A stretch of 64,000 bases of DNA from contig NZ_CP101466.1 in the NCBI RefSeq assembly GCF_024362385.1, forward strand, positions 1,922,001-1,986,000, given 5' to 3'. The first letter of the stretch is position 1. Every line of letters begins with the position of its first letter. Origin of the DNA: Arthrobacter sp. DNA4. Lineage in GTDB: Bacteria > Actinomycetota > Actinomycetes > Actinomycetales > Micrococcaceae. The notes below the pieces were generated by a model. That model ran no database searches, was not told where the DNA came from, and saw nothing but the letters and a program-made list of their open reading frames with translations. Positions 1 through 64,000 of the stretch are shown one piece after another. A program made the translations under genes and the position numbers.

Positions 1-51
1 GCCACTATGGACCTCCGACTCCCCAAGACCGGCGCCGGTGGCACGCCGTGA
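1..51 (+). CDS. 3' end of an upstream gene (partial)
   Basis: Only the last 16 codons are inside the window, ending in TGA at 49-51. The stop overlaps the GTG start of the next gene in a GTGA arrangement, which suggests a coupled operon continuing from the left. The tail (ending LPKTGAGGTP) is too short to assign a family. The main support is the overlap geometry, which recurs between most genes of this operon. Confidence 0.4.
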   Translation, partial: ATMDLRLPKTGAGGTP

Positions 52-359
52 CGGTCGTCCGGCAGACCGCCCAGACAATTAGCACGGCATTGAACTGCCG
101 TCCCAACCCTGAGATCGACCTTGATGACCTTTGCCAAATGGCCGCCGACTGCCTTCCCACCGCTGTGCTTCGGCGAGTTGCTGCCTCCATTGTGCGTCCC
201 GGATTGCGGGGACCCGACCGATCCACGCAAATGGCAGCCCTGGCGGGTGAGCTGGGCGTGACCGAGAGATACATCGCCGTGAATATCGGCTTTGCCCGGC
301 AGTTGTATCGTGCCGCTTGGCGTGTCCTCCAGCACGAAGCGAACAGGCCCGCGGTGTAG
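48..359 (+). CDS. Small hypothetical protein of the transfer operon
   Basis: This is a 103-residue protein of unknown function. The GTG start overlaps the previous stop (GTGA). Residues about 63-95 include the segment MAALAGELGVTERYIA and could form a helix-turn-helix, but I cannot name a family. It sits just upstream of the membrane-anchored and cell-wall hydrolase genes of the transfer region, so a small regulatory or accessory role is possible. An open frame on the other strand covers the same bases; I prefer this one because of the coupled start and the shared direction with its neighbours. Confidence 0.5.
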   Translation: MTVVRQTAQTISTALNCRPNPEIDLDDLCQMAADCLPTAVLRRVAASIVRPGLRGPDRSTQMAALAGELGVTERYIAVNIGFARQLYRAAWRVLQHEANRPAV

Positions 360-388
360 GCCATGATTGTCGTCATCGGAGCTGGGCG

Positions 389-1102
389 ATGAATTCGATT
401 CGAGAGTTTGGCCGTCAACGTTGGTTCGCTGTGGGGATCGTTGCATTGCTTATAGGCGGCGCACTCTTCCTGCTTTGGCCGTCTGATCGCTCTGGTAGGG
501 AAGCGGCGCCGTTGACGCCAGCAACGGTTCCAGCAGCGGGGACGCCGTCGGCTTCAGCGCCACTTCACGTCCAATCCACCGCAGCTCCGATCATTGAGGA
601 ATCATCGACCGCCGCAACGGATGGCAAGCTGCCGAGCACAAGGGATTACCGGTCACTTGCTTTGGCGGCGGCGCAGGGAATCTACACCTGGGACAGTCGC
701 TCGTCGTCGTATTCCGACGTGTATGCGCGGGTGCGGTCCTGGTGGGCGCTTCTCCCTGATGGGTCCAATCCATTGTCCGCACTGGTGCGGGAGTTCGAGG
801 GGACTGGCGTGACCGCAGGGAGCTTCACTGTCCTGACAGGACAGTCTGCACGGCGAACCGGTACCGCTGAAGCCGTCCGTTGCGACCGCGAACTGGCTAA
901 GGTCAAGGAGTACCCGGCCCCTTGGGAGGGCCTTCACGTGTGCACGGTGACCGTCCAGGTTGTGGACGAGTCGACCGCGGGCCAGAATGCTTACGCAGCG
1001 CCAGTTACCGTGATGGTCAATTGTCCGCCAGCGGTCACCGCTCCGGCTGATCGATGCGCCATGGTTGGTTTTTATGCGACCGCCGAGCGGATCGTCTACT
1101 GA
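389..1102 (+). CDS. Single-pass membrane protein of the conjugation operon
   Basis: This 237-residue protein has a short basic N-terminus, one transmembrane helix at about residues 12-29 and a long Ala/Pro/Ser/Thr-rich linker (about 35-85), followed by a folded region predicted to lie outside the membrane. The C-terminal part carries four cysteines that could form disulfides. The topology resembles the bitopic scaffold proteins of Gram-positive type IV secretion systems (TcpC/VirB8-like), but I see no diagnostic motif. The ATG at 389 is chosen because GGAG lies 8 bases upstream; the frame stays open further upstream without a good ribosome site. Its TGA overlaps the ATG of the next gene. Confidence 0.7.
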   Translation: MNSIREFGRQRWFAVGIVALLIGGALFLLWPSDRSGREAAPLTPATVPAAGTPSASAPLHVQSTAAPIIEESSTAATDGKLPSTRDYRSLALAAAQGIYTWDSRSSSYSDVYARVRSWWALLPDGSNPLSALVREFEGTGVTAGSFTVLTGQSARRTGTAEAVRCDRELAKVKEYPAPWEGLHVCTVTVQVVDESTAGQNAYAAPVTVMVNCPPAVTAPADRCAMVGFYATAERIVY

Positions 1103-2223
1103 TGCCAGCTCTGGCAGCGATTGCCGTCGTGGCACGACGACGGGCTTTACTTAAGATCGTTACCGCCGTTGTAGCTGTCGTCGTACTCGGCGGGCTGATG
1201 GCCTTTGTTGGCGTCGTGGCTGTACTTGCCGAGGCGACTGGAGAGCGTGCTGTTGCTTGTACTCCGGGTAGCGCGGACAGTCGTGCAGTGACCGCGGGAA
1301 CTACTGGGGGCGTGGAAGTCCGCGACGCTGGCAAGCTGCTCTACGTATTGACGCCTCGTCAAGAGGGCGTGGCGCGGGCTTACATTTCGGTGGGGAAGCA
1401 ACTGGGTGTGCCGCGTTCCGGACAAATCATCGCAATCATGATGGCGCTTCAAGAATCGGGCCTTCGCATGCTTGCGAACCCGGCAGTGCCTGGTTCCCTT
1501 ACCCTCCCCAATGACGGTATCGGGACGGACCACGACTCAATTGGGTCGGCGCAACAACGCCCGGCTGCGGGGTGGGGCAGTGTATCCGAGCTAATGGACG
1601 CCTCATACAATGCCCGCGCGTTCTACGGCGGACCGACAGGTCCCAACCATGGAAGTCCACATGGGCTGTTGGATGTCCCCGGGTGGCAGGCCATGGATAA
1701 GGGGCGGGCTGCGCAGGCGGTTCAGGTCTCTGCTTTTCCGGAGTTGTATGCACAGTGGGAGCCGACAGCGACAGCAATTTTTGCTGCCTTGGAAAGCGAC
1801 ACAGCTCCTGCATCTTGTTTGAGACCTACTGCAGGGAATCAAAATGTCGGACAGGTGGGGAACCTAAGCCAGCTGCGCCAGAACATCTTGCGGTTTACAC
1901 AGGAAGGCCTCGGCGGCCGGTATGTCTGGGGCGGCACGGCTTTCAAGGCCTGGGACTGCTCCGGGTATGTTCAGTGGGTCTACAGGCAGGCCGGTATCGA
2001 ACTGCCAAGGGTGGAACAGTGGCGTGTGGGTGTCCGAACAGATGATCCAGAACCTGGAGACCTGGTAGTGCAGAATCCTCAGGGTCCCGGTAACTGGGGG
2101 CACGTAGGCATCTACGCCGGCGACGGCACGATGTGGAGCGCCCTCAATCCTGCCGCGGGCACATTGCTGCATCCGATTAGCTGGAATACCGGCACAGCTT
2201 ATTTCGACCTGTTGGGGAGCTGA
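1102..2223 (+). CDS. NlpC/P60 cell-wall hydrolase with lysozyme-like domain (VirB1-like)
   Basis: This 373-residue protein has an N-terminal membrane anchor (about residues 15-45), a lysozyme-like region with the probable acid in ALQESGL (Glu118) and a downstream IGSAQQRP segment, and a C-terminal NlpC/P60 peptidase domain. The catalytic Cys is in WDCSGYVQW (about 286) and the His in NWGHVGIY (about 334). Such proteins open peptidoglycan locally so the transfer channel can cross the wall. The start overlaps the upstream stop (TGATG), so translation is coupled. It is the last plus-strand gene before the defence-like insert; the transfer operon resumes at 7295. Confidence 0.85.
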   Translation: MPALAAIAVVARRRALLKIVTAVVAVVVLGGLMAFVGVVAVLAEATGERAVACTPGSADSRAVTAGTTGGVEVRDAGKLLYVLTPRQEGVARAYISVGKQLGVPRSGQIIAIMMALQESGLRMLANPAVPGSLTLPNDGIGTDHDSIGSAQQRPAAGWGSVSELMDASYNARAFYGGPTGPNHGSPHGLLDVPGWQAMDKGRAAQAVQVSAFPELYAQWEPTATAIFAALESDTAPASCLRPTAGNQNVGQVGNLSQLRQNILRFTQEGLGGRYVWGGTAFKAWDCSGYVQWVYRQAGIELPRVEQWRVGVRTDDPEPGDLVVQNPQGPGNWGHVGIYAGDGTMWSALNPAAGTLLHPISWNTGTAYFDLLGS

Positions 2224-2389
2224 AGAACTGTTCCGAACCTCATGCTGACAGCTTCGCTCCCGCACGCCCGTCCAGCTGGTGCGTGAAATAGCGGCGCGGT
2301 CTGCGTCCACGTAGGCTCTGACTGATTATGCAAGCGTCCTAGCAGTCACCGATCTCGGAAAAAATATTCCGTAACTAGAGCGCGGGGCG

Positions 2390-3238
2390 TCACTTTAATT
2401 TCAAGTAACTGGAGAGATACCACTCGCTATCGAGCATCGCCGAGTGAGTTGCTCCTTCCCATGAATTCACACGGCCCCCAGACTGTTGCAATGCCGTCAC
2501 ATGAAGCTGCTCACGGGCTCGCTCCAGCGTCATGGATTGTCCGTAGGGGGTCCTCAGGAGCATATCGAAATTGTCCAAGGCTTGTGCGGCCCATGTTCCA
2601 AACCTTTTCCAAAGCTTGAAGATAGTCATGTGCTGGTTCAACCGTGCCTCAAGTTCTGGGTAAGGGTTCTGGAGGCAGACCCCGAAATCGACGACTGGGG
2701 TCCCGAGCGGTCCGCTGATGACACTTGCGGTCAACCAAGGAATGCCGAAGGCTGTATCGAAGTATGGGTGAAGTACTGCAGGTTTATCAGGACCCGGCTT
2801 ATAGGTACGTTTTTCGAAGTTGCAGTCGCCACAGGCGGGTACCAGATTCGCTCGGTGTACGGTTGTGCCCGCAAACTTGGTTTTTGGTAGATAGTGATCT
2901 AGCTCTGTCGCGTAACCCTCACCGCAGTACGGGCAGAGCGCATTCTTTGCCGCATTTTTGATCCCATCACGAATCGCCTCCGCGCCCTGATTGCGACTAA
3001 ATTGTTTGTCGTAAAGCTCGACCATTGCCGAACCAAGGAGTCCGGTTATATCGAAGGCACTGCTCTCTGCTAGTTCAAACTGACCGTTTCTAGCGAGGAG
3101 TTCGAAGGCATCGCACTTCGCTTGGACCGTCGCTGCTGCAGCAGTATAGGGCGCGCGATCGACCTTCTTCTTGATAGTCTCCACTGCGGCGGAATAGGCG
3201 TCCGAGGCGGTGGTTGACGGAGGACTCAGGCTATACAC
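2390..3238 (-). CDS. HNH endonuclease, partner of the upstream ATPase (Septu PtuB-like)
   Basis: The protein has 282 residues. The HNH module is clear: Cys102 and Cys105 in CPYCG, the ELDHYLPK core with His115, Asn131 in NLVPACGDCN, and a second zinc-binding CxxC at 136/139. The N-terminal 100 residues and the C-terminal half are helical with no motif I recognise. The GTG start lies inside the end of the ATPase gene (8-base overlap), so the two are made together. In Septu systems an ATPase (PtuA) and an HNH protein (PtuB) form a DNA-cleaving antiphage complex. This pair matches in order and domains, but assignment to Septu rather than another ATPase-HNH family is inference. Confidence 0.85.
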   Translation of the reverse strand: MYSLSPPSTTASDAYSAAVETIKKKVDRAPYTAAAATVQAKCDAFELLARNGQFELAESSAFDITGLLGSAMVELYDKQFSRNQGAEAIRDGIKNAAKNALCPYCGEGYATELDHYLPKTKFAGTTVHRANLVPACGDCNFEKRTYKPGPDKPAVLHPYFDTAFGIPWLTASVISGPLGTPVVDFGVCLQNPYPELEARLNQHMTIFKLWKRFGTWAAQALDNFDMLLRTPYGQSMTLERAREQLHVTALQQSGGRVNSWEGATHSAMLDSEWYLSSYLKLK

Positions 3239-4709
3239 GGTCTTCCTCTCGTTGGTAGCCGAGGGCGCTCAGAACGAAGCGTCCCTCACTGCCCAGATGC
3301 CCTCCAAGAGCGTCCATGACTAGTTCCGCCGAGGCGTTGTTTTGTTCGAGCAATGTGCGGAGTACCTGGTTGTATCCGGTCCGATTAGCGTCGAGATGGA
3401 AGACTTCAGAAGTGAGGCGGGAGACTGACTCACCGAACGTCTCGGTACCGAGCCGGGAGGCACGAAGATCATGGCCACTCCGCTGGAGCATCCACGTGCA
3501 TGAGCGCGGCACTTCCTGCAGCACTACAGGTGAATGCGTGGCAATTATGGCAACTCCATTCCGGTCAACGACGAGATCCGAGACTGCTCTCGTCAATGCC
3601 GACAAAAGTGGGGGGTGCAAGTGGGTTTCGGGCTCGTCAACGAGTATGAGGGAACGCTCCTCAACAAGCTCGACCAGTCGCGTTACCGTCAGGAGGACGA
3701 TCTTGTGGCCGGAACTCATCGCGGCGAATGCTGCTTCAGCATCCTCAGAACCGATAAGACGGTCGAGATTCGCATCGGCAAGTATCCCATCGGCCACGGC
3801 CAGCGTTCTTACGGCCGTAAGCCAGCGATTTCGTCGAGGACCCCGGGCACAAATGCGGAGGCTCTTGGCGAACTGGGTGTCGAGCGACTCGTCAGCCGCG
3901 CTTGCCAAGCCAACAGAATGAACGTCCAAGGAGCTGTCCTGCGGATCCAGGATGTCGCGGTCAAACGCAGAAAAGGCTACGTGTACGACGTTTGCAAACG
4001 GAACCGCTTTCTTGTCCTCGGAAAAGTCTGACGCCGCCAGGTCATGGAACGTCCCGGAGGCACCGGTTGAAGCGCTTACCGCTTGAACAAAATCGCGAAG
4101 CAAGCTCGACTTGCCTACTCCGTTAGCGCCGATGAGAACGTGCACATTTGTTGATGGCATGGCTTCGAGGTGAACCGCGAAATCGAGTTCAAGAGGGGGA
4201 GAGGCCGAGTCATGCGGAAATGAGTAACTGAACCGGTAGGGCGTTAGTGGGGCTCGCCCCTCAATGATCCGATTAAATTGGACGGCCACAGTTTGTTTCG
4301 GGACCGATCGAAGAAGCGAGGTTTCGAGAGCGGGCTCGTCCTGCACATCGTCGAAGATGTCAAGATTTTCGGCGAGGTCTCTGAGCGCGCGAAGCGCTGG
4401 GCGGCCGACGCCGTTCGGAAGGTTTGCCAGCGCTTCATAGTATTCGCGGTCCTGTCCGAGGGAGTAGAAGTCGCCGGTGAGTTGGCTGAAGCTGCTCGGC
4501 AATTTCGTATGAGGGTCTCCTTTTCTCATCCCTCTAGACGCAATCTTCACGGCGCCGATCTCAGTTGTCGCGCTTCCGGTGCCGTAATAGAGCATGTAGC
4601 TGGTCCGGAAGCGGAAGTCGTCCCACATGTCGATGACCAGGGTGAACGTACCCCGTGTCTTTATGGGCCAGGCGTCTCTGCTCGCGACCACAAAGCGAGG
4701 AGTCACCAT
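3231..4709 (-). CDS. ABC-type (AAA_21/15-like) ATPase of an ATPase-HNH defence pair (PtuA-like)
   Basis: The product has 492 residues from ATG at 4709, preferred because GGAAG lies 9 bases upstream; a GTG at 4730 is the alternative. Visible motifs are Walker A (GANGVGKSS, about 194-202), an ABC-like signature around SSGHK (about 332), Walker B with the LVDEPETHLH signature (about 355-365) and the switch His in IIATHS (about 392). The first 190 residues are specific to this family. The gene overlaps the HNH gene by 8 bases. Codon use and base composition look less GC-rich than in the flanking transfer genes, consistent with acquisition as cargo. Likely role: ATP-dependent control of the nuclease during phage or plasmid invasion (inference). 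Confidence 0.85.
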   Translation of the reverse strand: MVTPRFVVASRDAWPIKTRGTFTLVIDMWDDFRFRTSYMLYYGTGSATTEIGAVKIASRGMRKGDPHTKLPSSFSQLTGDFYSLGQDREYYEALANLPNGVGRPALRALRDLAENLDIFDDVQDEPALETSLLRSVPKQTVAVQFNRIIEGRAPLTPYRFSYSFPHDSASPPLELDFAVHLEAMPSTNVHVLIGANGVGKSSLLRDFVQAVSASTGASGTFHDLAASDFSEDKKAVPFANVVHVAFSAFDRDILDPQDSSLDVHSVGLASAADESLDTQFAKSLRICARGPRRNRWLTAVRTLAVADGILADANLDRLIGSEDAEAAFAAMSSGHKIVLLTVTRLVELVEERSLILVDEPETHLHPPLLSALTRAVSDLVVDRNGVAIIATHSPVVLQEVPRSCTWMLQRSGHDLRASRLGTETFGESVSRLTSEVFHLDANRTGYNQVLRTLLEQNNASAELVMDALGGHLGSEGRFVLSALGYQREEDRV

Positions 4710-5052
4710 GCGCCGACGCTTCCACTCCACTTGCAGCGGAAGCGGGCATATCGTACAAATGGGCAGCCGCTTGAGGGTTCACGGGGTGGGGTCGTCTTAC
4801 TCATCTCCGCCTTACTATGAATCGTCTGCACAATTGTTGCATGGTGTAACGGAGCAAAGTCTTCACCAAATGGGGTGCTCAGGTGGGGCGACTATTCAGC
4901 TCAAGGGCAACACGATATTCCGGTGAGAAATACTGTCCGGCGATCTGGCAGGATTGGTTGTATGTCGATGTCCTCCTATACGAAGGGCGAGAGCAAATAC
5001 CTGAGATGCCATCTACTCGAATTTGACAGCCGCAGCCAACGGACGGAGAGCA
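4710..5052. other. Intergenic region between the divergent ATPase-HNH and TcmP modules
   Basis: These 343 bases hold no convincing gene. They must contain the promoters of both divergent modules. The stretch around 4815-4935 is distinctly more AT-rich than the coding flanks. A TTGACA at 5023-5028 resembles a -35 box, but no good -10 follows at the right spacing. No strong inverted repeat was found. Confidence 0.5.
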
Positions 5053-6231
5053 TTGGGGAACAGCCGAGAGTTTTTTAGAGAGAAGAAACCCGCTGCAATT
5101 TTCAAGCACAAATTGCTCGAAGATTACCTCACTCCTTGGGCTGCAAAGCTCGGATCGTTCAATCCCCAAGGGGTCGCCTTCGTCGACGGATACGCCGGTA
5201 GTGGCCGCTACGACGGGAGCGAGGACGGGTCGCCGGTCATAGCCATGCGTGCAGCGCTGAAAGTACCTACGTCCAAACTCCGTTGCGTTTTCGTCGAAAA
5301 ATTGGCGACGAATGCGAGCCGTCTGTCCGAAGTGGTTTCCGCGGAAGGTGAAGGCGTAGACGTAGTTGGGCCCCTGCATGGCACATTGGAAGACCGGATG
5401 GACACGGTGCTGAACGCCATTGAGGGGCGCCCTGCACTGATCTTTCTAGACCCTTTTGGGACGGCGCTGTCAGCAGACCTGTTGATTGACAAAATCCTGC
5501 GCCGCCCCGGTGCTGCTTCAACAGAGGTGTTGCTCAATTTCAATATCGAGGCCGTGTGGCGTTTTGGGGGCTTTCTCAACTCCGCCAGAGCGATGGATGG
5601 CGCCAACGGTAAGCACACGCTAGAGACGGCTGACCGTTTCCTTGGGGGCGACTGGTGGCACGAAAGCTTTCGGACGGCCCGAAAGGCGATAGACGACCAG
5701 GGTGAATATCGGTCGGCCGCAGAAGCAGCTATGGAGGTTGCAGAGCGCTACGCACAAATCGTTTCAACTAGGGCAAGAGTGAATGCTCTGTCCGTGCCAG
5801 TGCGTCGGGAACGTACCACACAACCCTTCTTTTCCCTGATGCTATTTCATTCCCATGATGCTGCGAAGCTTCCATTTATTGATGCAGCCGCACGAGCGCA
5901 TAGGAAGTGGAGGTACGCCCATTGGGAGCGATATGCCGAAAGGCATAGCGATCCGATGGCTTTGTTTGATCTAGATGTGTTCCCAGACCGTGAATCGGAG
6001 GACAGCCGCTTGTCCGCTGAAGCTGTGAAAACTATTGAAACGAACTTGCGATCTTTGCTGTCCGAGCGTTCAAGTCTGGCGCTAGGGGAATACATGGAAG
6101 CAGCATTCGGACTGACGCTGGGCACCGCAGGCGCCCGGGAACTCAGGAAAGCGGTGGCAAATCTCCACAGCGCTCGTCTGATTCGAAAACCTCCAGCCCG
6201 CTTGGATAGAGGTTGGCTTTACAGGGCCTGA
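5053..6231 (+). CDS. tcmP: Three-Cys-motif partner protein TcmP
   Basis: This protein of about 392 residues matches the TcmP family in its opening (GNSREFFREKKPAAIFKH), the Rossmann-like loop FVDGYAGSGRYDG (about 43-55) and the motif LIFLDPFG (about 137-144), which resembles methyltransferase active sites. TcmP genes typically sit next to a three-Cys-motif protein of the Gp37/Gp68 (DUF5131) family, as here. The biochemical role is unknown to me. The start is uncertain: TTG at 5053 gives the family-typical N-terminus and follows ACGGAG; a TTG at 5023 would add 10 residues. Its last 13 bases overlap the end of the convergent DUF5131 gene. Confidence 0.8.
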   Translation: MGNSREFFREKKPAAIFKHKLLEDYLTPWAAKLGSFNPQGVAFVDGYAGSGRYDGSEDGSPVIAMRAALKVPTSKLRCVFVEKLATNASRLSEVVSAEGEGVDVVGPLHGTLEDRMDTVLNAIEGRPALIFLDPFGTALSADLLIDKILRRPGAASTEVLLNFNIEAVWRFGGFLNSARAMDGANGKHTLETADRFLGGDWWHESFRTARKAIDDQGEYRSAAEAAMEVAERYAQIVSTRARVNALSVPVRRERTTQPFFSLMLFHSHDAAKLPFIDAAARAHRKWRYAHWERYAERHSDPMALFDLDVFPDRESEDSRLSAEAVKTIETNLRSLLSERSSLALGEYMEAAFGLTLGTAGARELRKAVANLHSARLIRKPPARLDRGWLYRA

Positions 6232-6971
6232 GGCACGTTGGAGGGCATCGCGTCCCATATGCGCCCCCCTAAAGTTCTTCCATTCTGCTTGGGAGTTCTC
6301 CCACCCCATTGCTTAAAGAAGAATGGCACCTCTGCTTCAAGGCATTGGTCGCGGATACTTTCCACCCACCCTGATTCCATGGGCCGATGGTTAGGCCCCG
6401 ATTCACCTCCAACGATGACCCAGTGAATGCCATCCAGGTTTAGTGCTTCAATCGGGCCTATAAGCGGTTCGCACGACAGAAAACGGACGGCGGTAAGCAC
6501 CTGTCGCAGATGATCAATTCGGTCCACTACATCCTGATTTTCGACGGAGACACCCATCCAGAGATTTTGTGGCCAGTCTAACTGACTAGCTATCCGAGCC
6601 ATTCTGTGCGACCGCTTTGTCAGAACCTGATAGGTGTGCTGGGGCGTAGCGGCTATCACCTCAAAAATGTCCCTCACGAAGGAAATTGGAACCTTGGCGT
6701 GGAACAAGTCGCTCATTGAGTTCACAAACACGACCTTCGGCGCCTTCCAAGAATAGGGCTGGCGTAGGGCTCGTGGATGAATGGTGACACCAAAACCGGG
6801 TCCACTAGTGATAGGTGAACCGTCGTGTTGGTACTTCTCTGCACCCATTGCCTTCAATCGCTTCGATAGCGTGAGTGCATAGCAGTTATCACAGCCAGTC
6901 GCTACGCGGTCGCAGCCCGTGACGGGATTCCATGTTGCCCCCGTCCACTCGATTTGGGACCTTGCACTCAT
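6219..6971 (-). CDS. Three-Cys-motif protein, phage Gp37/Gp68 (DUF5131) family
   Basis: The product has 250 residues. The defining cysteine cluster is near the N-terminus: Cys20, Cys27 and Cys30 in C-x6-C-x2-C, within NPVTGCDRVATGCDNCYA, suggesting an iron-sulfur or zinc site. Other family landmarks are VFVNSMSDLFH, LTKRS, the WMGVSVEN strand, FLSCEPLIG, WVIVGGESG and FFFKQWGG. The ATG at 6971 has AAGGAA 6 bases upstream. It is the expected partner of TcmP but here lies tail-to-tail with it, overlapping by 13 bases, rather than in tandem. Function is not established; a phage-related or selfish defence role is inference. Confidence 0.85.
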   Translation of the reverse strand: MSARSQIEWTGATWNPVTGCDRVATGCDNCYALTLSKRLKAMGAEKYQHDGSPITSGPGFGVTIHPRALRQPYSWKAPKVVFVNSMSDLFHAKVPISFVRDIFEVIAATPQHTYQVLTKRSHRMARIASQLDWPQNLWMGVSVENQDVVDRIDHLRQVLTAVRFLSCEPLIGPIEALNLDGIHWVIVGGESGPNHRPMESGWVESIRDQCLEAEVPFFFKQWGGRTPKQNGRTLGGRIWDAMPSNVPQAL

Positions 6972-7294
6972 TGCCGTTCCTTCGGTTTTGCGGCCACTTT
7001 GCTAACTTGCAAACCCTACAGTTCGAATATATCTTCGATTAGAGTATTCAGGTCGCATCTCGTTGGGTGTGTTTGCATCCGATGTCCCGAATTACCTGCA
7101 ATGTCCGTGGCCGATCATCCATCAGTTCGGGCCAGACTCACTGCGCAATTGAATGAACATTGGAGCTTTGCATGTCCAGTGCTTCTTGGCTGCACCTACA
7201 TATTTGAGAATCAGTCATGTCGCTCCCTTCCGCTCTTCCCATGAACGTGTGAGCTCATCTGCTCACTCCATGGAATACGACGGACGGAGCACCC
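6972..7294. other. Intergenic region between the DUF5131 gene and the resumed transfer operon
   Basis: These 323 bases contain no supported gene. The right part must hold the promoter for the transfer operon that restarts at 7295. A small inverted repeat (GTGAGC-N6-GCTCAC) lies at 7249-7266, just upstream of the ribosome site GGACGGAG, and could modulate initiation. The left 150 bases are AT-rich. Confidence 0.5.
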
Positions 7295-7582
7295 ATGTTT
7301 CTGGCAGCGGTGGACCCAGGAATCACGCCGAACGCGAGTTTCCCCTTCCTTGAATCGCTCAAACAAATTGGCGGCGGCATCCTGGTCGGCGCTTTCATCA
7401 TCATCGCCATCGTGGCGATCATCGGCGCAGCCCTGCTGCTGGTAAGCAAGCTGAGCCAATCGTCGCGCCTGGCTTCCAGCGGAGGCGTGATCCTCCTCTG
7501 GACAGGGCCCGTGGCTGCCATCCTTGGCGGCATCAACGGCTACATCCTCTGGTCGCAGACCGCATTCCCTCTCGGGTTCTAG
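7295..7582 (+). CDS. Small two-helix membrane protein of the transfer system
   Basis: This 95-residue protein has two strongly hydrophobic segments, about residues 27-50 (IGGGILVGAFIIIAIVAIIG) and 65-90, joined by a short basic loop (KLSQSSR). The ATG has GGAG at 6 bases. Size and topology resemble the small TrbC/VirB2 pilin-like or inner-membrane channel subunits found immediately before TrbL/VirB6-type genes. No sequence motif proves homology, so the analogy is positional. The next gene begins 3 bases after its stop. Confidence 0.7.
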   Translation: MFLAAVDPGITPNASFPFLESLKQIGGGILVGAFIIIAIVAIIGAALLLVSKLSQSSRLASSGGVILLWTGPVAAILGGINGYILWSQTAFPLGF

Positions 7583-7585
7583 GTC

Positions 7586-8956
7586 ATGCCCGTTGAGTGC
7601 GATCTCAATGGATGGTGGCCGCCCGGATGCGGCTTGGTGTCACAGGCAAACGACAACGCCCTTGGCGCGGTCACGTCACTGTTCGCAAACATTCTGCAGA
7701 ACATGGCGTCGTGGCTGTGGGCCTTCATCACGGGTGCCTTCACTGTGTCGAACGTCGACGACTCCCAGTGGCTGTCCATCGAGGGACTCACGAGCTGGTG
7801 GGTGGTTGTAATGCTGACTCCACTCGCCGTCGTAATGATTATGCAGCTGCTCTCGGGGCTTATCAGCCAGCAACCCAGACGCATTGGAAGGGCGATGATA
7901 GGCGGGGCCGTCGCCATTCCACTGGTGGGCGCCGCCGTTTACCTTGTCCGTCAGTTGACGCGGGCAACGGACCTGGCATCCGCCGCCCTGCTCCAATCGA
8001 TTGGTTCCGACCCCTATCTCGTCTTCATGCGGCTCTTCGGCTTTGAACGAGCGCCTCAGGGAAGTGGCCGGGAATGGAACCTGGTCTCGTTGGCTCCGGG
8101 AAACACCGGCGGCCCTGCAGGCGCGGCGGTGGTGACCATGATGGCCGTAGTAGTCGTCTGGATACTCGCCTTCATCCTGATGTGCTCGATGATCTTCCGC
8201 TCGTTTGCCGTCGTTGTACTCGCCGCCGTCGCGCCAGTGGCCCTCATGCTGCTGCCCTGGGACAAGACAAAATCCTGGGCTCGTCGCTGGTGTGAGGTCG
8301 TCATCGCATTGGTTGTGGCCAAGCCCTTGGCTGCAACAGTTTTGGCCGTCGCCGTAAAGCTCTTTGCCGATTCCAAGTCCTTCGCGGGCTTGGCAGCCGG
8401 AACCGTAGGCATGGCCCTCGCATGTGGGGCACCCATGATGGCCCTGCGCCTCGTGAGCTTCGCTGGAGGGGAACTGGCTGCAGCCGCGCAAACGGCTGGC
8501 GGCGGCCACGTTCTGTCGCGAAGCACCAGTGTTGCGGCCCGGCAAATCAGTCGGCAGGCAGGCGGCCGACTGACTCTCGCGAACATGGTGAGTCGTTCCG
8601 CCATGACACGGCCCATCAGTTCGAGCCGTAACGTCTTCCCGACACAGGTGTCAGCTCCTCCTGTGCCCGCCGGGTTGACCTCACCGGGCCCCGATGGAGG
8701 ACAGAGAGCCTTGAAGACAGGATCGTCAACCGGATCACCGGGTGCAGCGCAGTCCGCGGAACCCACAGGGTTCGTGCGTGAGAGTCCGAGAAGCCAAGGC
8801 GGCGCTGCTCCAGCGCCAGCCCGGCAGAGCACACCTACAGAACCGGGACCGCGAGGGCGGCCTCCCGCTAACACCCCCGGACCGTCGAGCCCGCAACCTC
8901 CGAAACCCCAGCCACCAAGAATTGACCCTCCGAAGGGAGGCACCCCTCATGTCTGA
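7586..8956 (+). CDS. TrbL/VirB6-like polytopic channel protein
   Basis: The product has 456 residues. About six to seven transmembrane segments occupy residues 70-300, including runs such as WWVVVMLTPLAVVMIMQLL and VVVWILAFILMC, followed by a soluble, Pro/Gly/Ser-rich tail (about 340-456). This is the usual plan of TrbL/VirB6-type inner-membrane channel proteins in actinobacterial conjugation. It follows the two-helix protein by 3 bases and overlaps the next gene by 8. A long antisense open frame covers much of it and is a GC-composition shadow. Family assignment rests on topology and neighbours. Confidence 0.8.
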   Translation: MPVECDLNGWWPPGCGLVSQANDNALGAVTSLFANILQNMASWLWAFITGAFTVSNVDDSQWLSIEGLTSWWVVVMLTPLAVVMIMQLLSGLISQQPRRIGRAMIGGAVAIPLVGAAVYLVRQLTRATDLASAALLQSIGSDPYLVFMRLFGFERAPQGSGREWNLVSLAPGNTGGPAGAAVVTMMAVVVVWILAFILMCSMIFRSFAVVVLAAVAPVALMLLPWDKTKSWARRWCEVVIALVVAKPLAATVLAVAVKLFADSKSFAGLAAGTVGMALACGAPMMALRLVSFAGGELAAAAQTAGGGHVLSRSTSVAARQISRQAGGRLTLANMVSRSAMTRPISSSRNVFPTQVSAPPVPAGLTSPGPDGGQRALKTGSSTGSPGAAQSAEPTGFVRESPRSQGGAAPAPARQSTPTEPGPRGRPPANTPGPSSPQPPKPQPPRIDPPKGGTPHV

Positions 8957-9629
8957 AGACGGGCGCGCGTTGGAAGCTGTCAAATTCCCAAGGTACGAAC
9001 GCCGAGGCTTCTTCCTCGGGCTCAAGTGGTACCAGTTGCTCATCGTCGCCGGGGGAGTTGCCGTCGCCATCGTTGCCTCGGCGAGCCACGGTCCAGTCGG
9101 GTTGTTCACCACTGGGCCCATCTGGCTTGCGCTCATTCTGCTCGGTATCCTGCAGTACTCCCGTGTCCCATATCCAGTCTGGGCACAACAGATCGCGACG
9201 TTCTTTTATCGCGCAGCTGCGGGCCAGACGAGGTTTCTCGCAAAGCCTGAAGCTCCACGCCTCGTAAGCCGACTTGCCCTTCCGGGTGGGTTGGGCAGTC
9301 TGGAGATTCGAACGACCGTCCGTGGGGAATGCTTCCTGGTCGATGGACACGGCAAGGAGGTAATCGCGGTGCTGCGGTGCAGTACGCGGTCGTTCGCTCT
9401 CCTGGATGCTGACGATAAAGCGTGGGCAGTCCAGGCTTGGTCACGCGTTCAGGCCGGCATGGCCCAACGGCAAAGCGTTGCCCGCATCGCCATCCAGGAC
9501 TACACGGTGCCCTACCCGTCATCGTCCCTCTGGGACTTCTACAGGGAGAATGCTCTGCCGGCGCGAGACAAGGAAGACTCTGGATGGGGTCAACGTGCAT
9601 ACGAGGACTTACTGGGGGCCGCCGGCTAA
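8949..9629 (+). CDS. SCO6880-type transfer protein, N-terminal half (ends at an in-frame TAA)
   Basis: This part has 226 residues. It carries two adjacent transmembrane helices (about 27-70), as in PrgI-like proteins, then a soluble region. The ATG at 8949 has GGAGG 8 bases upstream and overlaps the previous stop by 8 bases. Known SCO6880-family proteins are about 500 residues and continue without a break. Here a TAA at 9627-9629 ends the frame, and the same frame resumes at once with the remainder (9633-10445). The two halves together would be 497 residues plus the stop position. Either the gene is split into two coupled polypeptides, or it is broken or mis-sequenced. Confidence 0.8.
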   Translation: MSEDGRALEAVKFPRYERRGFFLGLKWYQLLIVAGGVAVAIVASASHGPVGLFTTGPIWLALILLGILQYSRVPYPVWAQQIATFFYRAAAGQTRFLAKPEAPRLVSRLALPGGLGSLEIRTTVRGECFLVDGHGKEVIAVLRCSTRSFALLDADDKAWAVQAWSRVQAGMAQRQSVARIAIQDYTVPYPSSSLWDFYRENALPARDKEDSGWGQRAYEDLLGAAG

Positions 9630-9632
9630 GCC

Positions 9633-10445
9633 ATGAGCCATGAGCTGGTCGTCGCGGTTGTCCTGGACACGAGCAAGGCGCGACGGCGGATCAGGGAGTC
9701 GGGCGGGGGCGTCACCGGCCTTGAACACGTCCTGCGGCTCGAAGTCGATGCGATACGAACGTCGCTGGGTACTCACAACGTCAAAGTCGAGGAATGGTTC
9801 GGCGAGGCGGGGTTGCTTGCCATCATTCGCGGCGCTTTCGATCCTGCCCTTTTGCCCGACGGCAAAGCGATGGCCGCGACAGCTTCGGCGTCGAGTGCAC
9901 CAGCGGCAGAGTCTACGGATGATCTCACGAGACGCGGCCCGATGGGCGTTGAGGAGCACTGGACGTACTTGCGGACGGATTCCGGCTTCCACCAGACCTT
10001 TTGGATTGCTGAATGGCCGCGGCAGAAAGTTTTCCCGGGCTTCCTCCACCCTCTGATCTATGTGGGCGAATTCCGCCACACCTTCACCGAGGTTATTCGG
10101 GCGGTACCTACTGCTGAAGCCCTTCGCGACATCCGTTCAGCCCAGGAAGCCCATGAGACCCGTCGCCGCATCAACGCGCGCTTCGACAGGCCGCTCACGC
10201 GTGAGCAAAGGGCCGAGGAAGAAGAGGTGACACAGAGGGAGGAAGAGATTGTCGCCGGTCACGGTGACGTCCGTCCGGCCGCGTACATGACCGTGACAGC
10301 GACTTCACTGGAGGACTTGGCGCGGCACCGCCTGGAGCTTGAGTCCGCCGCCGCCGGAGCATTCGTGGAACTGCGCCTTCTGTACGGACAGCAGTGGGCG
10401 GCCTTTGTGGCCAGCGGCCTGCCACTGGGAAGAGGACTGCGATGA
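9633..10445 (+). CDS. SCO6880-type transfer protein, C-terminal half
   Basis: This part has 270 residues. It continues the frame of the preceding gene only one codon after its TAA. The opening MSHELVVAVVLDTSKARR and the RESGGGVTGLEHVLRLE segment correspond to the middle of full-length SCO6880-type proteins rather than a normal N-terminus. A fair ribosome site is missing (GGGGG is about 14 bases away), but re-initiation from the stop 3 bases upstream is possible. The C-terminus has a charged helix (about 175-205). It overlaps the VirB4-like gene by ATGA. Confidence 0.75.
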   Translation: MSHELVVAVVLDTSKARRRIRESGGGVTGLEHVLRLEVDAIRTSLGTHNVKVEEWFGEAGLLAIIRGAFDPALLPDGKAMAATASASSAPAAESTDDLTRRGPMGVEEHWTYLRTDSGFHQTFWIAEWPRQKVFPGFLHPLIYVGEFRHTFTEVIRAVPTAEALRDIRSAQEAHETRRRINARFDRPLTREQRAEEEEVTQREEEIVAGHGDVRPAAYMTVTATSLEDLARHRLELESAAAGAFVELRLLYGQQWAAFVASGLPLGRGLR

Positions 10446-11887
10446 AAACGACCAGGGCCACTTTCGAATACCTTCCATCTGACAAGAACTGGAACGAGCG
10501 GAAAGCACGACGCCGGCCGGCACCGCAGGAGTCCGGGCGGGCGAGTGCTCCGTCGGAGCATGAACAGCCGGGACTTCAGAAGTTTCGCTTGACGGGCGAT
10601 TGGGGGAGTAGAGAACCGAACTCGCTCCGGGGCCCGCACCGGTTACGTCCAGCGCCGCACCGCGCCTCCACCATGACTTTCGCGGCCGCTTACCCTTTTC
10701 TTACCGAATCGGGGCTGGGGCATGAAGGCACCTACATCGGAACCGACGTCTTTGGGTCAGGAGCCTTCTCCTACGATCCCTGGATCCTTTACGACAAAGG
10801 GATCATCAGCGGCCCATCCATCGTCGTAATCGGAACCGTCGGCACAGGCAAATCGATGTGCGGCAAGTCGCTCGTGGCGCGGTCCATTACGTTGGGCAGG
10901 AAAGCCGCCGTCGCCTCTGATCCCAAGGGTGAGTGGGTCGCCGTCGCCAAAGCTGTCGGTGGCAAAGTCATCTCCGTTGGTCCCGGCCGTCCCGCACGAG
11001 TGAACCCGCTTGATGCGGGGCCGCGGTCGAGCGCCCTCACTGAAGCACAGTGGCAGGCTGTTGTTCGCCAGCGGCGCCGGTATCTCCTGGTGGCACTTGT
11101 CTCCCTCATGCGTCAAGGAATGCCGCTCCGACCCGTCGAGCACACGGCCTTGGATATCGCCCTCATGGAAACAATGGCGGAAAACTCCAACCCCACGCTG
11201 CCCATGGTGCTTGACCATTTGCTGCGACCGTCGAAGGAGATGGTAGCTCTCGTCGGGGTCGAGGGCGGAACCGCCGTCAGCCATTCCCTTAGACGCACGG
11301 TGTCCGGTGATCTCGAGGGCATGTTTGATGCTCCGTCCACCGTAGCCTTCGACGCGGACGCCCCAATGATGGTGATGGACACTTCGGCGCTCATTGGGGC
11401 TTCGGAGCAAGCCCTGTCATTAGCGGCCGCTTGCGGCGCTACCTGGCTGGAGGCGGCGATCACCAATCCCGACGGCGGCAAGCGCCTTGTCGTCTACGAC
11501 GAAGGTTGGCGGATGCTCGCTGATCCTTACATGCTGGCGAAGATGAGCGAACAGTGGCGTTTGGCCAGAACTTACGGCATCGCCAACCTGCTGATTATGC
11601 ATAAAGTCGCTGACCTCAACGAGATTGGTGACAGCACCAGCGGACATCGGCAGAAAGCCCTGGGTCTCCTCACCGAAGCCGACACCAGGATCATCTACCG
11701 CCAGAAGCACGACGCAATGCGGCTTACCAAGGAAGCGCTGGGCCTTACCGAAGCCGAGTGCGAGCACGTTGAGAATCTTCCGAAGGGCGTCGGTCTCTGG
11801 AAGGTCGGCAACCGCTCCTTCATCGTTGCCAACCGGGTGACAACGGACGAGTTGGACGTTTTCGGGACTGACGGCAGGATGCTGTGA
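10442..11887 (+). CDS. VirB4-like conjugation ATPase
   Basis: The product has 481 residues from an ATG overlapping the previous TGA. The first 75 residues are basic and probably disordered. Walker A is GTVGTGKS at about 131-138 and Walker B is RLVVYDEGWRML at about 345-356; the downstream RLARTYGIANLLIMHK and ADTRIIYRQ segments are typical of VirB4/TraC-type ATPases. It is shorter than classical VirB4 because the N-terminal domain is supplied separately in SCO6880-type systems. It should power pilin or channel assembly at the membrane. GTGA overlap with the coupling-protein gene indicates co-translation. Confidence 0.9.
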   Translation: MKTTRATFEYLPSDKNWNERKARRRPAPQESGRASAPSEHEQPGLQKFRLTGDWGSREPNSLRGPHRLRPAPHRASTMTFAAAYPFLTESGLGHEGTYIGTDVFGSGAFSYDPWILYDKGIISGPSIVVIGTVGTGKSMCGKSLVARSITLGRKAAVASDPKGEWVAVAKAVGGKVISVGPGRPARVNPLDAGPRSSALTEAQWQAVVRQRRRYLLVALVSLMRQGMPLRPVEHTALDIALMETMAENSNPTLPMVLDHLLRPSKEMVALVGVEGGTAVSHSLRRTVSGDLEGMFDAPSTVAFDADAPMMVMDTSALIGASEQALSLAAACGATWLEAAITNPDGGKRLVVYDEGWRMLADPYMLAKMSEQWRLARTYGIANLLIMHKVADLNEIGDSTSGHRQKALGLLTEADTRIIYRQKHDAMRLTKEALGLTEAECEHVENLPKGVGLWKVGNRSFIVANRVTTDELDVFGTDGRML

Positions 11888-13701
11888 GACAGCCAGTGAG
11901 TTCCCGGGCTGCCATCGACAATCCGCTCTGCACCGCTGCTCTCGTTGGAGCGGCGGCTTACGTATGTCTCTGCGCGTTGGTGCAGGCCGCGGCGCAGCTC
12001 GCGACCTCTTGGCACTGCGGCGCCTTGCCGCCGTCGCCCTTCAACCCGGGTGCCGTCGTCGGACTTTTGGCCAACAGGATGGACTGGATAGTCATCCGCA
12101 GTGGGGACTGCGCAGTCGGCACGGACAGCGTTTGGTGGATCTTGGCTCCGGCCCTGCTGCTGGTCGGAGCGCTCGCCGTGGCTGCGCTGGTTGCGTGGAG
12201 GCGGTGGAAGCAATCGGGGGCATGGCTCCGGCAGGACATCCTGAACCGGGACGGCGTTGCCCGTCGCGCCGAAATCGTCCACGACTTTGGGGCGAGGGCG
12301 GTGCAGAAGCGGGGGAAGTTCACGCGCCCGGGACTGGTGAAGCCTTCGGTGCAGGATCTGTCCTGGACCCTGGGTCGATCCCGCGGCGTCACGGTCCACG
12401 TTTCCACTGAAGAATCGATGGTGATCCAGGGTGCTCCCCGGTCCGGCAAGGGCCTCTACGTGGTCATCAACGCGATCCTCGACGCGCCCGGTGCCGTCGT
12501 AACGACGTCTACGCGGGCTGACAACCTTGTAGTGACCATGAAGGCAAGGGCTTCTGACGGGCGCCCGGTGACGGTGTTCGATCCCCAAGGCATGTCAGGC
12601 TTGCCGTCGTCCCTCCGCTGGTCACCGGTGCGGGGATGTGAGGACCCGGACGTTGCCACCCGGCGAGCGCTGGTCATTACCGCGGACACGGAGATGAAGG
12701 GCGAAAACGCTGCGTGGCAGAAGCGCTCGCTGATCGTCCTCCAATGCCTGCTCCATGCTGCTGCCCTGTCCGGCGAGGGAGTGGCTGCATTCCGACGCTG
12801 GTCCTCCAGCCCTGTGCTTGCCCGGGAAGCGCTGGAAGTCCTGGGCACGCCAGGCGCGGCGCTTGGTTGGCAGTCAGACCTGATGGGAATCCTGGAAGAC
12901 GACCCGCGGAATACCTCGAACTCCTGGATCGGTGTCTCGGCAGCGGTTGCCCCGCTGTCTTCACCGAAGGTTTTGGCTGCACTGAACCCGCAGGATGAGT
13001 CCGAGGAGTTTGATCCGAAGGCGTTCATTCGGGAACGGGGCACGCTCTATTTGATCGGCACGCGCGCAGGCGCGGCTGCTGCCGGTCCATACCTGTCCGC
13101 CCTGATCGACGACATTGACAGCGCGGCACGCGAAATGGCGTTCGTTTCGCCAGGCGGCAGGCTTGAGCCGCCGCTGTCCCTCATACTCGATGAGATCGCC
13201 AACCTGGCTCCCTGGCCGGGCCTCCCCGTGGCGCTGGCTGATGGCGGCGGCATCGGCATCTCCACCCTCGTCGTCCTCCAATCCCTTTCTCAGGCCCGTT
13301 CGGGCTGGTCCATCGATGAAGCGTCAACAATATGGGACTCCGCCATCATTAAGGTGATTTTCGGAGGCGGATCTGACGAACACGACCTCCGATCGCTCGC
13401 CGGTCTGCTCGGCGAGCGCAGCTTGACGCTCACCACGCGTTCCTGGTCGTCACAGGGCCGGCAGGACGGCGAACAGCTTCGCGACCGTCCGGTGATCGCC
13501 TTGGACGAGATTCGACGCCTCCCAGCTGGCACCGCACTCATGCTGGGTCGGCGCACGCGGCCTATTCTGTTGGATCTCCTGGAATGGCACAAGCGCAAGG
13601 ACGCCGGGGAACTGCGCCGCCTGAAGGCTGAGATGGAGCGCCTGTTGGCCGACGGGCACAAGCAGCGTCAACAGAAGACCGAAGGGGCTCCTGATGCATA
13701 G
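11884..13701 (+). CDS. VirD4/TraG-type coupling protein (T4CP)
   Basis: The product has 605 residues. Two N-terminal transmembrane helices (about 17-40 and 85-105) anchor a large cytosolic motor. Walker A is QGAPRSGKG at about 182-190 and Walker B is LSLILDEIANLAPWPG near residue 430; a conserved LVVLQSLSQ strand follows. The coupling protein brings the relaxase-DNA complex to the channel. The GTG start overlaps the VirB4-like stop, and the end overlaps the DUF4913 gene by 8 bases. The C-terminal 40 residues are highly charged and may contact the relaxase (inference). Confidence 0.92.
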   Translation: MRQPVSSRAAIDNPLCTAALVGAAAYVCLCALVQAAAQLATSWHCGALPPSPFNPGAVVGLLANRMDWIVIRSGDCAVGTDSVWWILAPALLLVGALAVAALVAWRRWKQSGAWLRQDILNRDGVARRAEIVHDFGARAVQKRGKFTRPGLVKPSVQDLSWTLGRSRGVTVHVSTEESMVIQGAPRSGKGLYVVINAILDAPGAVVTTSTRADNLVVTMKARASDGRPVTVFDPQGMSGLPSSLRWSPVRGCEDPDVATRRALVITADTEMKGENAAWQKRSLIVLQCLLHAAALSGEGVAAFRRWSSSPVLAREALEVLGTPGAALGWQSDLMGILEDDPRNTSNSWIGVSAAVAPLSSPKVLAALNPQDESEEFDPKAFIRERGTLYLIGTRAGAAAAGPYLSALIDDIDSAAREMAFVSPGGRLEPPLSLILDEIANLAPWPGLPVALADGGGIGISTLVVLQSLSQARSGWSIDEASTIWDSAIIKVIFGGGSDEHDLRSLAGLLGERSLTLTTRSWSSQGRQDGEQLRDRPVIALDEIRRLPAGTALMLGRRTRPILLDLLEWHKRKDAGELRRLKAEMERLLADGHKQRQQKTEGAPDA

Positions 13702-14206
13702 CCGTGACAACGTCGACGAGTTTGATGTTCCCTCCTCGGGTTCCTTTGGGGACGACGAGATTACTGCACAACTTTTCAGGTCGGCATTTGCCGGACAGGC
13801 TGGGCCCAAGTCCGTGACCCGCCGCTGGCGGGAGATGACGACCGAGCAATCACAGGAGGCATGGCGATCGCTATTTGCGTGGGTGCGATGGCTCGTGGCC
13901 ACCTACCAACTGACGACGTCGGTCGTCCCGGACTGCTGGTGGCGTCACCCTGAGATCGTGGCTGAGTTGTACGCGCTTCACCGCGCGGAGTTGGCCTCCT
14001 ACACAACGGACGATCCTGGCTTCGGGCCGCTCGCCTTCCATGAAAGGCTCCCACACGCAGTCGAACGTCTTAGGACGCACACCAGGGCGGCCGGATGCGT
14101 AGGACTGCAGGCACACAAGGATCCCGCACCGCGCATGCTTGCGAACGACGATCCGGCCTTCCTCGACTGGTGCAAGGCGGCCCATCAATTGGTTCCCGAA
14201 TTCTGA
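13694..14206 (+). CDS. DUF4913 family protein
   Basis: This 170-residue soluble protein has a Trp-rich core (WRSLFAWVRWLVATY) and the WWRHPEIVAELYALHRAEL segment, which I associate with DUF4913, a family common next to T4CP genes on actinobacterial plasmids. The function is unknown. It overlaps the coupling-protein gene by 8 bases and is probably the last gene of the coupled block before the ArdC-like gene. Confidence 0.75.
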   Translation: MHSRDNVDEFDVPSSGSFGDDEITAQLFRSAFAGQAGPKSVTRRWREMTTEQSQEAWRSLFAWVRWLVATYQLTTSVVPDCWWRHPEIVAELYALHRAELASYTTDDPGFGPLAFHERLPHAVERLRTHTRAAGCVGLQAHKDPAPRMLANDDPAFLDWCKAAHQLVPEF

Positions 14207-14290
14207 GTCATGTCGCTCCAATGACCTGGTCGCCATGAACTGGTGTCTGCGCAGCTGAGCTGCGGTCCAAGAAACAGAAGGGTGGCTGTC

Positions 14291-15436
14291 GTGGCCGCTG
14301 CACCCGAAGTTCCGTCAAGCCCCTCCGCTGGCCCGAACTCCCCGTTGGAGCCTCAGCGACTGGCGCCCGAGGAACGTGTTGCTGCCTTGATGGACGGACT
14401 GCACTCGATTCTTGAAAAGGCTGTCGAGTCGCCATCACATTGGCAGGTTCTCCTTGACGCTTCCGCCAGCCTGTGGCGCTATTCCGGCGGGAACGTTGCC
14501 CTGCTGATGATGCAGATGGCACAGCGCGGTACCGACGAGCCCACGCTCGTGGCGGGCTTCAAGGAATGGGAGCGGCACGGGCGGAATGTTCTTCGTGGTG
14601 AGCATGCCTTGTGGGTGATTGCGCCAAGGACGGCCCGCGTTCAACAGGTGCTCTTGCCGGACGGCACGCGTCACCGCATCCCTGTTGGCGACAAGGCTCC
14701 CAACGGCGCCGTTGACGAGGGGAAGAAGACGCTCATCACTGGCTGGCGGGGCCAGGCTGTCTTCGACGTCTCCCAGACCGAGGGTACCCCGCTGCTGGTT
14801 CCTCGATCAGCTGGGCTCACGTCAGTCGAGGTGCCGCGGCTGTGGGAGTCGCTGGCTGGAGTTGCCCGCGCTCACGGCTTCTCAGTGCAAGTCACGGACT
14901 CGCAGTTCGGGCTCACAAGCGGCTTCACGGACTTTGCCCAGCATCGCGTTCAGGTGGGTGGCTGGCTGAACTCAGAGGAACGCGCAGCGGTGCTCGCGCA
15001 TGAGCTCGGGCACGTTTTGCTCCACGGCCCGAACGACAATGTGGGCAAGTTGTATGGAAGCAGCGTGGACCACCGCGGGCTGGCCGAAGTCGAGGCGGAG
15101 TCAGTGGCCTACACGGTGCTTAAGGCGCACGGAATTGATAGAGGGCCTCAATCAGCAAGCTATCTGTCGGGCTGGGCTGATGCAGTTATCGAAGCGGAGC
15201 AGTCAGCAGCCGGAGCTACGTCGCGGAAGCCCGCCTCACGCGTGGATATTGCCAAATCAGTGCTTGGCCGGGTGACGGCCGCAAGTAAGGAAATTCTCGA
15301 AGTGACCGATCCGCCAGGACTGGGCGGGAAGGTTCCGGCTGCGGAAGCCTCCCTGCGGGTTGAAGGCCAGCAAACATTCGCGGGCGTGAAGCCGGCAGAG
15401 GGACCGCCGCAGGGCTTGGAAATGTCTGGCCCGTGA
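14291..15436 (+). CDS. ArdC-like antirestriction / ImmA-IrrE metallopeptidase protein
   Basis: The product has 381 residues from GTG 14291, chosen because AGAAGG lies 9 bases upstream; GTG at 14243 would add 16. The N-terminal part (about 30-190) resembles the ssDNA-binding domain of ArdC proteins (WRYSGGNVALLMMQ, GFKEWERHGRNVLRGE). A zincin site follows: HELGH at about 237-241 and a downstream Glu in AEVEAESVAY. ArdC-type proteins protect incoming ssDNA and counter host restriction after conjugation. The ssb gene immediately downstream fits a role in establishing transferred DNA. Confidence 0.85.
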   Translation: MAAAPEVPSSPSAGPNSPLEPQRLAPEERVAALMDGLHSILEKAVESPSHWQVLLDASASLWRYSGGNVALLMMQMAQRGTDEPTLVAGFKEWERHGRNVLRGEHALWVIAPRTARVQQVLLPDGTRHRIPVGDKAPNGAVDEGKKTLITGWRGQAVFDVSQTEGTPLLVPRSAGLTSVEVPRLWESLAGVARAHGFSVQVTDSQFGLTSGFTDFAQHRVQVGGWLNSEERAAVLAHELGHVLLHGPNDNVGKLYGSSVDHRGLAEVEAESVAYTVLKAHGIDRGPQSASYLSGWADAVIEAEQSAAGATSRKPASRVDIAKSVLGRVTAASKEILEVTDPPGLGGKVPAAEASLRVEGQQTFAGVKPAEGPPQGLEMSGP

Positions 15437-15494
15437 GGCCAGTCGATAAAGCGTTGGATGGGAAAGCCCCGTCCGCGAAGGAAGGACGCACGAT

Positions 15495-15986
15495 ATGAGC
15501 ACCAAGATACCGATCAATATCGCCGGCAACCTCGTGGCAGATCCGGATCTGACCTACGGTGAGTCGGGGGTAGCCCACGCCAAGCTCCGCGTTGCGGTGA
15601 ACCAGCGGGTCCAAGGTCCAGACGGATCCTGGCATGACGGGGAACCTGTTTTTCACAACGTCTCCGCGTTCCGGGCGCTCGCCGAGAATGCCTCCAATTC
15701 GCTGAAGAAGGGCGACCCCGTCACCGTTTCGGGTGAGCTGGAATTCCGTTCATTCGAAAAGGATGGGGAGCGGCGCGAGGCTCGTCGCATCGTCGCCGAG
15801 ACCATTGGCCCGGACCTTCGCTTCGGTACCGCTGCATACCAGCGTTCTGCGCGTGCCGCTGGGCCGGGCGCTTCACCAGAGGCAGGCCTGCAGGCGGCGC
15901 CGGAGCCCGCCTACAACATCGCAACCAAGGGGCCGGTGTCGGTATCCCCTTTCGGCGAGCCGGCGCGGAATGAGGTTAGTCTCTGA
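15495..15986 (+). CDS. ssb: Plasmid single-stranded DNA-binding protein
   Basis: The product has 163 residues. The OB-fold is recognisable from IPINIAGNLVADPDL, AKLRVAVNQR, VFHNVSAFRALAENA, SLKKGDPVTVSGELEFRSF and the ARRIVAETIGPDLRFGTA strand. AGGA lies 8 bases before the ATG. The C-terminal tail is short and ends EPARNEVSL; it lacks the acidic DDDIPF-like tip that recruits partners to housekeeping SSB. It probably coats transferred ssDNA together with the ArdC-like protein. A large hairpin follows the gene. Confidence 0.9.
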   Translation: MSTKIPINIAGNLVADPDLTYGESGVAHAKLRVAVNQRVQGPDGSWHDGEPVFHNVSAFRALAENASNSLKKGDPVTVSGELEFRSFEKDGERREARRIVAETIGPDLRFGTAAYQRSARAAGPGASPEAGLQAAPEPAYNIATKGPVSVSPFGEPARNEVSL

Positions 15987-16024
15987 CCCTGCGCCGTTGG
16001 GTGGGGCTGCTGAGCTTGCCCCCT

Positions 16025-16088
16025 AGCGAGACATGGCAATGGCCTGGTACTTCCGTGGAGGACCAGGCCATTGCCATGCTGTCTCGCT
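16025..16088. terminator. Large hairpin between convergent genes (probable bidirectional terminator)
   Basis: Arms at 16025-16048 and 16062-16088 are complementary over 24 bases with one 3-base bulge, around a 13-base loop. It lies 38 bases after the ssb stop and 18 bases before the end of a convergent gene. There is no U-tract, so a Rho-assisted terminator or a single-strand signal are alternatives. Confidence 0.7.
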
Positions 16089-16106
16089 GATGGACCGAGG
16101 TGCCTG

Positions 16107-16412
16107 CTACAGCCGCGAACTGCCCTTCCACTCGTCCGGTTCCACCCGCTTGATGCTCGAAGAGTGAGCCCAACCCATGTGGTACTTGCCGGAGGAATCC
16201 AGCCACTCGATGAGACCGTACTTGTGGGTCCAGCCGACGGCCCTGCCATAGATTCCGCCGACATACACCAACGGTAAGCCGTACTTCGGGAAGTCCCGAA
16301 TAGGCGCCGGATCATCTATTGGACGGCTCGACTCAGCTTCCATCCGGGCCATCATGCGCTCGAGGTCTTCAGGCGAGCCGGATTTGATCACGCAAATAAC
16401 TATAGAACACAT
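16107..16412 (-). CDS. Small hypothetical protein
   Basis: This 101-residue protein has an SH3-like look in its second half (YVGGIYGRAVGWTHKYGLIEWL, then YHMGWAHSSSIKRVEP), but I do not recognise the family. The ATG at 16412 lacks a clear ribosome site; Met20/Met21 are possible later starts. It lies 27 bases downstream of the two-helix membrane-protein gene and is probably co-transcribed with it and the relaxase block. Confidence 0.55.
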   Translation of the reverse strand: MCSIVICVIKSGSPEDLERMMARMEAESSRPIDDPAPIRDFPKYGLPLVYVGGIYGRAVGWTHKYGLIEWLDSSGKYHMGWAHSSSIKRVEPDEWKGSSRL

Positions 16413-16439
16413 GTTCGAATGCGGACTGCCGGGGAGCGG

Positions 16440-17024
16440 TCAGCGAGAGGAGCTTCGGGTATTGGGTGCATTCAGTGCGGATGGCGTTACGGCACTCACG
16501 GGACGCCCTTCGGCAGGTGCCCAAGCCAAGCAGTCGATCGCCTGAATGAAGTACGTGTCCGGCCATGGCGCGCCAGGCATAACCTGGGCAGGGTCCGGGG
16601 AGATAAGCAGGACCGATCCGGGCCAGATGGGTTCCGGCAGCGACTCCAGCCAGGCCCGCTGAGTATGGTTGAAACGGTTCCACCGGATTGTGACCCATGA
16701 GCCCGTGGGTTGTACTGCGTCAACGCTTACCAGCGTCACCTCCGCTGTTGTGCGGCCGAGCGCTCTGGCATCGCTGAAGGATCTCCACTGTTCCGTCGCC
16801 TGTTCCAGCCAGGCACGCCGTTGCGTGGTCCGTCGCCGCCATTGCCATCCGGTAAGCAGTGCAGCCGCGAGCAGCGTGGCCCCGCCCATTGACTTTGCAA
16901 AGAAAGGGATGCCGGCGGAGGGTAGGAGAACCAGAGAGAGGGCAGCCGCGGATAGAACAACCGCGCTGGCCAGTACCAACCCGGCTGTCGCAACTCTCGG
17001 TTTCACCGCTGGGTTCACGACCAA
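16440..17024 (-). CDS. Membrane protein downstream of the relaxase
   Basis: The product has 194 residues with two transmembrane segments (about 13-33 and 43-62) followed by a basic stretch (QWRRRTTQRR) and a soluble domain of about 125 residues ending in a Ser/Arg-rich tail. TTG at 17024 is the likely start, with AGAGG 7 bases upstream. The family is unknown. It follows the relaxase gene by 21 bases, suggesting a transfer-related membrane role. Confidence 0.65.
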   Translation of the reverse strand: MVVNPAVKPRVATAGLVLASAVVLSAAALSLVLLPSAGIPFFAKSMGGATLLAAALLTGWQWRRRTTQRRAWLEQATEQWRSFSDARALGRTTAEVTLVSVDAVQPTGSWVTIRWNRFNHTQRAWLESLPEPIWPGSVLLISPDPAQVMPGAPWPDTYFIQAIDCLAWAPAEGRPVSAVTPSALNAPNTRSSSR

Positions 17025-17045
17025 TGTTTTGCCTCTTCAACCAGC

Positions 17046-20000
17046 TTAGATCTGCCAGCCGGAACTCGTAAGGACGACTTGCTGCGACCGGTGCACGTCA
17101 GATGGGCTCATCGCTGGGTGAGGGGCGGCCTGACAGCTTCCGGCGCTTTCAATTGCTTCCTGAATTTCTTCCCGCTGCTGCAACTGTTCCCACTCGTAGT
17201 CCGCCGGGGGAGCTCCCAATGGCAGGTGGGAATCGTAGATTCCCCATCTGTCCCTGAACAGGGCAACGTCGCGAATCAGTCCGCCCAAGGATTCTGTCGC
17301 ACCCACGGCGGCAGTCAGCTCGTCCTTCCACGGAACATCCTGCGTCAGGGCAGCCCAGGCGACGGATTCCATCCTTTGCCGAATGCGTTCGCGGACCTGG
17401 ACGATCATGTCTGCCAACTCGGGTCCCAGCGCAGAGAACGATTCGCGCAAAGGGCCTATCGCCGACGTGGGTGTTCCTTTTGTGTAGCGACGAAGCCGCG
17501 CGCTGAGGAGGGCCATCGGGTCGTGCACTGAATGGCCGTCCTGCACGGTCCGCTCCATGATGCGCTCTGCGCCGTGAAGGCCGACCGCTGTAGCTTTTCG
17601 CCAGGCGGCAACTGCAGCGCCCCACGACGGTGACGCGCTTAGTTCCTGCACTGCGAGCGGGGCACGCTTTCCCAGACAGCGTCTGAGGTCCTCACCGGCA
17701 GCAATCTGCGCGAGGTAATCGTACTCGGCAGACAGCCGTTCAAGGTTGTCCGCCTTCCTGCTCTCTGCTTCGCGGACCTCGTGGGCAGTCCGCTCGGCAC
17801 CTTCTGCGGCTAATATCTCAGCGAGGATGCTGCGCCACGACAGCTGCTGCGAGGGGTCGATGGCTTGGTGTTCTGAGTCGTCGCCCTGGCTGACATATGC
17901 TGCGTTCTCGGACCGGCCGCGCGTCATGCTCACGTAGAGCAGCTCGCGGGTCAACCGGCCTTGTGTGACCACTGTGTGCCCGGTATCGACCGTAAGGCCT
18001 TGGGATCGGTGAGCGGTAGTAGCGTAGCCGAGCTCAACGGACGTCTCAAGATAGGCCCTGGGGAGTACGACGCTCGCTCCGGTCTCCCGCCGCACTGCGA
18101 GAACTGAGCCGTCGTGCCTATTGACCGCTCGGACGTCGAACATCGTGCCGTTTCGGACAAATTCGCCTTGACTGTCGATGAGTCGGCGATTGTTTCCGCG
18201 GGCGATGATGGTGTCACCGGAACCGGCCTGCAAGCCGTCGGTGAGTTGAGTTGCAAGCTCTGCGTCTACAACTCCCTGGGACACCAGGTCTGCTCGGGCG
18301 CGTTCGTTGAGCATGTTCACGGTCTCGTTGTCTGCGGCGATCAGGATGGACGACTTACCCGACCGCATGTCGGCCTGCCATGCAAGATACGCCTGGTCCA
18401 GCATGCTTAGGTAGGAACCGTGCCGGATCCGCCGATGCTGCTCGTAGTCCTCGATCGCCGAGTAGTCTCCCGCCCTCAGCTTGAGGGACGAAGTGCGCTC
18501 CCACACCTCATTGAATCTCCAAATGGTGCTAAGGGGCGTCGTCAGTCGCTGGCGGTCCAGCCAGCCGAGGACGCCGCCAGCGTCGATTGCGTCCAACTGG
18601 CCTGGGTCACCCACCAGAAGGATTTTCGCGCCGGCTTCCTTTGCTTGTTGCACGAGTGCAGCAAGCTGGAAGGTGGACACCATGGACGCTTCGTCAATGA
18701 TGACGAGTTGATTCGGGTGGAAGCGCCACCGCTGGTGAGTCGCGGCGAGCCGGGCAGCTTCCTGGGCAAATGCAATGCTCCGGCGGTCGCTGTACTTGGA
18801 CGAACTCAGGAGTTCCTGAACGTGAAAAAAGCGCCCAGCCCGGGTGGCCGCACCGTGTCCCATCGACTCGTGCAGCCACTTGGTAACGTTCTCGGTGACC
18901 ATGCGAAGTTCCTGGCCCAGCACCTCTGCGCTCGCCGCAGCAGGGGCCAGCCCGACGACACTTCCGGGCCCATACTCTGCCTCCCAAACCGCCTTCACGG
19001 CCCCCAAAGTGGTGGTTTTTCCCGTTCCTGCCGGCCCGACGATGGCGTCCAGTCGGTTTCCGCTGAGGACGACGTCGGCAACGGCCGTGCGCTGATCGGC
19101 ATGCAGCCTCGGCACCCGCAGCTGGGGGCCACTGTCCAGCGAGTCCATGATGACGGCTGGGCGGACAGTCGGTCCGCCGCCATCCTTCCTTGCTGTCAAG
19201 ATGGCGTCCTCGCAAGCGAGTGTTGATGCGTCTGTGTAGAGGCGTGACCCATGGAAGTCGAAAACGCTCCGGTGATTGAGCTGCAAGTCCGGGCCAGCGT
19301 TGGATGGAAGGGAATAGCGGTAGTCGTTCAACGGCACTGATTGTTGTTCGGCAGCGGTGGCGACTGCGTCTATCAGGGCGGCCCGGTCTGAGGGCGTGCG
19401 ACAGCGGATTTGGGCGCAGACTCTTTCCGCTTCGGCGAGCAGGTTCCAGCGGTTCCAGGTTGAGCGTTTTCCGGCAACCCGTTCCCTGGCGATGGTCGCG
19501 GCAGCGGAGGTCCAGTCGGGAGTGAAGTCCAGGACGGCAAAAGGGGCGACGCGGGAGCGGTTGATGGTGTGGGCGAGGACGTCAGATGGCTGAAAACCTT
19601 TGGCAATTGCTCGAGCCTGCCATTGTTCAGAGAGCTGGTGCAGTGGTGTGGGACTCTCGGGCTTCGGGGCGCGAGTAGAAAGGGTTGCCTGCTGGCGGAG
19701 TTTGATGGTGGTCGTAGCCGATGGAGTCTGGTCGTGATCCTTGGTCCACGCTGCCACAAGACGATCAGTTTCCAGGTCGATGAGGCGGGAGCGATTGGAG
19801 AATTCGCGGATGAGTTCTTCATCGATCCCGCTGAGCTGTTGGCTGGGGTTGTGCGTTGTGGTGAGGGGAGTGCGGATCTCGGGGTCGCACCCAAGGTCCC
19901 GTTGGAGGGCGTCGAACAGCAGGCCGTTGTAGTGTTCGCTCGCCGCGACCGCTGCTTTGTACAGAGCCCGGGAGTCGAGGGTGACCCAGGCTCCGTCGGT

Positions 20001-20600
20001 GACACGTTGTGTGCGGTTGGCGATAACCAGGTGGGTGTGGAGCTGCGGATCCCCGGTTCGTGACTCCCAGTGGTCGAACGCGGCGGCAACAGCTCCTTGC
20101 GTGCCGATATGGGCGACTCCGTTACGGTAAGCCCTTGTGTGGATGACGTTCTTTTCCAGCCACGCAAGGGTCGCCTCGACCGCTTCGTGGTGGGTTCGCA
20201 GGATCTGCTGCTGCTTGCTGTGTGGGCTCAGCGCCCAGAGTACGGACACCGACTTTGGCACGCTGAACGTCAGGTCGAAGCCAATGACCGCATGCCGTTG
20301 AGCTGATTGGCCGGTCTTGTTCTCGACAGCGGCAGATTGGGCGTGCGGCCTGCCCAGGGGAGTGCCGGTCAGCGGATGCACCGCCATGTCAAATACCGCT
20401 CTTGCGTCGGTTTCCGTGACGGCGTCACCCAGCGTCTTACTGATGCCGTTTAGTCCGCCGCCAATCCAACGCCCCTGGGGTGTGCCCGCCTTCATGTAGT
20501 ACGTGGTGGGGTCCGGGGGAGAACCGGAAAAGTCATCCATCATCGTTGTCTTGAACAGGTAGCGCAGACCCGACCGGGCAGACAGACGTGCGATAGACAT
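17046..20600 (-). CDS. MobF-family conjugative relaxase with helicase domain (TraI/TrwC-like)
   Basis: The product has 1184 residues from ATG 20600, giving the family-typical MSIARLSARSGLRYLF opening; an upstream TTG at 20645 is less likely. Catalytic tyrosines are probably Tyr34/Tyr35 (PTTYYMKAG). The metal-binding histidines are His177 (AAFDHW) and His188/His190 (DPQLHTHLV). A superfamily 1 helicase follows with Walker A at about 522-529 (GPAGTGKT) and Walker B at 632-638 (LVIIDEAS). The C-terminal 250 residues are helical and may bind partners. The enzyme nicks oriT, stays attached to the 5' end and unwinds the strand for transfer. Two bases separate it from the zinc-ribbon gene upstream. 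Confidence 0.93.
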   Translation of the reverse strand: MSIARLSARSGLRYLFKTTMMDDFSGSPPDPTTYYMKAGTPQGRWIGGGLNGISKTLGDAVTETDARAVFDMAVHPLTGTPLGRPHAQSAAVENKTGQSAQRHAVIGFDLTFSVPKSVSVLWALSPHSKQQQILRTHHEAVEATLAWLEKNVIHTRAYRNGVAHIGTQGAVAAAFDHWESRTGDPQLHTHLVIANRTQRVTDGAWVTLDSRALYKAAVAASEHYNGLLFDALQRDLGCDPEIRTPLTTTHNPSQQLSGIDEELIREFSNRSRLIDLETDRLVAAWTKDHDQTPSATTTIKLRQQATLSTRAPKPESPTPLHQLSEQWQARAIAKGFQPSDVLAHTINRSRVAPFAVLDFTPDWTSAAATIARERVAGKRSTWNRWNLLAEAERVCAQIRCRTPSDRAALIDAVATAAEQQSVPLNDYRYSLPSNAGPDLQLNHRSVFDFHGSRLYTDASTLACEDAILTARKDGGGPTVRPAVIMDSLDSGPQLRVPRLHADQRTAVADVVLSGNRLDAIVGPAGTGKTTTLGAVKAVWEAEYGPGSVVGLAPAAASAEVLGQELRMVTENVTKWLHESMGHGAATRAGRFFHVQELLSSSKYSDRRSIAFAQEAARLAATHQRWRFHPNQLVIIDEASMVSTFQLAALVQQAKEAGAKILLVGDPGQLDAIDAGGVLGWLDRQRLTTPLSTIWRFNEVWERTSSLKLRAGDYSAIEDYEQHRRIRHGSYLSMLDQAYLAWQADMRSGKSSILIAADNETVNMLNERARADLVSQGVVDAELATQLTDGLQAGSGDTIIARGNNRRLIDSQGEFVRNGTMFDVRAVNRHDGSVLAVRRETGASVVLPRAYLETSVELGYATTAHRSQGLTVDTGHTVVTQGRLTRELLYVSMTRGRSENAAYVSQGDDSEHQAIDPSQQLSWRSILAEILAAEGAERTAHEVREAESRKADNLERLSAEYDYLAQIAAGEDLRRCLGKRAPLAVQELSASPSWGAAVAAWRKATAVGLHGAERIMERTVQDGHSVHDPMALLSARLRRYTKGTPTSAIGPLRESFSALGPELADMIVQVRERIRQRMESVAWAALTQDVPWKDELTAAVGATESLGGLIRDVALFRDRWGIYDSHLPLGAPPADYEWEQLQQREEIQEAIESAGSCQAAPHPAMSPSDVHRSQQVVLTSSGWQI

Positions 20601-20602
20601 GG

Positions 20603-21112
20603 TCACAGTCGGGGCGCCCCTGCCTGCTGTTTGCTTGGATCCCAACCCCGCCGGCGGAGGATGTCCAAGGTTCGGACGTCAAGAGCCACTCCCTTGGCAC
20701 GGGAGATTGAGACAAGCAAGGCCGCGGTGTGCGCCAGGTCCTGCACATTAGTCCGTTGAGCTCGTTTAAGGCGTGCGACCTCCGACTGGAGGAGGTTGAT
20801 GCTCAGCCGCTGTTCCGAACTCTCGGCTTCGAGCCGGTCGATCTCTGCGGCTTGAGAGCGGAGCTTGGACTGAACCACTTGGCGTTGGTGCTCGCAGGAT
20901 ATCCTCTCGGACTCCAGGCGACGCTTCGTAGCCTGCAACTGCGCTTTGAGGTGCGGCGAGCTCAAAGTTGTTGCCGTCACTGTAGAAGGTCGAATTGTGG
21001 CTCGGTGGCGACGACTCCGGTGCCTGTTCGCGCAACGTTGGGAGCAGAACCGGTGGCTCCTCCGCGTCGCTTCGAAAGTGGTACGGCACTCTTCGCAATT
21101 CTTCTGGTTCAC
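20603..21112 (-). CDS. Zinc-ribbon coiled-coil protein preceding the relaxase
   Basis: The product has 169 residues. A treble-clef-like zinc site occupies the N-terminus (CEEC at 6-9, FCSQRC at about 23-28), followed by a very basic stretch (RHRSRRHRATIR) and a long coiled coil (about 55-118) rich in Glu, Gln and Arg. A DNA-binding oligomer is likely. The position immediately upstream of a MobF relaxase suggests an oriT-binding accessory factor (TrwA/TraY-like role without homology); this is inference. The start is GTG at 21112; no strong ribosome site is visible. Confidence 0.7.
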   Translation of the reverse strand: MNQKNCEECRTTFEATRRSHRFCSQRCANRHRSRRHRATIRPSTVTATTLSSPHLKAQLQATKRRLESERISCEHQRQVVQSKLRSQAAEIDRLEAESSEQRLSINLLQSEVARLKRAQRTNVQDLAHTAALLVSISRAKGVALDVRTLDILRRRGWDPSKQQAGAPRL

Positions 21113-21207
21113 GTTGATTCATCAGCGAGGCTCAGCGGGGCGACATGACTGGCCGTGACAGCATCTAACGCTGGCGCCTTGGATGCCAGAGGTGTGAGGG
21201 CTGGATT

Positions 21208-22212
21208 CTAACGAGGAAGGTGGGGCGTGGAGCGGCTCTCGAGTAAGAGCTCGGCGCGTTCGACTACCGACAAGTGGTGTTCGTTGAGGCGCTCGCGGGC
21301 TAGGGGACTCGCCAATTCACAGTCTAGGATTTCGACTAGATGCCGGTGAAGCTGGGCTTCCGCGTGGCGGGAGAAGAACACGAGTAAAGCGGGGCGGTGG
21401 TCCTGCAGGACCAGCTCACGCTGGCAACTTGTAACGTCATTCCAAATTGGCTTGATCTGCATGAGAAGTAGCCTTGCCCGCAGCGCGAAGATGCCCTGCC
21501 GGAGGCGTCCCGCCATGCGGGGGAGAAGTAGTCCAAGACTGACCAGGAGCACAGCAGCCGTCTCTCCGATCCAGTAGAAGCCTGTCAGTGCGGCAGCTGT
21601 TTGACTGTCGGCGCCTTCAGCTGCAATCACAGCGCCGTAGATCAGCCGGTCCAGCAGGACAAGTGCGAAGAGGACGCATCCCCCTGCGATGAGGGAAAAA
21701 GCCGACCGGAAGGCCGGTGCGTGCATTTGCGGGACGTTGCTGCGGCACACCCGGGCTATGTCGAGGCAGACCCACATGATGAAAGCGGAGCCTGTCCAGA
21801 GGAAGACTGCCATCCCGGGCTGGTCAGCGTAGGTCAGCGGCAAGTTGGGATCGGTGCCATCCACGCGGCTGGCGAGAAACCCGGCCGTCACTGTGGTGCA
21901 CACGGCGGCAGCAGCGAATCTGCCCAAGACGAGCTGCCGCCGTCGTACTTCTGTATCTGTAACCGCTGCCAGCAGAATCGCCGTGCGAAACTGCCAGAAC
22001 CCCAGGAGCAAGGACAAGAGGGTAACCAGCCCGACGCGGTTGTGTCCGCCAAGTAATGGATCGACGGTGTAGTAGACCGCTGGGACATAAAGGGTACAGG
22101 CGATCGCAGCGAGGATAGTCGCGCGGAAGACGCTTCCGCGGTGAGCATCGAGCGCTGTTGGAAGCCTGAGAACGGTCAGGACCCAGAGTGCGGCGGCAGG
22201 GACCGCTTCCAT
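21208..22212 (-). CDS. Polytopic membrane protein, MAB_1171c-like putative transporter
   Basis: The product has 334 residues with about seven transmembrane helices over residues 1-235 and a cytosolic helical tail of 100 residues that contains RHAEAQLHRHLVEILDCEL. Size, topology and the ImmA/IrrE neighbour fit the MAB_1171c family of putative transporters; the substrate is unknown. The ATG overlaps the metallopeptidase stop (TGATG), making this the third gene of a coupled operon. Confidence 0.7.
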   Translation of the reverse strand: MEAVPAAALWVLTVLRLPTALDAHRGSVFRATILAAIACTLYVPAVYYTVDPLLGGHNRVGLVTLLSLLLGFWQFRTAILLAAVTDTEVRRRQLVLGRFAAAAVCTTVTAGFLASRVDGTDPNLPLTYADQPGMAVFLWTGSAFIMWVCLDIARVCRSNVPQMHAPAFRSAFSLIAGGCVLFALVLLDRLIYGAVIAAEGADSQTAAALTGFYWIGETAAVLLVSLGLLLPRMAGRLRQGIFALRARLLLMQIKPIWNDVTSCQRELVLQDHRPALLVFFSRHAEAQLHRHLVEILDCELASPLARERLNEHHLSVVERAELLLESRSTPHLPR

Positions 22213-22694
22213 CAGCCGAATACTTGTCGAAATGCCAAGGGCTCGGGCATGGCATCGACGTCGCTGTTGATGATCCGAGTAGCGAGTTGGTCGGCCAAGA
22301 CTTCAGCCATGAGTTCTGCGCCGTCTGTGTAGCTGCTGCGTCCGAGCACGCGGAGTACGTCCTGGCTCAGGTCAGGCAGGAAGGTCGCGGCAAGGTCTGC
22401 GCTACTTTGTTCGAGGTCATGACAGAGAATCATGTGGCTGAACTCGTGAAGGACGATCTGCTGCCGGTGCCAGGCCGACTTCACGGGGGCATGCAACACG
22501 ATGTCCCGGTCAGCGCAGATGAGCCAGACCCCGCAGAGTTCCGATCCGGATAGGCCGGGTAGTTCGTCGACAATGATGGGGCGGCTTCTTTGCCGTTCCA
22601 GCTTGTCCTGAATGAGCTGGAGCGTTGGCGCCTTGGGCAACCCAAAGCCTTGCTCGGCCTTGCGGGCTACTTTTCGAGCTTCACGATAGTTCAT
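22212..22694 (-). CDS. ImmA/IrrE-type metallopeptidase
   Basis: This 160-residue protein has the zincin motif HEFSH at about 83-87 (LHEFSHMILCH) and a downstream helix with acidic residues (GAELMAEVLADQLA) likely to supply the third ligand. ImmA/IrrE proteins cleave repressors or other regulators. The ATG at 22694 is 14 bases inside the upstream gene; the frame is open further upstream but the real N-terminus MNYREARKVARKAEQ starts here. No cognate XRE repressor gene is adjacent. Confidence 0.85.
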   Translation of the reverse strand: MNYREARKVARKAEQGFGLPKAPTLQLIQDKLERQRSRPIIVDELPGLSGSELCGVWLICADRDIVLHAPVKSAWHRQQIVLHEFSHMILCHDLEQSSADLAATFLPDLSQDVLRVLGRSSYTDGAELMAEVLADQLATRIINSDVDAMPEPLAFRQVFG

Positions 22695-23607
22695 TGCTTT
22701 GGAAGGTTGACGGGTCAGGGACCTTGACGGGGCCGATTTGATCGAGCGAGTAGCCGCCCGGGTACAAAGACGAGCCGGCCTTTCCTGGCGTGAAATGAGG
22801 CTTTCGCTGCAACGGCAGCCGGCGGTGGAGGGCGTTGCGGACTGCCAGAATAATTCCCAAGGTGGCTCGGGAGCCTCGGCCGCTGCGGGGGAGCCCGAGG
22901 GCGCCAACGAGCCGGTCATCAGCGAGCATTACACTGATCATTCTTGCAGCGAAGGGTCGTAGAGGAAGCGGCAGACGGCTCTGAAAGACCTGAACTGTCG
23001 CGTCCATCAGCTTTTGGCCTTCAATCGATGCAGAGACATGGGTTGCCTCGTATTGGTCGAAGAAACGCTCCGCTTCGGCATAGGTCTCCGGCATACCCTG
23101 TACGTTCATCCGGGCCCCCAGCTCAGCGAAGAAGCGCGATGCAGCGGCCAGCTCTGCTCCTGTGGGCTGGCGCCACGCATGGTGCTGGACCCACCGGATC
23201 GGGACAACCAGCAGGGTGAGGAGGACGTAGAGGTAATCGTCAGGGCTACCGGGGACGTTGCGGTGAGCGCGATTGAGTAGGGCGACCATGCTCTGTCCAC
23301 GGTCGCTGTCGAGGCCGCTTGCGATGAGCTCGTAGATGACGATTGCAGTGTCGTAGGAGCGCTTCATGGGACGCTCTTGGATTTCGCCGTTCCGGTAGAG
23401 AGTGGCTGCGATGCTTGGGATGGCAAAATTCCGGTAGTACGAGAGGAAGAAGCCGAGCTCCATATCTGCTGCCAGGTCGTAAAGGACCATCGTGCGGAAG
23501 GTGGCTTCCCAGTCGTTCGGGGAAGGGCTCTCCTGGCGACGGAGGCTGGCCGCGAGGGTGGGATGAAGGTTCACCGTAGCCCCCGCTCTTAGTACCTGCT
23601 TTTGCAC
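22681..23607 (-). CDS. MpaB-type oxygenase (DUF2236 family)
   Basis: The product has 308 residues. Family landmarks are FFLSYYRNFAIPSIAATL, RSYDTAIVIYELI, DYLYVLLTLLVVPIRW followed by a His pair, and PETYAEAERFFDQYEATH. DUF2236 proteins are usually haem-binding oxygenase-like proteins (MpaB, latex-clearing relatives). The substrate is unknown. GTG at 23607 is the longest start; GTG at 23574 has a better ribosome site (GGGGG, 5 bases) and may be the true one. It is the first gene of a three-gene coupled operon with the metallopeptidase and transporter. Confidence 0.75.
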   Translation of the reverse strand: MQKQVLRAGATVNLHPTLAASLRRQESPSPNDWEATFRTMVLYDLAADMELGFFLSYYRNFAIPSIAATLYRNGEIQERPMKRSYDTAIVIYELIASGLDSDRGQSMVALLNRAHRNVPGSPDDYLYVLLTLLVVPIRWVQHHAWRQPTGAELAAASRFFAELGARMNVQGMPETYAEAERFFDQYEATHVSASIEGQKLMDATVQVFQSRLPLPLRPFAARMISVMLADDRLVGALGLPRSGRGSRATLGIILAVRNALHRRLPLQRKPHFTPGKAGSSLYPGGYSLDQIGPVKVPDPSTFQSNELS

Positions 23608-23702
23608 GCTCGAACTGTGGGCTGCGAAGGCTCCCCAGCTCGGCTAACTTGCTTACATCCTAGAACTGTTGTCCTCAGCTGGCTAGGTGAATGTAGACGG
23701 GT

Positions 23703-24215
23703 CTACGCAGGTTTCTTTGCGCGGTTGTTGGCCAGTTCTCGCTGCAAGCCCTTTTCCCCCTGGCGCATCATCAGGGCATGTGCTGCGACGAAGGCCGGAG
23801 CGGCAATTGGTGTCAGTACGTTCATCCAGCGCCGGGTAGGCCGCACGCGCCACTCTATGTCCATACGGGTCGTCTTGCCCTGTTCTTGGGGGACAAGGGT
23901 TACTCGGCCCGTGCCCTGCAAGTGACCGCCGGCGTCGAACTCTATCTCACGAGGCGCGGAGACCTTTGTAGGGTGGATGGTGATGGTGAGCGTGTAACCC
24001 AGGAACGCCTTGAAGTTCAGGTGGGCCGTGGTGGCCTTCAGGATTTCCTCCGGGGCTCCGCTCGCGGCTTCGGTTCGCTCCAATGGCGCAGCGAAGGTGC
24101 AATGCGGCCACCACTGGGGCCAACTCATATCGACGTCTGCAATCACCGCCCACACCTTCTCGGGCGAGGCGGGAAGCTGCCATGTAGAACGGAGATCGAA
24201 GAGGCGCGGCTTCAT
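23703..24215 (-). CDS. SRPBCC-fold protein (polyketide cyclase/lipid-binding type)
   Basis: The product has 170 residues. The N-terminal strand and helix (STWQLPASPEKVWAVIADVDMSWPQWWPHC) and the closing TRMDIEWRVRPTRRW strand with a long C-terminal helix are typical of the SRPBCC/Bet v1 fold, which binds hydrophobic ligands. The ligand is unknown. The gene is monocistronic and lies at the border between the transfer backbone and the catabolic region. Confidence 0.8.
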   Translation of the reverse strand: MKPRLFDLRSTWQLPASPEKVWAVIADVDMSWPQWWPHCTFAAPLERTEAASGAPEEILKATTAHLNFKAFLGYTLTITIHPTKVSAPREIEFDAGGHLQGTGRVTLVPQEQGKTTRMDIEWRVRPTRRWMNVLTPIAAPAFVAAHALMMRQGEKGLQRELANNRAKKPA

Positions 24216-24488
24216 ACAGTTATCTTGGCATTCCTGTGATGATTTGAGGTTCTATCTTGCTCATCTTGCTCATCCGCAGGGACAGTTGGGAGTCGGAGGC
24301 AACCTGTTGGAGCATCAGGGATGCTTCAAGGGCATGCTCCATAGCGCTACCTGGAGGCAAACTTATCTCCTCCGGTCATGCCGGATCAGATAGGTTGCGA
24401 AAGCCGGAGAGGCAGTAGGCCAAGTACGTGGTGACGGCTTGGTAGAGCGCCGGGTGGGCTCGGGTCCTTGGCCGACGTGGGGACGGTA

Positions 24489-25157
24489 TCAAGCGGCCTT
24501 GAGGGGGACGGGGACGAGTTCCTGGAGTTCTTCGAGGGTGCAGCCGAAGGTCTCCCGGACGGTGACACCGTGGGGGCCGGTGAGAAAGACGGCTTTGTCG
24601 GTGTAGACGCGGGTGACGCAGCCGACGCCGGTGACCGGGTAGGTGCAGGCCTCGACGATTTTGGAGGCGCCATCGCGGGTGAGGAGGGTCATCATGACGA
24701 AGACGTCCTTCGCGCCGGTGGCCAGGTCCATGGCGCCGCCGACGGCGGGGATTGCCCCGGGCGCCCCGGTGTGCCAGTTGGCGAGGTCACCGGTGGCCGA
24801 GACCTGGAAGGCGCCCAGGACGCAGATGTCCAGGTGCCCGCCGCGCATGATCGCGAAGGAATCGGCGTGGTGGAAGTACGATGCGCCGGGCAGTTCGGTG
24901 ACCGGGATCTTGCCCGCGTTGATGAGGTCCTCATCAATCTCCCCGCCCGTGGCTTCGGGTCCCATGCCGAGCATTCCGTTCTCGGTGTGGAGGGTGATGT
25001 TCTGTTCCTCGGTGAGGTAGTTGGACACCAGGGTGGGCTGGCCGATCCCGAGGTTCACGAACGAGCCCGGGGCGATGTCGCGGGCCACGAGCCGGGCCAG
25101 GTCATCACGGCCCAGGGGCGTCTCGGAGGTCTTGATGCTGGTTTCGGTGAGGCTCAT
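24489..25157 (-). CDS. pcaJ: 3-oxoadipate CoA-transferase subunit B
   Basis: The product has 222 residues. The active-site glutamate is Glu59 in TENGMLGMG; the GSFVNLGIGQPTLV motif lies upstream and GGAMDLATGAKDV downstream. With subunit A it moves CoA from succinyl-CoA to 3-oxoadipate in the cytosol. ATG 25157 follows the pcaI stop by one base, so the upstream extension of the frame is not used. A related acetoacetate transferase is possible, but the neighbouring thiolase supports the oxoadipate role. Confidence 0.85.
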   Translation of the reverse strand: MSLTETSIKTSETPLGRDDLARLVARDIAPGSFVNLGIGQPTLVSNYLTEEQNITLHTENGMLGMGPEATGGEIDEDLINAGKIPVTELPGASYFHHADSFAIMRGGHLDICVLGAFQVSATGDLANWHTGAPGAIPAVGGAMDLATGAKDVFVMMTLLTRDGASKIVEACTYPVTGVGCVTRVYTDKAVFLTGPHGVTVRETFGCTLEELQELVPVPLKAA

Positions 25158-25158
25158 C

Positions 25159-25848
25159 TCAGGCCACCTTTTCTGCTGCGCTGCCGCTGCGGGCAACTCT
25201 TACCACGGTGTTGACGTAAATGCCGGGGGTGACCACGTTTTCCGGGTCCAGCCCGCCGGTGGGGACAATCTCGGAGACCTGGACGATGGTGTGCTTGGCC
25301 GCCGCGGCCATGATGGGACCGAAGTTCCGGGCCGTCTTCCGGTACACCAGGTTGCCCTTCCCGTCCGCCTTCAGGGCCTTGATCAGGGCCACGTCGGCGT
25401 GGATAGGGGTCTCGAAGACCTGCCCACGGCCGTCGATGATGCGGGTTTCCTTACCCTCGGCCAGCATGGTTCCGTATCCGGTGGGGGTGAAGAACCCGCC
25501 GATGCCGGCGCGGGCGGCGCGGATGCGTTCGGCGAGGTTGCCCTGCGGCACCAGCTCCAGTTCGATTTCGCCGGCCTTGTACTTGGCGTCGAAGTGCCAG
25601 GAGTCGGACTGCCGCGGGAAGGAGCAGATCATCTTCCGCACCCGGCCTTCCTTGATGAGCAGGGCCAGGCCCTGGTCGCCCTGGCCGGCGTTGTTGTTCA
25701 CCACGGTCAGGTCCGTGGCGCCGCACTCCAGCAGCGCATCGATCAGTTCGAACGGCTGGCCGGCGTTGCCGAACCCGCCGATCATCACGGTGGAACCGTC
25801 CTTGATGCCGGCCACGGCCTCCTGGACCGAATCAACAAAAGTCAGCAT
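25159..25848 (-). CDS. pcaI: 3-oxoadipate CoA-transferase subunit A
   Basis: The product has 229 residues. The glycine-rich CoA-binding strand GSTVMIGGFGNAGQP (about 18-32), VVNNNAGQGDQGLALLI, the FPRQSDSWHFD segment and FFTPTGYGTML are conserved in subunit A of class I CoA transferases. Its start overlaps the thiolase stop (TAATG), so thiolase, subunit A and subunit B are coupled in one operon. Confidence 0.88.
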   Translation of the reverse strand: MLTFVDSVQEAVAGIKDGSTVMIGGFGNAGQPFELIDALLECGATDLTVVNNNAGQGDQGLALLIKEGRVRKMICSFPRQSDSWHFDAKYKAGEIELELVPQGNLAERIRAARAGIGGFFTPTGYGTMLAEGKETRIIDGRGQVFETPIHADVALIKALKADGKGNLVYRKTARNFGPIMAAAAKHTIVQVSEIVPTGGLDPENVVTPGIYVNTVVRVARSGSAAEKVA

Positions 25849-27047
25849 TACTGGTCCTTTCCAGCGGTGACGTTCTCGAGTACCACGGCCAGGCCCTGGC
25901 CCACGCCAATGCAGATCGCGGCGACGCCCCAGCGCTGCCCGGAGGCCTGCAGGGACCGGGCCAGGGTGCCCAGGATCCGGGTGCCGGAAGCACCCAGCGG
26001 GTGGCCCATGGCGATCGCCCCACCGTGCTGGTTCACGATTCCGGGGTCAATCCCCCAGGCGTTGATGCAGGCCAGGGACTGCGCAGCAAAGGCTTCGTTA
26101 AGTTCGACGGCGCCCACCTGGTCCCAGCCGATCCCCGCCTTGGCGAGGGCCTTGTTCGCCGCCTCCACCGGGGCGTAGCCGAAATACTGCGGATCGTTCG
26201 CGTGCGCGCCGCGCCCGGCGATCCGGGCCAGCGGGTCCAGCCCCAGCAGCCCGGCGGCCGCCTCGGACCCGATCCAGGCCGCGGAGGCGCCGTCGGACAG
26301 CGGGGATGCGTTCCCCGCAGTGACCGTGCCGTCCTCGGTCCGGAAGACGGTCTTCAGCCCGGCAAGTTTCTCGGCCGACGAACCCGCACGGATGCCCTCA
26401 TCCCGCGCCAGGTCCGTCCCGGGCACCGGGGCGACCAGGTTGTCATAAAACCCCTCATCCCACGCCGCGGCGGAGAGATTGTGCGAGGCAGCGGCGAACT
26501 CGTCCTGCGCCTCGCGGGTCACCCCGTACTTCTCGCGCAGCCGCTCGGTGGCCTCACCCAGGGAGATGGTCCACTCCTTCGGCATGGCCTTGTTCACCAG
26601 CCGCCACCCCAGGGTGGTGGAGGCCAGGGTCATGTCCCCGGCCGGGTAGGGCTTCTCCGTCTTCGGCAGCACCCACGGGGCACGGGACATCGACTCCGCC
26701 CCGCCCACGAGCATGAGATCGGCGTCGCCGGCGTTGACCTGCCGGGACGCGATGATCGCCGCGTCCAGCGACGACCCACACAGCCGGTTCACCGTAGTCC
26801 CCGGGATCGAGACCGGCAGCCCGGCCAGCAGGGTCCCCATCCGGGCGATGTTGCGGTTCTCCTCACCGGCACCGTTGGCGTTCCCGAACACCACCTCATC
26901 AATCCGCTCAACATCAAGCCCGGGAGCCCGCTGCACAGACTCCCTGATCACATGCGCGGCAAGGTCATCCGGCCGCACCCCGGCAAGACCGGAACCGAAC
27001 TTGCCAAACGGGGTACGCACAGCGTCGTACACAAAAGCCTGGTTCAT
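25848..27047 (-). CDS. pcaF: Beta-ketoadipyl-CoA thiolase
   Basis: The product has 399 residues, the usual thiolase length. The acyl-accepting cysteine is Cys90 (NRLCGSS), the His is in GGAIAMGHPLGASG and the second Cys is in AAICIGVGQG. It cleaves 3-oxoadipyl-CoA to succinyl-CoA and acetyl-CoA. It is the first gene of the pcaF-I-J operon. The upstream 167 bases include a perfect 14-base palindrome that may be an operator. No other pca genes are in the window. Confidence 0.88.
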   Translation of the reverse strand: MNQAFVYDAVRTPFGKFGSGLAGVRPDDLAAHVIRESVQRAPGLDVERIDEVVFGNANGAGEENRNIARMGTLLAGLPVSIPGTTVNRLCGSSLDAAIIASRQVNAGDADLMLVGGAESMSRAPWVLPKTEKPYPAGDMTLASTTLGWRLVNKAMPKEWTISLGEATERLREKYGVTREAQDEFAAASHNLSAAAWDEGFYDNLVAPVPGTDLARDEGIRAGSSAEKLAGLKTVFRTEDGTVTAGNASPLSDGASAAWIGSEAAAGLLGLDPLARIAGRGAHANDPQYFGYAPVEAANKALAKAGIGWDQVGAVELNEAFAAQSLACINAWGIDPGIVNQHGGAIAMGHPLGASGTRILGTLARSLQASGQRWGVAAICIGVGQGLAVVLENVTAGKDQ

Positions 27048-27109
27048 AGGGTTTTATCCATTTCAATCTGTTTCTGTCATTCGGGGCTGCGCGGTTTAAG
27101 GCAACAGTC

Positions 27110-27123
27110 GGCACCGCGGTGCC
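27110..27123. promoter_or_regulatory. Palindrome upstream of the pcaF operon (possible operator)
   Basis: GGCACCGCGGTGCC is a perfect 14-base palindrome between the convergently facing pcaF promoter side and the end of the SDR gene, 63 bases upstream of the pcaF start. Which regulator would bind is unknown. Confidence 0.35.
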
Positions 27124-27214
27124 TGCTACAAAATTGGCCGTGTCCAATGCAGTCAACGCATGCACCATTTAGCGGGACTGCCCCGGCATGTGGCTGGGTT
27201 GCGCGAGGCGCGTG

Positions 27215-27925
27215 TTAGACAGGATTTGTTCCGACCGTGAGTCCACCGCATACGTAGAGGGTTTGCCCCGTGATGAATCCGGACCGCTCGTCCAGGAAGA
27301 ACCCTGCAGCGTTGGCAATGTCTTCCGGCTGGCCGAGCCTTCCCACAGGAACGGAGGAAATGATGGCTTTTGTCCGCGGTGAGTCTTCCGGGTTTGCTTT
27401 CATGAAGAGTTCCGTGGCGATGGGCCCGGGTCCGATGGCATTAACTGTGATTCCCTCCCGACCCAGTTCCAAGGCCCAGGTGCGGGTCAGTCCGATAAGG
27501 CCCGCTTTGGCGGCCGCATAAGCAGTGCGCAGTTCCTTACCAAGTGCTGCTCGCGATGACATATTGACGATCCGGCCGAACCCGGCCTGCGTCATGCCGT
27601 CAAGAACAGCCTGGGTGCACTGGACGGCGCAACGGAGGTTAAGCGCATGTGACTGATCGAGCTGGGTCAGGGACTGTTCGCGGAGCGGGGCGGGGAAAAC
27701 TGCACCAACGTTGTTGACCAACCGTGTGATTGGACCCTCGGACAGGGCGGCTTCGAGGGCTTCCGCCGTGCTGTCGACGTCCGACAAATCGGCTGTGATT
27801 GAACGGCCGAGGTCCGCGGGTTGCTTGTCGATGACCACGACCTCCCACCCCTGCTCCAGCCCGCGCGAGGCGATGGCACGACCGATTCCAGAGGCACCCC
27901 CGGTAACGAGGAGACGTTCTACCAT
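27215..27925 (-). CDS. Short-chain dehydrogenase/reductase
   Basis: The product has 236 residues. The nucleotide-binding motif TGGASGIG is at residues 8-15, NNVG at about 71-74, Ser123/124, Tyr136 and Lys140 form the catalytic set (YAAAK), and the TGQTLYVCGG end is typical. AAGGA lies 8 bases before the ATG at 27925. It is divergent from the LysR gene and probably controlled by it. The substrate is unknown; a hydroxyl/keto conversion in the adjacent catabolic cluster is inferred. Confidence 0.88.
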   Translation of the reverse strand: MVERLLVTGGASGIGRAIASRGLEQGWEVVVIDKQPADLGRSITADLSDVDSTAEALEAALSEGPITRLVNNVGAVFPAPLREQSLTQLDQSHALNLRCAVQCTQAVLDGMTQAGFGRIVNMSSRAALGKELRTAYAAAKAGLIGLTRTWALELGREGITVNAIGPGPIATELFMKANPEDSPRTKAIISSVPVGRLGQPEDIANAAGFFLDERSGFITGQTLYVCGGLTVGTNPV

Positions 27926-28057
27926 GACAATTTTCCTTCCTCCACGCACGTCGGCATGCACGGAACTCCGTTGCGGCGGTGCAACACGTTCTTTTCAGTA
28001 TGCCCGGAAAGAAGGACAGATAACGTGTCCATCCGATACCAATACCGAGTAAACTGA

Positions 28058-28070
28058 TCTGAAATTCAGA
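28058..28070. promoter_or_regulatory. Candidate LysR operator (T-N11-A)
   Basis: TCTGAAATTCAGA is a perfect dyad matching the T-N11-A LysR box, located in the divergent SDR-lysR promoter region 30 bases before the regulator's start. Confidence 0.5.
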
Positions 28071-28100
28071 ACAATGGAGCGGCTGCGTGAGGATGACGAA

Positions 28101-29018
28101 GTGGAAGTAAAGGATCTTGAGGCCTTTGCCGTCGTGGCCGAGGAACTGCATTTCGGCCGGGCGGCCGCGAGGCTGCATATGTCGCAACCGCCGCTAAGTG
28201 CACGCATCAAGCAACTTGAACAAAGTTTGGGCGTTCAGCTCTTCGAACGAAGCACCCGTACGGTTGCACTGACGGATGCAGGATCGAGGCTCCTGGTACC
28301 GGCGCGAAAGGTACTCAGTCAAGTGTCTGCGGTCCAGAACCTGGCCGAGTCAATTGCTGCGGGGGAACAGGGACGCGTCAGAATCGCTTTCGCCGGCGCC
28401 TCGAGTCAGCGCGCCCTACCGATTCTGACCCGAGCTGTGCGCGAGTCCCACCCGGGGATCGAGTTGCAGCTGGAGTCCCAGACCTACGTCTACACGGCAT
28501 TGGACAAGCTTCTTGAGGGATCACTGGATCTCGCTTTCGCGCGACTTCCCACCCCCCAGAAGGAACTGGAGTCCCGCGTTGTCGAAGTCGAAAGAATTTT
28601 GTGCGCCCTGCCGGAAGGCCACCCTCGCGCGGCCCAGCCCAGTCTTTCCTTGGCGGACCTTCACGACGAAGAGTTTGTCAGCCTGCCCGCTGATACAGGT
28701 TCGATTCTCCAGGCCACCATGTATGCGTTATGCATTACTGCCGGATTCAGGCCGAAGATCGTCCAAGTGGCTCCTGACTCCTCTACTGCTCTTGCCCTCG
28801 TTGCCGCCGGCGCGGGCATCACCATCACACTCAGTTCGGTAACTCCGTCGCAATCCGTCGGAATCGTCTACCGGGAATTGGACGACATTCACCCCAGCCA
28901 CATGTTTGCCACTTTGACGTGGCGAAAGGATGACACATCTCCTGCACTTGCTGCGGTGCTCCAAGTCTCGGAAGTCGCATTGCCCACCCCCGACCTTTCC
29001 GGCTTCGCTATCAGATGA
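28101..29018 (+). CDS. LysR-family transcriptional regulator
   Basis: The product has 305 residues from GTG 28101 (GAGG 8 bases upstream); an ATG at 28074 would add 9. The winged helix is clear (FAVVAEELHFGRAAARLHMSQ, PLSARIKQLE), followed by a LysR substrate-binding domain of two alpha/beta lobes. It is of the CatR/BenM-like general type by length and layout. It is divergent from the SDR gene and upstream of the alcohol dehydrogenase/MFS cluster, so it may regulate both sides. The inducer is unknown. Confidence 0.9.
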   Translation: MEVKDLEAFAVVAEELHFGRAAARLHMSQPPLSARIKQLEQSLGVQLFERSTRTVALTDAGSRLLVPARKVLSQVSAVQNLAESIAAGEQGRVRIAFAGASSQRALPILTRAVRESHPGIELQLESQTYVYTALDKLLEGSLDLAFARLPTPQKELESRVVEVERILCALPEGHPRAAQPSLSLADLHDEEFVSLPADTGSILQATMYALCITAGFRPKIVQVAPDSSTALALVAAGAGITITLSSVTPSQSVGIVYRELDDIHPSHMFATLTWRKDDTSPALAAVLQVSEVALPTPDLSGFAIR

Positions 29019-29219
29019 GCGTGAATCGGTATTTCTGCCGGGCTGACTCTCAAACTATCTTTGGAGGCGCACCAGTTGCCCTCCAATCCTGCCCAAGCCA
29101 ATTCAACGCAAGCCGGTCCAGCCTCTCCGCCCTTGGTCCAACGTAGCGGAGTTGCGGGCGGCAGTCGCACGGGCATCGACGAGATGCTGATTCTCTTGGG
29201 CGCAACAGATAGGTTCACA

Positions 29220-30326
29220 ATGACGTCCCTTAGTGCTTCTGAACGAGAATCCGCTACTGCCCTCCGCACCATGCGTGCGATAGTCAAGGCCTGTCCTGAG
29301 CGGGGAGTCAAGTTCCACGCTTCGTATGCTGAGCCGCATGTTTCCGCGGACAAAGTGAAGATTCAGGTCGCCGCAGCCTCGGTTTGTGGAACTGACCGGG
29401 CCCTCTACGAGTACTCACCCATGGCGCAGGCGTTCAATCTCAAAATGCCGGTTGTTCTGGGCCATGAGTGCGCCGGCACCGTCATCGAAGTTGGTTCAGC
29501 TGTCGAGTCGCTCAAGGTGGGGGACCGGGTTGCCCTGGAATCCCATGTTGCCTGCTGGGATTGCTATCCCTGTCGAAACGGTGACGCCCACAATTGCCTG
29601 AACATGGAACTACTCGGGCTTCATCTCGATGGTGGTTTTGCCGAGCGGCTTGTTGCGCTTACCACGGCATGTTTTAAATTGCCGGCGGACTTTCCGTTGG
29701 AACAGGGCGCCCTTCTCGAGCCGGCGGGGGTCGCCATGCACGCCATTCAACGGTCCAGGGTTGAGCTTTCCGGGGCTGACGTTGTGATAAGCGGTGGTGG
29801 TCCAGTCGGCCTGTTTATTGCTGCAATTGCCCGGGCCTTGGGTGCCAGCCGAGTGGTCGTCGTGGAACCCAATGCCTACCGGCAGGGTGTTATCGAAGCA
29901 CTGGGAGCAATAGCGTTATCTCCCGACGGTGATGTCATCAGTGTTTGCCGGGGGCTCTCGGGGGAGAAGTCCGGTTTTGATGTGGCCTTCGAAGCTTCTG
30001 GCGTGCTTACCGCACTGCCGCCGCTGCTGGAAGCGGTCCGCCGGGAGGCGACGGTTGTGACCGTCGGAATCCCCGGTAAGCCAATCGAGATCGACGTCGC
30101 GGCGTACCTAATCAAGAAGGGTCTGACTCTCACGGGCAGCTTCGGGCGGTCCCTTTGGCAAACCTGGGATCGAATTGCTGCGCTCGTGGCGAATGACGAA
30201 CTAGACCTCTCCAAATTCATTACCCACCGTCTTCCCCTGTCGGCTTTCGAGGAAGCCATCGAGCTTCTCTCCCAAGACGCCTGCAAGGTGCTGCTGGTTC
30301 CTGGCCTTCCCGACCGCCGCCAATAA
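29220..30326 (+). CDS. Zinc-dependent alcohol dehydrogenase (MDR family)
   Basis: The product has 368 residues. Catalytic zinc ligands lie in VCGTDR and LGHECAGTV; structural-zinc cysteines lie in the ACWDCYPCRNGDAHNC segment. The Rossmann motif is GGGPVGLF. The overall plan resembles threonine/sorbitol dehydrogenases, acting on a secondary alcohol with NAD(P). ATG 29220 is chosen (AGG 6 bases upstream); the open frame extends upstream without homology. It is followed by a 384-base gap. Confidence 0.85.
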   Translation: MTSLSASERESATALRTMRAIVKACPERGVKFHASYAEPHVSADKVKIQVAAASVCGTDRALYEYSPMAQAFNLKMPVVLGHECAGTVIEVGSAVESLKVGDRVALESHVACWDCYPCRNGDAHNCLNMELLGLHLDGGFAERLVALTTACFKLPADFPLEQGALLEPAGVAMHAIQRSRVELSGADVVISGGGPVGLFIAAIARALGASRVVVVEPNAYRQGVIEALGAIALSPDGDVISVCRGLSGEKSGFDVAFEASGVLTALPPLLEAVRREATVVTVGIPGKPIEIDVAAYLIKKGLTLTGSFGRSLWQTWDRIAALVANDELDLSKFITHRLPLSAFEEAIELLSQDACKVLLVPGLPDRRQ

Positions 30327-30710
30327 CGACGGGCTGACGGGCGCCGACGAGAGGTTCGCGAGGGCCGGCGTGGCATGGCCGCGCCCTTTGCATCCGATGT
30401 CCGTTTTGATTGTTGGCCGCCTGGAGGGCGCCGTCGCGATCCGTCACGCAGGTCTTTATAGAACCGACGACGGCGCCACCCGAGGTCCCGACGTTCGTCG
30501 AGTGATCTTCGAGCGTGCCTGCTATTTAGCCCGAGCTGACCTTGGGGTCGGCTGCGCATGGTGAGCCCACGGGCCTAAGTAGCAGGCGAGGATCTTTCTG
30601 CTTTGCCTATCAAAGGAAAGAGAATTGGTATTTCTCTTCGGAACAATCTCTCACTAACCTTTTTCAAGGCGGCACCAAACCCAGAGCCCCCTCAACGAAG
30701 AGAGGTCATG
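30327..30710 (+). other. Intergenic region upstream of the MFS transporter gene
   Basis: These 384 bases have no convincing gene. They contain a nested inverted repeat at 30517-30587 and, near the right end, the AGAGG ribosome site of the transporter. The AT-richer stretch 30600-30665 is the most likely promoter location, though I cannot fix -35 and -10 boxes. Confidence 0.5.
30517..30587. repeat. Nested inverted repeat (cruciform/attenuator-like)
   Basis: Outer arms at 30517-30533 and 30570-30587 match over about 17 bases with one mismatch and one bulge. Inside, 30534-30541 and 30546-30553 form a second 8-base stem with one mismatch around TTGG. It could terminate the upstream gene or act as a leader structure for the transporter mRNA. 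Confidence 0.55.
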
Positions 30711-32069
30711 ATGAAAACAAACACCACCCCGATAGATCTGAGCGTTGAAGCTCGGGTCTTCCGCAAAGTGACCCTGAAGGTCCTTCCAATCCTCATGCTT
30801 GGCATGTTCATTGCCTACATCGATCGAGCCAACCTTGGGGTGATCGCAGGGCCCCTGTCCAAAGATTTGGGCCTTACAGCAGCGACATTCGGCCTTGCCG
30901 CGGGTTTCTTCTACATCGGTTACTTGCTGTTCGAGATCCCCTCGAACATGTTCCTTGCGAAGGTAGGGGCGCGCATTTGGCTGGCCCGCATCATGATCAC
31001 CTGGGGCCTGGTGACGATGGGTATGGCGTTCATGCAGGACGAAGTCAGCCTTCACATCATGCGGTTCCTTCTCGGACTTGCGGAAGCCGGCTACTCGCCG
31101 GGGACCGCGCTCTTCCTGGCGCTTTGGTGCCCAGCCCGGCTGCTGCCCAAGGCGATGTCCTGGCTGAACCTCGCTGTTCCGGTCGCCTTGGCGGTGGGCT
31201 CCGTCGTGACCTCGTCGATCATGCTCATGAACGGCGTAGCTGGCCTTGCCGGATGGCGTTGGGTATTCCTGATTGAAGGTGTTCCGGCAATTATCCTTGC
31301 AGTTGTCATCTTCTTTGCTCTGCCCTCCACCCCGGCGAAGGCGGCCTGGCTCGATGACGAGGAAAAGGCGTACCTGGCGGAGAATGTCACCCAGCGCTCG
31401 GGCTCCGGAGCACACGAACTGAAGCAGCTTCCCGCCGCGCTCCGCCGGCCGTCGCTGTGGGCTTTCGCCATCACCTACTTCTTTATCCTGATCGGCTTCT
31501 GGTCGATCACGTACTTCCTTCCGACGATCGTCAAAGAGCAGTTCCACTTGGACGTCGTCGGGTCCGGCTACGTCTCGGCGATCCCGTGGGCATTCTCCGC
31601 CATCGTCATGTTTGTCATCGTCCGCAGCATCTCCCGAACCGGCGAACGGCGCTGGCACCTCACCCTGCCCATGGTTGCCGCAGCACTCGGACTCCTCATT
31701 GGCGTGCTCTCCGGAAACCCGTTCCTGTCACTTATCGGTATCAGCATCGCCGCTGCGGGCTTCTTCGCGACTCTGTCCACCTTCCAGGCGACCGTTGCCC
31801 AGGTGTATGCCGGGGCCCTCGCCGCAGTGTCCATCGCGCTCGTCAACTCTGTCGGAAACGTCAGCGGCCTCGTAGGCCCTTACATTCAGGGTTGGCTCAC
31901 TGACCTCACCGGCTCAAGCTCCGCCGGCCTTCTGGTGATGTCGGGCTTCTTCGGCCTCGCTGCAGTGTTCGTCTACATCCTCATCGGGTGGGCTGACCGG
32001 AAGACTGGCGGGCTCCGTGGGACTACCAGTCTCGAAACAGATGTTGCCGGGGCACACGCCCGGGGATGA
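30711..32069 (+). CDS. MFS transporter, anion:cation symporter (ACS) type
   Basis: The product has 452 residues with 12 predicted transmembrane helices. The N-terminal signature FIAYIDRANLGVIAGPLSKDLG and the loop GARIWLARIMITWGL are typical of ACS transporters for tartrate, sugar acids and aromatic acids. AGAGG lies 5 bases before the ATG at 30711. It is followed after 24 bases by the enolase-superfamily gene, so transporter and enzymes are probably one operon that brings in an organic acid. Confidence 0.88.
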   Translation: MKTNTTPIDLSVEARVFRKVTLKVLPILMLGMFIAYIDRANLGVIAGPLSKDLGLTAATFGLAAGFFYIGYLLFEIPSNMFLAKVGARIWLARIMITWGLVTMGMAFMQDEVSLHIMRFLLGLAEAGYSPGTALFLALWCPARLLPKAMSWLNLAVPVALAVGSVVTSSIMLMNGVAGLAGWRWVFLIEGVPAIILAVVIFFALPSTPAKAAWLDDEEKAYLAENVTQRSGSGAHELKQLPAALRRPSLWAFAITYFFILIGFWSITYFLPTIVKEQFHLDVVGSGYVSAIPWAFSAIVMFVIVRSISRTGERRWHLTLPMVAAALGLLIGVLSGNPFLSLIGISIAAAGFFATLSTFQATVAQVYAGALAAVSIALVNSVGNVSGLVGPYIQGWLTDLTGSSSAGLLVMSGFFGLAAVFVYILIGWADRKTGGLRGTTSLETDVAGAHARG

Positions 32070-32093
32070 CCTCCACCAAAGCCACACCAAAGG

Positions 32094-33263
32094 ATGAGCA
32101 AAATTTTGTTACTTCAACCAGCCACTCAAACAACACCCGCGGGTGAGCGTGCAGTTGCACCACGAATCGTCGAAGTACGGACCGTCCCGTACGCGATTCC
32201 TTACCGCAAGCCCCTGCGTTTTGCCAGCGGATCGATTGATGTAGCGGACAATGTGCTTGTGGAAGTGGTCACCAGCGATGGTGTGGTCGGGTTTGCCGAA
32301 GCCCCTCCGCGGCCTTACACCTATGGTGAGACGCAGGCATCGATTGTCGCCGTTATCGAGAAGATTTTCGCCCCTGCCATCATCGGGCTCTCCATCCTCG
32401 ACCGCGAGGCGGTGCGGTCGCGCCTGGCTCGAACGGTAGGAAATCCCACTGCCAAAGCCGCCATCGACATGGCAATGTGGGACGCCTGGGGCAAGACGAT
32501 CGGCACGTCGGTACATCGCCTTCTTGGAGGCTTCGCTGATGGCTTGCAGGTCAGCCACATGCTGGGGTTCGATGATCCGGACACAGTTGCCGCCGAGGCT
32601 GTCGAGCTAAGGGAGACGTTGGGCATTTCGAGTTTCAAGATCAAGGTCGGACGGCGCCCCGTCCACCTGGACGTGGAAGTGTGCAAGGCAGTCCGGGAAG
32701 CCCTTGGCCCTGACGCGGAACTGTACATCGATGGGAATCGGGGTTGGACGGCGGCGGAATCGGCCGGGGCACTTCGGGATCTCGAAGCTGTGGGACTAAG
32801 TCGCGTGGAAGAGCTCTGCCCCGCCGACGATGTGTTGAGCAGGCGCTGGCTTGTTTCCCAATGTCCTGTGCCGTTCGTCGCGGACGAAAGTGCGCCCACG
32901 CCGGCTGACGTTACCCGCGAAATCCTTGCAGGAGCAGCGACCGCTGTGAGCATCAAGACCGCCCGAACAGGGTTCTCAGGTTCGCTGCGCGTTTCCCACC
33001 TTGCCGAAGGGCTGGGCCTCGAAGCGGTCATCGGCAACCAGATCGATGCGCAAGTCGGAACCGTTTGTTCCCTCGTCTTCGGTGCGTCCCAGGAAATTAC
33101 CTCGCGTTCGGCAGCTGAACTGTCCAACTACCTGGACATGGCCGATGATCTGCTGGATCAGCCGCTCATTGTTGAGAATGGATACATGCGCGTTCCTGAG
33201 GGCCCCGGCCTCGGCATCCAGCTCGACCCGGAGAAAGTGGCCCGCTATCGGGTCGACCTCTGA
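32094..33263 (+). CDS. Enolase-superfamily enzyme, muconate-lactonizing type
   Basis: The product has 389 residues. It has the capping domain, then a barrel with the catalytic KxK (FKIKVG, about 180), metal ligands in YIDGNRGW, VEELCP and VADES, and the second catalytic Lys in VSIKTARTG. This is the arrangement of the muconate cycloisomerase subgroup, which also includes dipeptide epimerases and succinylbenzoate synthases. The exact reaction cannot be read from the sequence. AAAGG abuts the ATG, so a start slightly downstream is possible. No catechol dioxygenase gene is nearby, which argues against a plain catechol pathway. Confidence 0.82.
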   Translation: MSKILLLQPATQTTPAGERAVAPRIVEVRTVPYAIPYRKPLRFASGSIDVADNVLVEVVTSDGVVGFAEAPPRPYTYGETQASIVAVIEKIFAPAIIGLSILDREAVRSRLARTVGNPTAKAAIDMAMWDAWGKTIGTSVHRLLGGFADGLQVSHMLGFDDPDTVAAEAVELRETLGISSFKIKVGRRPVHLDVEVCKAVREALGPDAELYIDGNRGWTAAESAGALRDLEAVGLSRVEELCPADDVLSRRWLVSQCPVPFVADESAPTPADVTREILAGAATAVSIKTARTGFSGSLRVSHLAEGLGLEAVIGNQIDAQVGTVCSLVFGASQEITSRSAAELSNYLDMADDLLDQPLIVENGYMRVPEGPGLGIQLDPEKVARYRVDL

Positions 33264-33316
33264 CTCCGGTCACTCTTGTCCGCAATAACCAACCCATCAC
33301 ATCAAAGGAAAAGTCA

Positions 33317-33775
33317 ATGGCATACCTCCGCCTCCACCACGTGAATGTCACTTCAGACAACATGTCGATCCTGACGGACTTTTACGGAAAGGCGCTGGGG
33401 CTGAACCAGCTCCCCTCGCCCAAGATGATCGCCACGTCCAAAAATGCAGACAACGACATCGACGGCGACGCCGAGTGGGATACAGCCGCCAAGTTCTACG
33501 AAGCCGGCGACCCCAACGAACTGCAGATCCACGCCACCCAGCGCCAGCCGTACCTCGCAGCCCAGGAGGGACACTCGGTCAACCCGCTCATCGGAGGACA
33601 CTTTGCGTTCCGGACCGATGACATCGAGGCCATCAAGGCACGCCTCACCGAGAACAACATCCCGTTCGACGACTGGGGCGTCTGGTCCGTCGAAGGCTGG
33701 CACCAGATCTTCCTCACTGACCCCGCCGGCAACATGATCGAGATCCACCAGGTCATGACGGACGGCGAAGCCTAA
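33317..33775 (+). CDS. VOC (glyoxalase/dioxygenase fold) protein
   Basis: This 152-residue protein has two beta-alpha-beta-beta-beta modules of the vicinal oxygen chelate fold. Likely metal ligands are the His in LRLHHVNV, the His of GGHFAFR and the Glu in NMIEIHQV. AAAGGA lies 6 bases upstream. The substrate is unknown. It lies between the enolase-superfamily and cyclase genes of the unassigned catabolic operon. Confidence 0.82.
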   Translation: MAYLRLHHVNVTSDNMSILTDFYGKALGLNQLPSPKMIATSKNADNDIDGDAEWDTAAKFYEAGDPNELQIHATQRQPYLAAQEGHSVNPLIGGHFAFRTDDIEAIKARLTENNIPFDDWGVWSVEGWHQIFLTDPAGNMIEIHQVMTDGEA

Positions 33776-33782
33776 TCACCCG

Positions 33783-34799
33783 ATGACCACTCATCAAGCT
33801 TCACGCCGTTCCCCGGCCGGGGAATTTCCCCGGTATTACCAGCTGTTTGATCGCCCCGACCGGCTGCGGGGAACGGCCTGGGGCCTGTGGGGCCCGGCCG
33901 ACCAGCTGGGCACCCTGAACCACCTCACACCGGCCCGTGTCCTTGAAGCCCGTGAGAGTATTTTGACGGGCGAAGTCATACCGCTCAACCTGCCGTTGAC
34001 GGAATTCGAGCCGCCCATCATTGCCCACCGCGGTTCGATTCAACACACTGTGTTCGGCCTCAACGATTTCCACCGCGACGACCGGATCGACAATCTGTTC
34101 CTTCAGGCGTCGACGCAAATTGACGGGTTGCGACACTTCGGGCATCCGGACCACGGCTTCTACAATGACGCGGATCCCAACGGGCTGGTGGCGGGAAAAC
34201 CCGGCCTCGGAATACAGGCCGTGGCCGAACGGGGGATCGCCGGCCGTGGCCTGCTCATCGACGTCGGTGCCTACCGGGACGCGGTCGGCCGCCCGATCGA
34301 CCAGGCCACCAACGAACAAATTCCGGTGGCTGATCTGGATTCAACGCTTGAATGGCAGGGGAGCACCATCCGGCCGGGCGACATCATCATGATCCGCACA
34401 GGATGGCTCAAACACATCCGGGCGGACGCCAACCGCTCGGACGGCGCCCTCCGCTCGCCGGGCCTAAGCCAAACCGAAGAATCGGCCGCGTGGCTTTGGG
34501 ACCATCAAGTAGCGGTGGCGGCGTCCGACAACATCGCGCTCGAAGCCTGGTAAGCAACGGATTCCAAACTCACCGTCCAGGCGGAACTATCAGGTGCGAT
34601 GCCTGCCTCCAGCCACACGGGGATGCTGCACCGTATCCTGATCCCGTTGCTTGGGCTGAGCATTGGCGAGCTTTGGGCGCTCGATGAGCTGGCAGCTGCC
34701 TGCGCCGCCCGACGCCGATATGACGTCTTCCTCACGGCCCAGCCGCTGAACCTGCTGGGCGGAGTTGGCAGCCCGGCCAACGCAATGGCGATCCTCTAA
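33783..34799 (+). pseudogene. Cyclase-family protein (kynurenine-formamidase-like fold), interrupted by in-frame TAA
   Basis: The frame runs 256 codons to TAA at 34551-34553, then continues in the same frame for 81 more codons of clearly related sequence (PASSHTGMLHRILIPLLGL and SPANAMAIL) to the true stop at 34797-34799. The metal-binding region is STQIDGLRHFGH with a nearby HPDHGF. Full-length members are about 330-340 residues, which matches the sum. The truncated product would lack the C-terminal strands and is probably inactive. The family hydrolyses or rearranges small amide, lactone or ring substrates. The lesion may be real or an assembly error; the sequence after the stop is not degenerate. 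Confidence 0.8.
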
Positions 34800-34824
34800 A
34801 CATGAATCTTCAGGAGTAATTGAC

Positions 34825-35580
34825 GTGAATGACCACGAATCCGGGACAGCTGAAGCTGTCCTCATAACCGGCGGTGCGTCCGGCATCGGCCTCACCTGTG
34901 CCCGCCAGGCTGCGGCCCGGGGCGCACGCGTAGCTATTGTCGACGTGAACCCGTCAGCCGCGGCAGATGCAGTGGCGTCGTTGGACGGAGAAGGTCATGT
35001 CGCCGTGGCCGCTGATGTCACGGACGCTGGGGCCATGCGCCGCGCAGCCGACGAATTCGCGGCAGGTGGCGGACTGACCGGGGTTGTGGCCGCTGCCGGG
35101 ATAGTCAGCCGGTCGGCGCTGCTGGACATCGATGCTGCCGAATTCCGGCGGGTACTCGACATCAATGTCATCGGAGTCCAGAACACGATCTCGGCCGCAG
35201 GGCCCCACCTTCTACGCGCAGGCCGTCTCGGGTCGGTGGTCGTCCTTGGCAGCGCCGCAGCTTTCACAGGAGGCGGGCTCATGGGTAACGGTGCGTACGC
35301 CACCTCAAAGGCCGCGCTCATCGGCTTGGTACGCGGATACGCCCGTGAGCTCGCGCCCCATCAGGTGCGCGTGAACATGGTTGCTCCCGGGGCGACTGAA
35401 ACACCGATGACTGATGTTTTGAACGATGCAGATCGCGAGCGAATCGCCGGGATGTCCCTCCTCGGAAGGCTTTCCAAGCCTGAGGAGATTGCCTCAGCCA
35501 TCGCGTTTCTCCTGGCGCCGGGCAACGGCACAATTACCGGACAAGTGCTCCACGTCAACGGCGGCGTGGTCTTCGGCTGA
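34825..35580 (+). CDS. Short-chain dehydrogenase/reductase
   Basis: The product has 251 residues from GTG 34825, with AGGAG 8 bases upstream. It has TGGASGIG at about 15-22, the catalytic Ser near 143, Tyr158 and Lys162 (YATSK), and the C-terminal ITGQVLHVNGG. It is probably NAD(P)-dependent and is the last oxidoreductase of the unassigned operon. The substrate is unknown. Confidence 0.88.
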   Translation: MNDHESGTAEAVLITGGASGIGLTCARQAAARGARVAIVDVNPSAAADAVASLDGEGHVAVAADVTDAGAMRRAADEFAAGGGLTGVVAAAGIVSRSALLDIDAAEFRRVLDINVIGVQNTISAAGPHLLRAGRLGSVVVLGSAAAFTGGGLMGNGAYATSKAALIGLVRGYARELAPHQVRVNMVAPGATETPMTDVLNDADRERIAGMSLLGRLSKPEEIASAIAFLLAPGNGTITGQVLHVNGGVVFG

Positions 35581-35617
35581 AACGCCACTTCCGGGCTGAA
35601 AGCGCCGGATGTTCCTG

Positions 35618-35648
35618 AGGCCGGGCTGCCCGCGAATCAGCCCGGCCT
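35618..35648 (+). terminator. Intrinsic terminator-like hairpin
   Basis: An 11-base perfect stem (AGGCCGGGCTG / CAGCCCGGCCT) with a 9-base loop, followed a little later by CCTTTTT. It lies 38 bases after the SDR stop and would separate this operon from the hydrolase gene. Confidence 0.75.
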
Positions 35649-35711
35649 TTGGAGTCTCCTTTTTAGAGCTACAACCTCATCACTTTCGACCGATTGCCCA
35701 AGGAGGCAGCA

Positions 35712-36521
35712 ATGACTGGTCAAACAAGGTCCTTTCGAACCTCAGACGGCGCACAACTGGTTTACGATGACTTCGGCTCCGGTCCGGCGGTGTTACTTGT
35801 TCACGGATTCACCTGCCAGGCGGCACACTGGGCCTTCCAGCGCCAGGCTTTGGTCGCCGCAGGTTACAGGACAATTGCGCTCGACCTTAGGTTCCACGGC
35901 CGCTCAGACTTCCCGGGCAGCGGTCAACGTGTCTCCCGCCTGGGCAAGGACGTCGGGGAATTGCTCGAGCATCTGGAGCTTGGCGAGGTAGCCCTCGTTG
36001 GGCATTCCTTGGGCGTCTCCGTCTGTCTCGCATATTTCGACCTGTACGGAACGGACCGCGTTCGCGCGTTCGTAGCAATCGATCAGTCGCCAAAAATCGT
36101 TAACGACGAATCGTGGGCCTGGGGTGTCCGGTCCGTCGAATGGGCCAATGTGTGGGATTCCGTTAACGGGCGCTTTCAATGGGGCAATCCGGCACTTGAG
36201 CCTCCAGCGCCGCCCCACGTAGCGCAACTCTTTTCCGAGGTGGGCGGCCTCACGCAATTTCCCGATGGCGCTGTACTTCCGCTCCTGGTGGATCACTTCA
36301 CAGCAGACTGGCGGGACGTTGCACCGACCGTGAATGTTCCGTCCTGGGTAGCCACGGGCCGCTTCTCGCCGTCTTTCCCGCTTGAAGGCATGCAGTGGCT
36401 GGCAGATACCATGCCCAAATCTTCCCTTTCCGTTTTCGAAAACAGCGGGCACTGCCCCCATTGGAACGAGCCGGAAGAGTTCAACCGCGAGCTGCTCACC
36501 TTCTTGAGGGCAGCCCTGTAA
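35712..36521 (+). CDS. Alpha/beta hydrolase
   Basis: The product has 269 residues. The oxyanion motif is LVHGFTCQAAHW, the nucleophile elbow is GHSLGVSV and the His is in NSGHCPHW. The acid at the usual position is unclear (GRFSPSFP lacks Asp); an alternative is the Asp in VAIDQSPK after strand 6. AGGAGG lies 5 bases before ATG 35712. It is bounded by terminators on both sides, so it is transcribed alone. The substrate is unknown, perhaps an ester or C-C bond of the neighbouring pathway. Confidence 0.85.
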   Translation: MTGQTRSFRTSDGAQLVYDDFGSGPAVLLVHGFTCQAAHWAFQRQALVAAGYRTIALDLRFHGRSDFPGSGQRVSRLGKDVGELLEHLELGEVALVGHSLGVSVCLAYFDLYGTDRVRAFVAIDQSPKIVNDESWAWGVRSVEWANVWDSVNGRFQWGNPALEPPAPPHVAQLFSEVGGLTQFPDGAVLPLLVDHFTADWRDVAPTVNVPSWVATGRFSPSFPLEGMQWLADTMPKSSLSVFENSGHCPHWNEPEEFNRELLTFLRAAL

Positions 36522-36533
36522 AACGGTGTGGTT

Positions 36534-36561
36534 CCCCGGCAGGAATACGTTCCTGCCGGGG
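36534..36561. terminator. Bidirectional terminator
   Basis: A perfect 12-base stem (CCCCGGCAGGAA / TTCCTGCCGGGG) with a TACG loop between the convergent hydrolase and tetR genes. A run of A on the plus strand (CTAAAA, just right) gives a T-run for the minus-strand transcript. Confidence 0.8.
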
Positions 36562-36564
36562 GCA

Positions 36565-37203
36565 CTAAAACTTTTCGGTAGTGATGGAACCCAGGAAGTT
36601 CTTTAACTCATCGGCCATGTCCACGGACTCGTTGTCCAGCAACCACTGCACCTGCAGCCCGTCCATGAGTGCCACCAGTTGCCGTGCGGCTGCCCCGGGC
36701 GTTACCCCGTGCCGCAACTTACCCTGCCGTTCCAAATCTGAGAAGGCCTGCCCACCAACTTCCCGCACCCAGTCGTAACGTCGCTGGAAGTACTCGTGGG
36801 CGGGGTGTGTGGGGTCTGTTGATTCGGCCGACAACACACAATGCAAGGCAACAAGTCCCGGCACAGTGGTGTTGTTGTGCACGAGCCGAACAATGCCATT
36901 CAGCGTTTCCATGCCGTTGTCGGTGACGATTCCGGCAGCCGCCCACGAGTCTTCATCACGAAGGGTCAGGACGGCCTCGAGAAGGGCCTCTTTGCTGGGG
37001 AAATGGTGGAGGAGGCCCGTCTTCGTCAGACCGATCTTGTCAGCGATGTCCTGGATCGATCCTGCCCGATAGTAAGCCGTGGAAAAAACCTCGAAGGCAG
37101 CCGTCAGGATTTCCTGCCTGCGTGCTTCTGTCTTGGCGTAGGTTCCGCGCGGCCGGTCGCGCCGCGGTTCCCGTGCGGCGGCAGTGGTCGCTGTTTCAGT
37201 CAT
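36565..37203 (-). CDS. TetR-family repressor
   Basis: The product has 212 residues. The helix-turn-helix is at about residues 50-70 (SIQDIADKIGLTKTGLLHHFPSKEAL), and a TetR_C-type ligand domain follows. It is divergent from the ABC-transporter/GH3 operon, and a 24-base dyad lies between them, so it probably represses that operon until its ligand arrives. The first 20 residues are Arg/Ala-rich and disordered. No strong ribosome site is visible before ATG 37203. Confidence 0.9.
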   Translation of the reverse strand: MTETATTAAAREPRRDRPRGTYAKTEARRQEILTAAFEVFSTAYYRAGSIQDIADKIGLTKTGLLHHFPSKEALLEAVLTLRDEDSWAAAGIVTDNGMETLNGIVRLVHNNTTVPGLVALHCVLSAESTDPTHPAHEYFQRRYDWVREVGGQAFSDLERQGKLRHGVTPGAAARQLVALMDGLQVQWLLDNESVDMADELKNFLGSITTEKF

Positions 37204-37297
37204 CTTGAAACTCTAACAACCTTGGACAAGGCACGCCGGGGCGGGCGTCAACAGCTGTGCGGCGCGTCACATTTGGCGAAAAATCGATAGCGGCAGC

Positions 37298-37321
37298 GAA
37301 AACATACCGCATGGTCTGTTT
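37298..37321. promoter_or_regulatory. Candidate TetR operator
   Basis: A 24-base near-perfect dyad, AAAACATACC-GCAT-GGTCTGTTTT (one mismatched pair), lies in the divergent region between tetR and the substrate-binding-protein gene. Length and style fit TetR-family operators. Confidence 0.65.
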
Positions 37322-37383
37322 TCATGTTACGGTCTCTTTCAATGGCTGTCCATGGTGGACGCCACTGACCGTGAAAGGGACCA

Positions 37384-38904
37384 ATGATGTTCCGACCTAC
37401 ACGCATGGCCGCACTTGCTGCCGCCGTTGCCCTGAGCCTCACCGGCTGCGGTGGAGGGGGGGAAAGCTCTGCGGAGCACTCCTCGCAAACGCTCACGCTG
37501 GGCACCCTCATGGCGCCGAAATCTTTTGCTGCTGCCGACTCCGACTTTGCGAACGTTTCGCCCTTCTACCAGGCCGTGTATGACACCCTGCTCCGCATGG
37601 AACCTGGCGGAAAGCTGGTACCCATGCTGGCAACCGAGTGGAAGTACAATGACGACAAAACCGTCCTGACCCTGAAGCTCCGCGACGACGTCAAATTCAC
37701 CGACGGCACCCCCTTCAACGCGGACGCAGCCAAACAGAACCTGGAGCGATTCAAGGCCGGAACGTCGGCAGACGCCCAGTTCCTGGCAGCACTCAAGACA
37801 GCCACTGCTGTGGACAGCACGACCCTGGAACTGGCCCTCTCGGCCCCAGACCCCGCATTCCTCGGCTACCTGTCCAAGGATGCATCGTTCATGCAGAGCC
37901 CGGCATCCTTCGGGAACGCGGACATCGCCACCAAACCTGTCGGATCCGGCCCCTACATCCTGGATACCGCAGCCACAGTCACCGGGACCTCATACTCGTA
38001 CAAGAGCAATCCTGACTACTGGAACAAAGGCCTGGTCCATTACGACAACATGGTGCTGAACGTCTACCCGGAACAGACGTCACTCCTCAATGCCGTCAAG
38101 GCCGGAACGCTCAACGGTTCCCTCATTGACATTTCGATGATCCAGGAGGCCGAAGCGGCGGGCTACAAGAACAACACCTTCGAGGGCAACTGGACTGGAC
38201 TGATCTTGTTCGACCGCGCCGGCAAGACCAACGCCGCCCTCAAGGACGTCCGGGTCCGGCAGGCGTTGAACTACGCCTTCGACACAAAGGCGCTGCTGGA
38301 TGCTGTCAACCAAGGCCGCGGAACAACCACGACCCAGGTCTTCCCGCCGTCCTCGGACGCTTACGACGCTTCCCTGGACTCCCGCTATGCCTATGACCCT
38401 GCCAAGGCCAAAAAGCTTCTGGCCGACGCGGGCTACGCGAACGGCTTCACGCTGCAAATGCCGTCCACACCGCTCGTCAACAGCTCAATCTTCACCTTGA
38501 TCACCCAGCAGCTCAAGGAAGTGGGAGTCACAGTGGAGACGGTCGACGCCGGCAACAACTTCATTGCCGATCTCCTGGCAGCAAAGTACGCCGCGAGCTA
38601 CATGATCCTGGAGCAACAGTCGGACTGGCAGCTCATCAACATGAAGATTGCCCCGAATTCAGCGTGGAATCCCTACAAGTATGAGGACCCGACGGTTGAC
38701 GGCTTGATCAACAAGATCCACCTGGGTTCCGGGGACGAGCAGAAGTCGGCAGCAAAGGAACTGAACAAGTACATCGTGGAGCAGGCTTGGTTTGCCCCCT
38801 GGTACCGTCCGCAGAACAGTTTCGTAACTGACGCGAAGACCAAGGTCGAACTCCAGACCGGCAACGTTTACCCCTACATCTGGTCGTTCACACCCGCTTC
38901 GTAG
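37384..38904 (+). CDS. ABC transporter substrate-binding lipoprotein (SBP_bac_5)
   Basis: The product has 506 residues. A lipoprotein signal peptide ends in the lipobox LTGC (about 19-22). The mature part is a family 5 solute-binding protein: LATEWKYNDDKTVLTLKLRDDVKFTDG, VGSGPY, and VRVRQALNYAFD are conserved. The family carries peptides, nickel and also plant-type oligosaccharides or glycosides. GGGACC precedes the ATG. It is the first gene of a transporter-glucosidase-esterase operon. A hairpin follows that may favour its expression over the permeases. Confidence 0.9.
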   Translation: MMFRPTRMAALAAAVALSLTGCGGGGESSAEHSSQTLTLGTLMAPKSFAAADSDFANVSPFYQAVYDTLLRMEPGGKLVPMLATEWKYNDDKTVLTLKLRDDVKFTDGTPFNADAAKQNLERFKAGTSADAQFLAALKTATAVDSTTLELALSAPDPAFLGYLSKDASFMQSPASFGNADIATKPVGSGPYILDTAATVTGTSYSYKSNPDYWNKGLVHYDNMVLNVYPEQTSLLNAVKAGTLNGSLIDISMIQEAEAAGYKNNTFEGNWTGLILFDRAGKTNAALKDVRVRQALNYAFDTKALLDAVNQGRGTTTTQVFPPSSDAYDASLDSRYAYDPAKAKKLLADAGYANGFTLQMPSTPLVNSSIFTLITQQLKEVGVTVETVDAGNNFIADLLAAKYAASYMILEQQSDWQLINMKIAPNSAWNPYKYEDPTVDGLINKIHLGSGDEQKSAAKELNKYIVEQAWFAPWYRPQNSFVTDAKTKVELQTGNVYPYIWSFTPAS

Positions 38905-38909
38905 CGGAG

Positions 38910-38946
38910 GGTTGCCGGTCCGGCGACATTGCCCGGGCCGGCAACC
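38910..38946 (+). other. Intercistronic stem-loop after the binding-protein gene
   Basis: GGTTGCCGG at 38910-38918 pairs perfectly with 38938-38946 around a 19-base loop that itself contains CCGG/CCGGG. Placed just after the binding-protein stop, it could partially terminate or protect the upstream mRNA, giving excess binding protein. Confidence 0.5.
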
Positions 38947-38973
38947 TCAGCAACGTTTTCAAAGGATTTTCGA

Positions 38974-39915
38974 ATGTACCGATTCGTGCTGAAGCGCCTG
39001 GTTTCCGGCGTCCTCCTGCTGTTCGTCATCACCACGGTCGCCTACCTGCTGCTGTACTCAGGCAGCGGCGACATCGCCCGCCGCATCGTGGGCCCCACCG
39101 CCACGGACGCCCAAGTTGCCATGAAGGCAAGCCAGCTGGGTCTCGACCGTCCCCTCGTTGTCCAGTACTGGGACTGGATTACCGGAGCCGTCACCGGCGA
39201 ACTCGGCCGCTCCTGGTTCAATGGCCAGCTCGTCAGCACCGGTGTCAGCAGCAGGGTTTGGGTCACGCTTTCCCTCGTCCTCGGCGCCACCATCGTCGCT
39301 GCGTTTATCTCGGTAGTCGTGGCTGTTTGGGCAGCAGTCCGCCGCGGCTGGATCGACCGCGTAGTCCAGTTCGTGGGTGTCCTCGGCTTCGCTATCCCCG
39401 GGTTCCTGATCGCGCTGGGTCTGGTCTCCCTGTTCGCGCTCAACCTCAAGTGGTTCAAGGCCACAGGGTATGTGCCCATTACGACGTCGTTCGGCGGCTG
39501 GGCGGCGACGGTCACCTTGCCGATCATCGCCCTCTCCATCGGATGCGTCGCCGCCGTGGTGCAGCAGATCCGCGGTTCACTGATTGATGCGCTCCGCAAG
39601 GACTACGTTCGCACGCTGCGCGCCCGCGGATTGTCCTTCAACCGCGTTGTCTATAAGCACGTGCTGCGCAACGCGGGCGGACCGGCCTTGGCTGTACTTG
39701 CCGTTCAGTTCATTGGACTGCTGGGGGGCGCCGTCATCGTGGAACAGATCTTTGCCCTGCCCGGCCTCGGGCAGATCACGGTCGCCGCCACCGGCCAGGG
39801 TGACATCCCGGTCGTGATGGGAGTCGTGCTTGCAACCGCTGCCATCGTGGTGACCGTCAACCTCATCATCGACCTGGCCCAGGGCTGGCTCAATCCGAAA
39901 GTTCGGCTGTCATGA
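38974..39915 (+). CDS. ABC transporter permease (DppB/OppB type)
   Basis: The product has 313 residues with six transmembrane segments. It opens MYRFVLKRLVSGVLLLFVIT, a classic DppB start, and contains the EAA-like loop around DYVRTLRARGLSFNRVVYKHVLRNA. AAGGA lies 7 bases before ATG 38974. Its TGA overlaps the ATG of the permease-ATPase gene. Confidence 0.9.
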   Translation: MYRFVLKRLVSGVLLLFVITTVAYLLLYSGSGDIARRIVGPTATDAQVAMKASQLGLDRPLVVQYWDWITGAVTGELGRSWFNGQLVSTGVSSRVWVTLSLVLGATIVAAFISVVVAVWAAVRRGWIDRVVQFVGVLGFAIPGFLIALGLVSLFALNLKWFKATGYVPITTSFGGWAATVTLPIIALSIGCVAAVVQQIRGSLIDALRKDYVRTLRARGLSFNRVVYKHVLRNAGGPALAVLAVQFIGLLGGAVIVEQIFALPGLGQITVAATGQGDIPVVMGVVLATAAIVVTVNLIIDLAQGWLNPKVRLS

Positions 39916-41759
39916 TCGACGCTCCTCCCGCACTGCCCGTCACGGCAGCCAAGATTTCCCTCTTCCGCAAGCTCGTAACACACCCGACAGGTGCGGCATC
40001 GCTGCTTGTCCTGTTCCTGGTGGCACTGGCCTCCCTCCTGGCCCCAGTGCTGGCAACGCACGATCCCAACGAGGCCACCCTCAAGGATGTGCTGGCCAAG
40101 GCCGGATCCGGGCATCTACTGGGGGCCGACAGCGCCGGACGCGATGTCTTCAGCCGCCTGCTCTTCGTAAGCCAGTTCAGCCTCGCCGGCGCCGTGGTGG
40201 CTCTCGCCGTGGCGCTGGTCATCGGCGTCGCGGCTGGGCTCATCGCCGGGTACTACGGCGGCTGGTTCGATGCGGTCTCCTCATGGCTCACCGGACTGTT
40301 GATGGCCCTGCCGGGAATGGTGGTCCTGCTGGCGGCCCGCGCAGTAGTTGGCCCCTCCATGTGGTTGTCCATGATGATCTTCGGTGTGCTGCTGTCGCCG
40401 GCTTTCTTCCGGCTTGTCTATGCGTCCGTTACCGCAGTCCGCAACGAACTTTATGTGGACGCGGCACGGGTTTCCGGCTTAAGCGACTTCAGGATCATCG
40501 GCCGCCACATCCTCACCGTGGTCCGGGCACCGGTCATCATCCAGTCAGCCATGGTCTTGGGCATCGCCATCGCCATCCAGGCCGGACTGGAATTCCTGGG
40601 GCTGGGCGATCGGAGCATCCCCACTTGGGGCAGCATGCTCAACGACGGCTTCATCAACATCTTCAAAGCACCCGCGCTGGTGCTGTGGTAAGCCCTGGTC
40701 ATCGGTCTTGTCTGCATCGCCCTGACGTTGCTGGCCAACGCCATGCGCGACGAGCTGGAGCGCAGCAGCGGTCCGGTGAAGAAGGGCCGCAAGGCCGCGG
40801 CAGCGACTGCAGCAGCCGACGCCGAAGGTGCCGCCGGGAAGCGCGGGGACGCCGCCGTCGTCCATCCCGAAGAGCCGGGCACAGACACGGGCGAATTGCT
40901 GCTGGAAGTCACGGACCTCGGAGTCGGCTACGACCAGCCCGACGGGTCCACCACCCACGTGGTGAACCACGTGGGCCTGACAGTCCGGCGCGGTGAGGTG
41001 CACGGCCTGGTCGGCGAATCTGGTTCCGGCAAGACACAGACTGCGTTCTCCATCCTCCGGCTCCTGCCCCAGGACGGGCGCATCACAGGTGGTTCCATTT
41101 TCTTTGAGGGCAAGGATCTGGCGCACCTCTCCGAGAAGGAGATGACCAAGGTACGCGGGAAGCGCATCGCGTACATCCCGCAGGAACCCATGTCCAACCT
41201 GGACGGCGCGTTCACCATCGGCAGCCAGTTAATGGAACCCATGCGGGTGTGCCTGGGCATCTCCAAGGCTGAAGCCCGCAAACGTGCCCTGGTGCTGCTG
41301 GCGAAGGTGGGCATCCCCAACCCGGAACGGACCTTCAACTCCTACCCGCACCAGATCTCCGGCGGCATGGCCCAGCGCGTCCTGATCGCCGGCGCCGTGT
41401 CCTGCAATCCGGACCTGCTGATCGCCGACGAACCCACCACCGCCCTGGACGTCACGGTGCAGGCCGAAGTGCTGAACCTGCTTCGCGAGCTCCAGGATGA
41501 ACTGAACATGGGCGTCATCCTGGTGACCCACAACTTCGGGGTGGTTGCCGACCTCTGCGATCGCGTCTCCGTGATGCAGACCGGCCGCGTCGTGGAAACC
41601 GGTCCTGTCCGGGCAATCTTCAACGATGCCCAGCACCCGTACACCCGCCAGCTGCTAGACGCGATCCTCGAAGACACCGCCCCCCGCGGGCAGTACATCC
41701 CGGCCACCGGCACAGCGCAGTTAGCCAAGCCCCAGGAATTGAAAGGAGTGACGTCATGA
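39912..41759 (+). pseudogene. ABC transporter permease-ATPase fusion (DppC-DppD), interrupted by in-frame TAA
   Basis: One frame of 616 codons starts with ATGA overlap and encodes a DppC-type permease, then runs without a proper second start into a DppD-type ATPase. TAA at 40689-40691 (codon 260) falls after LVLW and before ALVIGLVCIALTLLANAMRDEL, which is the last membrane helix and tail of the permease. The ATPase part has Walker A GESGSGKT, signature ISGGMAQR and Walker [13 protein letters not shown]. Permease-ATPase fusions of this kind occur in actinobacteria. With the stop, the permease loses its last helix, and the ATPase would depend on re-initiation at a TTG near 40728 with no ribosome site. 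Readthrough, true decay or a sequence error are all open. Confidence 0.82.
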
Positions 41760-42616
41760 CCGACACCCTGCTCGACGTCAAGGACGTCGTCGTCGAATAT
41801 CCGCTCAAGGGCTTCCGGAAGGAACCGTTCAAGGCGCTCAAGGGCGTCTCCCTTGACATCCGGCCGGGTGAGACTGTGGGCCTCGTAGGGGAGTCCGGCT
41901 CGGGCAAGACCACCTTGGGCCGCGCCGTGTTGGGGCTGGCGCCCGTTACCGGCGGCAGCATCAAATACCGCGGCGAGGAGATCTCCAAGGCCCCCCGCGC
42001 CCAGCGCAAGGAACTCAGCAATGAGATCCAGGTGGTTTTCCAGGACCCGTACACATCGCTGAACCCCTCCATGACCATCGAGCAGATCCTCACCGAACCG
42101 CTCACCGTCCGCAAAGTGGACCGCAAGGCGGCCAACCAGCGCGTGGCCGAACTGCTGGACCAGGTCCGGCTGCCGCACGGCGCCGCGCACCGGCTGCCGC
42201 GGGAATTCTCCGGCGGACAGCGCCAGCGCGTCGCCATCGCCAGGGCCCTCGCCCTGGATCCAAAGCTCATCGTCTGCGACGAGCCCGTGTCCGCCCTGGA
42301 CCTCTCCACGCAGGCCCGCGTCATGGAACTCTTCATCGAGATCCAGGAACTCACCGGTGTCGCCTACCTCTTCGTCTCCCACGACCTCGCCGTGGTGCGG
42401 CACCTCAGCCACCGCGTTGCCGTGATGTACCACGGCGAGATCGTCGAATGGGGCGACGGCGATCAGGTCACCGGAGCACCTGAACACCCCTACACGCAGC
42501 GGCTGTTCATGGCCGCTCCGATTCCCGATCCCGACCGTCAGGCCAAACACCGGGCCGACAGAGTACGCCTCCTGGAACTCCAGCACCAGCAGGACCTCCA
42601 GGCCGGCGTAGCCTGA
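41756..42616 (+). CDS. ABC transporter ATPase (DppF/OppF type)
   Basis: The product has 286 residues. It has Walker [10 protein letters not shown], the Q-loop [12 protein letters not shown], signature FSGGQRQR, Walker [13 protein letters not shown] and H-loop VSHDL. The C-terminal oligopeptide-transport extension ([16 protein letters not shown]) is present. It starts by ATGA overlap with the fusion gene and has AAGGAG upstream. It completes a five-domain uptake system with the binding protein and permeases. Confidence 0.92.
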
Positions 42617-42660
42617 AAAACAGCAAGAACATCAACGCAAGAACAGCCAAGAAAGCCACC

Positions 42661-45141
42661 ATGGAATTCCTCACCGACGCAGCAAAAACCGACCACAGCA
42701 CCGACGCACGACTGAAGTCCCTGATGGCTGAACTGACACTTGCGGAAAAGATCCAACTGCTGACGGGACGTGATTTCTGGACTACCTGGCCACTCGAAAA
42801 GATCGGGCTGCGGCGCATGCTCTTCTCAGACGGTCCGACGGGCGTCCGCGGTGAAGTCTGGGACGAGCGTGAGCCGTCCATGAACTTTCCATCAGCTGCC
42901 GCCATCAGCTCCTCGTGGGATCGGGCCATCGCCGACCGGCTTGGGGCGGCGTCGGCTGTTGAAGCCCGGCGCAAGGGAGTGGACGTGGTCCTGGGGCCGA
43001 CGATCAACCTGCACCGTTCCCCGCTGGGGGGAAGGCACTTCGAAGCATTCAGTGAAGACCCGGTGCTGACAGCCGAGCTGGCGGCCGCCTACGTGTCAGG
43101 TGTGCAGCGCAATGGTGTGGGCGCCACCCCCAAGCACTACGTGGCCAACGATTCTGAAACTGACAGGTTCACCGTCGATGTCAAGGTGGGGGACCGGCCA
43201 CTGCGGGAGCTTTATCTTCTCGCATTCGAAAAGGCCATCGTTGAATCGAAAGCGTGGCTGGTGATGAGTGCGTACAACTCCATTAACGGCATCACCGCGA
43301 CCGAAAACGACCTTCTGGAAACCCCCTTGAACAGCGAATGGGGTTTCGACGGCGTGGTCATCAGCGACTGGACTGCAGTCCGCAGCATCGACAGTGCCGC
43401 CGCTTCCCAGGACCTCGTTATGCCGGGGCCGGATGGCCCCTGGGGTGAAGCCCTCGTCGTGGCGGTGAAAGCCGACCGGATTCCGGAATCCGCGATCGAG
43501 CGGAAGGTGTTGCGGATTCTGCAGCTCGCCGCCCGGGTGGGTGCCCTGGAAGGCTTCGAGGCCGTCCGGCCCGAACCCGCGGACCGGGAGGACCTTGTCG
43601 CGTTCGCCCGGGAAGCCTCTATTGCGGGTACCGTGATGGTGAAAAACGACGGCCTGCTTCCACTGGATCCAACCGCGGTCCGAAAGGTTTCGGTCATCGG
43701 ACACAACGCACGCTACGCCCGCACACAGGGCGGCGGCTCCGCCACGGTGGTTCCCGAAAGAATAGTCACGCCCCTGGACGGGATCCGCGCTGCTTTCGGT
43801 CCAGACAACGTCAGTTACACAGTGGGAGCGGTAGTGCAGGAAGGGATCGCGGAATTCCCCCTGGAACAAATCACCAATCCGGTCACCGGAGCCCCCGGCA
43901 TCAGAGTTCGCTTTTTGGACGCCAACGGTCACGAGCTCTTCACCGAGGACCGACGCTCTACAGCGCTGGTCTGGTTCGGAGGAGACGCACCCATCTCGAC
44001 AGCATCGACGGTTCAGTTCCACACCATCTACACACCGCACGAGACCGGCACCATTCGGCTCGGCTTCTCCAGCGTGGGGCATGGCCGTATTTTCGTGAAT
44101 GGCGTACTTGTCCATGACGCCACGGTTGAAGCTGTTGGAACGGACCTGGGGGCCGCATTGCTCGCGCCGCCAGCAGCCTCGGTTCCGGTGGACGTGGTCG
44201 AGGGCACCCCACTCAACGTACGGGTAGAACTCACCAGCAAGACGGCAGGGGCACTATCGAACACGCTCGGAATCACGATTGGTACCGAAGCCGACAATGC
44301 GGACCCCGACGGCCTCATTACCGCAGCGGTGGAAGCTGCGCGCGCTGCCGACGTTGCGGTCGTCGTAGTGGGCACCAATTCCCGCGTTGAGTCCGAGGGA
44401 TACGACCGTTCCTCCCTCGAACTCCCCGGCACGCAGGACCGTTTGGTCCACGCCGTGGCGGCTGCCAACCCCCGCACTGTCGTCATCGTGAACTCCGGTT
44501 CGCCTGTCCTGATGCCTTGGCGCGACGAAGTAGCGGCGACCTTGATCGGCTACTTCGGCGGTCAAGAGTTCGGCCATGCACTTGCCGACATCCTGACGGG
44601 GGAAGCCGAGCCCGGGGGCCGACTGCCCACCACATGGCCCGCACGCCGGGAGGACGTGCCCGTCATCAATGTCACGCCCGAGGCCGACGGGACCCTCACC
44701 TACGACGAAGGGATCCATATCGGCTACCGTGCCTGGCTCAAGGCCGAAAGGACGCCGACATACGAATTTGGGTACGGGCTTGGCTACACGCACTGGAACC
44801 TGGATTCCGTGGATGCCCCGGCCACAGCCACGGCGGATACAGCTCTTCCAGTCACCATCGCACTTACGAATAGCGGCGCCCGCGCCGGCAAGAACGTCGT
44901 GCAGGTATACGCGGAAAGGCCAGACTCCGCCGTCGACCGCCCTATCCGATGGCTTGTCGCCTCCGTTCCTGTATGGGCAGAAGCCGTCGAAACCGTTACA
45001 GCCAGTGTGGACGTCCCCACCCGGCTCCTTGCGTACTGGGACAACGGCTGGACCTACGAGCCGGGCATGTACACCCTCCGCATCGGCACCTCCGTCAACG
45101 AACTCCCGCTGCAGGCAACGCTGGAACTTGTCCAGGACTAG
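42661..45141 (+). CDS. GH3 beta-glucosidase with PA14-like insert
   Basis: The product has 826 residues. The GH3 barrel holds the conserved KHY (158-160) and the nucleophile Asp236 in GVVISDW; the second alpha/beta domain begins near ASIAGTVMVKNDG and contains QGGGSATVVP. Residues about 400-560 form a PA14-like beta insert that usually shapes substrate choice, and a fibronectin-III-like C-terminal domain closes the protein. There is no signal peptide, so it is cytosolic and acts on imported glycosides. The ABC transporter upstream and the esterases downstream suggest a locus for acylated or aryl beta-glucosides. Confidence 0.93.
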   Translation: MEFLTDAAKTDHSTDARLKSLMAELTLAEKIQLLTGRDFWTTWPLEKIGLRRMLFSDGPTGVRGEVWDEREPSMNFPSAAAISSSWDRAIADRLGAASAVEARRKGVDVVLGPTINLHRSPLGGRHFEAFSEDPVLTAELAAAYVSGVQRNGVGATPKHYVANDSETDRFTVDVKVGDRPLRELYLLAFEKAIVESKAWLVMSAYNSINGITATENDLLETPLNSEWGFDGVVISDWTAVRSIDSAAASQDLVMPGPDGPWGEALVVAVKADRIPESAIERKVLRILQLAARVGALEGFEAVRPEPADREDLVAFAREASIAGTVMVKNDGLLPLDPTAVRKVSVIGHNARYARTQGGGSATVVPERIVTPLDGIRAAFGPDNVSYTVGAVVQEGIAEFPLEQITNPVTGAPGIRVRFLDANGHELFTEDRRSTALVWFGGDAPISTASTVQFHTIYTPHETGTIRLGFSSVGHGRIFVNGVLVHDATVEAVGTDLGAALLAPPAASVPVDVVEGTPLNVRVELTSKTAGALSNTLGITIGTEADNADPDGLITAAVEAARAADVAVVVVGTNSRVESEGYDRSSLELPGTQDRLVHAVAAANPRTVVIVNSGSPVLMPWRDEVAATLIGYFGGQEFGHALADILTGEAEPGGRLPTTWPARREDVPVINVTPEADGTLTYDEGIHIGYRAWLKAERTPTYEFGYGLGYTHWNLDSVDAPATATADTALPVTIALTNSGARAGKNVVQVYAERPDSAVDRPIRWLVASVPVWAEAVETVTASVDVPTRLLAYWDNGWTYEPGMYTLRIGTSVNELPLQATLELVQD

Positions 45142-45170
45142 GGCCCCTCAAGAGAAGGAACGACAAAGAC

Positions 45171-46156
45171 ATGGCCGATACAGGCACGCAAGTCCCGAGT
45201 ACATCAATGGTAAGCCAGCTGATCCGCGGCCTGGAGCTGAACGGGCCCTTCCCGGACCCCAGAACTGACACAGACCACCAGTCACTTGTGTCCATCTATC
45301 CGGAGTTGGTCGCTGTATCTGCAGTCGACATTGATGTCCCGACCCCCGAGGGCCGGGTCCCCGGACGCCTGTACCGTTGTCCCGGCGAAGCCCTGGCTGG
45401 ACTCGTCTGGGTCCACGGTGGGGCCTTCATTGCCGGCGACCTGGACATGCCCGAGGCGCACTGGGTCAGCCTCTACCTCGCCTCGCACGGAATTTCAGTG
45501 CTGTCACTGGACTATCGCAAGGCCCTTCACGGCGTGAAGTATCCGGCCCCGTCAAACGACGTACTCGCCGGTTGGCGCTGGGCAAGTGAGAATCTTGAAT
45601 CTCTGGGGTTGCAGACTGTGGGAGACCTTCATCTTGGCGGGGCAAGCGCCGGCGCCGCGCTGACTGCCGCGCTGACGGGACGGCTGAGGGACGAATCCGG
45701 GCAGATGCCTGCTTCCTTGCTGCTCGCATACCCTCTCGTCCACGCCGAGCTTCCCCCGCTCAACGAGGATCTGCGCGGGAAGATGGCCGGCGTTCCCGCT
45801 GACCTTGCCTTCGGGCCGGACTTCATCCGGGACATCAACCTGAATTTCGCCGGCAGTGAGGACACGTTCAAGGACGCGCATGCGTTCGCCGGGGAGGGCG
45901 ACGTCAAGGGTTTTCCCCCGTCTACATCATCAATTCCGAATCTGACACCCTGCGCGCCTCAGGGGAACTCTTCGCAGCCCAACTGGAAGCCGCAGGAGTG
46001 CCAGTCCGCATGGAGATGGAACCGGACAGCATGCACGGACACCTGGACCATCCCCACACAGGACCAGCCAAACACTCCGTTGAGCAAATGCTCGCCTGGC
46101 TCCGCGGTGCCGCCGGGACGGCAGCACCGGGCAGCCAGTCGCCGGTCCACCACTAG
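45171..46156 (+). pseudogene. HGG-type alpha/beta-hydrolase (acetyl-esterase/HSL family), one-base frameshift
   Basis: The coherent protein is about 328 residues: oxyanion motif VHGGAF (about 81-86), nucleophile Ser159 in GASAG, then Asp in ESDTL and His in SMHGHLDHP. These last two lie in a different frame, reached only by adding one base near 45917-45921, where CCCCC should probably be CCCCCC. As written, the frame changes to unrelated sequence after KGFPP and loses Asp and His. The correct C-terminus ends at TAG 46154-46156, 24 bases before the next gene. A short homopolymer makes sequencing error or slippage plausible. Likely role: removing acyl groups from imported glycosides or their products (inference). 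Confidence 0.82.
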
Positions 46157-46180
46157 TTTCCAAGGAAAGGTCCGAAGCAT

Positions 46181-47347
46181 ATGTCAGCCGTCACGGCTCC
46201 TGCCAAAAGCCAGTCCACAGGCACCGTCGCACCCGGGTTCGAGGACGTACAGGCCCAGTTTGATGCCTATCTCGCCGAGGACCTCAATTACAGCGCCCAG
46301 CTGGCCGTGTACTGGAAGGACCACCTCGTGGTTGATCTGGTCGGTGGAGACGGCCTGGAACGCGACACGTTGACGGGAACGTTCTCGGCGACAAAAGGCG
46401 TCGCCGCAATAGCCCTGGCGACGCTGGTCAGCTCAGGACAGCTGGACCTTGATCAAACGGTGGTTCACTATTGGCCGGAATTTGGCGCCAACGGAAAAGA
46501 ACGGGTGCTTGTCCGCGAGCTCTTGTCGCACCAGGCTGGACTGATCAACGTGGACGCGGGGCTGGAAACCGCGGACATACTGGACTCCCGCCGCGCGGCA
46601 CCCAAACTCGCGACGCAACGGCCGTACTGGCGCCCGGGATCAAGCTTCGGTTATCACGGCCTGACCATCGGATCCGTCATCGAGGAACTGGTGCGGCGGA
46701 TTACGGGCCTGACCTTGCAGGAACTCTACGAGAACACCGTCCGCGCACCCCGGGACATTGACTTTTGGCTCGGCCTGCCGGAATCAGAAGAGGATCGGTT
46801 CGAAGCAGTACGTCCCGCGCAACCTACGACCGAACAGCTTGAAATCATGTCCGCAAGCCAGATGTCGCCGGATGGTCTTGGCGCCCTGATGTTCAACGGT
46901 GTCAACAGCCTTGTACCGCCAAACCTGGGTCCCTACTCACCCAATCGCCGCGAAGTGCGGGCGGCTGGCCCTGCCGCAGTTGGCGGTATCGGATCGGCAA
47001 GGGGGCTGGCGCAGGTTTACGCAGCAGCCATTGGCCTGACGGGGGATGCCCTCGTAGACTCCGATACTGTTGCGGCAATGGGGCAGCAGCAGGTGTGGGG
47101 AGTGGACAGGGTCCTGAATTTCCCGGCGTCGTTCGGTGTCGTTTTCATGAAGCCCCACCCAGGCTCTGATTTTGGCAGCTACCAGGCGTTTGGCCATGAT
47201 GGTGCCGGTGGGGCGCTCGGGTACGCTGACCCGCTGTACGGCATCAGCTTTGGCTATATCCCGCTCCAGATGCAACTGCCGGGCGGCGCGGATGCCAGGG
47301 CGATCCACCTCTCGCAAACCGTGAGGGCTGCTGTCCGCCAGAGCTAG
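46181..47347 (+). CDS. Beta-lactamase-fold serine esterase (EstB-like)
   Basis: The product has 388 residues. The SxxK motif is Ser69-x-x-Lys72 (FSATKG), a Tyr follows in FGYHGLTIG, and the third motif is FGHDGAGG. This is the class C beta-lactamase/EstB esterase group, which hydrolyses small esters and lactones rather than beta-lactams in most cases. GGAAAGG lies 10 bases upstream. It is the last gene before a strong terminator and ends the transporter/glucosidase operon. Confidence 0.88.
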   Translation: MSAVTAPAKSQSTGTVAPGFEDVQAQFDAYLAEDLNYSAQLAVYWKDHLVVDLVGGDGLERDTLTGTFSATKGVAAIALATLVSSGQLDLDQTVVHYWPEFGANGKERVLVRELLSHQAGLINVDAGLETADILDSRRAAPKLATQRPYWRPGSSFGYHGLTIGSVIEELVRRITGLTLQELYENTVRAPRDIDFWLGLPESEEDRFEAVRPAQPTTEQLEIMSASQMSPDGLGALMFNGVNSLVPPNLGPYSPNRREVRAAGPAAVGGIGSARGLAQVYAAAIGLTGDALVDSDTVAAMGQQQVWGVDRVLNFPASFGVVFMKPHPGSDFGSYQAFGHDGAGGALGYADPLYGISFGYIPLQMQLPGGADARAIHLSQTVRAAVRQS

Positions 47348-47354
47348 GCGCAAG

Positions 47355-47384
47355 GGAGCCATGGCCGTCTCTGGCCATGGCTCC
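47355..47384. terminator. Bidirectional terminator
   Basis: A perfect 12-base stem (GGAGCCATGGCC / GGCCATGGCTCC) with a 6-base loop sits between the convergent esterase and carboxylesterase genes. Confidence 0.8.
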
Positions 47385-47392
47385 GCGGAATG

Positions 47393-48561
47393 TCAGGCGT
47401 TCCCGCTGCCTGCGGGGAGCGTGGCGTAGGCGTGGCTTGTCTGCAGGATTCCGGTGACGACATCAAGCTCAGCGTCGTTCCGTGGTCCATAGATCATGAC
47501 CATTCCCCGGGCAAGCCGGATCCCGGCCAGGGGATGAGCCACGCCCCAACCTTTGGCTATGGCCTCGCGGGCAAGGGCCGGAGGCAGGGCCGTATGCAGT
47601 GATCCATCGTACTCGGGGTGGAGGTGCGCAAACTCTCCGGCCTGTGGAACGAGGAATGCGTCAAGCGGCGCCCGTGCGTCGCGTTCGACCATGAACCCGG
47701 ATGCACCGGGCACGGAGATGGCTGACTGGCGTGCAGTTACCCCGGGCAAGGCGAGGACACGGTCCAGGAGCCGCTCCCGGACGTGGCGCGGGCTATTGTC
47801 GGAGCGCTGCTCCTGCGGTATCGACCAGGAAACATCGGGGCGAGCGCCGGAACGAACCGGGAGCGCGCCGTCGGGAAAGGCGTTCCAGGTGCCATCGTCG
47901 GACGGCAGAGTGCCGCGGGAGGCGAGGAAGTGCAAACGCTCCGCGATCCAGCCGCCAAGCTCCGCAACAGTGTCATTGGTGAGGCCGTGGCCGCCAAGCC
48001 GGGATCGCGGCGGGCGTAGCTGGGTGCGCCGGAATCACCGAGCAGGTAGGTCCACGTTCGGTCCAGGAGCTCGCGGGGGATGACAGTGTCGGTCTCGCCT
48101 TGGGCAACGAAAACCGGCACCCCGGCCAAGCGGGCAGGTGAAGTTGGGACGCCGGCGTCGAACGGTAATGTTCCGTTGAGGATGGCAGCGCCTGCGAAAC
48201 GCTGTGGATCGGACAGGAGCAGACCTCCTGCAAAGGCTGCGCCGCCGCTGAAGCCGACGAGTATCACCTGGCGACCCGGAGGTGCCACGTTGTCGAGCCA
48301 CTTGCGGAACCAAGCCATCGTCTGATTGAGGGACTCCGCCACCGGACGGCCGATTCCACGGTTGGCAAACCAGGCGTAGCCCCCTCCGGCCGGAATCGGT
48401 GCGCGGACAGCGGCATACGACGGGCCCGCTGGCAAGTGTCCGGCCAAACCGATGATGCCGGTCTCGTCCGCGCCGCGTCCATGCAGCAGCACCACCAGGG
48501 GACGGTCGGTGGTGTCAGGGGTGTGCCAGACAACCGTGGGTTCGTCGAAGGCGTTATTCAT
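47393..48561 (-). pseudogene. Carboxylesterase (MhqD-like) fused to a DUF5519 domain, one-base frameshift
   Basis: The first 190 codons encode a phospholipase/carboxylesterase: VVLLHGRGADE, nucleophile in GFSGGAAFAGG, Asp in QGETDTVIP. The catalytic His should follow as LGGHGLT, but this is read only if one base is added near 47994-47996 (GG to GGG on the coding strand). Beyond that point the other frame encodes the His and then a domain of about 170 residues with AISVPGASGF, EFAHLHPEYDGSLH and GMVMIYGPRNDAEL, matching DUF5519 (luciferase-like). The summed length (389 codons) fits a single fused gene. The ATG overlaps the VOC-gene stop (ATGA). Confidence 0.8.
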
Positions 48562-49082
48562 TGGTTGTCCTCATCAGGATTAGTTTCGGTGATTCGGCCA
48601 GCGGTGGGTACACCGGACCATCTGCGCAGTTCGTCGTCGAGCTCCAGCGGCTCAACGGGCGCGGTGTTCGCGTACTCGCCCCAATGCTGGCGGGGAAGCA
48701 TCCACATAAGTTCGAACTCGTTGCCGTCCGGATCCGCCCCGTAGACGCTTTTCGTGGCCCCGTGGCTGGATTGACCTGTGTACGCGCCGGCTTCTTCCAA
48801 GGTCCTTCGGGCTTCCGCTAGCTCTTCGATGGTGTCCAGCTGCCAGGCAAGGTGGTAGAGCCCGACGGCGCCACGCACCTTGGGCGGCGCGGTATCGCCT
48901 ACCCCGAAGAGGCCGAGGTCGTGGTGGTTACCGGAGCGCGGAAGCCTCAGGAAGGACGCGTTGGCGCGCGGTTCGCGGGCGACGACTTCCATTCCGAAGA
49001 GCTGGGTATAAAAGCGTTCGGCCCTGGCAAGGTCGGTGACGAAGAGTACGGCATGGTTCAGCCGGACGGGTGAGACTGGCAT
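48558..49082 (-). CDS. VOC-family dioxygenase-like protein (MhqO/MhqE-like)
   Basis: The product has 174 residues. It is a single VOC unit pair with metal ligands His in RLNHAVLF, His in LYHLAW and Glu in EFELMW, the pattern of extradiol-type dioxygenases. In the Bacillus MhqR regulon, VOC dioxygenases of this kind work with a carboxylesterase and a DoxX protein against hydroquinones. The gene comes first in a two-gene operon with the carboxylesterase. No strong ribosome site is visible. Confidence 0.85.
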   Translation of the reverse strand: MPVSPVRLNHAVLFVTDLARAERFYTQLFGMEVVAREPRANASFLRLPRSGNHHDLGLFGVGDTAPPKVRGAVGLYHLAWQLDTIEELAEARRTLEEAGAYTGQSSHGATKSVYGADPDGNEFELMWMLPRQHWGEYANTAPVEPLELDDELRRWSGVPTAGRITETNPDEDNQ

Positions 49083-49194
49083 CGGAAGGTGGTTCTTTCT
49101 CGGTACGGAAGCCGCGCCCGTGGTCCGGGAGCCGGCCTATTAGCCGACCGGTTCCCGGAAAGTACGGTGGTGCGGAGTCGGGTTGACTGCCTGT

Positions 49195-49770
49195 TTAGGC
49201 CTTGACGGCGAAGCCGCCGGTCCAGGCGATCTTTTCACCGGCGGCAAGGGCGATCTGCAGGAAGCCCGTTGCCTCCAGCTCCCGTGCCCGGCGCAGCGAT
49301 CCGGCGTCGATGGCGCGCAGCCCGGCGGCGGAGATGAGCCCGGCGAGCCGGGTCTTCGCGTCCGCGTCGTCCCCGGCGATCAGCACTGTAGTGGGCTGCC
49401 CGGCGATTTCGCCCGAGGCCAGGGTGGCTGCGAAGGTGGTGTTGAACGCCTTCACTACGCTGGAGTTGGGAAGCGCGGCCTGGATCTGGGCGGTGGCTGA
49501 GGAATCGGCCGGCACGGTCAGGGAGTCGAAGGTTTCGAAGTTCAGCGGATTCGTGATGTCAACAATGATCTTGCCGGCGAGCTGCTCGCCACGCTGGGCC
49601 AGGATCTCCTGCACGGCCGGGTAGGGAACGGCCAGAACGACAATCTCTCCGGTAATGGTCTTGTCGGTGTCCCCGCTGCCGAGGACCTGGACGGTATTGC
49701 CGCCCTTCTCTGCGATGCCGGCGATAGCCGAGCCCATGTTGCCTTGTCCGAGGATGCTTACTGCAGTCAT
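49195..49770 (-). CDS. NAD(P)-binding oxidoreductase, F420-reductase-like fold
   Basis: The product has 191 residues. The Rossmann motif GQGNMGSAIA is at residues 8-17, with VLAVPYPAV, IIVDITNPLN, VVKAFNTTF and a C-terminal ARELEATGFLQIAL. This is the F420-dependent NADP reductase-like group, which also contains quinone or ferric reductases. AAGGAG lies 6 bases upstream. It is divergent from the MarR gene with two TTG-N6-CAA dyads between them, so it is probably MarR-controlled. Confidence 0.87.
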   Translation of the reverse strand: MTAVSILGQGNMGSAIAGIAEKGGNTVQVLGSGDTDKTITGEIVVLAVPYPAVQEILAQRGEQLAGKIIVDITNPLNFETFDSLTVPADSSATAQIQAALPNSSVVKAFNTTFAATLASGEIAGQPTTVLIAGDDADAKTRLAGLISAAGLRAIDAGSLRRARELEATGFLQIALAAGEKIAWTGGFAVKA

Positions 49771-49801
49771 AACGGTCTCCTTTGTGTGCAGGCCCCATTG
49801 G

Positions 49802-49849
49802 TTGAGGCTTCAACTAAATAGTAGCGCCCGAAGTTAGTTGTTGCAACAA
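49802..49849. promoter_or_regulatory. Paired MarR operator candidates in the divergent promoter
   Basis: Two TTG-N6-CAA dyads: 49802-49813 (TTGAGGCTTCAA) and 49838-49849 (TTGTTGCAACAA, perfect palindrome, extending to 14 bases). Their centres are 36 bases apart. The same motif pair occurs at the DoxX promoter. Confidence 0.7.
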
Positions 49850-49872
49850 CCAATTTGGGGAAGAATGAAGGC

Positions 49873-50370
49873 ATGGAGACACGATGGCTTACAAGGGATG
49901 AATTGGCCGCCTGGGTGCGGCTGTATACGGTGGTCGAGCTGCTGCCGAATGCGCTTGACTCCCAGCTCCGCCGCGACGCGGATCTGACGAACTTCGAGTA
50001 CTACGTGCTCGCCATGCTTTCGGAAGCTCCGCGGCAGACGCTGAGGATGACAGATCTGGCAGCGCAGACGAGCGCCACGCTGGCGCGCCTGTCCCACGTA
50101 GTAAAGCGTCTTGAAGCACGCGGCCTGGTGGAGCGCTTTCCGTGCCCCGAGGATCGGCGTGCAACCAACGCCCGCCTCACCGCCGGGGGGCAGCGCAAAA
50201 TTGTCGAGACCGCGCCCGGGCATGTGGAAAACGTGCGGCGGAACGTTATCGATGCACTAACTCCGGAGCAGCTCGGTCAGTTGCGGGGGATTGCCGATGC
50301 CTTGTTGGAGAAGCTCGACCCTGACGCAGCGATGGCCCCTCTGTACCGCCGGCATGACGGGCCTGAGTGA
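49873..50370 (+). CDS. MarR-family repressor (MhqR-like position)
   Basis: The product has 165 residues. The winged helix is complete: LRMTDLAAQTSATLARLSHVVKRLEARGLVERFPCPEDRRATNARLT. MarR proteins of this type sense phenols, quinones or salicylate. ATG 49873 is chosen (GGGGAAG 9 bases upstream); TTG 49855 would add 6 residues. The paired dyads upstream and at the DoxX promoter suggest autoregulation and control of the reductase and DoxX genes. Confidence 0.9.
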   Translation: METRWLTRDELAAWVRLYTVVELLPNALDSQLRRDADLTNFEYYVLAMLSEAPRQTLRMTDLAAQTSATLARLSHVVKRLEARGLVERFPCPEDRRATNARLTAGGQRKIVETAPGHVENVRRNVIDALTPEQLGQLRGIADALLEKLDPDAAMAPLYRRHDGPE

Positions 50371-50415
50371 GTTTGGCTATAGGGGGCGGCGCCAAAGCGG
50401 GCCCCGTGAAAATAG

Positions 50416-50461
50416 TTGACGCGACAAGTAATCTGCCATAGGCTATTACTTGAAACATCAA
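50416..50461 (+). promoter_or_regulatory. DoxX promoter with paired MarR operators
   Basis: TTGACG (50416-50421), a 17-base spacer and TAGGCT (50439-50444) form a sigma-A-type promoter. TTG-N6-CAA dyads at 50416-50427 and 50450-50461, centres 34 bases apart, cover the -35 and the start region. A further inverted repeat CAAGTAAT/ATTACTTG (50425-50432, 50445-50452) is nested between. Confidence 0.7.
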
Positions 50462-50521
50462 CTTATTCCTTTTGAAGACCGCTACTGCAGGCTTCAGAAG
50501 GCGAGAAAAGAGGACCGCACC

Positions 50522-50974
50522 ATGACTTCTCCGATTCAGCCCGCTGCCACCCAGTCCAACATCGCCCGCACAGTCCTGCGCCTCGTTGTGGGCGTTATCT
50601 TCTTCGCCCATGGCTGGCAGAAGATCTTCGACTACACCATCCCCGGCACCCAGGCAGCGTTCGCACAGATGGGGGTACCGGCCGCGCAGCTGGTTGCTCC
50701 GGCGATCGGCTTCCTGGAACTCCTTGGGGGCGCCGCCATCATTGTCGGCGTGCTGGTTCGTCCCGTGGCCATCCTCCTGGCACTGGACATGCTTGGCGCC
50801 CTCTTCCTGGTGCACGCCCCGGCCGGAATCTTCGCTGACAAAGGTGGTTACGAACTCGTACTCGTCCTGGCGGCCGTCGCCGCAGCCCTCGCCATCGTCG
50901 GGGCAGGCCGATTCTCCGTCGACGCTTTGCTCTTTGGTCGTAACGGTAACCGTACCCTGGCAGCCCTGGCCTAA
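50522..50974 (+). CDS. DoxX-family membrane protein (MhqP-like)
   Basis: The product has 150 residues with four transmembrane helices. The opening ARTVLRLVVGVIFFAHGWQKIFDY and LELLGGAAIIVGVLVRPVA are typical DoxX. The family supports quinone/thiol homeostasis; in Bacillus it is MhqP. AGGA lies 7 bases before ATG 50522. It has its own MarR-type promoter and a strong terminator after it. Confidence 0.88.
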   Translation: MTSPIQPAATQSNIARTVLRLVVGVIFFAHGWQKIFDYTIPGTQAAFAQMGVPAAQLVAPAIGFLELLGGAAIIVGVLVRPVAILLALDMLGALFLVHAPAGIFADKGGYELVLVLAAVAAALAIVGAGRFSVDALLFGRNGNRTLAALA

Positions 50975-51000
50975 GCGGCAGCCAAACTCATAAACGACGA

Positions 51001-51038
51001 ATGGCGCCGGCACCCGCATAAGCGGATGCCGGCGCCAT
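51001..51038. terminator. Bidirectional terminator between DoxX and adk
   Basis: A perfect 12-base stem (51001-51012 with 51027-51038) encloses an inner CCGC-ATAA-GCGG stem. It sits between convergent genes and would end the seven-gene salicylate operon on the minus strand. Confidence 0.85.
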
Positions 51039-51049
51039 TTCGCTGAAGG

Positions 51050-51628
51050 CTAGATGGCCTGTACTGCCTTGATGGCCTGCATCACGCGGTTGGTGACCTC
51101 GTCGATGCCGCCGACGCCGTCGACCTGGGTGAGTATGCCGCGCTCGGCGTACTTCGCCACCACGGGTTCGGTCTGCTCGTTGTACAGGTCCAGGCGGTGG
51201 CGGATGACGGCTTCGTTGTCGTCGCTCCGGCCCGTTTCCTTGGCACGGCCCAGGAGGCGGTGCACCAGCTCTTTGTCGTCGGCGGTGAGCTGCAGGACTA
51301 CGTCGAGCTTCTCGTCAGCGTCAGCGAGGATCTCGTCCAGGTAGTCCACCTGCGCGGTGGTGCGCGGGTAGCCGTCCAGCAGGAAGCCGTTCTCGACATC
51401 GGACTCGTTCAGGCGGTCACGGACCATCATGTTGGTTACGCTGTCCGGGACGAAGTCGCCGTTGTCCATGTACTTCTTTGCCTTGACGCCCAGCGGGGTG
51501 CCACTCTTCACGTTGGCACGGAAGATGTCGCCGGTGGAGATGGCCACAACGCCGAGGCGCTCTGAAATCCGCTCCGCCTGCGTTCCTTTTCCTGAACCGG
51601 GAGGTCCAATAATCAGCATTCTCGTCAT
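51050..51628 (-). CDS. adk: Adenylate kinase within the salicylate/gentisate operon
   Basis: The product has 192 residues. It has the P-loop GPPGSGKGTQ (8-17), AISTGDIFR, GFLLDGYPRT and a short LID (RLLGRAKETGRSDD), the actinobacterial short form. It converts AMP and ATP to two ADP. ATG 51628 follows AGGGG. It is the last gene of the catabolic operon, 17 bases after the isomerase gene. The AMP-forming ligase of the same operon makes AMP from each salicylate, so a dedicated kinase is a sensible partner (inference). Chromosomal adk normally sits with secY, so this is an extra copy or a relocated one. Confidence 0.92.
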   Translation of the reverse strand: MTRMLIIGPPGSGKGTQAERISERLGVVAISTGDIFRANVKSGTPLGVKAKKYMDNGDFVPDSVTNMMVRDRLNESDVENGFLLDGYPRTTAQVDYLDEILADADEKLDVVLQLTADDKELVHRLLGRAKETGRSDDNEAVIRHRLDLYNEQTEPVVAKYAERGILTQVDGVGGIDEVTNRVMQAIKAVQAI

Positions 51629-51645
51629 CGCAAAAGCCCCTCGCC

Positions 51646-52395
51646 CTAGATCCATTTCGGTGCTGCGGGGGTGCCTTCGGTGGTGCCCGGGCCGGTGGCG
51701 GTGACGCCGCTGTTGCCGCGGCCGGCGGCCCATTCGGCGACGGCGGGGAGCGGCCCGGTGATGATCGTTGGGTCAGCGGTGCCCGCATCGCCAAACGCCA
51801 GGTCCGTACCGTCCACCGTGACGAGGAGTCCGGTGTCGGTGCCGCGCGTGTGCCAGGCGCCGGTGATGTCCTTGATCAGGCGTTCCAGGACCGGTGCGGG
51901 GATGTCGCTGAAGCTGGCTCCGTTGTCCAGGTCCACGGCGTGCATCCAGACTTCGCGGGTGCGCATCCAGACGGTTTCTTCGGCGGGGACGGTTCGGCCC
52001 TGGGCGGTCTTGACCTTGTGGTGCCAGTTGTCGGCGGGCAGGTCGCGCCATTCGACGTTGAGGTGCACGGCGGAGTGGTCGAAGAGGTGCCGCAGTGCGA
52101 TGGGGGAGAGGGTGGCGCCGAAGTCGATTTCATGGTTTCGGGCCTCGGGGGAGGGGTACATGGGTGTTTCCACGCCGGTGGCCGCCCATTCCACCAGCCG
52201 CGCGATGGCCCGGGCGTTGTAGCCCACGTGCGCTACGACGTGCCGGCGCGTCCACCCCGGAAGGCGGGTGCCGCCGTCGAGCTCTGCATCGGAAAGCTCG
52301 TTGAGCTTGCGGGCGAAGAACGCGGTGCCACGCCGCGCCTGCAGGAGGTCTTCCTGCAGGCGCGGGTCTGTGGTTTGGTCGTGGCGGGCGACCAT
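51646..52395 (-). CDS. Mycothiol-dependent maleylpyruvate isomerase
   Basis: The product has 249 residues. The MDMPI N-terminal metal site is visible: His in RHVVAHVGYN (about 52-56), Glu in LNVEWRD and His in REVWMHAVDLD. It isomerises maleylpyruvate to fumarylpyruvate with mycothiol as cofactor, which supports an actinobacterial host. The start overlaps the previous stop (TGATG). Confidence 0.88.
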   Translation of the reverse strand: MVARHDQTTDPRLQEDLLQARRGTAFFARKLNELSDAELDGGTRLPGWTRRHVVAHVGYNARAIARLVEWAATGVETPMYPSPEARNHEIDFGATLSPIALRHLFDHSAVHLNVEWRDLPADNWHHKVKTAQGRTVPAEETVWMRTREVWMHAVDLDNGASFSDIPAPVLERLIKDITGAWHTRGTDTGLLVTVDGTDLAFGDAGTADPTIITGPLPAVAEWAAGRGNSGVTATGPGTTEGTPAAPKWI

Positions 52396-53219
52396 CAGGC
52401 TTCCTTGACCACGCGGTTGGTCAGCTGGCCCAGGCCCTCGATGGTGGTGACCAGGACCTGGCCTTCCTGCAGGTAGCGCTTGGGGTCCTGGGCGTGGCCC
52501 ACGCCGCCGGGGGTGCCGGTGGCGATCACGTCGCCCGGGTTCAGGGTGATGATGGTGGAGATGTAGGAGACCAGGTATTCCGGGGTGAACACCAGGTCCG
52601 AGGTGGGGGTGCTCTGCTGGACTTCACCGTCCACGGCGGAGGTCATCAGCGGGCTTACCGTGAACTCGTCCTTGGTGACCAGGGCCGTCCCGAACGGGGT
52701 GGACTTCTCCCAGGTCTTGCCCTGCAGCCACTGGATGGTGCGGAACTGGTAGTCGCGCATGGAGACATCGTTGAGCACGGAGTACCCGGCGATGTGCTCA
52801 GCGGCTTCGGACTCGGGAATGCGGCGGTAAGCCTTGCCGATGACGACGGCGAGTTCGGCTTCCCAGTCCACGGTGTCCGATTCCTGCGGCAGGGCCAGGT
52901 CGTCATTGGGGCCGATCAGGGACTCGGCATACTTGGCGAACAGGGTGGGGTGCTCGGGAACCTCCCGGCCCATTTCCTTGATGTGGTTGCGGTAGTTGTG
53001 GCCCACGCAGATGATCTTGCCGGGGGCGGGGACGACGGCGGCGAGGTCGGCGCCGTCCAGGGCATGCGTTGCGCCGTTGCCCGCCTTCGCGGTGGTTTCC
53101 CAGTTGGGGTCCTTCAGCAGGGCCCCGACGTCGGAGAACCCCGGGATCTCGGTCAGGGTGTCGCCGTCCTGGCGGACCGCCTTGTTGCCGGCAGGAGTGC
53201 GGAGGGTGAGGAGTTTCAT
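52395..53219 (-). CDS. Fumarylpyruvate hydrolase (FAH superfamily)
   Basis: The product has 274 residues. FAH-fold landmarks are ICVGHNYRNHIKEMG, TLFAKYAESLIGPNDDLALP, DWEAELAVVIGKAYR with metal-binding Glu, GYSVLNDVSMRDYQ and the terminal GDVIATGTPGGVG. It splits fumarylpyruvate to fumarate and pyruvate. TAATG overlap with the dioxygenase gene shows tight coupling. Confidence 0.92.
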   Translation of the reverse strand: MKLLTLRTPAGNKAVRQDGDTLTEIPGFSDVGALLKDPNWETTAKAGNGATHALDGADLAAVVPAPGKIICVGHNYRNHIKEMGREVPEHPTLFAKYAESLIGPNDDLALPQESDTVDWEAELAVVIGKAYRRIPESEAAEHIAGYSVLNDVSMRDYQFRTIQWLQGKTWEKSTPFGTALVTKDEFTVSPLMTSAVDGEVQQSTPTSDLVFTPEYLVSYISTIITLNPGDVIATGTPGGVGHAQDPKRYLQEGQVLVTTIEGLGQLTNRVVKEA

Positions 53220-54340
53220 TACTTGGTGCGTCCTTCGATGTGGGTGCGGTTGAAGTTCAGGCGCTCAAAGATGGGTGCGTCGCTGAACCGGAACAAATCA
53301 AACTCGGATTCGGCCTGCAGGGACCAGGCGGCCCAGGACGGGACCACGAACAGGTCGCCCTTGGCCAGGACCCTGGTTTCGCCGTTCAGGGTCACGGTGC
53401 CGGTGCCCTCGAAGACCTGCCAGACACTGGAGCCCACCTCGCGGACCGTCTCGGTCCCGGCGCCGGTGCGGAGCCGGTGGAACTCGGCCCGGATGGTGGG
53501 CATGACATCCCCGCCGGTGGTGGGGTTGGTGTACCGGATGGCGGCGTGGCCCTGGGACACTGTGGCGGGGTGGCCCTCGTCCTCGAGGAGGAGCTGTTCG
53601 CGCAGGGCGGCGTCGGTGTACTTCCACCGGTAGGCGGCGATGGGGGAGTTGGTGGTGTTTTCCAGGCCGGAGAGCGGGCGCAGCCCGGGGTGGGCCCAGA
53701 GCCGCTCGGAACGGGAGATGTCCGGGGTGGCCTCGTCCGTGACGCGCTCGGTGCCGAACTCGAAGAACCCGGCATCGGCGTAGTGCACGAACGGGATGTC
53801 CAGCCCATCGATCCAGGCCATGGGCTCATCGGTGTCGTTGTGGTGGCCGTGGAAGTTCCAGCCCGGGGTGAGCAGGAAGTCGCCGCGGGACATCCGGACC
53901 GGGTCACCGTTCACCACCGTCCACACGCCCTCACCCTCGACGACGAAACGGAACGCGTTCTGCGAGTGCCGGTGCTCCGGGGCTGTTTCGCGGCCGCCCA
54001 GGTACTGGATGGCAGCCCACAGCGTGGGGGTGGCATACGGGGTGCCGCCCAGGCCCGGGTTGGCCAGCGCGATGGCACGGCGTTCCCCGCCGCGACCCAC
54101 CGGCACCAGGTCCCCGGCACGGGCGGCCAGCGGGTACAGGTCATCCCACCGCCATACATGCGGAACCGCCTTCGGTGACGGGACCATCGGCATCAAATCA
54201 CCGATCTCCGTCCACAACGGAATCAGGTTCTCTTTATCAAAGTCCCGGTACAACTGCTCAAGCTGGGCAGCCTCCTCCGGCGTGGGCTCAGGCACGGAGT
54301 GGCTGGCAGCAACGGATTCATGCGTCAGGTTCTCAGTCAT
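53219..54340 (-). CDS. Gentisate 1,2-dioxygenase
   Basis: The product has 373 residues and two cupin domains. The first holds the iron site around PEHRHSQNAFRFVVEGEG and WNFHGHHNDTD; the second around VWQVFEGTGTVTLNG is degenerate. YPLAARAGDLVPV and GGRETAPEHRHSQ are family-typical. It opens the gentisate ring to maleylpyruvate. It lies 9 bases after the ligase gene. Confidence 0.93.
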   Translation of the reverse strand: MTENLTHESVAASHSVPEPTPEEAAQLEQLYRDFDKENLIPLWTEIGDLMPMVPSPKAVPHVWRWDDLYPLAARAGDLVPVGRGGERRAIALANPGLGGTPYATPTLWAAIQYLGGRETAPEHRHSQNAFRFVVEGEGVWTVVNGDPVRMSRGDFLLTPGWNFHGHHNDTDEPMAWIDGLDIPFVHYADAGFFEFGTERVTDEATPDISRSERLWAHPGLRPLSGLENTTNSPIAAYRWKYTDAALREQLLLEDEGHPATVSQGHAAIRYTNPTTGGDVMPTIRAEFHRLRTGAGTETVREVGSSVWQVFEGTGTVTLNGETRVLAKGDLFVVPSWAAWSLQAESEFDLFRFSDAPIFERLNFNRTHIEGRTK

Positions 54341-54349
54341 GGCAATCCT

Positions 54350-56023
54350 CTACTTTGAGTTGGCGCTGGCAGTCGCCAGCCGCTCGGCGATATCGGCTCG
54401 GAGTTCCTTTTTGTTGATCTTGCCGACCTTGGTGGCAGGCAGCTCGTCGACTACAACGAGGTGCTCAGGGATCTTGAAGGCAGCCACTCCTGTATTTCGG
54501 AGGAGCTCCTGGATTTGTTCAAGAGTCACTTCCGTTCCCGGCTTGACGGTGATGTAGAGGCACAGTTTTTCGCCCAGCACCGCATCCGGCATAGCGACAG
54601 CGGCAGCCATGGTGACGTCCTCGAGCCGGTAGACGAGGCTTTCAATTTCCTCTGCAGAGATTTTCTCGCCACCGCGGTTGATCATGTCCTTGTCGCGGCC
54701 CTGGACAATGAGGTTCCCGTCCGGGCGGCGCTCCACGATGTCGCCGCTTGCGTACCAGCCGTCAGGGGTGAACGCCCTGGCATTGGCTTCGGGCGCACGG
54801 TAGTAGCCTCTCGGGGTGTAGGGCCCCCGGGTCAGGATTGAGCCCGGGACTCCATCCGGGAGGTCATTGCCCGCCTCATCCACAATACGAATCTCGTCTG
54901 CTTCGGAGACTGGACGCCCTTGGGTAGTACAGATCACCTCTTCAGGATCGTCCAGACGGGTCATGTTGATGAGCCCTTCGGCCATGCCGAAAACCTGCTG
55001 CAGCGTAGCCCCAAGTACGGGTTTGACCTTGTGGGCGATCTCATCGGGCAGACGGGAACCTCCGACCTGAATCACCTGCAGGGTGGTGAGCTGGTCCCCA
55101 CCCGTCTCCTCCTGGTGCTCGATCCAGCGCTGCGCTACGGCGGGGACTGCCGTGGAAAGCGTGACGCCCTCCCGCTCAATGGCGGCAAACGCCTTGCGCG
55201 GTTCGGGGCTCGGCAACATGACCACCCGGCCGCCGGCAAAAAGGATGCCCAGGATCCCGGGGCAGGCGAGGGGAAAGTTATGGCTCGCCGGCAGAGTGCC
55301 CAGGTACACAGTGTCCTCGGCCACAGCCGTAGGTACGGATGTGGCCTTGATGTTGTACGCGTAATCGTTGTGGGTGCGCGTGATGAGCTTGGGCAGTCCC
55401 GTGGTGCCCCCTGATAACAGGAACAGGGCAGGTGAGTCTGGGGATGGGGCAGCCGCATCCAGGCGGGCCCTGGCGCCGGCGGGGTCTGTTCCCGGGGCCA
55501 GGATCTCTTCGAGACGTACGTTGAGGGGGTTGGCGGCGCCGGATACGAGGATCAGTTCCAGCGAGGGTATCGCTTCAGCCAGCTCCTCGGCCAGCGACTG
55601 GTGGTCGAAATCCTTGATAACGTCGGGCACGGCGATAGCCCGGGATTCGGACAGCTCAGTGAGGAACGACAGCTCGTACTTTCGGTGCGCGGGCAAGGCC
55701 ATGACCGGCATGATGCCTGCACGGAAACAAGCCAGGGTGAGTATGGTGAACTGCCACCCGTTCGGCAACTGGATCATGATGCGGTCGTCCGCTTTAAGCC
55801 CGAGCTGCAGCAGCCGCTCGGCGGCCGCGTCCATCCGATTGACGAGCTCAGAGTAGGTGATACGAACATCGCCGTCTACGAGCGCAACTTTGTCGGGTAG
55901 GCGGTCGGCAGTCTCGATGACGTAACTGCCGAGAGCACGGTCTTCCCAGTAGCCCTTGGCACGGAATGCGGCTGCAAGGTCTGCGGGCCAGGGGGTGGTT
56001 CCCTCACTGGTATGGCTTGTCAT
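54350..56023 (-). CDS. sdgA: Salicylyl-AMP ligase (DHB-AMP ligase family)
   Basis: The product has 557 residues. Adenylation motifs are A3 LLSGGTTGLPK, the aromatic-acid pocket sequence ASHNFPLACPG typical of 2,3-dihydroxybenzoate/salicylate AMP ligases, A5 FGMAEGLINMTRLDD, A7/A8 YASGDIV...GRDKDMINRGGEKI and the catalytic Lys in ATKVGKINKK. It activates salicylate with ATP. The operon context with a salicylyl-CoA hydroxylase matches the Streptomyces sdg pathway. It is not a siderophore ligase here, since no NRPS is nearby. ATGA overlap with the NDP-forming synthetase. Confidence 0.88.
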   Translation of the reverse strand: MTSHTSEGTTPWPADLAAAFRAKGYWEDRALGSYVIETADRLPDKVALVDGDVRITYSELVNRMDAAAERLLQLGLKADDRIMIQLPNGWQFTILTLACFRAGIMPVMALPAHRKYELSFLTELSESRAIAVPDVIKDFDHQSLAEELAEAIPSLELILVSGAANPLNVRLEEILAPGTDPAGARARLDAAAPSPDSPALFLLSGGTTGLPKLITRTHNDYAYNIKATSVPTAVAEDTVYLGTLPASHNFPLACPGILGILFAGGRVVMLPSPEPRKAFAAIEREGVTLSTAVPAVAQRWIEHQEETGGDQLTTLQVIQVGGSRLPDEIAHKVKPVLGATLQQVFGMAEGLINMTRLDDPEEVICTTQGRPVSEADEIRIVDEAGNDLPDGVPGSILTRGPYTPRGYYRAPEANARAFTPDGWYASGDIVERRPDGNLIVQGRDKDMINRGGEKISAEEIESLVYRLEDVTMAAAVAMPDAVLGEKLCLYITVKPGTEVTLEQIQELLRNTGVAAFKIPEHLVVVDELPATKVGKINKKELRADIAERLATASANSK

Positions 56024-58056
56024 TTCATGTCCTCCTCGACATTGATCACTACTGCGTCCAGCGCCAACAGCCCTTGGTGGGTCAGGCGCAGGGGATTAAT
56101 TTCGATTTCCGCGATGGCCTCATTGGAGACGAGCGCGTCTCCCAGCCGGACCAGGAGGCCCGCCAGTTCTGCTGTATCCAGCATTGGACCGGAACGGAAG
56201 CCGTACAAGAGGTCCCGTGCCTGCAATTCGGTAAGCATTCCCTCGGCTGCCCTCGGTGCCAGTGGCGCAGTCCGGATGGAGATGTCCGCAAATACTTCCG
56301 CAGCGGTGCCGCCGAGGCCCAAAACCACGATCGGTCCAAAGACGGGGTCGCGCCGGACGCCGACAACAAGGTCGACGCCGGAGGGCGCCATCGCCTCAAC
56401 GAGGAATTCACGCGCGCCGGCGGCCTCAAGTGCTGCCAAGGCGTGGTCCATCTCCTCTAGGGACTTAACGCCGAGGTGCACGCCGCCGATCTCCGTTTTG
56501 TGCAGAATTGCCGCGTCCAAGAGCTTCACAGCCACCGGACCGCCAAGTTCCGCCAGCGCCTCCTGCGCTGCGGTGCGGCTGCTGCACACGCGGCGTTCCG
56601 GCGTCGGAATGCCAAGCGCTCCCAGGAGTTCTTTGGAACGGTTCTCATCCCACGGGCCATCAATGTTCGGCCATGTGACGGTGCCGGCAGGTTGTTCGGC
56701 CTTCTCGAACTGACCCCTGGCATCGTGCACGAGGGCGGAAATGCCTTGGGCCAGCGACGTCGGCCCGGAGATCAGTGGAAGATCGTGCTGGCGCGCGGAT
56801 TTGCGGGCCCGCTCCTGGTCCCCCTCAGGGCCGTCCACCCCTACAAGAAACGGCATCGTGTCGGCTACACCGGAGTTGGCCACGGCGAGCGGCAGGTCGG
56901 TCACGGGTTCGGTCAGGCCATAAAGAGCGACGACGTCGATCGACGGGTCTTGTGCCACGGCGGCAACTATCTGCTCGTACCCTGGTCCGGGGCGGCCAGT
57001 GTCAACAGGGTTTGCCTGGAACGTCAGTGGCGGGAGCAGGGTGCTGATGGTGTCCTGGCTGCTTTGTGCAAGCCGGGGGAGCGCCACGCCGGCGCTGTGC
57101 AAAGCATCCGCGATCAGCAAGCCGGGTCCCGCTTGCCCGGTGATGAGGCCTACTCCAGGGTCCGCAGAAGGCTTCAACCGGCGCCCGGCCAATGCGGTGA
57201 CGGCGGCAACCAGTTGAATCTCGTCGTCGACGATTACCGCGCCTGCCTGCTTGAGGACCGAACGCGTGGTGCGCCAGGATGTAGCCAGCGCACCGGTGTG
57301 GGACTGGGCGAATTCCGAAACATCGTTGCGGCCCACCACCAATGCGACAACAGGCTTCACGGCGCTGAGGCGGGAGACGGCGTCGATCAGGGCAGGACCA
57401 TCTGAAACGGTTTCCAAGTGCAGCGCAACTGCCTTGGTCTGGTCATCAGCTATCAGGTAATCCAGCACATCGGGAGCGGTGATGTCGGTACCTGCACCGA
57501 TTCCGGCCGCAAGGCTGACTCCGGCGCCGGAGTGCTCGAGGTGGAACGCAAGGACGTGGTTGACGCCGCCGCTGGCCGCGACGACAGCAACCGATCCGGG
57601 CTCCAGCTCGGCTACTCCAGGAACAAAGCTGGCTCGGAGATTGCGGTGGGGGACGAAGAATCCGGAGGTGTTGGGACCCAGCAAGCGGATACCTGTTTCC
57701 CGCACCGCGGCCTCGACCTGGGCCGCGTACTCGAGACCCGGGCCGCCGGCTTCAGCAAAACCCCCAGCGCACACTAGCGCTGCTTTGGCACCGCTTGCTG
57801 CACTGTCCCGCAGCGACTGGGCGGTAGCTGCGGTAAGCACACAAAGCACTGCGAGGTCAGGGCCGCCGGGTATCGCAGCAGCGGCAGAGGCGATACTGGT
57901 GTGCATGCCGTTCTCGCCCCTGCTGTTCACCAGCTCAACGGGGGCGCTGTAGCTTGAGAGTGACTGCGCCATCACAGCGCCGAGCTTCTCGGGGCTGCCC
58001 GACGCCCCGACAACGATGATGCCCTGGGGAGCGAAAAGGGCAGACAGGCTATGCAT
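56020..58056 (-). CDS. NDP-forming acyl-CoA synthetase-like protein of the salicylyl-CoA pathway
   Basis: The product has 678 residues from ATG 58056 (8-base overlap with the hydroxylase gene; GGGGG upstream). Domains in order are a CoA-binding Rossmann region (IIVVGASGSPEKLG, about 13-26), two succinyl-CoA-ligase-like domains with the probable phospho-His in SHTGALA (about 255), and an ATP-grasp domain from about 460 (AVKLLDAAILHKTEIGGVHLG; AEIEINPLRL). All key ATP-grasp residues look intact. In this operon it either makes salicylyl-CoA directly with ADP release, or moves the salicylyl group from the AMP ester to CoA. Which is true cannot be read here. Confidence 0.85.
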   Translation of the reverse strand: MHSLSALFAPQGIIVVGASGSPEKLGAVMAQSLSSYSAPVELVNSRGENGMHTSIASAAAAIPGGPDLAVLCVLTAATAQSLRDSAASGAKAALVCAGGFAEAGGPGLEYAAQVEAAVRETGIRLLGPNTSGFFVPHRNLRASFVPGVAELEPGSVAVVAASGGVNHVLAFHLEHSGAGVSLAAGIGAGTDITAPDVLDYLIADDQTKAVALHLETVSDGPALIDAVSRLSAVKPVVALVVGRNDVSEFAQSHTGALATSWRTTRSVLKQAGAVIVDDEIQLVAAVTALAGRRLKPSADPGVGLITGQAGPGLLIADALHSAGVALPRLAQSSQDTISTLLPPLTFQANPVDTGRPGPGYEQIVAAVAQDPSIDVVALYGLTEPVTDLPLAVANSGVADTMPFLVGVDGPEGDQERARKSARQHDLPLISGPTSLAQGISALVHDARGQFEKAEQPAGTVTWPNIDGPWDENRSKELLGALGIPTPERRVCSSRTAAQEALAELGGPVAVKLLDAAILHKTEIGGVHLGVKSLEEMDHALAALEAAGAREFLVEAMAPSGVDLVVGVRRDPVFGPIVVLGLGGTAAEVFADISIRTAPLAPRAAEGMLTELQARDLLYGFRSGPMLDTAELAGLLVRLGDALVSNEAIAEIEINPLRLTHQGLLALDAVVINVEEDMK

Positions 58057-59623
58057 CGGTCGCCCCCACGTTTGCCTCAGCAACGGCGTCAGTACGGCCT
58101 GAGAGCACCAAAGTCAGGTTGGATGCCGTTCCTCGATCATCAACGATGATACTGGTCAGGCCGCGTCCGAGGCGTGCCTCTTCCGACAGGAGGATCCGGG
58201 TGAATGCATTGCCGCCCTGGATCACAACAGCCGCAGCTTCTGCAGGCAATTTCGTGAAGGCGGCCGCGAGGCCAGCTTCCGTTTCCGGCGCCGTGAGCAG
58301 CAGGGCAGTGTTGATGTTGGCCTGAGCCGGATCCGTAACCACTGCGATGCTTCCGCCCGGTCCGGACAACGCAATGTCCGTGCCCTCGGTGGAGAGTGTC
58401 AGCAAGCGCCCGCCAAGCTCTGTCGTTCCCGCGCGAAGCGGAGTTTCAAGGGGCGCATGCCCGTGCCTGTCCAGCCAGTCCTGTTCAGCGGAGGCAACGA
58501 GCTCCGGATCCCGCAGGCGGATCTTATCGATGTCGATGCTGCGCGAGAAGAAATGGAAGGTGAACTGGGTGGGCTCGAAGGAGTTGTAGTACCTTGCGAA
58601 GTGCTCCCACCAGCTCAGGCCGCCACGGGCCTGGTTTTGGATCTTGGCCACCTGCGGTTGGCGTTCTGCCTCGTAATTGGTGAAGGCCTGCTCAAGGTCA
58701 TCCTGGTGGGCAGCCACTTCACGGACCAGGGTGATGGCGTCCTCCATGGCCATCTTCGTGCCCGAGCCCACGGAAAAGTGTGCCGTGTGGACAGCATCCC
58801 CCAGCAGGACGACGTTGTCTTTGTGCCAGGTCCGCGTCCGCCGGGTCCGGAAGTTGGCCCACCGGGAGTTGTTAGCTACCAGCGGCTCCCCGGCGATGTC
58901 TTCGGCGAACAGCTTTTCAAGGAACCGCTGCGTCTTCAGGTCCGAGGGGCCTGGAGGCTGGCTCGCATCGAACTCGTCCAGGCCTGCCTTCCGCCACGTG
59001 TCTTCGTCCGTTTCAACAATGAAAGTGCTGAGGTCCTCGCTGATCGGATAACCGTGTACAGCGAAGTTGCCAAATTCGCTTTGCCGATGAACGAAGGTAA
59101 GTCCGTTGAACATGTACGTTGTACCGAACCAGATGAACTTGGCGGTTGCTGTCTCGGTGGTGTGACCCAACGACTCGCCCAATTGTTCGCGAGTGGACGA
59201 ATTGGCGCCGTCTGCACCGACGATGAGGTCGAAGTCCGCCAGTTGCTGCAGGTCGGGGACGTACTGGCCAAAGCGCATGTCCACACCAACTTCGGCGGCG
59301 CGTTCCTGCATTAGCTTCAGCAACGTCTTGCGGTAGATGGCGGCCATGCCGTTGCCGCTGAAGGACTTCTGTTCACCTTTGAGCCAGACTTCGATGTCCT
59401 CCCAGTGGGTGCCGTAGTCGCGGAGGCCGTCCCGAACCACGGGGTCCGCATCGTTTATGCGGTTGAGCGTGGCGTCGGAAAACACCACGCCAAAACCGAA
59501 GGCGTCGGTGGCCTGGTTGCGTTCAAAGAGTACGACCTCGGCGTCCGGGACGGTCTGCTTGAACAGGGTTGAGAAGAACAGTCCGCCGGGACCGCCGCCA
59601 ATGCAGGCTACGCGAAGTGCCAT
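58049..59623 (-). CDS. sdgC: Salicylyl-CoA 5-hydroxylase (FAD monooxygenase)
   Basis: The product has 524 residues. The FAD-binding GGGPGG is at 9-14, the RxxL/DG-type region LIVGADGANSSTREQLG near 150 and GDAVHTAHFSVGSGTKMAMEDA near 280. The layout (flavin domain plus a C-terminal thioredoxin-like extension, about 400-524) is that of CoA-ester aromatic hydroxylases such as SdgC. It hydroxylates salicylyl-CoA at C5; gentisyl-CoA then loses CoA. ATG 59623 has AAGG 8 bases upstream. It is the first gene of the operon, 54 bases downstream of a TTGACG-type promoter. Confidence 0.88.
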   Translation of the reverse strand: MALRVACIGGGPGGLFFSTLFKQTVPDAEVVLFERNQATDAFGFGVVFSDATLNRINDADPVVRDGLRDYGTHWEDIEVWLKGEQKSFSGNGMAAIYRKTLLKLMQERAAEVGVDMRFGQYVPDLQQLADFDLIVGADGANSSTREQLGESLGHTTETATAKFIWFGTTYMFNGLTFVHRQSEFGNFAVHGYPISEDLSTFIVETDEDTWRKAGLDEFDASQPPGPSDLKTQRFLEKLFAEDIAGEPLVANNSRWANFRTRRTRTWHKDNVVLLGDAVHTAHFSVGSGTKMAMEDAITLVREVAAHQDDLEQAFTNYEAERQPQVAKIQNQARGGLSWWEHFARYYNSFEPTQFTFHFFSRSIDIDKIRLRDPELVASAEQDWLDRHGHAPLETPLRAGTTELGGRLLTLSTEGTDIALSGPGGSIAVVTDPAQANINTALLLTAPETEAGLAAAFTKLPAEAAAVVIQGGNAFTRILLSEEARLGRGLTSIIVDDRGTASNLTLVLSGRTDAVAEANVGATDA

Positions 59624-59676
59624 CGATGCCACCTTCTAAGGATTGGGAATTCGGTGAGAGAGGTCTCGGCAACAAG

Positions 59677-59717
59677 TATGTAACCAATCGATGCGCACCG
59701 TCAAGTATTTGTTACAT
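59677..59717 (-). promoter_or_regulatory. sdg operon promoter with PaaX-type operator
   Basis: On the minus strand TTGACG (59704-59699), 16 bases and TACATA (59682-59677) form the promoter. Inverted half-sites ATGTAAC (59678-59684) and GTTACAT (59711-59717, plus-strand reading) are separated by 26 bases and cover the -10 and the region just upstream of -35. The same layout recurs at 60695-60735. Confidence 0.75.
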
Positions 59718-60563
59718 GTCAGCAGCCGCCATCTCCTGAACCTCCTGGCCCGGGCCAACTGAGTGCCCCAGGATTCGCGAAACGTACTCGGTGGCCTTGG
59801 GACCCAATTGCCTGTGGGCGGCTCCGAAGAGCCGGTACGCATCACTGCTTGGCCAGTTTTCGGGCTGGAGTTCTGCCGGCAGGTATGGGTCCCGGAAGAG
59901 GAAGCGGCGAAAGTCTCCGATGATGCGCGTCCGGTCGATAAGGGCCTCGCGCCCATCTTTTGCAGCATTGCCGGCCTCGTCGTTGAGGGGTGCATAGGTC
60001 GCCATGAACCGCTCGTAGTCGCTTCCGAGTTGACCCAAGTCCCAGCATCTCGCGGCCAGCTCGCGGTCTTTTGCAGGATCTCCGGTCCCGCACCAGAGCG
60101 CGTCGACTTTCGCGGATGGGTTTTCGTCGGCAATCTCCCGGACTTCGGTCATCAGGTCATGGGGGCTGAGCCATGTGGAGGGTGAAAGCTGGCCGAAGCC
60201 ATGCCAGGCGAGCTGCTTCCGCAGTTGCTCCCGGACTGAACGTTCTGATTCTGGAACCTGGTAGATAGCCATCGTCCACCGGCCATTCCAGCTGTCATCC
60301 CGGCGACGGAAGATCCGCTCACGCCCCTCGTCGAGGATGTCGAGCATATGCGGCGTGAGTGCATAGACCGTCTCCCGGCCTACGCGCCGGGTGGTGAACC
60401 AGCCTTCCTTCCGCAGGCGGGAAAGGTTGACCCGTACGGTCGCAGGCTCAATGTCGAAAACTGCCAGCAGTGCCGTGATATCAGCGAGCTTGACCTCGCT
60501 GCCTGCGTATCGAAGGTAATCCCCAAAAAGGTCGAGGATCAGTGCTCTGGGTTTCCACTGCAT
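59712..60563 (-). CDS. PaaX-family repressor
   Basis: The product has 283 residues from ATG 60563 (GGAGGG upstream); ATG 60575 is an alternative. The N-terminal winged helix (VKLADITALLAVFDIEPATVRVNLSRLRKEGWFTTRR) and the DDSWNGRWTMAIYQVPESER and LSPHDLM segments match PaaX, which responds to aryl-CoA thioesters. Here the effector is plausibly salicylyl-CoA or gentisyl-CoA. It lies between the two promoters that carry the shared long-spaced inverted repeat. Confidence 0.9.
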   Translation of the reverse strand: MQWKPRALILDLFGDYLRYAGSEVKLADITALLAVFDIEPATVRVNLSRLRKEGWFTTRRVGRETVYALTPHMLDILDEGRERIFRRRDDSWNGRWTMAIYQVPESERSVREQLRKQLAWHGFGQLSPSTWLSPHDLMTEVREIADENPSAKVDALWCGTGDPAKDRELAARCWDLGQLGSDYERFMATYAPLNDEAGNAAKDGREALIDRTRIIGDFRRFLFRDPYLPAELQPENWPSSDAYRLFGAAHRQLGPKATEYVSRILGHSVGPGQEVQEMAAADM

Positions 60564-60694
60564 GGAACCCTCCATATCTTTGCGCCGCGCTCAACGGGCG
60601 GCTCGAGCCAATGTGAAACAAGTATAGGAAGGTGCGGCCGCGCATCAGCCCCGCGGGATCGTCACGTTTCCGGGCGGTGGGCGTGTCAAAATTT

Positions 60695-60735
60695 ATGCAA
60701 CTTCATCTTGACGCCCAACGGTTTAATGTTACATT
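60695..60735 (+). promoter_or_regulatory. Transporter operon promoter with PaaX-type operator
   Basis: TTGACG (60708-60713), 16 bases and TACATT (60730-60735). Half-sites ATGCAAC (60695-60701) and GTTACAT (60728-60734) are again 26 bases apart, with the right half-site on the -10 box and the left one upstream of -35, the mirror of the sdg promoter. Confidence 0.75.
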
Positions 60736-60813
60736 TATTTGTGGGTCAGGTCACAACTGGCCCCCACGTTCTCTGGAACCACCACAACGTCGTGTATTTC
60801 ACCTGGAGTCCTC

Positions 60814-62163
60814 ATGGCTTTTCAATCGCCAGCCCCGTCCTCGGTTCGCCCCCGCAAGTCTGCGGGTATTGTCATTTTTCTTTGCTTCCTGGCCATTGTT
60901 TTCGACGGCTACGACTTGGTCGTCTATGGCGCCATCGTTCCCAAGCTTCTGGCATACAAGCCCTGGGGGCTCTCGCCAGTAGAGACGGGAGCGATCGGCA
61001 GTTACGCTCTTGCCGGAATGTTCATCGGCGCGATCCTTATCGGTTACCTCACTGATATCGTTGGCCGCCGCAAGGTCATGATGGCTTCCATCGCAGCCTT
61101 CTCACTCCTGATGTTGCTGACCGCTTGGGCCCCCACCCCGGAACTGTTCGGCCTTTTCCGCTTCCTGGTAAGCCTGGGCCTGGGCGGTGTCATCCCGACG
61201 GCCATTGCGTTGACGGTCGAGTTCTCCCAGTCCCACCGCCGGAATTTCAACAACGCCCTGATGTTCTCCGGGTACGCCGTGGGCGGCATCCTGGCTGCTC
61301 TGCTGTCGCTTGCTTTCCTGTCGTCATTGGGGTTCCAGGGCATGCTCGCCCTCGGCGGCATTCCCTTGGTTGTGGTTGTTCCGCTGCTCTTCAAATTCCT
61401 CCCGGAGTCGCCGGCCTACCTTGCAGCGAAAGGCGACAGGGCGCAGGCCGAGCGAATCGTTGCCGACTACGGCCTTGACCAACTGCCGCCCGTCCGGATT
61501 GGGGGAGACACGCCTGAGAAGGGCAGGTTCCGCACCCTGTTGACGGGTAAGCTCCTCGCCGCAACAGTCCTTTTTTCATTGGCTGGCATCTGCGGGCAGA
61601 CCCTCGTGTACGGCTTGAACACCTGGCTTCCGCAGCTCATGGTCATTGCTAAGTACTCGCTGGCTTCGTCGCTGACCTTCCTGCTCACGGTCAACATCGG
61701 CGCCGTCGTGGGCGTGCTCGTATCGTCCCGGATGGCCGACAAATTCGGGCCCCGCAATGTAACCGCCATTTCGTTTGCATGCTCCGGCGTCGCACTGGTT
61801 CTCATGGGCACTGGAATCATGCCGTTGGTCGCGATGTACTTCCTCGTCGCGGTGGTGGGCTTTGGTTCAGTTGGCGCCCAGATCCTCGTGAACGGCTTTG
61901 TAGCCACGTATTTCTCTGGCGCCACACGGGCGACTGCCTTGGGCATCACACTGGGAATCGGGCGCATTGGGGCCGTCTTGGCCATCTCCGGCGGTGGCGT
62001 CCTGGTGGCTGCCTCCCTGGGCAACTTCATCAATTTTTCCATCTGGGCGGTAGCGGCAGCGATCGGCGTCGTCGCCGTCCTGGCGGTTCCGCGCCGGGGC
62101 GCCACCCAAGCAGAAAATGCAAGCGCCCCGGCTGCAACGTCCGCGAATACCATTCATCACTAA
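60814..62163 (+). CDS. Aromatic acid:H+ symporter (AAHS-family MFS)
   Basis: The product has 449 residues and 12 transmembrane helices. FDGYDLVVYGAIVPKL in helix 1 (the conserved DGxD), GYLTDIVGRRKVM in loop 2-3 and PESPAYL in the central loop are typical of BenK/PcaK/GenK transporters. It probably imports salicylate or gentisate. GGAG lies 5 bases before ATG 60814. It is the first gene of a plus-strand operon with the aldehyde and alcohol dehydrogenases. Confidence 0.92.
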   Translation: MAFQSPAPSSVRPRKSAGIVIFLCFLAIVFDGYDLVVYGAIVPKLLAYKPWGLSPVETGAIGSYALAGMFIGAILIGYLTDIVGRRKVMMASIAAFSLLMLLTAWAPTPELFGLFRFLVSLGLGGVIPTAIALTVEFSQSHRRNFNNALMFSGYAVGGILAALLSLAFLSSLGFQGMLALGGIPLVVVVPLLFKFLPESPAYLAAKGDRAQAERIVADYGLDQLPPVRIGGDTPEKGRFRTLLTGKLLAATVLFSLAGICGQTLVYGLNTWLPQLMVIAKYSLASSLTFLLTVNIGAVVGVLVSSRMADKFGPRNVTAISFACSGVALVLMGTGIMPLVAMYFLVAVVGFGSVGAQILVNGFVATYFSGATRATALGITLGIGRIGAVLAISGGGVLVAASLGNFINFSIWAVAAAIGVVAVLAVPRRGATQAENASAPAATSANTIHH

Positions 62164-62222
62164 CCGCCGTCATTCAGGCGGCCCCGCCGCTCGTGCCGAA
62201 ATACATCTACTAAGGAGTCATT

Positions 62223-63674
62223 TTGCAGACGCAACTCATCATCGACAACCAGCCCCGGGATGGCCGTGAGGGCAAGACATTCGAACGCCGGCACCCTGTA
62301 ACCGGTGCTCTCGTGACCGAGAGCGCAGCAGCGGACGTGAACGATGCACTGGATGCCGTGGAGTCGGCGTCGAAGGCCTTCAGTACCTGGTCCACCTCGG
62401 GACCGAGCGAGCGCCGCGCAGTGATGTTGAAGGCTGCTGAGATAATGGAGCGCCGCGGACCGGAATTTATCGAGACCATGATGTCCGAGGTTGGCGCCGC
62501 AGGGCTTTGGGCAGGTTTTAACGTATTTCTGACCGCGCAGCTGTTCCGCGAAGCCGCAGGACTTGCAACCCAGATCCAGGGCGAGACCTTGCCGACGGAC
62601 AAGCCGGGAACCCTGTCGATGACTATTCGGCAGCCGGCTGGAGTTGTCCTCAGCATGGCGCCGTGGAACGGTGCCGGAGTGTTGGCAGCGCGTGCCATCG
62701 CGTATCCCATTGTCTGCGGTAACACGGTTGTTTTCCGCGCCTCGGAGACCAGCCCCAAAACCCATGCGATCATTGCCGAGGTCCTGCATGAAGCCGGTCT
62801 TCCCGCGGGCGTCCTGAACTTCTTGACCAGCACCGCTGAAGACTCCGATCGGGTAGTTGAGGCAATCATTGCCCACCCTGCGGTTCGTCGAATCAATTTC
62901 ACGGGGTCAACGGCCGTGGGCCGCATCATTGCCGAGAAGGCCGCCCGGTATCTGAAGCCTGTCCTGCTCGAGCTCGGGGGTAAGGCCCCGTTCGTGGTGC
63001 TCGATGATGCCGACATCGATGGTGCCGTCAACGCAGCAGTCTTTGGTTCATTCCTGTACCAAGGCCAGATCTGCATGTCCACTGAGCGTTTTGTGGTTGA
63101 CGAGAGCGTTGCCGACGAATTCGTTGAAAAGTTCGCTGCCCGCGCTGCCCAGGTTACAGCCGGTGACCCACTTACGGATGAGGCATGCATTGTTGGCCCC
63201 ATGATCCGCGAAGAATCCGGCACCAGGATCAACGGTCTCATCGACGACGCCCTCGCGAAGGGTGCTGAACTGGTGGTTGGTGACCGCGCCAACGGCGCCT
63301 CAATGCCTGCCACGATTGTCGATAAGGTACGGCCCGAGATGGACATTTATGACCAGGAGACGTTCGGTCCCATTACCACTGTGGTTCGCGTTTCCGGGGT
63401 CGAAGAGGCAGTCCAGGTTGCCAACGATACCGAGTACGGCCTGGCAGCTGCGGTCTTTGGGAAGGACAGCACGCGCGCTCTGCAGGTAGCTATGCGGATC
63501 CAGGCAGGCCATGTCCACGTGAACGGCGCCACGGTGCAGAACGAGGCACAAGCACCGTACGGCGGCATGAAGAACAGCGGATACGGGCGGTTCGACGGCC
63601 GGGCAGTCATCAACGAATTCACCGAGCTCAAGTGGATCACCGTTGAGCAGTCCGACCAGCAGTACCCGTTCTAG
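62223..63674 (+). CDS. Aldehyde dehydrogenase, salicylaldehyde/vanillin type
   Basis: The product has 483 residues. The catalytic Glu is in ELGGKAP and the Cys in GQICMSTE; NFTGSTAVGR is the NAD motif. The aromatic-aldehyde subgroup is suggested by SMAPWNGAGVLAARAIAYP and by HVHVNGATVQNEAQAPYGG near the end. In this operon it should oxidise salicylaldehyde to salicylate. The start is TTG at 62223 with AAGGAG 5 bases upstream. Confidence 0.9.
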   Translation: MQTQLIIDNQPRDGREGKTFERRHPVTGALVTESAAADVNDALDAVESASKAFSTWSTSGPSERRAVMLKAAEIMERRGPEFIETMMSEVGAAGLWAGFNVFLTAQLFREAAGLATQIQGETLPTDKPGTLSMTIRQPAGVVLSMAPWNGAGVLAARAIAYPIVCGNTVVFRASETSPKTHAIIAEVLHEAGLPAGVLNFLTSTAEDSDRVVEAIIAHPAVRRINFTGSTAVGRIIAEKAARYLKPVLLELGGKAPFVVLDDADIDGAVNAAVFGSFLYQGQICMSTERFVVDESVADEFVEKFAARAAQVTAGDPLTDEACIVGPMIREESGTRINGLIDDALAKGAELVVGDRANGASMPATIVDKVRPEMDIYDQETFGPITTVVRVSGVEEAVQVANDTEYGLAAAVFGKDSTRALQVAMRIQAGHVHVNGATVQNEAQAPYGGMKNSGYGRFDGRAVINEFTELKWITVEQSDQQYPF

Positions 63675-63706
63675 GAATCCCCAATCGAAGGAGAAGAAGC
63701 GAAACA

Positions 63707-64000
63707 ATGCAGGTAACCGCAGCGGTGGCCAGAGAGCCACATCAGCCACTGAGCATCGAGAATCTCGAACTGGATGAACTTCGTCCAAACGAAGTTCGGG
63801 TCAAGATGGCAGCGTCAGGTGTTTGCCACACCGATGCCATCGTCCGGGACCAGGTATATCCGACTCCGCTCCCGGCCGTGTTGGGACACGAAGGTGCAGG
63901 CATTGTGGAGCAGGTGGGCAGTTCCGTCACGACGGTAAAGCCGGGTGACCACGTTCTGCTCGCCGCGGCATACTGCGGAAAATGTGACCGGTGCCGTTCC
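63707..64000 (+). CDS. Aryl-alcohol dehydrogenase (zinc MDR family), partial
   Basis: Only the first 98 codons are inside the window; the gene runs off the right edge. Catalytic zinc ligands are in GVCHTDA and LGHEGAG, and the structural zinc site begins at YCGKCDRCR. The sequence is of the benzyl-alcohol dehydrogenase (XylB-like) type. AAGGAG precedes the ATG. With the aldehyde dehydrogenase it would turn salicyl alcohol into salicylate. Confidence 0.88.
   Translation, partial: MQVTAAVAREPHQPLSIENLELDELRPNEVRVKMAASGVCHTDAIVRDQVYPTPLPAVLGHEGAGIVEQVGSSVTTVKPGDHVLLAAAYCGKCDRCRS

Follow-up and report, generated by a model that had tools for sequence, protein, structure and literature searches.

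A long-spaced inverted repeat in two promoter-like regions accompanies a PaaX-family gene in Arthrobacter

Introduction

What reads the two long-spaced inverted repeats that stand on either side of a PaaX-like gene in Arthrobacter sp. DNA4? The stretch of DNA analysed here, hereafter the window, comprises 64,000 nucleotides of contig NZ_CP101466.1, and it carries ATGYAAC-N26-GTTACAT without mismatch at 59678-59717 and again at 60695-60734, exactly where a preliminary description of this DNA had placed the two copies. That description took them for a new half-site, set on an architecture known from enterobacterial PaaX, in two promoters of a salicylate regulon.

The passages of a review that deal with PaaX of E. 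coli give its site as TGATTC(N27)GAATCA and its inducer as phenylacetyl-CoA, and describe how it competes with RNA polymerase at two promoters (PMC9493321). They report a similar site for PaaX of Pseudomonas sp. Y2 (styrene, phenylacetate), and a title cited there for this strain names the co-regulation of its upper and lower pathways. Among actinobacteria, K2Z90_RS32760 of Rhodococcus opacus, a member of the PaaX family, is described as regulating an aromatic pathway negatively (PMC11186279). The terms 'binding site' and 'palindrom' are absent from the main text of a 2026 survey of the phenylacetate pathway (PMC13186573). A literature search over titles and the starts of abstracts, mainly of non-subscription articles, returned among the matches listed none that we recognised as describing a salicylate PaaX or this half-site.

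Results

The repeats sit on two promoter-like sites

The exact pattern occurs at just these two places in the 4,557,566-base genome, against about 0.018 expected from base composition and none with the reversed control. Allowing up to two mismatches adds no place with one mismatch and eight with two, the control giving three. When three mismatches are tolerated, a scan of the window returns four matches, which are these two sites read on both strands, and since 2.4 are expected this count alone proves nothing. The motif was chosen from this same sequence, so the real test lies in the relatives.

In the direction of transcription, the hydroxylase side reads ATGTAAC-AAATAC-TTGACG-N14-GTTACAT and the transporter side ATGCAAC-TTCATC-TTGACG-N14-GTTACAT (Table 1). 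Both copies have one half-site 6 bases 5' of TTGACG and the other over the -10 region. A sigma-70-type scan of positions 59550-60850 finds two promoter-like sites, exactly these, where shuffled sequence gives a mean of 0.4. The -10 box TACAT had been placed 16 bases from TTGACG in both promoters. This holds for the transporter, but on the hydroxylase side it is one of two readings, because the scan prefers CATACT, 18 bases from TTGACG. The hydroxylase-side ATGTAAC also supplies the final Met codon and the stop codon of the paaX-like gene (59712-59717), so that the coding sequence of paaX overlaps the operator predicted there.

Table 1. Positions of genes, promoters and predicted operators (window coordinates, except in the last line)
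Feature	Position	Strand	Evidence or remark
MarR-family regulator, just past the far end of the gentisate genes	49855-50370
Mycothiol-dependent maleylpyruvate isomerase-family protein	51646..52395	-	PF11716; TIGR03083 over cut-off
Fumarylacetoacetate hydrolase-family protein, probable fumarylpyruvate hydrolase	52395..53219	-	PF01557
Gentisate 1,2-dioxygenase-like cupin	53219..54340	-	PF07883; best NCBIfam TIGR02272, below cut-off
Aryl-AMP/CoA ligase, probable salicylate activation	54350..56023	-	PF00501; best NCBIfam TIGR02275, below cut-off
NDP-forming acyl-CoA ligase-like protein	56020..58083	-	PF13549, PF13607, PF13380
Salicylyl-CoA 5-hydroxylase-like FAD monooxygenase	58049..59632	-	PF01494; first gene behind the hydroxylase-side operator
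Hydroxylase promoter	59675..59704	-	TTGACG 59704-59699; -10 TACATA 59682-59677 or CATACT 59680-59675
Hydroxylase-promoter operator (predicted)	59678..59717	-	ATGTAAC 59717-59711, N26, GTTACAT 59684-59678
PaaX-family regulator, 287 aa, proposed binder	59712..60575	-	PF07848, PF20803, PF08223 over cut-off
Transporter-promoter operator (predicted), upstream of paaX	60695..60734	+	ATGCAAC 60695-60701, N26, GTTACAT 60728-60734
Transporter promoter	60708..60735	+	TTGACG 60708-60713, N16, TACATT 60730-60735
Aromatic-acid MFS transporter, first gene after the transporter-side operator	60814..62163	+	PF07690; best NCBIfam TIGR00895, below cut-off
Aldehyde dehydrogenase, 3' of the transporter	62223..63674	+	PF00171
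Zinc alcohol dehydrogenase, runs past the window end	63707..64000	+	PF00107, PF08240 (L092 808-1914)
Repeat in genome G096, before a pilin-like gene	L093 8147-8187 (= L031 1501-1541)

The gene between the repeats and its neighbours

The gene between the two repeats had been assigned to the PaaX family, and its product does carry the N-terminal PaaX, central Cas2-like and C-terminal PaaX domains of that family, all three over cut-off. The solved structure nearest to it by sequence is that of E. coli PaaX (8a39). Its match to the PaaX equivalog model TIGR02277 scores 198.4 bits, below the cut-off of 264.55, and we therefore speak of a PaaX-family regulator, which need not be the phenylacetate PaaX itself.

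A salicylate pathway is known from Streptomyces sp. WA46, whose genes are, we presume, those called sdg. The pathway passes through salicylyl-CoA and employs a salicylyl-AMP ligase, a probable salicylyl-CoA synthetase, a 5-hydroxylase and gentisate dioxygenase, and the published order of salicylate, salicylyl-CoA, gentisyl-CoA and gentisate is matched by the leftward genes of the window; the passages on this strain name neither a regulator nor an operator (PMC4600096). The leftward set is probably a salicylate-to-gentisate pathway. The label of salicylate regulon fits the domains and the best matches, but the hydroxylase, the AMP ligase and the dioxygenase fall below the curated equivalog cut-offs, so that the salicylate names rest on best match and context. 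For the hydroxylase, the best NCBIfam match (NF006101, a model of a bifunctional protein) reaches 410.5 bits for a cut-off of 1078 and spans model positions 1-413 of 768. On the other side, the best match of the transporter, TIGR00895, stands for aromatic acid/H+ symport; its start codon, the ATG at 60814, was picked by inspection, the mechanical open reading frame beginning at 60739. Judging by gene content, the transporter-side operon could supply salicylate from salicyl alcohol or salicylaldehyde.

In the genus sample the exact repeat occurs only with the gene

The genus sample comprises 206 genomes, 115 of them with some PaaX relative and 25 with one of at least 64% identity. The exact repeat, with N26 or N27, is present in 23 of the 25, always next to paaX, and in none of the other 181, which include 90 genomes with only weaker PaaX relatives. 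Absence of the motif from homologous loci with the same regulator had been named in advance as the outcome that would speak against it; the scan found the motif present with the regulator and missing without it. The association of repeat and gene over the 206 genomes gives p = 1.7e-28 (Fisher test), a figure that overstates independence since the genomes are related. The two genomes lacking the exact form are one mismatch (G389) and one to two mismatches (G878) away from it.

Identical spacing of the two copies, which the preliminary description had stressed, is a property of the window but mostly not of its relatives. The hydroxylase-side site has N26 in all 25 genomes with the gene, whereas upstream of paaX the spacing is N27 in 23 of them and N26 only in the window genome and in G376; the identical spacing in the window is hence unusual. 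These counts come from two scans (7 and 18 genomes). Five further loci from named records have similar sites and were not added to the 25, as they probably belong to the same genomes.

An alignment of 12 loci shows invariant core half-site columns, except for one at 11/12; the outer A of the upstream half is kept in 9/12. TTGACG is present in 12/12. The rest of the spacer varies more, with 14 of its 20 columns at 10/12 or less. By site, the core halves are TGTAAC (12/12) and GTTACA (11/12) on the hydroxylase side, and TGCAAC and GTTACA (11/12 each) upstream of paaX. When 7-bp arms with one mismatch were counted in the 24 regions of the 12 close loci, several other spacings scored high too, and we do not use this count as evidence.

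Additional gene copies and exchanged neighbours bear on the link with paaX. A second paaX, 62-64% identical to that of the window, lies in tandem with the first in G123, G244, G823 and G859. Each of these genomes has a third repeat, with N27, between its two copies; that of G244 deviates by one mismatch. The second copy of G878 is on another contig. One paaX or two fill the stretch between the two sites in the loci examined. In G376 the neighbouring transporter is a different one, only 52% identical, yet the variant AGTAAC-N26-GTCACA stands upstream of paaX. The paaX-upstream N27 site is kept in L140 (G801), where the window's transporter was not found within the 1.5-kb flank, and in L139 (G878), where the transporter match is just 53 residues long. 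Since this site persists without the window's transporter, it may serve paaX or another gene.

The family sample of 395 genomes has 20 with the exact pattern. Six of these are among the seven genomes with a gene of at least 78% identity. We judged the other 14, which lie away from close paaX relatives, to be unrelated. Eleven, all from one other genus, share one near-identical sequence, and in the single locus inspected (L019) it lies at the start of an alcohol dehydrogenase-like gene. In two, the matched letters show on inspection a contiguous hairpin. The last, in G096, is a perfect ATGTAAC-N27-GTTACAT before an Flp pilin-like gene, in a genome with no PaaX relative among those listed; this match is probably due to chance.

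Distant relatives and a sister clade

A hydroxylase relative adjoins paaX in each of four distant loci (L039-L042; 45-58% identity). With at most one mismatch, TGTNAC-N27-GTNACA gives three sites there, in L039, L040 and L041, where 0.12 are expected at N26 and N27 together and none of 300 shuffles reaches three; the scan found no such site in L042. The hydroxylase promoters of the four loci have no site within one mismatch. That of L041 contains AGTAAC-N26-GTTACT, a two-mismatch form with a symmetric change in both halves, and that of L042 another two-mismatch N26 form; L039 and L040 have none. With two mismatches allowed in the distant loci, N26 and N27 do not rise above other spacings, and we do not use this count as evidence; perfect inverted repeats tallied by spacing over 13 distant loci (L067 at wrong coordinates) display no clear peak. 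The flanks of loci with PaaX genes of 30-37% identity were read as well and gave no operator assignment.

In the tree, the close, second-copy and distant PaaX rows form one group (98/95). Eight sister loci with 40-48% identity, clade B, form a separate group, at 90/91 in the drawing and at 98/95 in the tree table, which sets clade B against all other labelled groups; L067, a short record, was omitted from the clade-B counts and from the tree. A hydroxylase or gentisate dioxygenase relative adjoins six of the eight clade-B loci. The repeat was not found in the flanks scanned (8 of 9 loci, 40-48% identity), nor was the motif found in G902 and G848, two genus genomes with a PaaX relative of 42%. 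Three of the nine loci scanned have CGTTTC or TGTTTC, 6 bases, and then TAGACG or TTGACG. At L063 2383, L065 2337 and L070 2406 (minus strand) this arrangement is followed by the GACGNNCGT element. A symmetric second half of the CGTTTC/TGTTTC element was looked for in the scanned loci and not found. The element is possibly a different operator.

We take the RVNLSR or RVTLSR stretch of the close and distant rows to be the recognition helix. Among the rows with a readable PaaX sequence, the second copies of L006 and L007 have RVSMSR at the corresponding place, and seven of the eight clade-B rows have RVV-x-x-R. Such differences fit a change of half-site, though they are only suggestive.

Discussion

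A conserved inverted repeat with a long spacer covers both promoter-like regions and tracks one PaaX-family gene. The repeats are very probably docking sites of the neighbouring PaaX-like regulator, and we hold it likely, with considerable confidence, that they are operators of a PaaX-like repressor encoded between them. In the absence of substrate, the repressor would occupy both half-sites, one just 5' of the -35 box and one on the -10 box, about three helical turns apart. It would thereby cover the promoters of the operon that runs from hydroxylase to isomerase and of the divergent operon of transporter, aldehyde dehydrogenase and alcohol dehydrogenase, and block RNA polymerase. A CoA thioester of the pathway would then free the DNA of the repressor; as E. 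coli PaaX responds to phenylacetyl-CoA, salicylyl-CoA is by analogy the likeliest candidate. Direct binding, repression, inducer and operon structure are all parts of this scheme that we infer. Several findings weigh against it: the genus genomes are related and so do not count independently, the motif is missing from the scanned flanks of clade B and from G902 and G848, the hydroxylase promoters of the four distant loci have no site within one mismatch, L042 has none at all at this limit, perfect repeats show no clear spacing peak in distant loci, G096 has a perfect match without a listed PaaX relative, and E. coli paaX itself has a weaker match only.

Could the repeats be something else? The motif was picked after viewing the sequence, and about one such pair per genome is expected at any of 61 spacings, so a chance likeness of two AT-rich promoter regions deserves mention. 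Yet chance does not explain why relatives conserve the arms at fixed spacing or why the arms keep company with the gene, and we give it next to no credence. It is only slightly less far-fetched that two strong promoters simply have core elements in common, an extended -10 and a stretch ahead of the -35, and that the arms are these elements and no operator. GTTACAT does overlap the -10 region in both, but the upstream half belongs to neither the -35 nor the -10 hexamer, and its core, the reverse complement of the other half, is just as conserved; the exact pair is also missing from each of the 181 genus genomes that lack the gene. We rejected both chance and core promoter alone on the column conservation in the 12 loci and on these 181 genomes.

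A more serious contender is another transcription factor, of the TetR, GntR, MarR or some other family, that controls the same genes and has PaaX as a mere neighbour. Inverted repeats are common to many regulator families, and a MarR-family gene lies near the operon's far end. Against this, one or two copies of paaX take up the stretch between the sites in the examined loci, extra tandem copies of paaX come with extra sites, presence of the motif follows the paaX clade, and long spacers are a known habit of PaaX. We regard a foreign factor as improbable. PaaR of Burkholderia cenocepacia, a TetR-type repressor of phenylacetate genes that answers to a CoA thioester (PMC9493321), belongs to another protein family and has a compact 15-bp inverted repeat, whereas the arms in the window and its relatives are 26-27 bp apart.

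The system that most resembles the proposed PaaX-like operators is that of E. coli PaaX, a repressor of the same protein family in aryl-CoA catabolism, with inverted 6-bp arms about 27 bp apart. The long-spaced enterobacterial repeat, cited in the preliminary description, can be recovered in K-12: TGATTC-N27-GAATCG precedes paaA and TGTTTC-N28-GAATCA precedes paaZ, each one mismatch from the published consensus, and the paaX promoter has a weaker match only (two mismatches, N26). With six-base arms, the arm centres are 33-34 bp apart in E. coli (N27/N28) and 32-33 here (N26/N27). The half-site differs: TGATTC serves phenylacetate genes, whereas we find TGTAAC, TGCAAC and TGTGAC at salicylate genes. 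The placement differs too, as the repeat here encloses the -35 and covers the -10 in both promoters, and the second half at E. coli paaA ends 13 bases before the annotated start codon. Within the literature searched, the predicted half-site TGTNAC is new, and the long-spaced geometry is already known from E. coli PaaX. The loci of relatives support the predicted new half-site on this architecture, with a spacing of 26 or 27. As far as the review describes it, PaaX of Pseudomonas sp. Y2 differs in both pathway and half-site. K2Z90_RS32760 concerns phenylacetate genes, and the passages on it name no operator (PMC11186279).

If the PaaX-like operators are right, the long-spaced geometry has been kept while half-site and pathway changed, and the locus offers a ready test case for how one repressor spans 33 bp, as well as a salicylate-responsive promoter pair usable as a sensor part. 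For one clade of salicylate regulators in actinobacteria, the proposal says what operator, regulon and logic of control to expect, and the operator prediction is both useful and testable. We put forward more tentatively, as less likely than not, that the wide geometry (6-bp arms, 32-34 bp from centre to centre) is a trait of the whole PaaX family while the half-site is specific to clades: TGATTC in enterics, TGTNAC in the salicylate regulators of Micrococcaceae, and perhaps TGTTTC in the sister actinobacterial clade. If so, PaaX would act as a rigid clamp of wide span that lies over a whole promoter, and a change in its recognition helix alone could alter its specificity.

Two minor observations concern other control elements at the locus. 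The sequence TGTGGGTCAGGTCACA lies at 60740-60755 of the window, 4 bases 3' of the transporter -10 hexamer. We take this box to be CRP/GlxR-like. Its letters YGTGGGTYAGNTCACA are conserved in 11 of the 12 loci, and the location of the box over the likely start site suggests a second control, of the catabolite type. On the minus strand at 60613-60626, TATACT runs straight into TGTTTCAC; this may be the promoter of paaX, with a single weak half-site. The window has this weak half-site only, and five loci (L005, L012, L123, L124 and L125) have a fuller repeat upstream of paaX, CGTAAC-N27-GTTGCA; the paaX-like gene may control itself.
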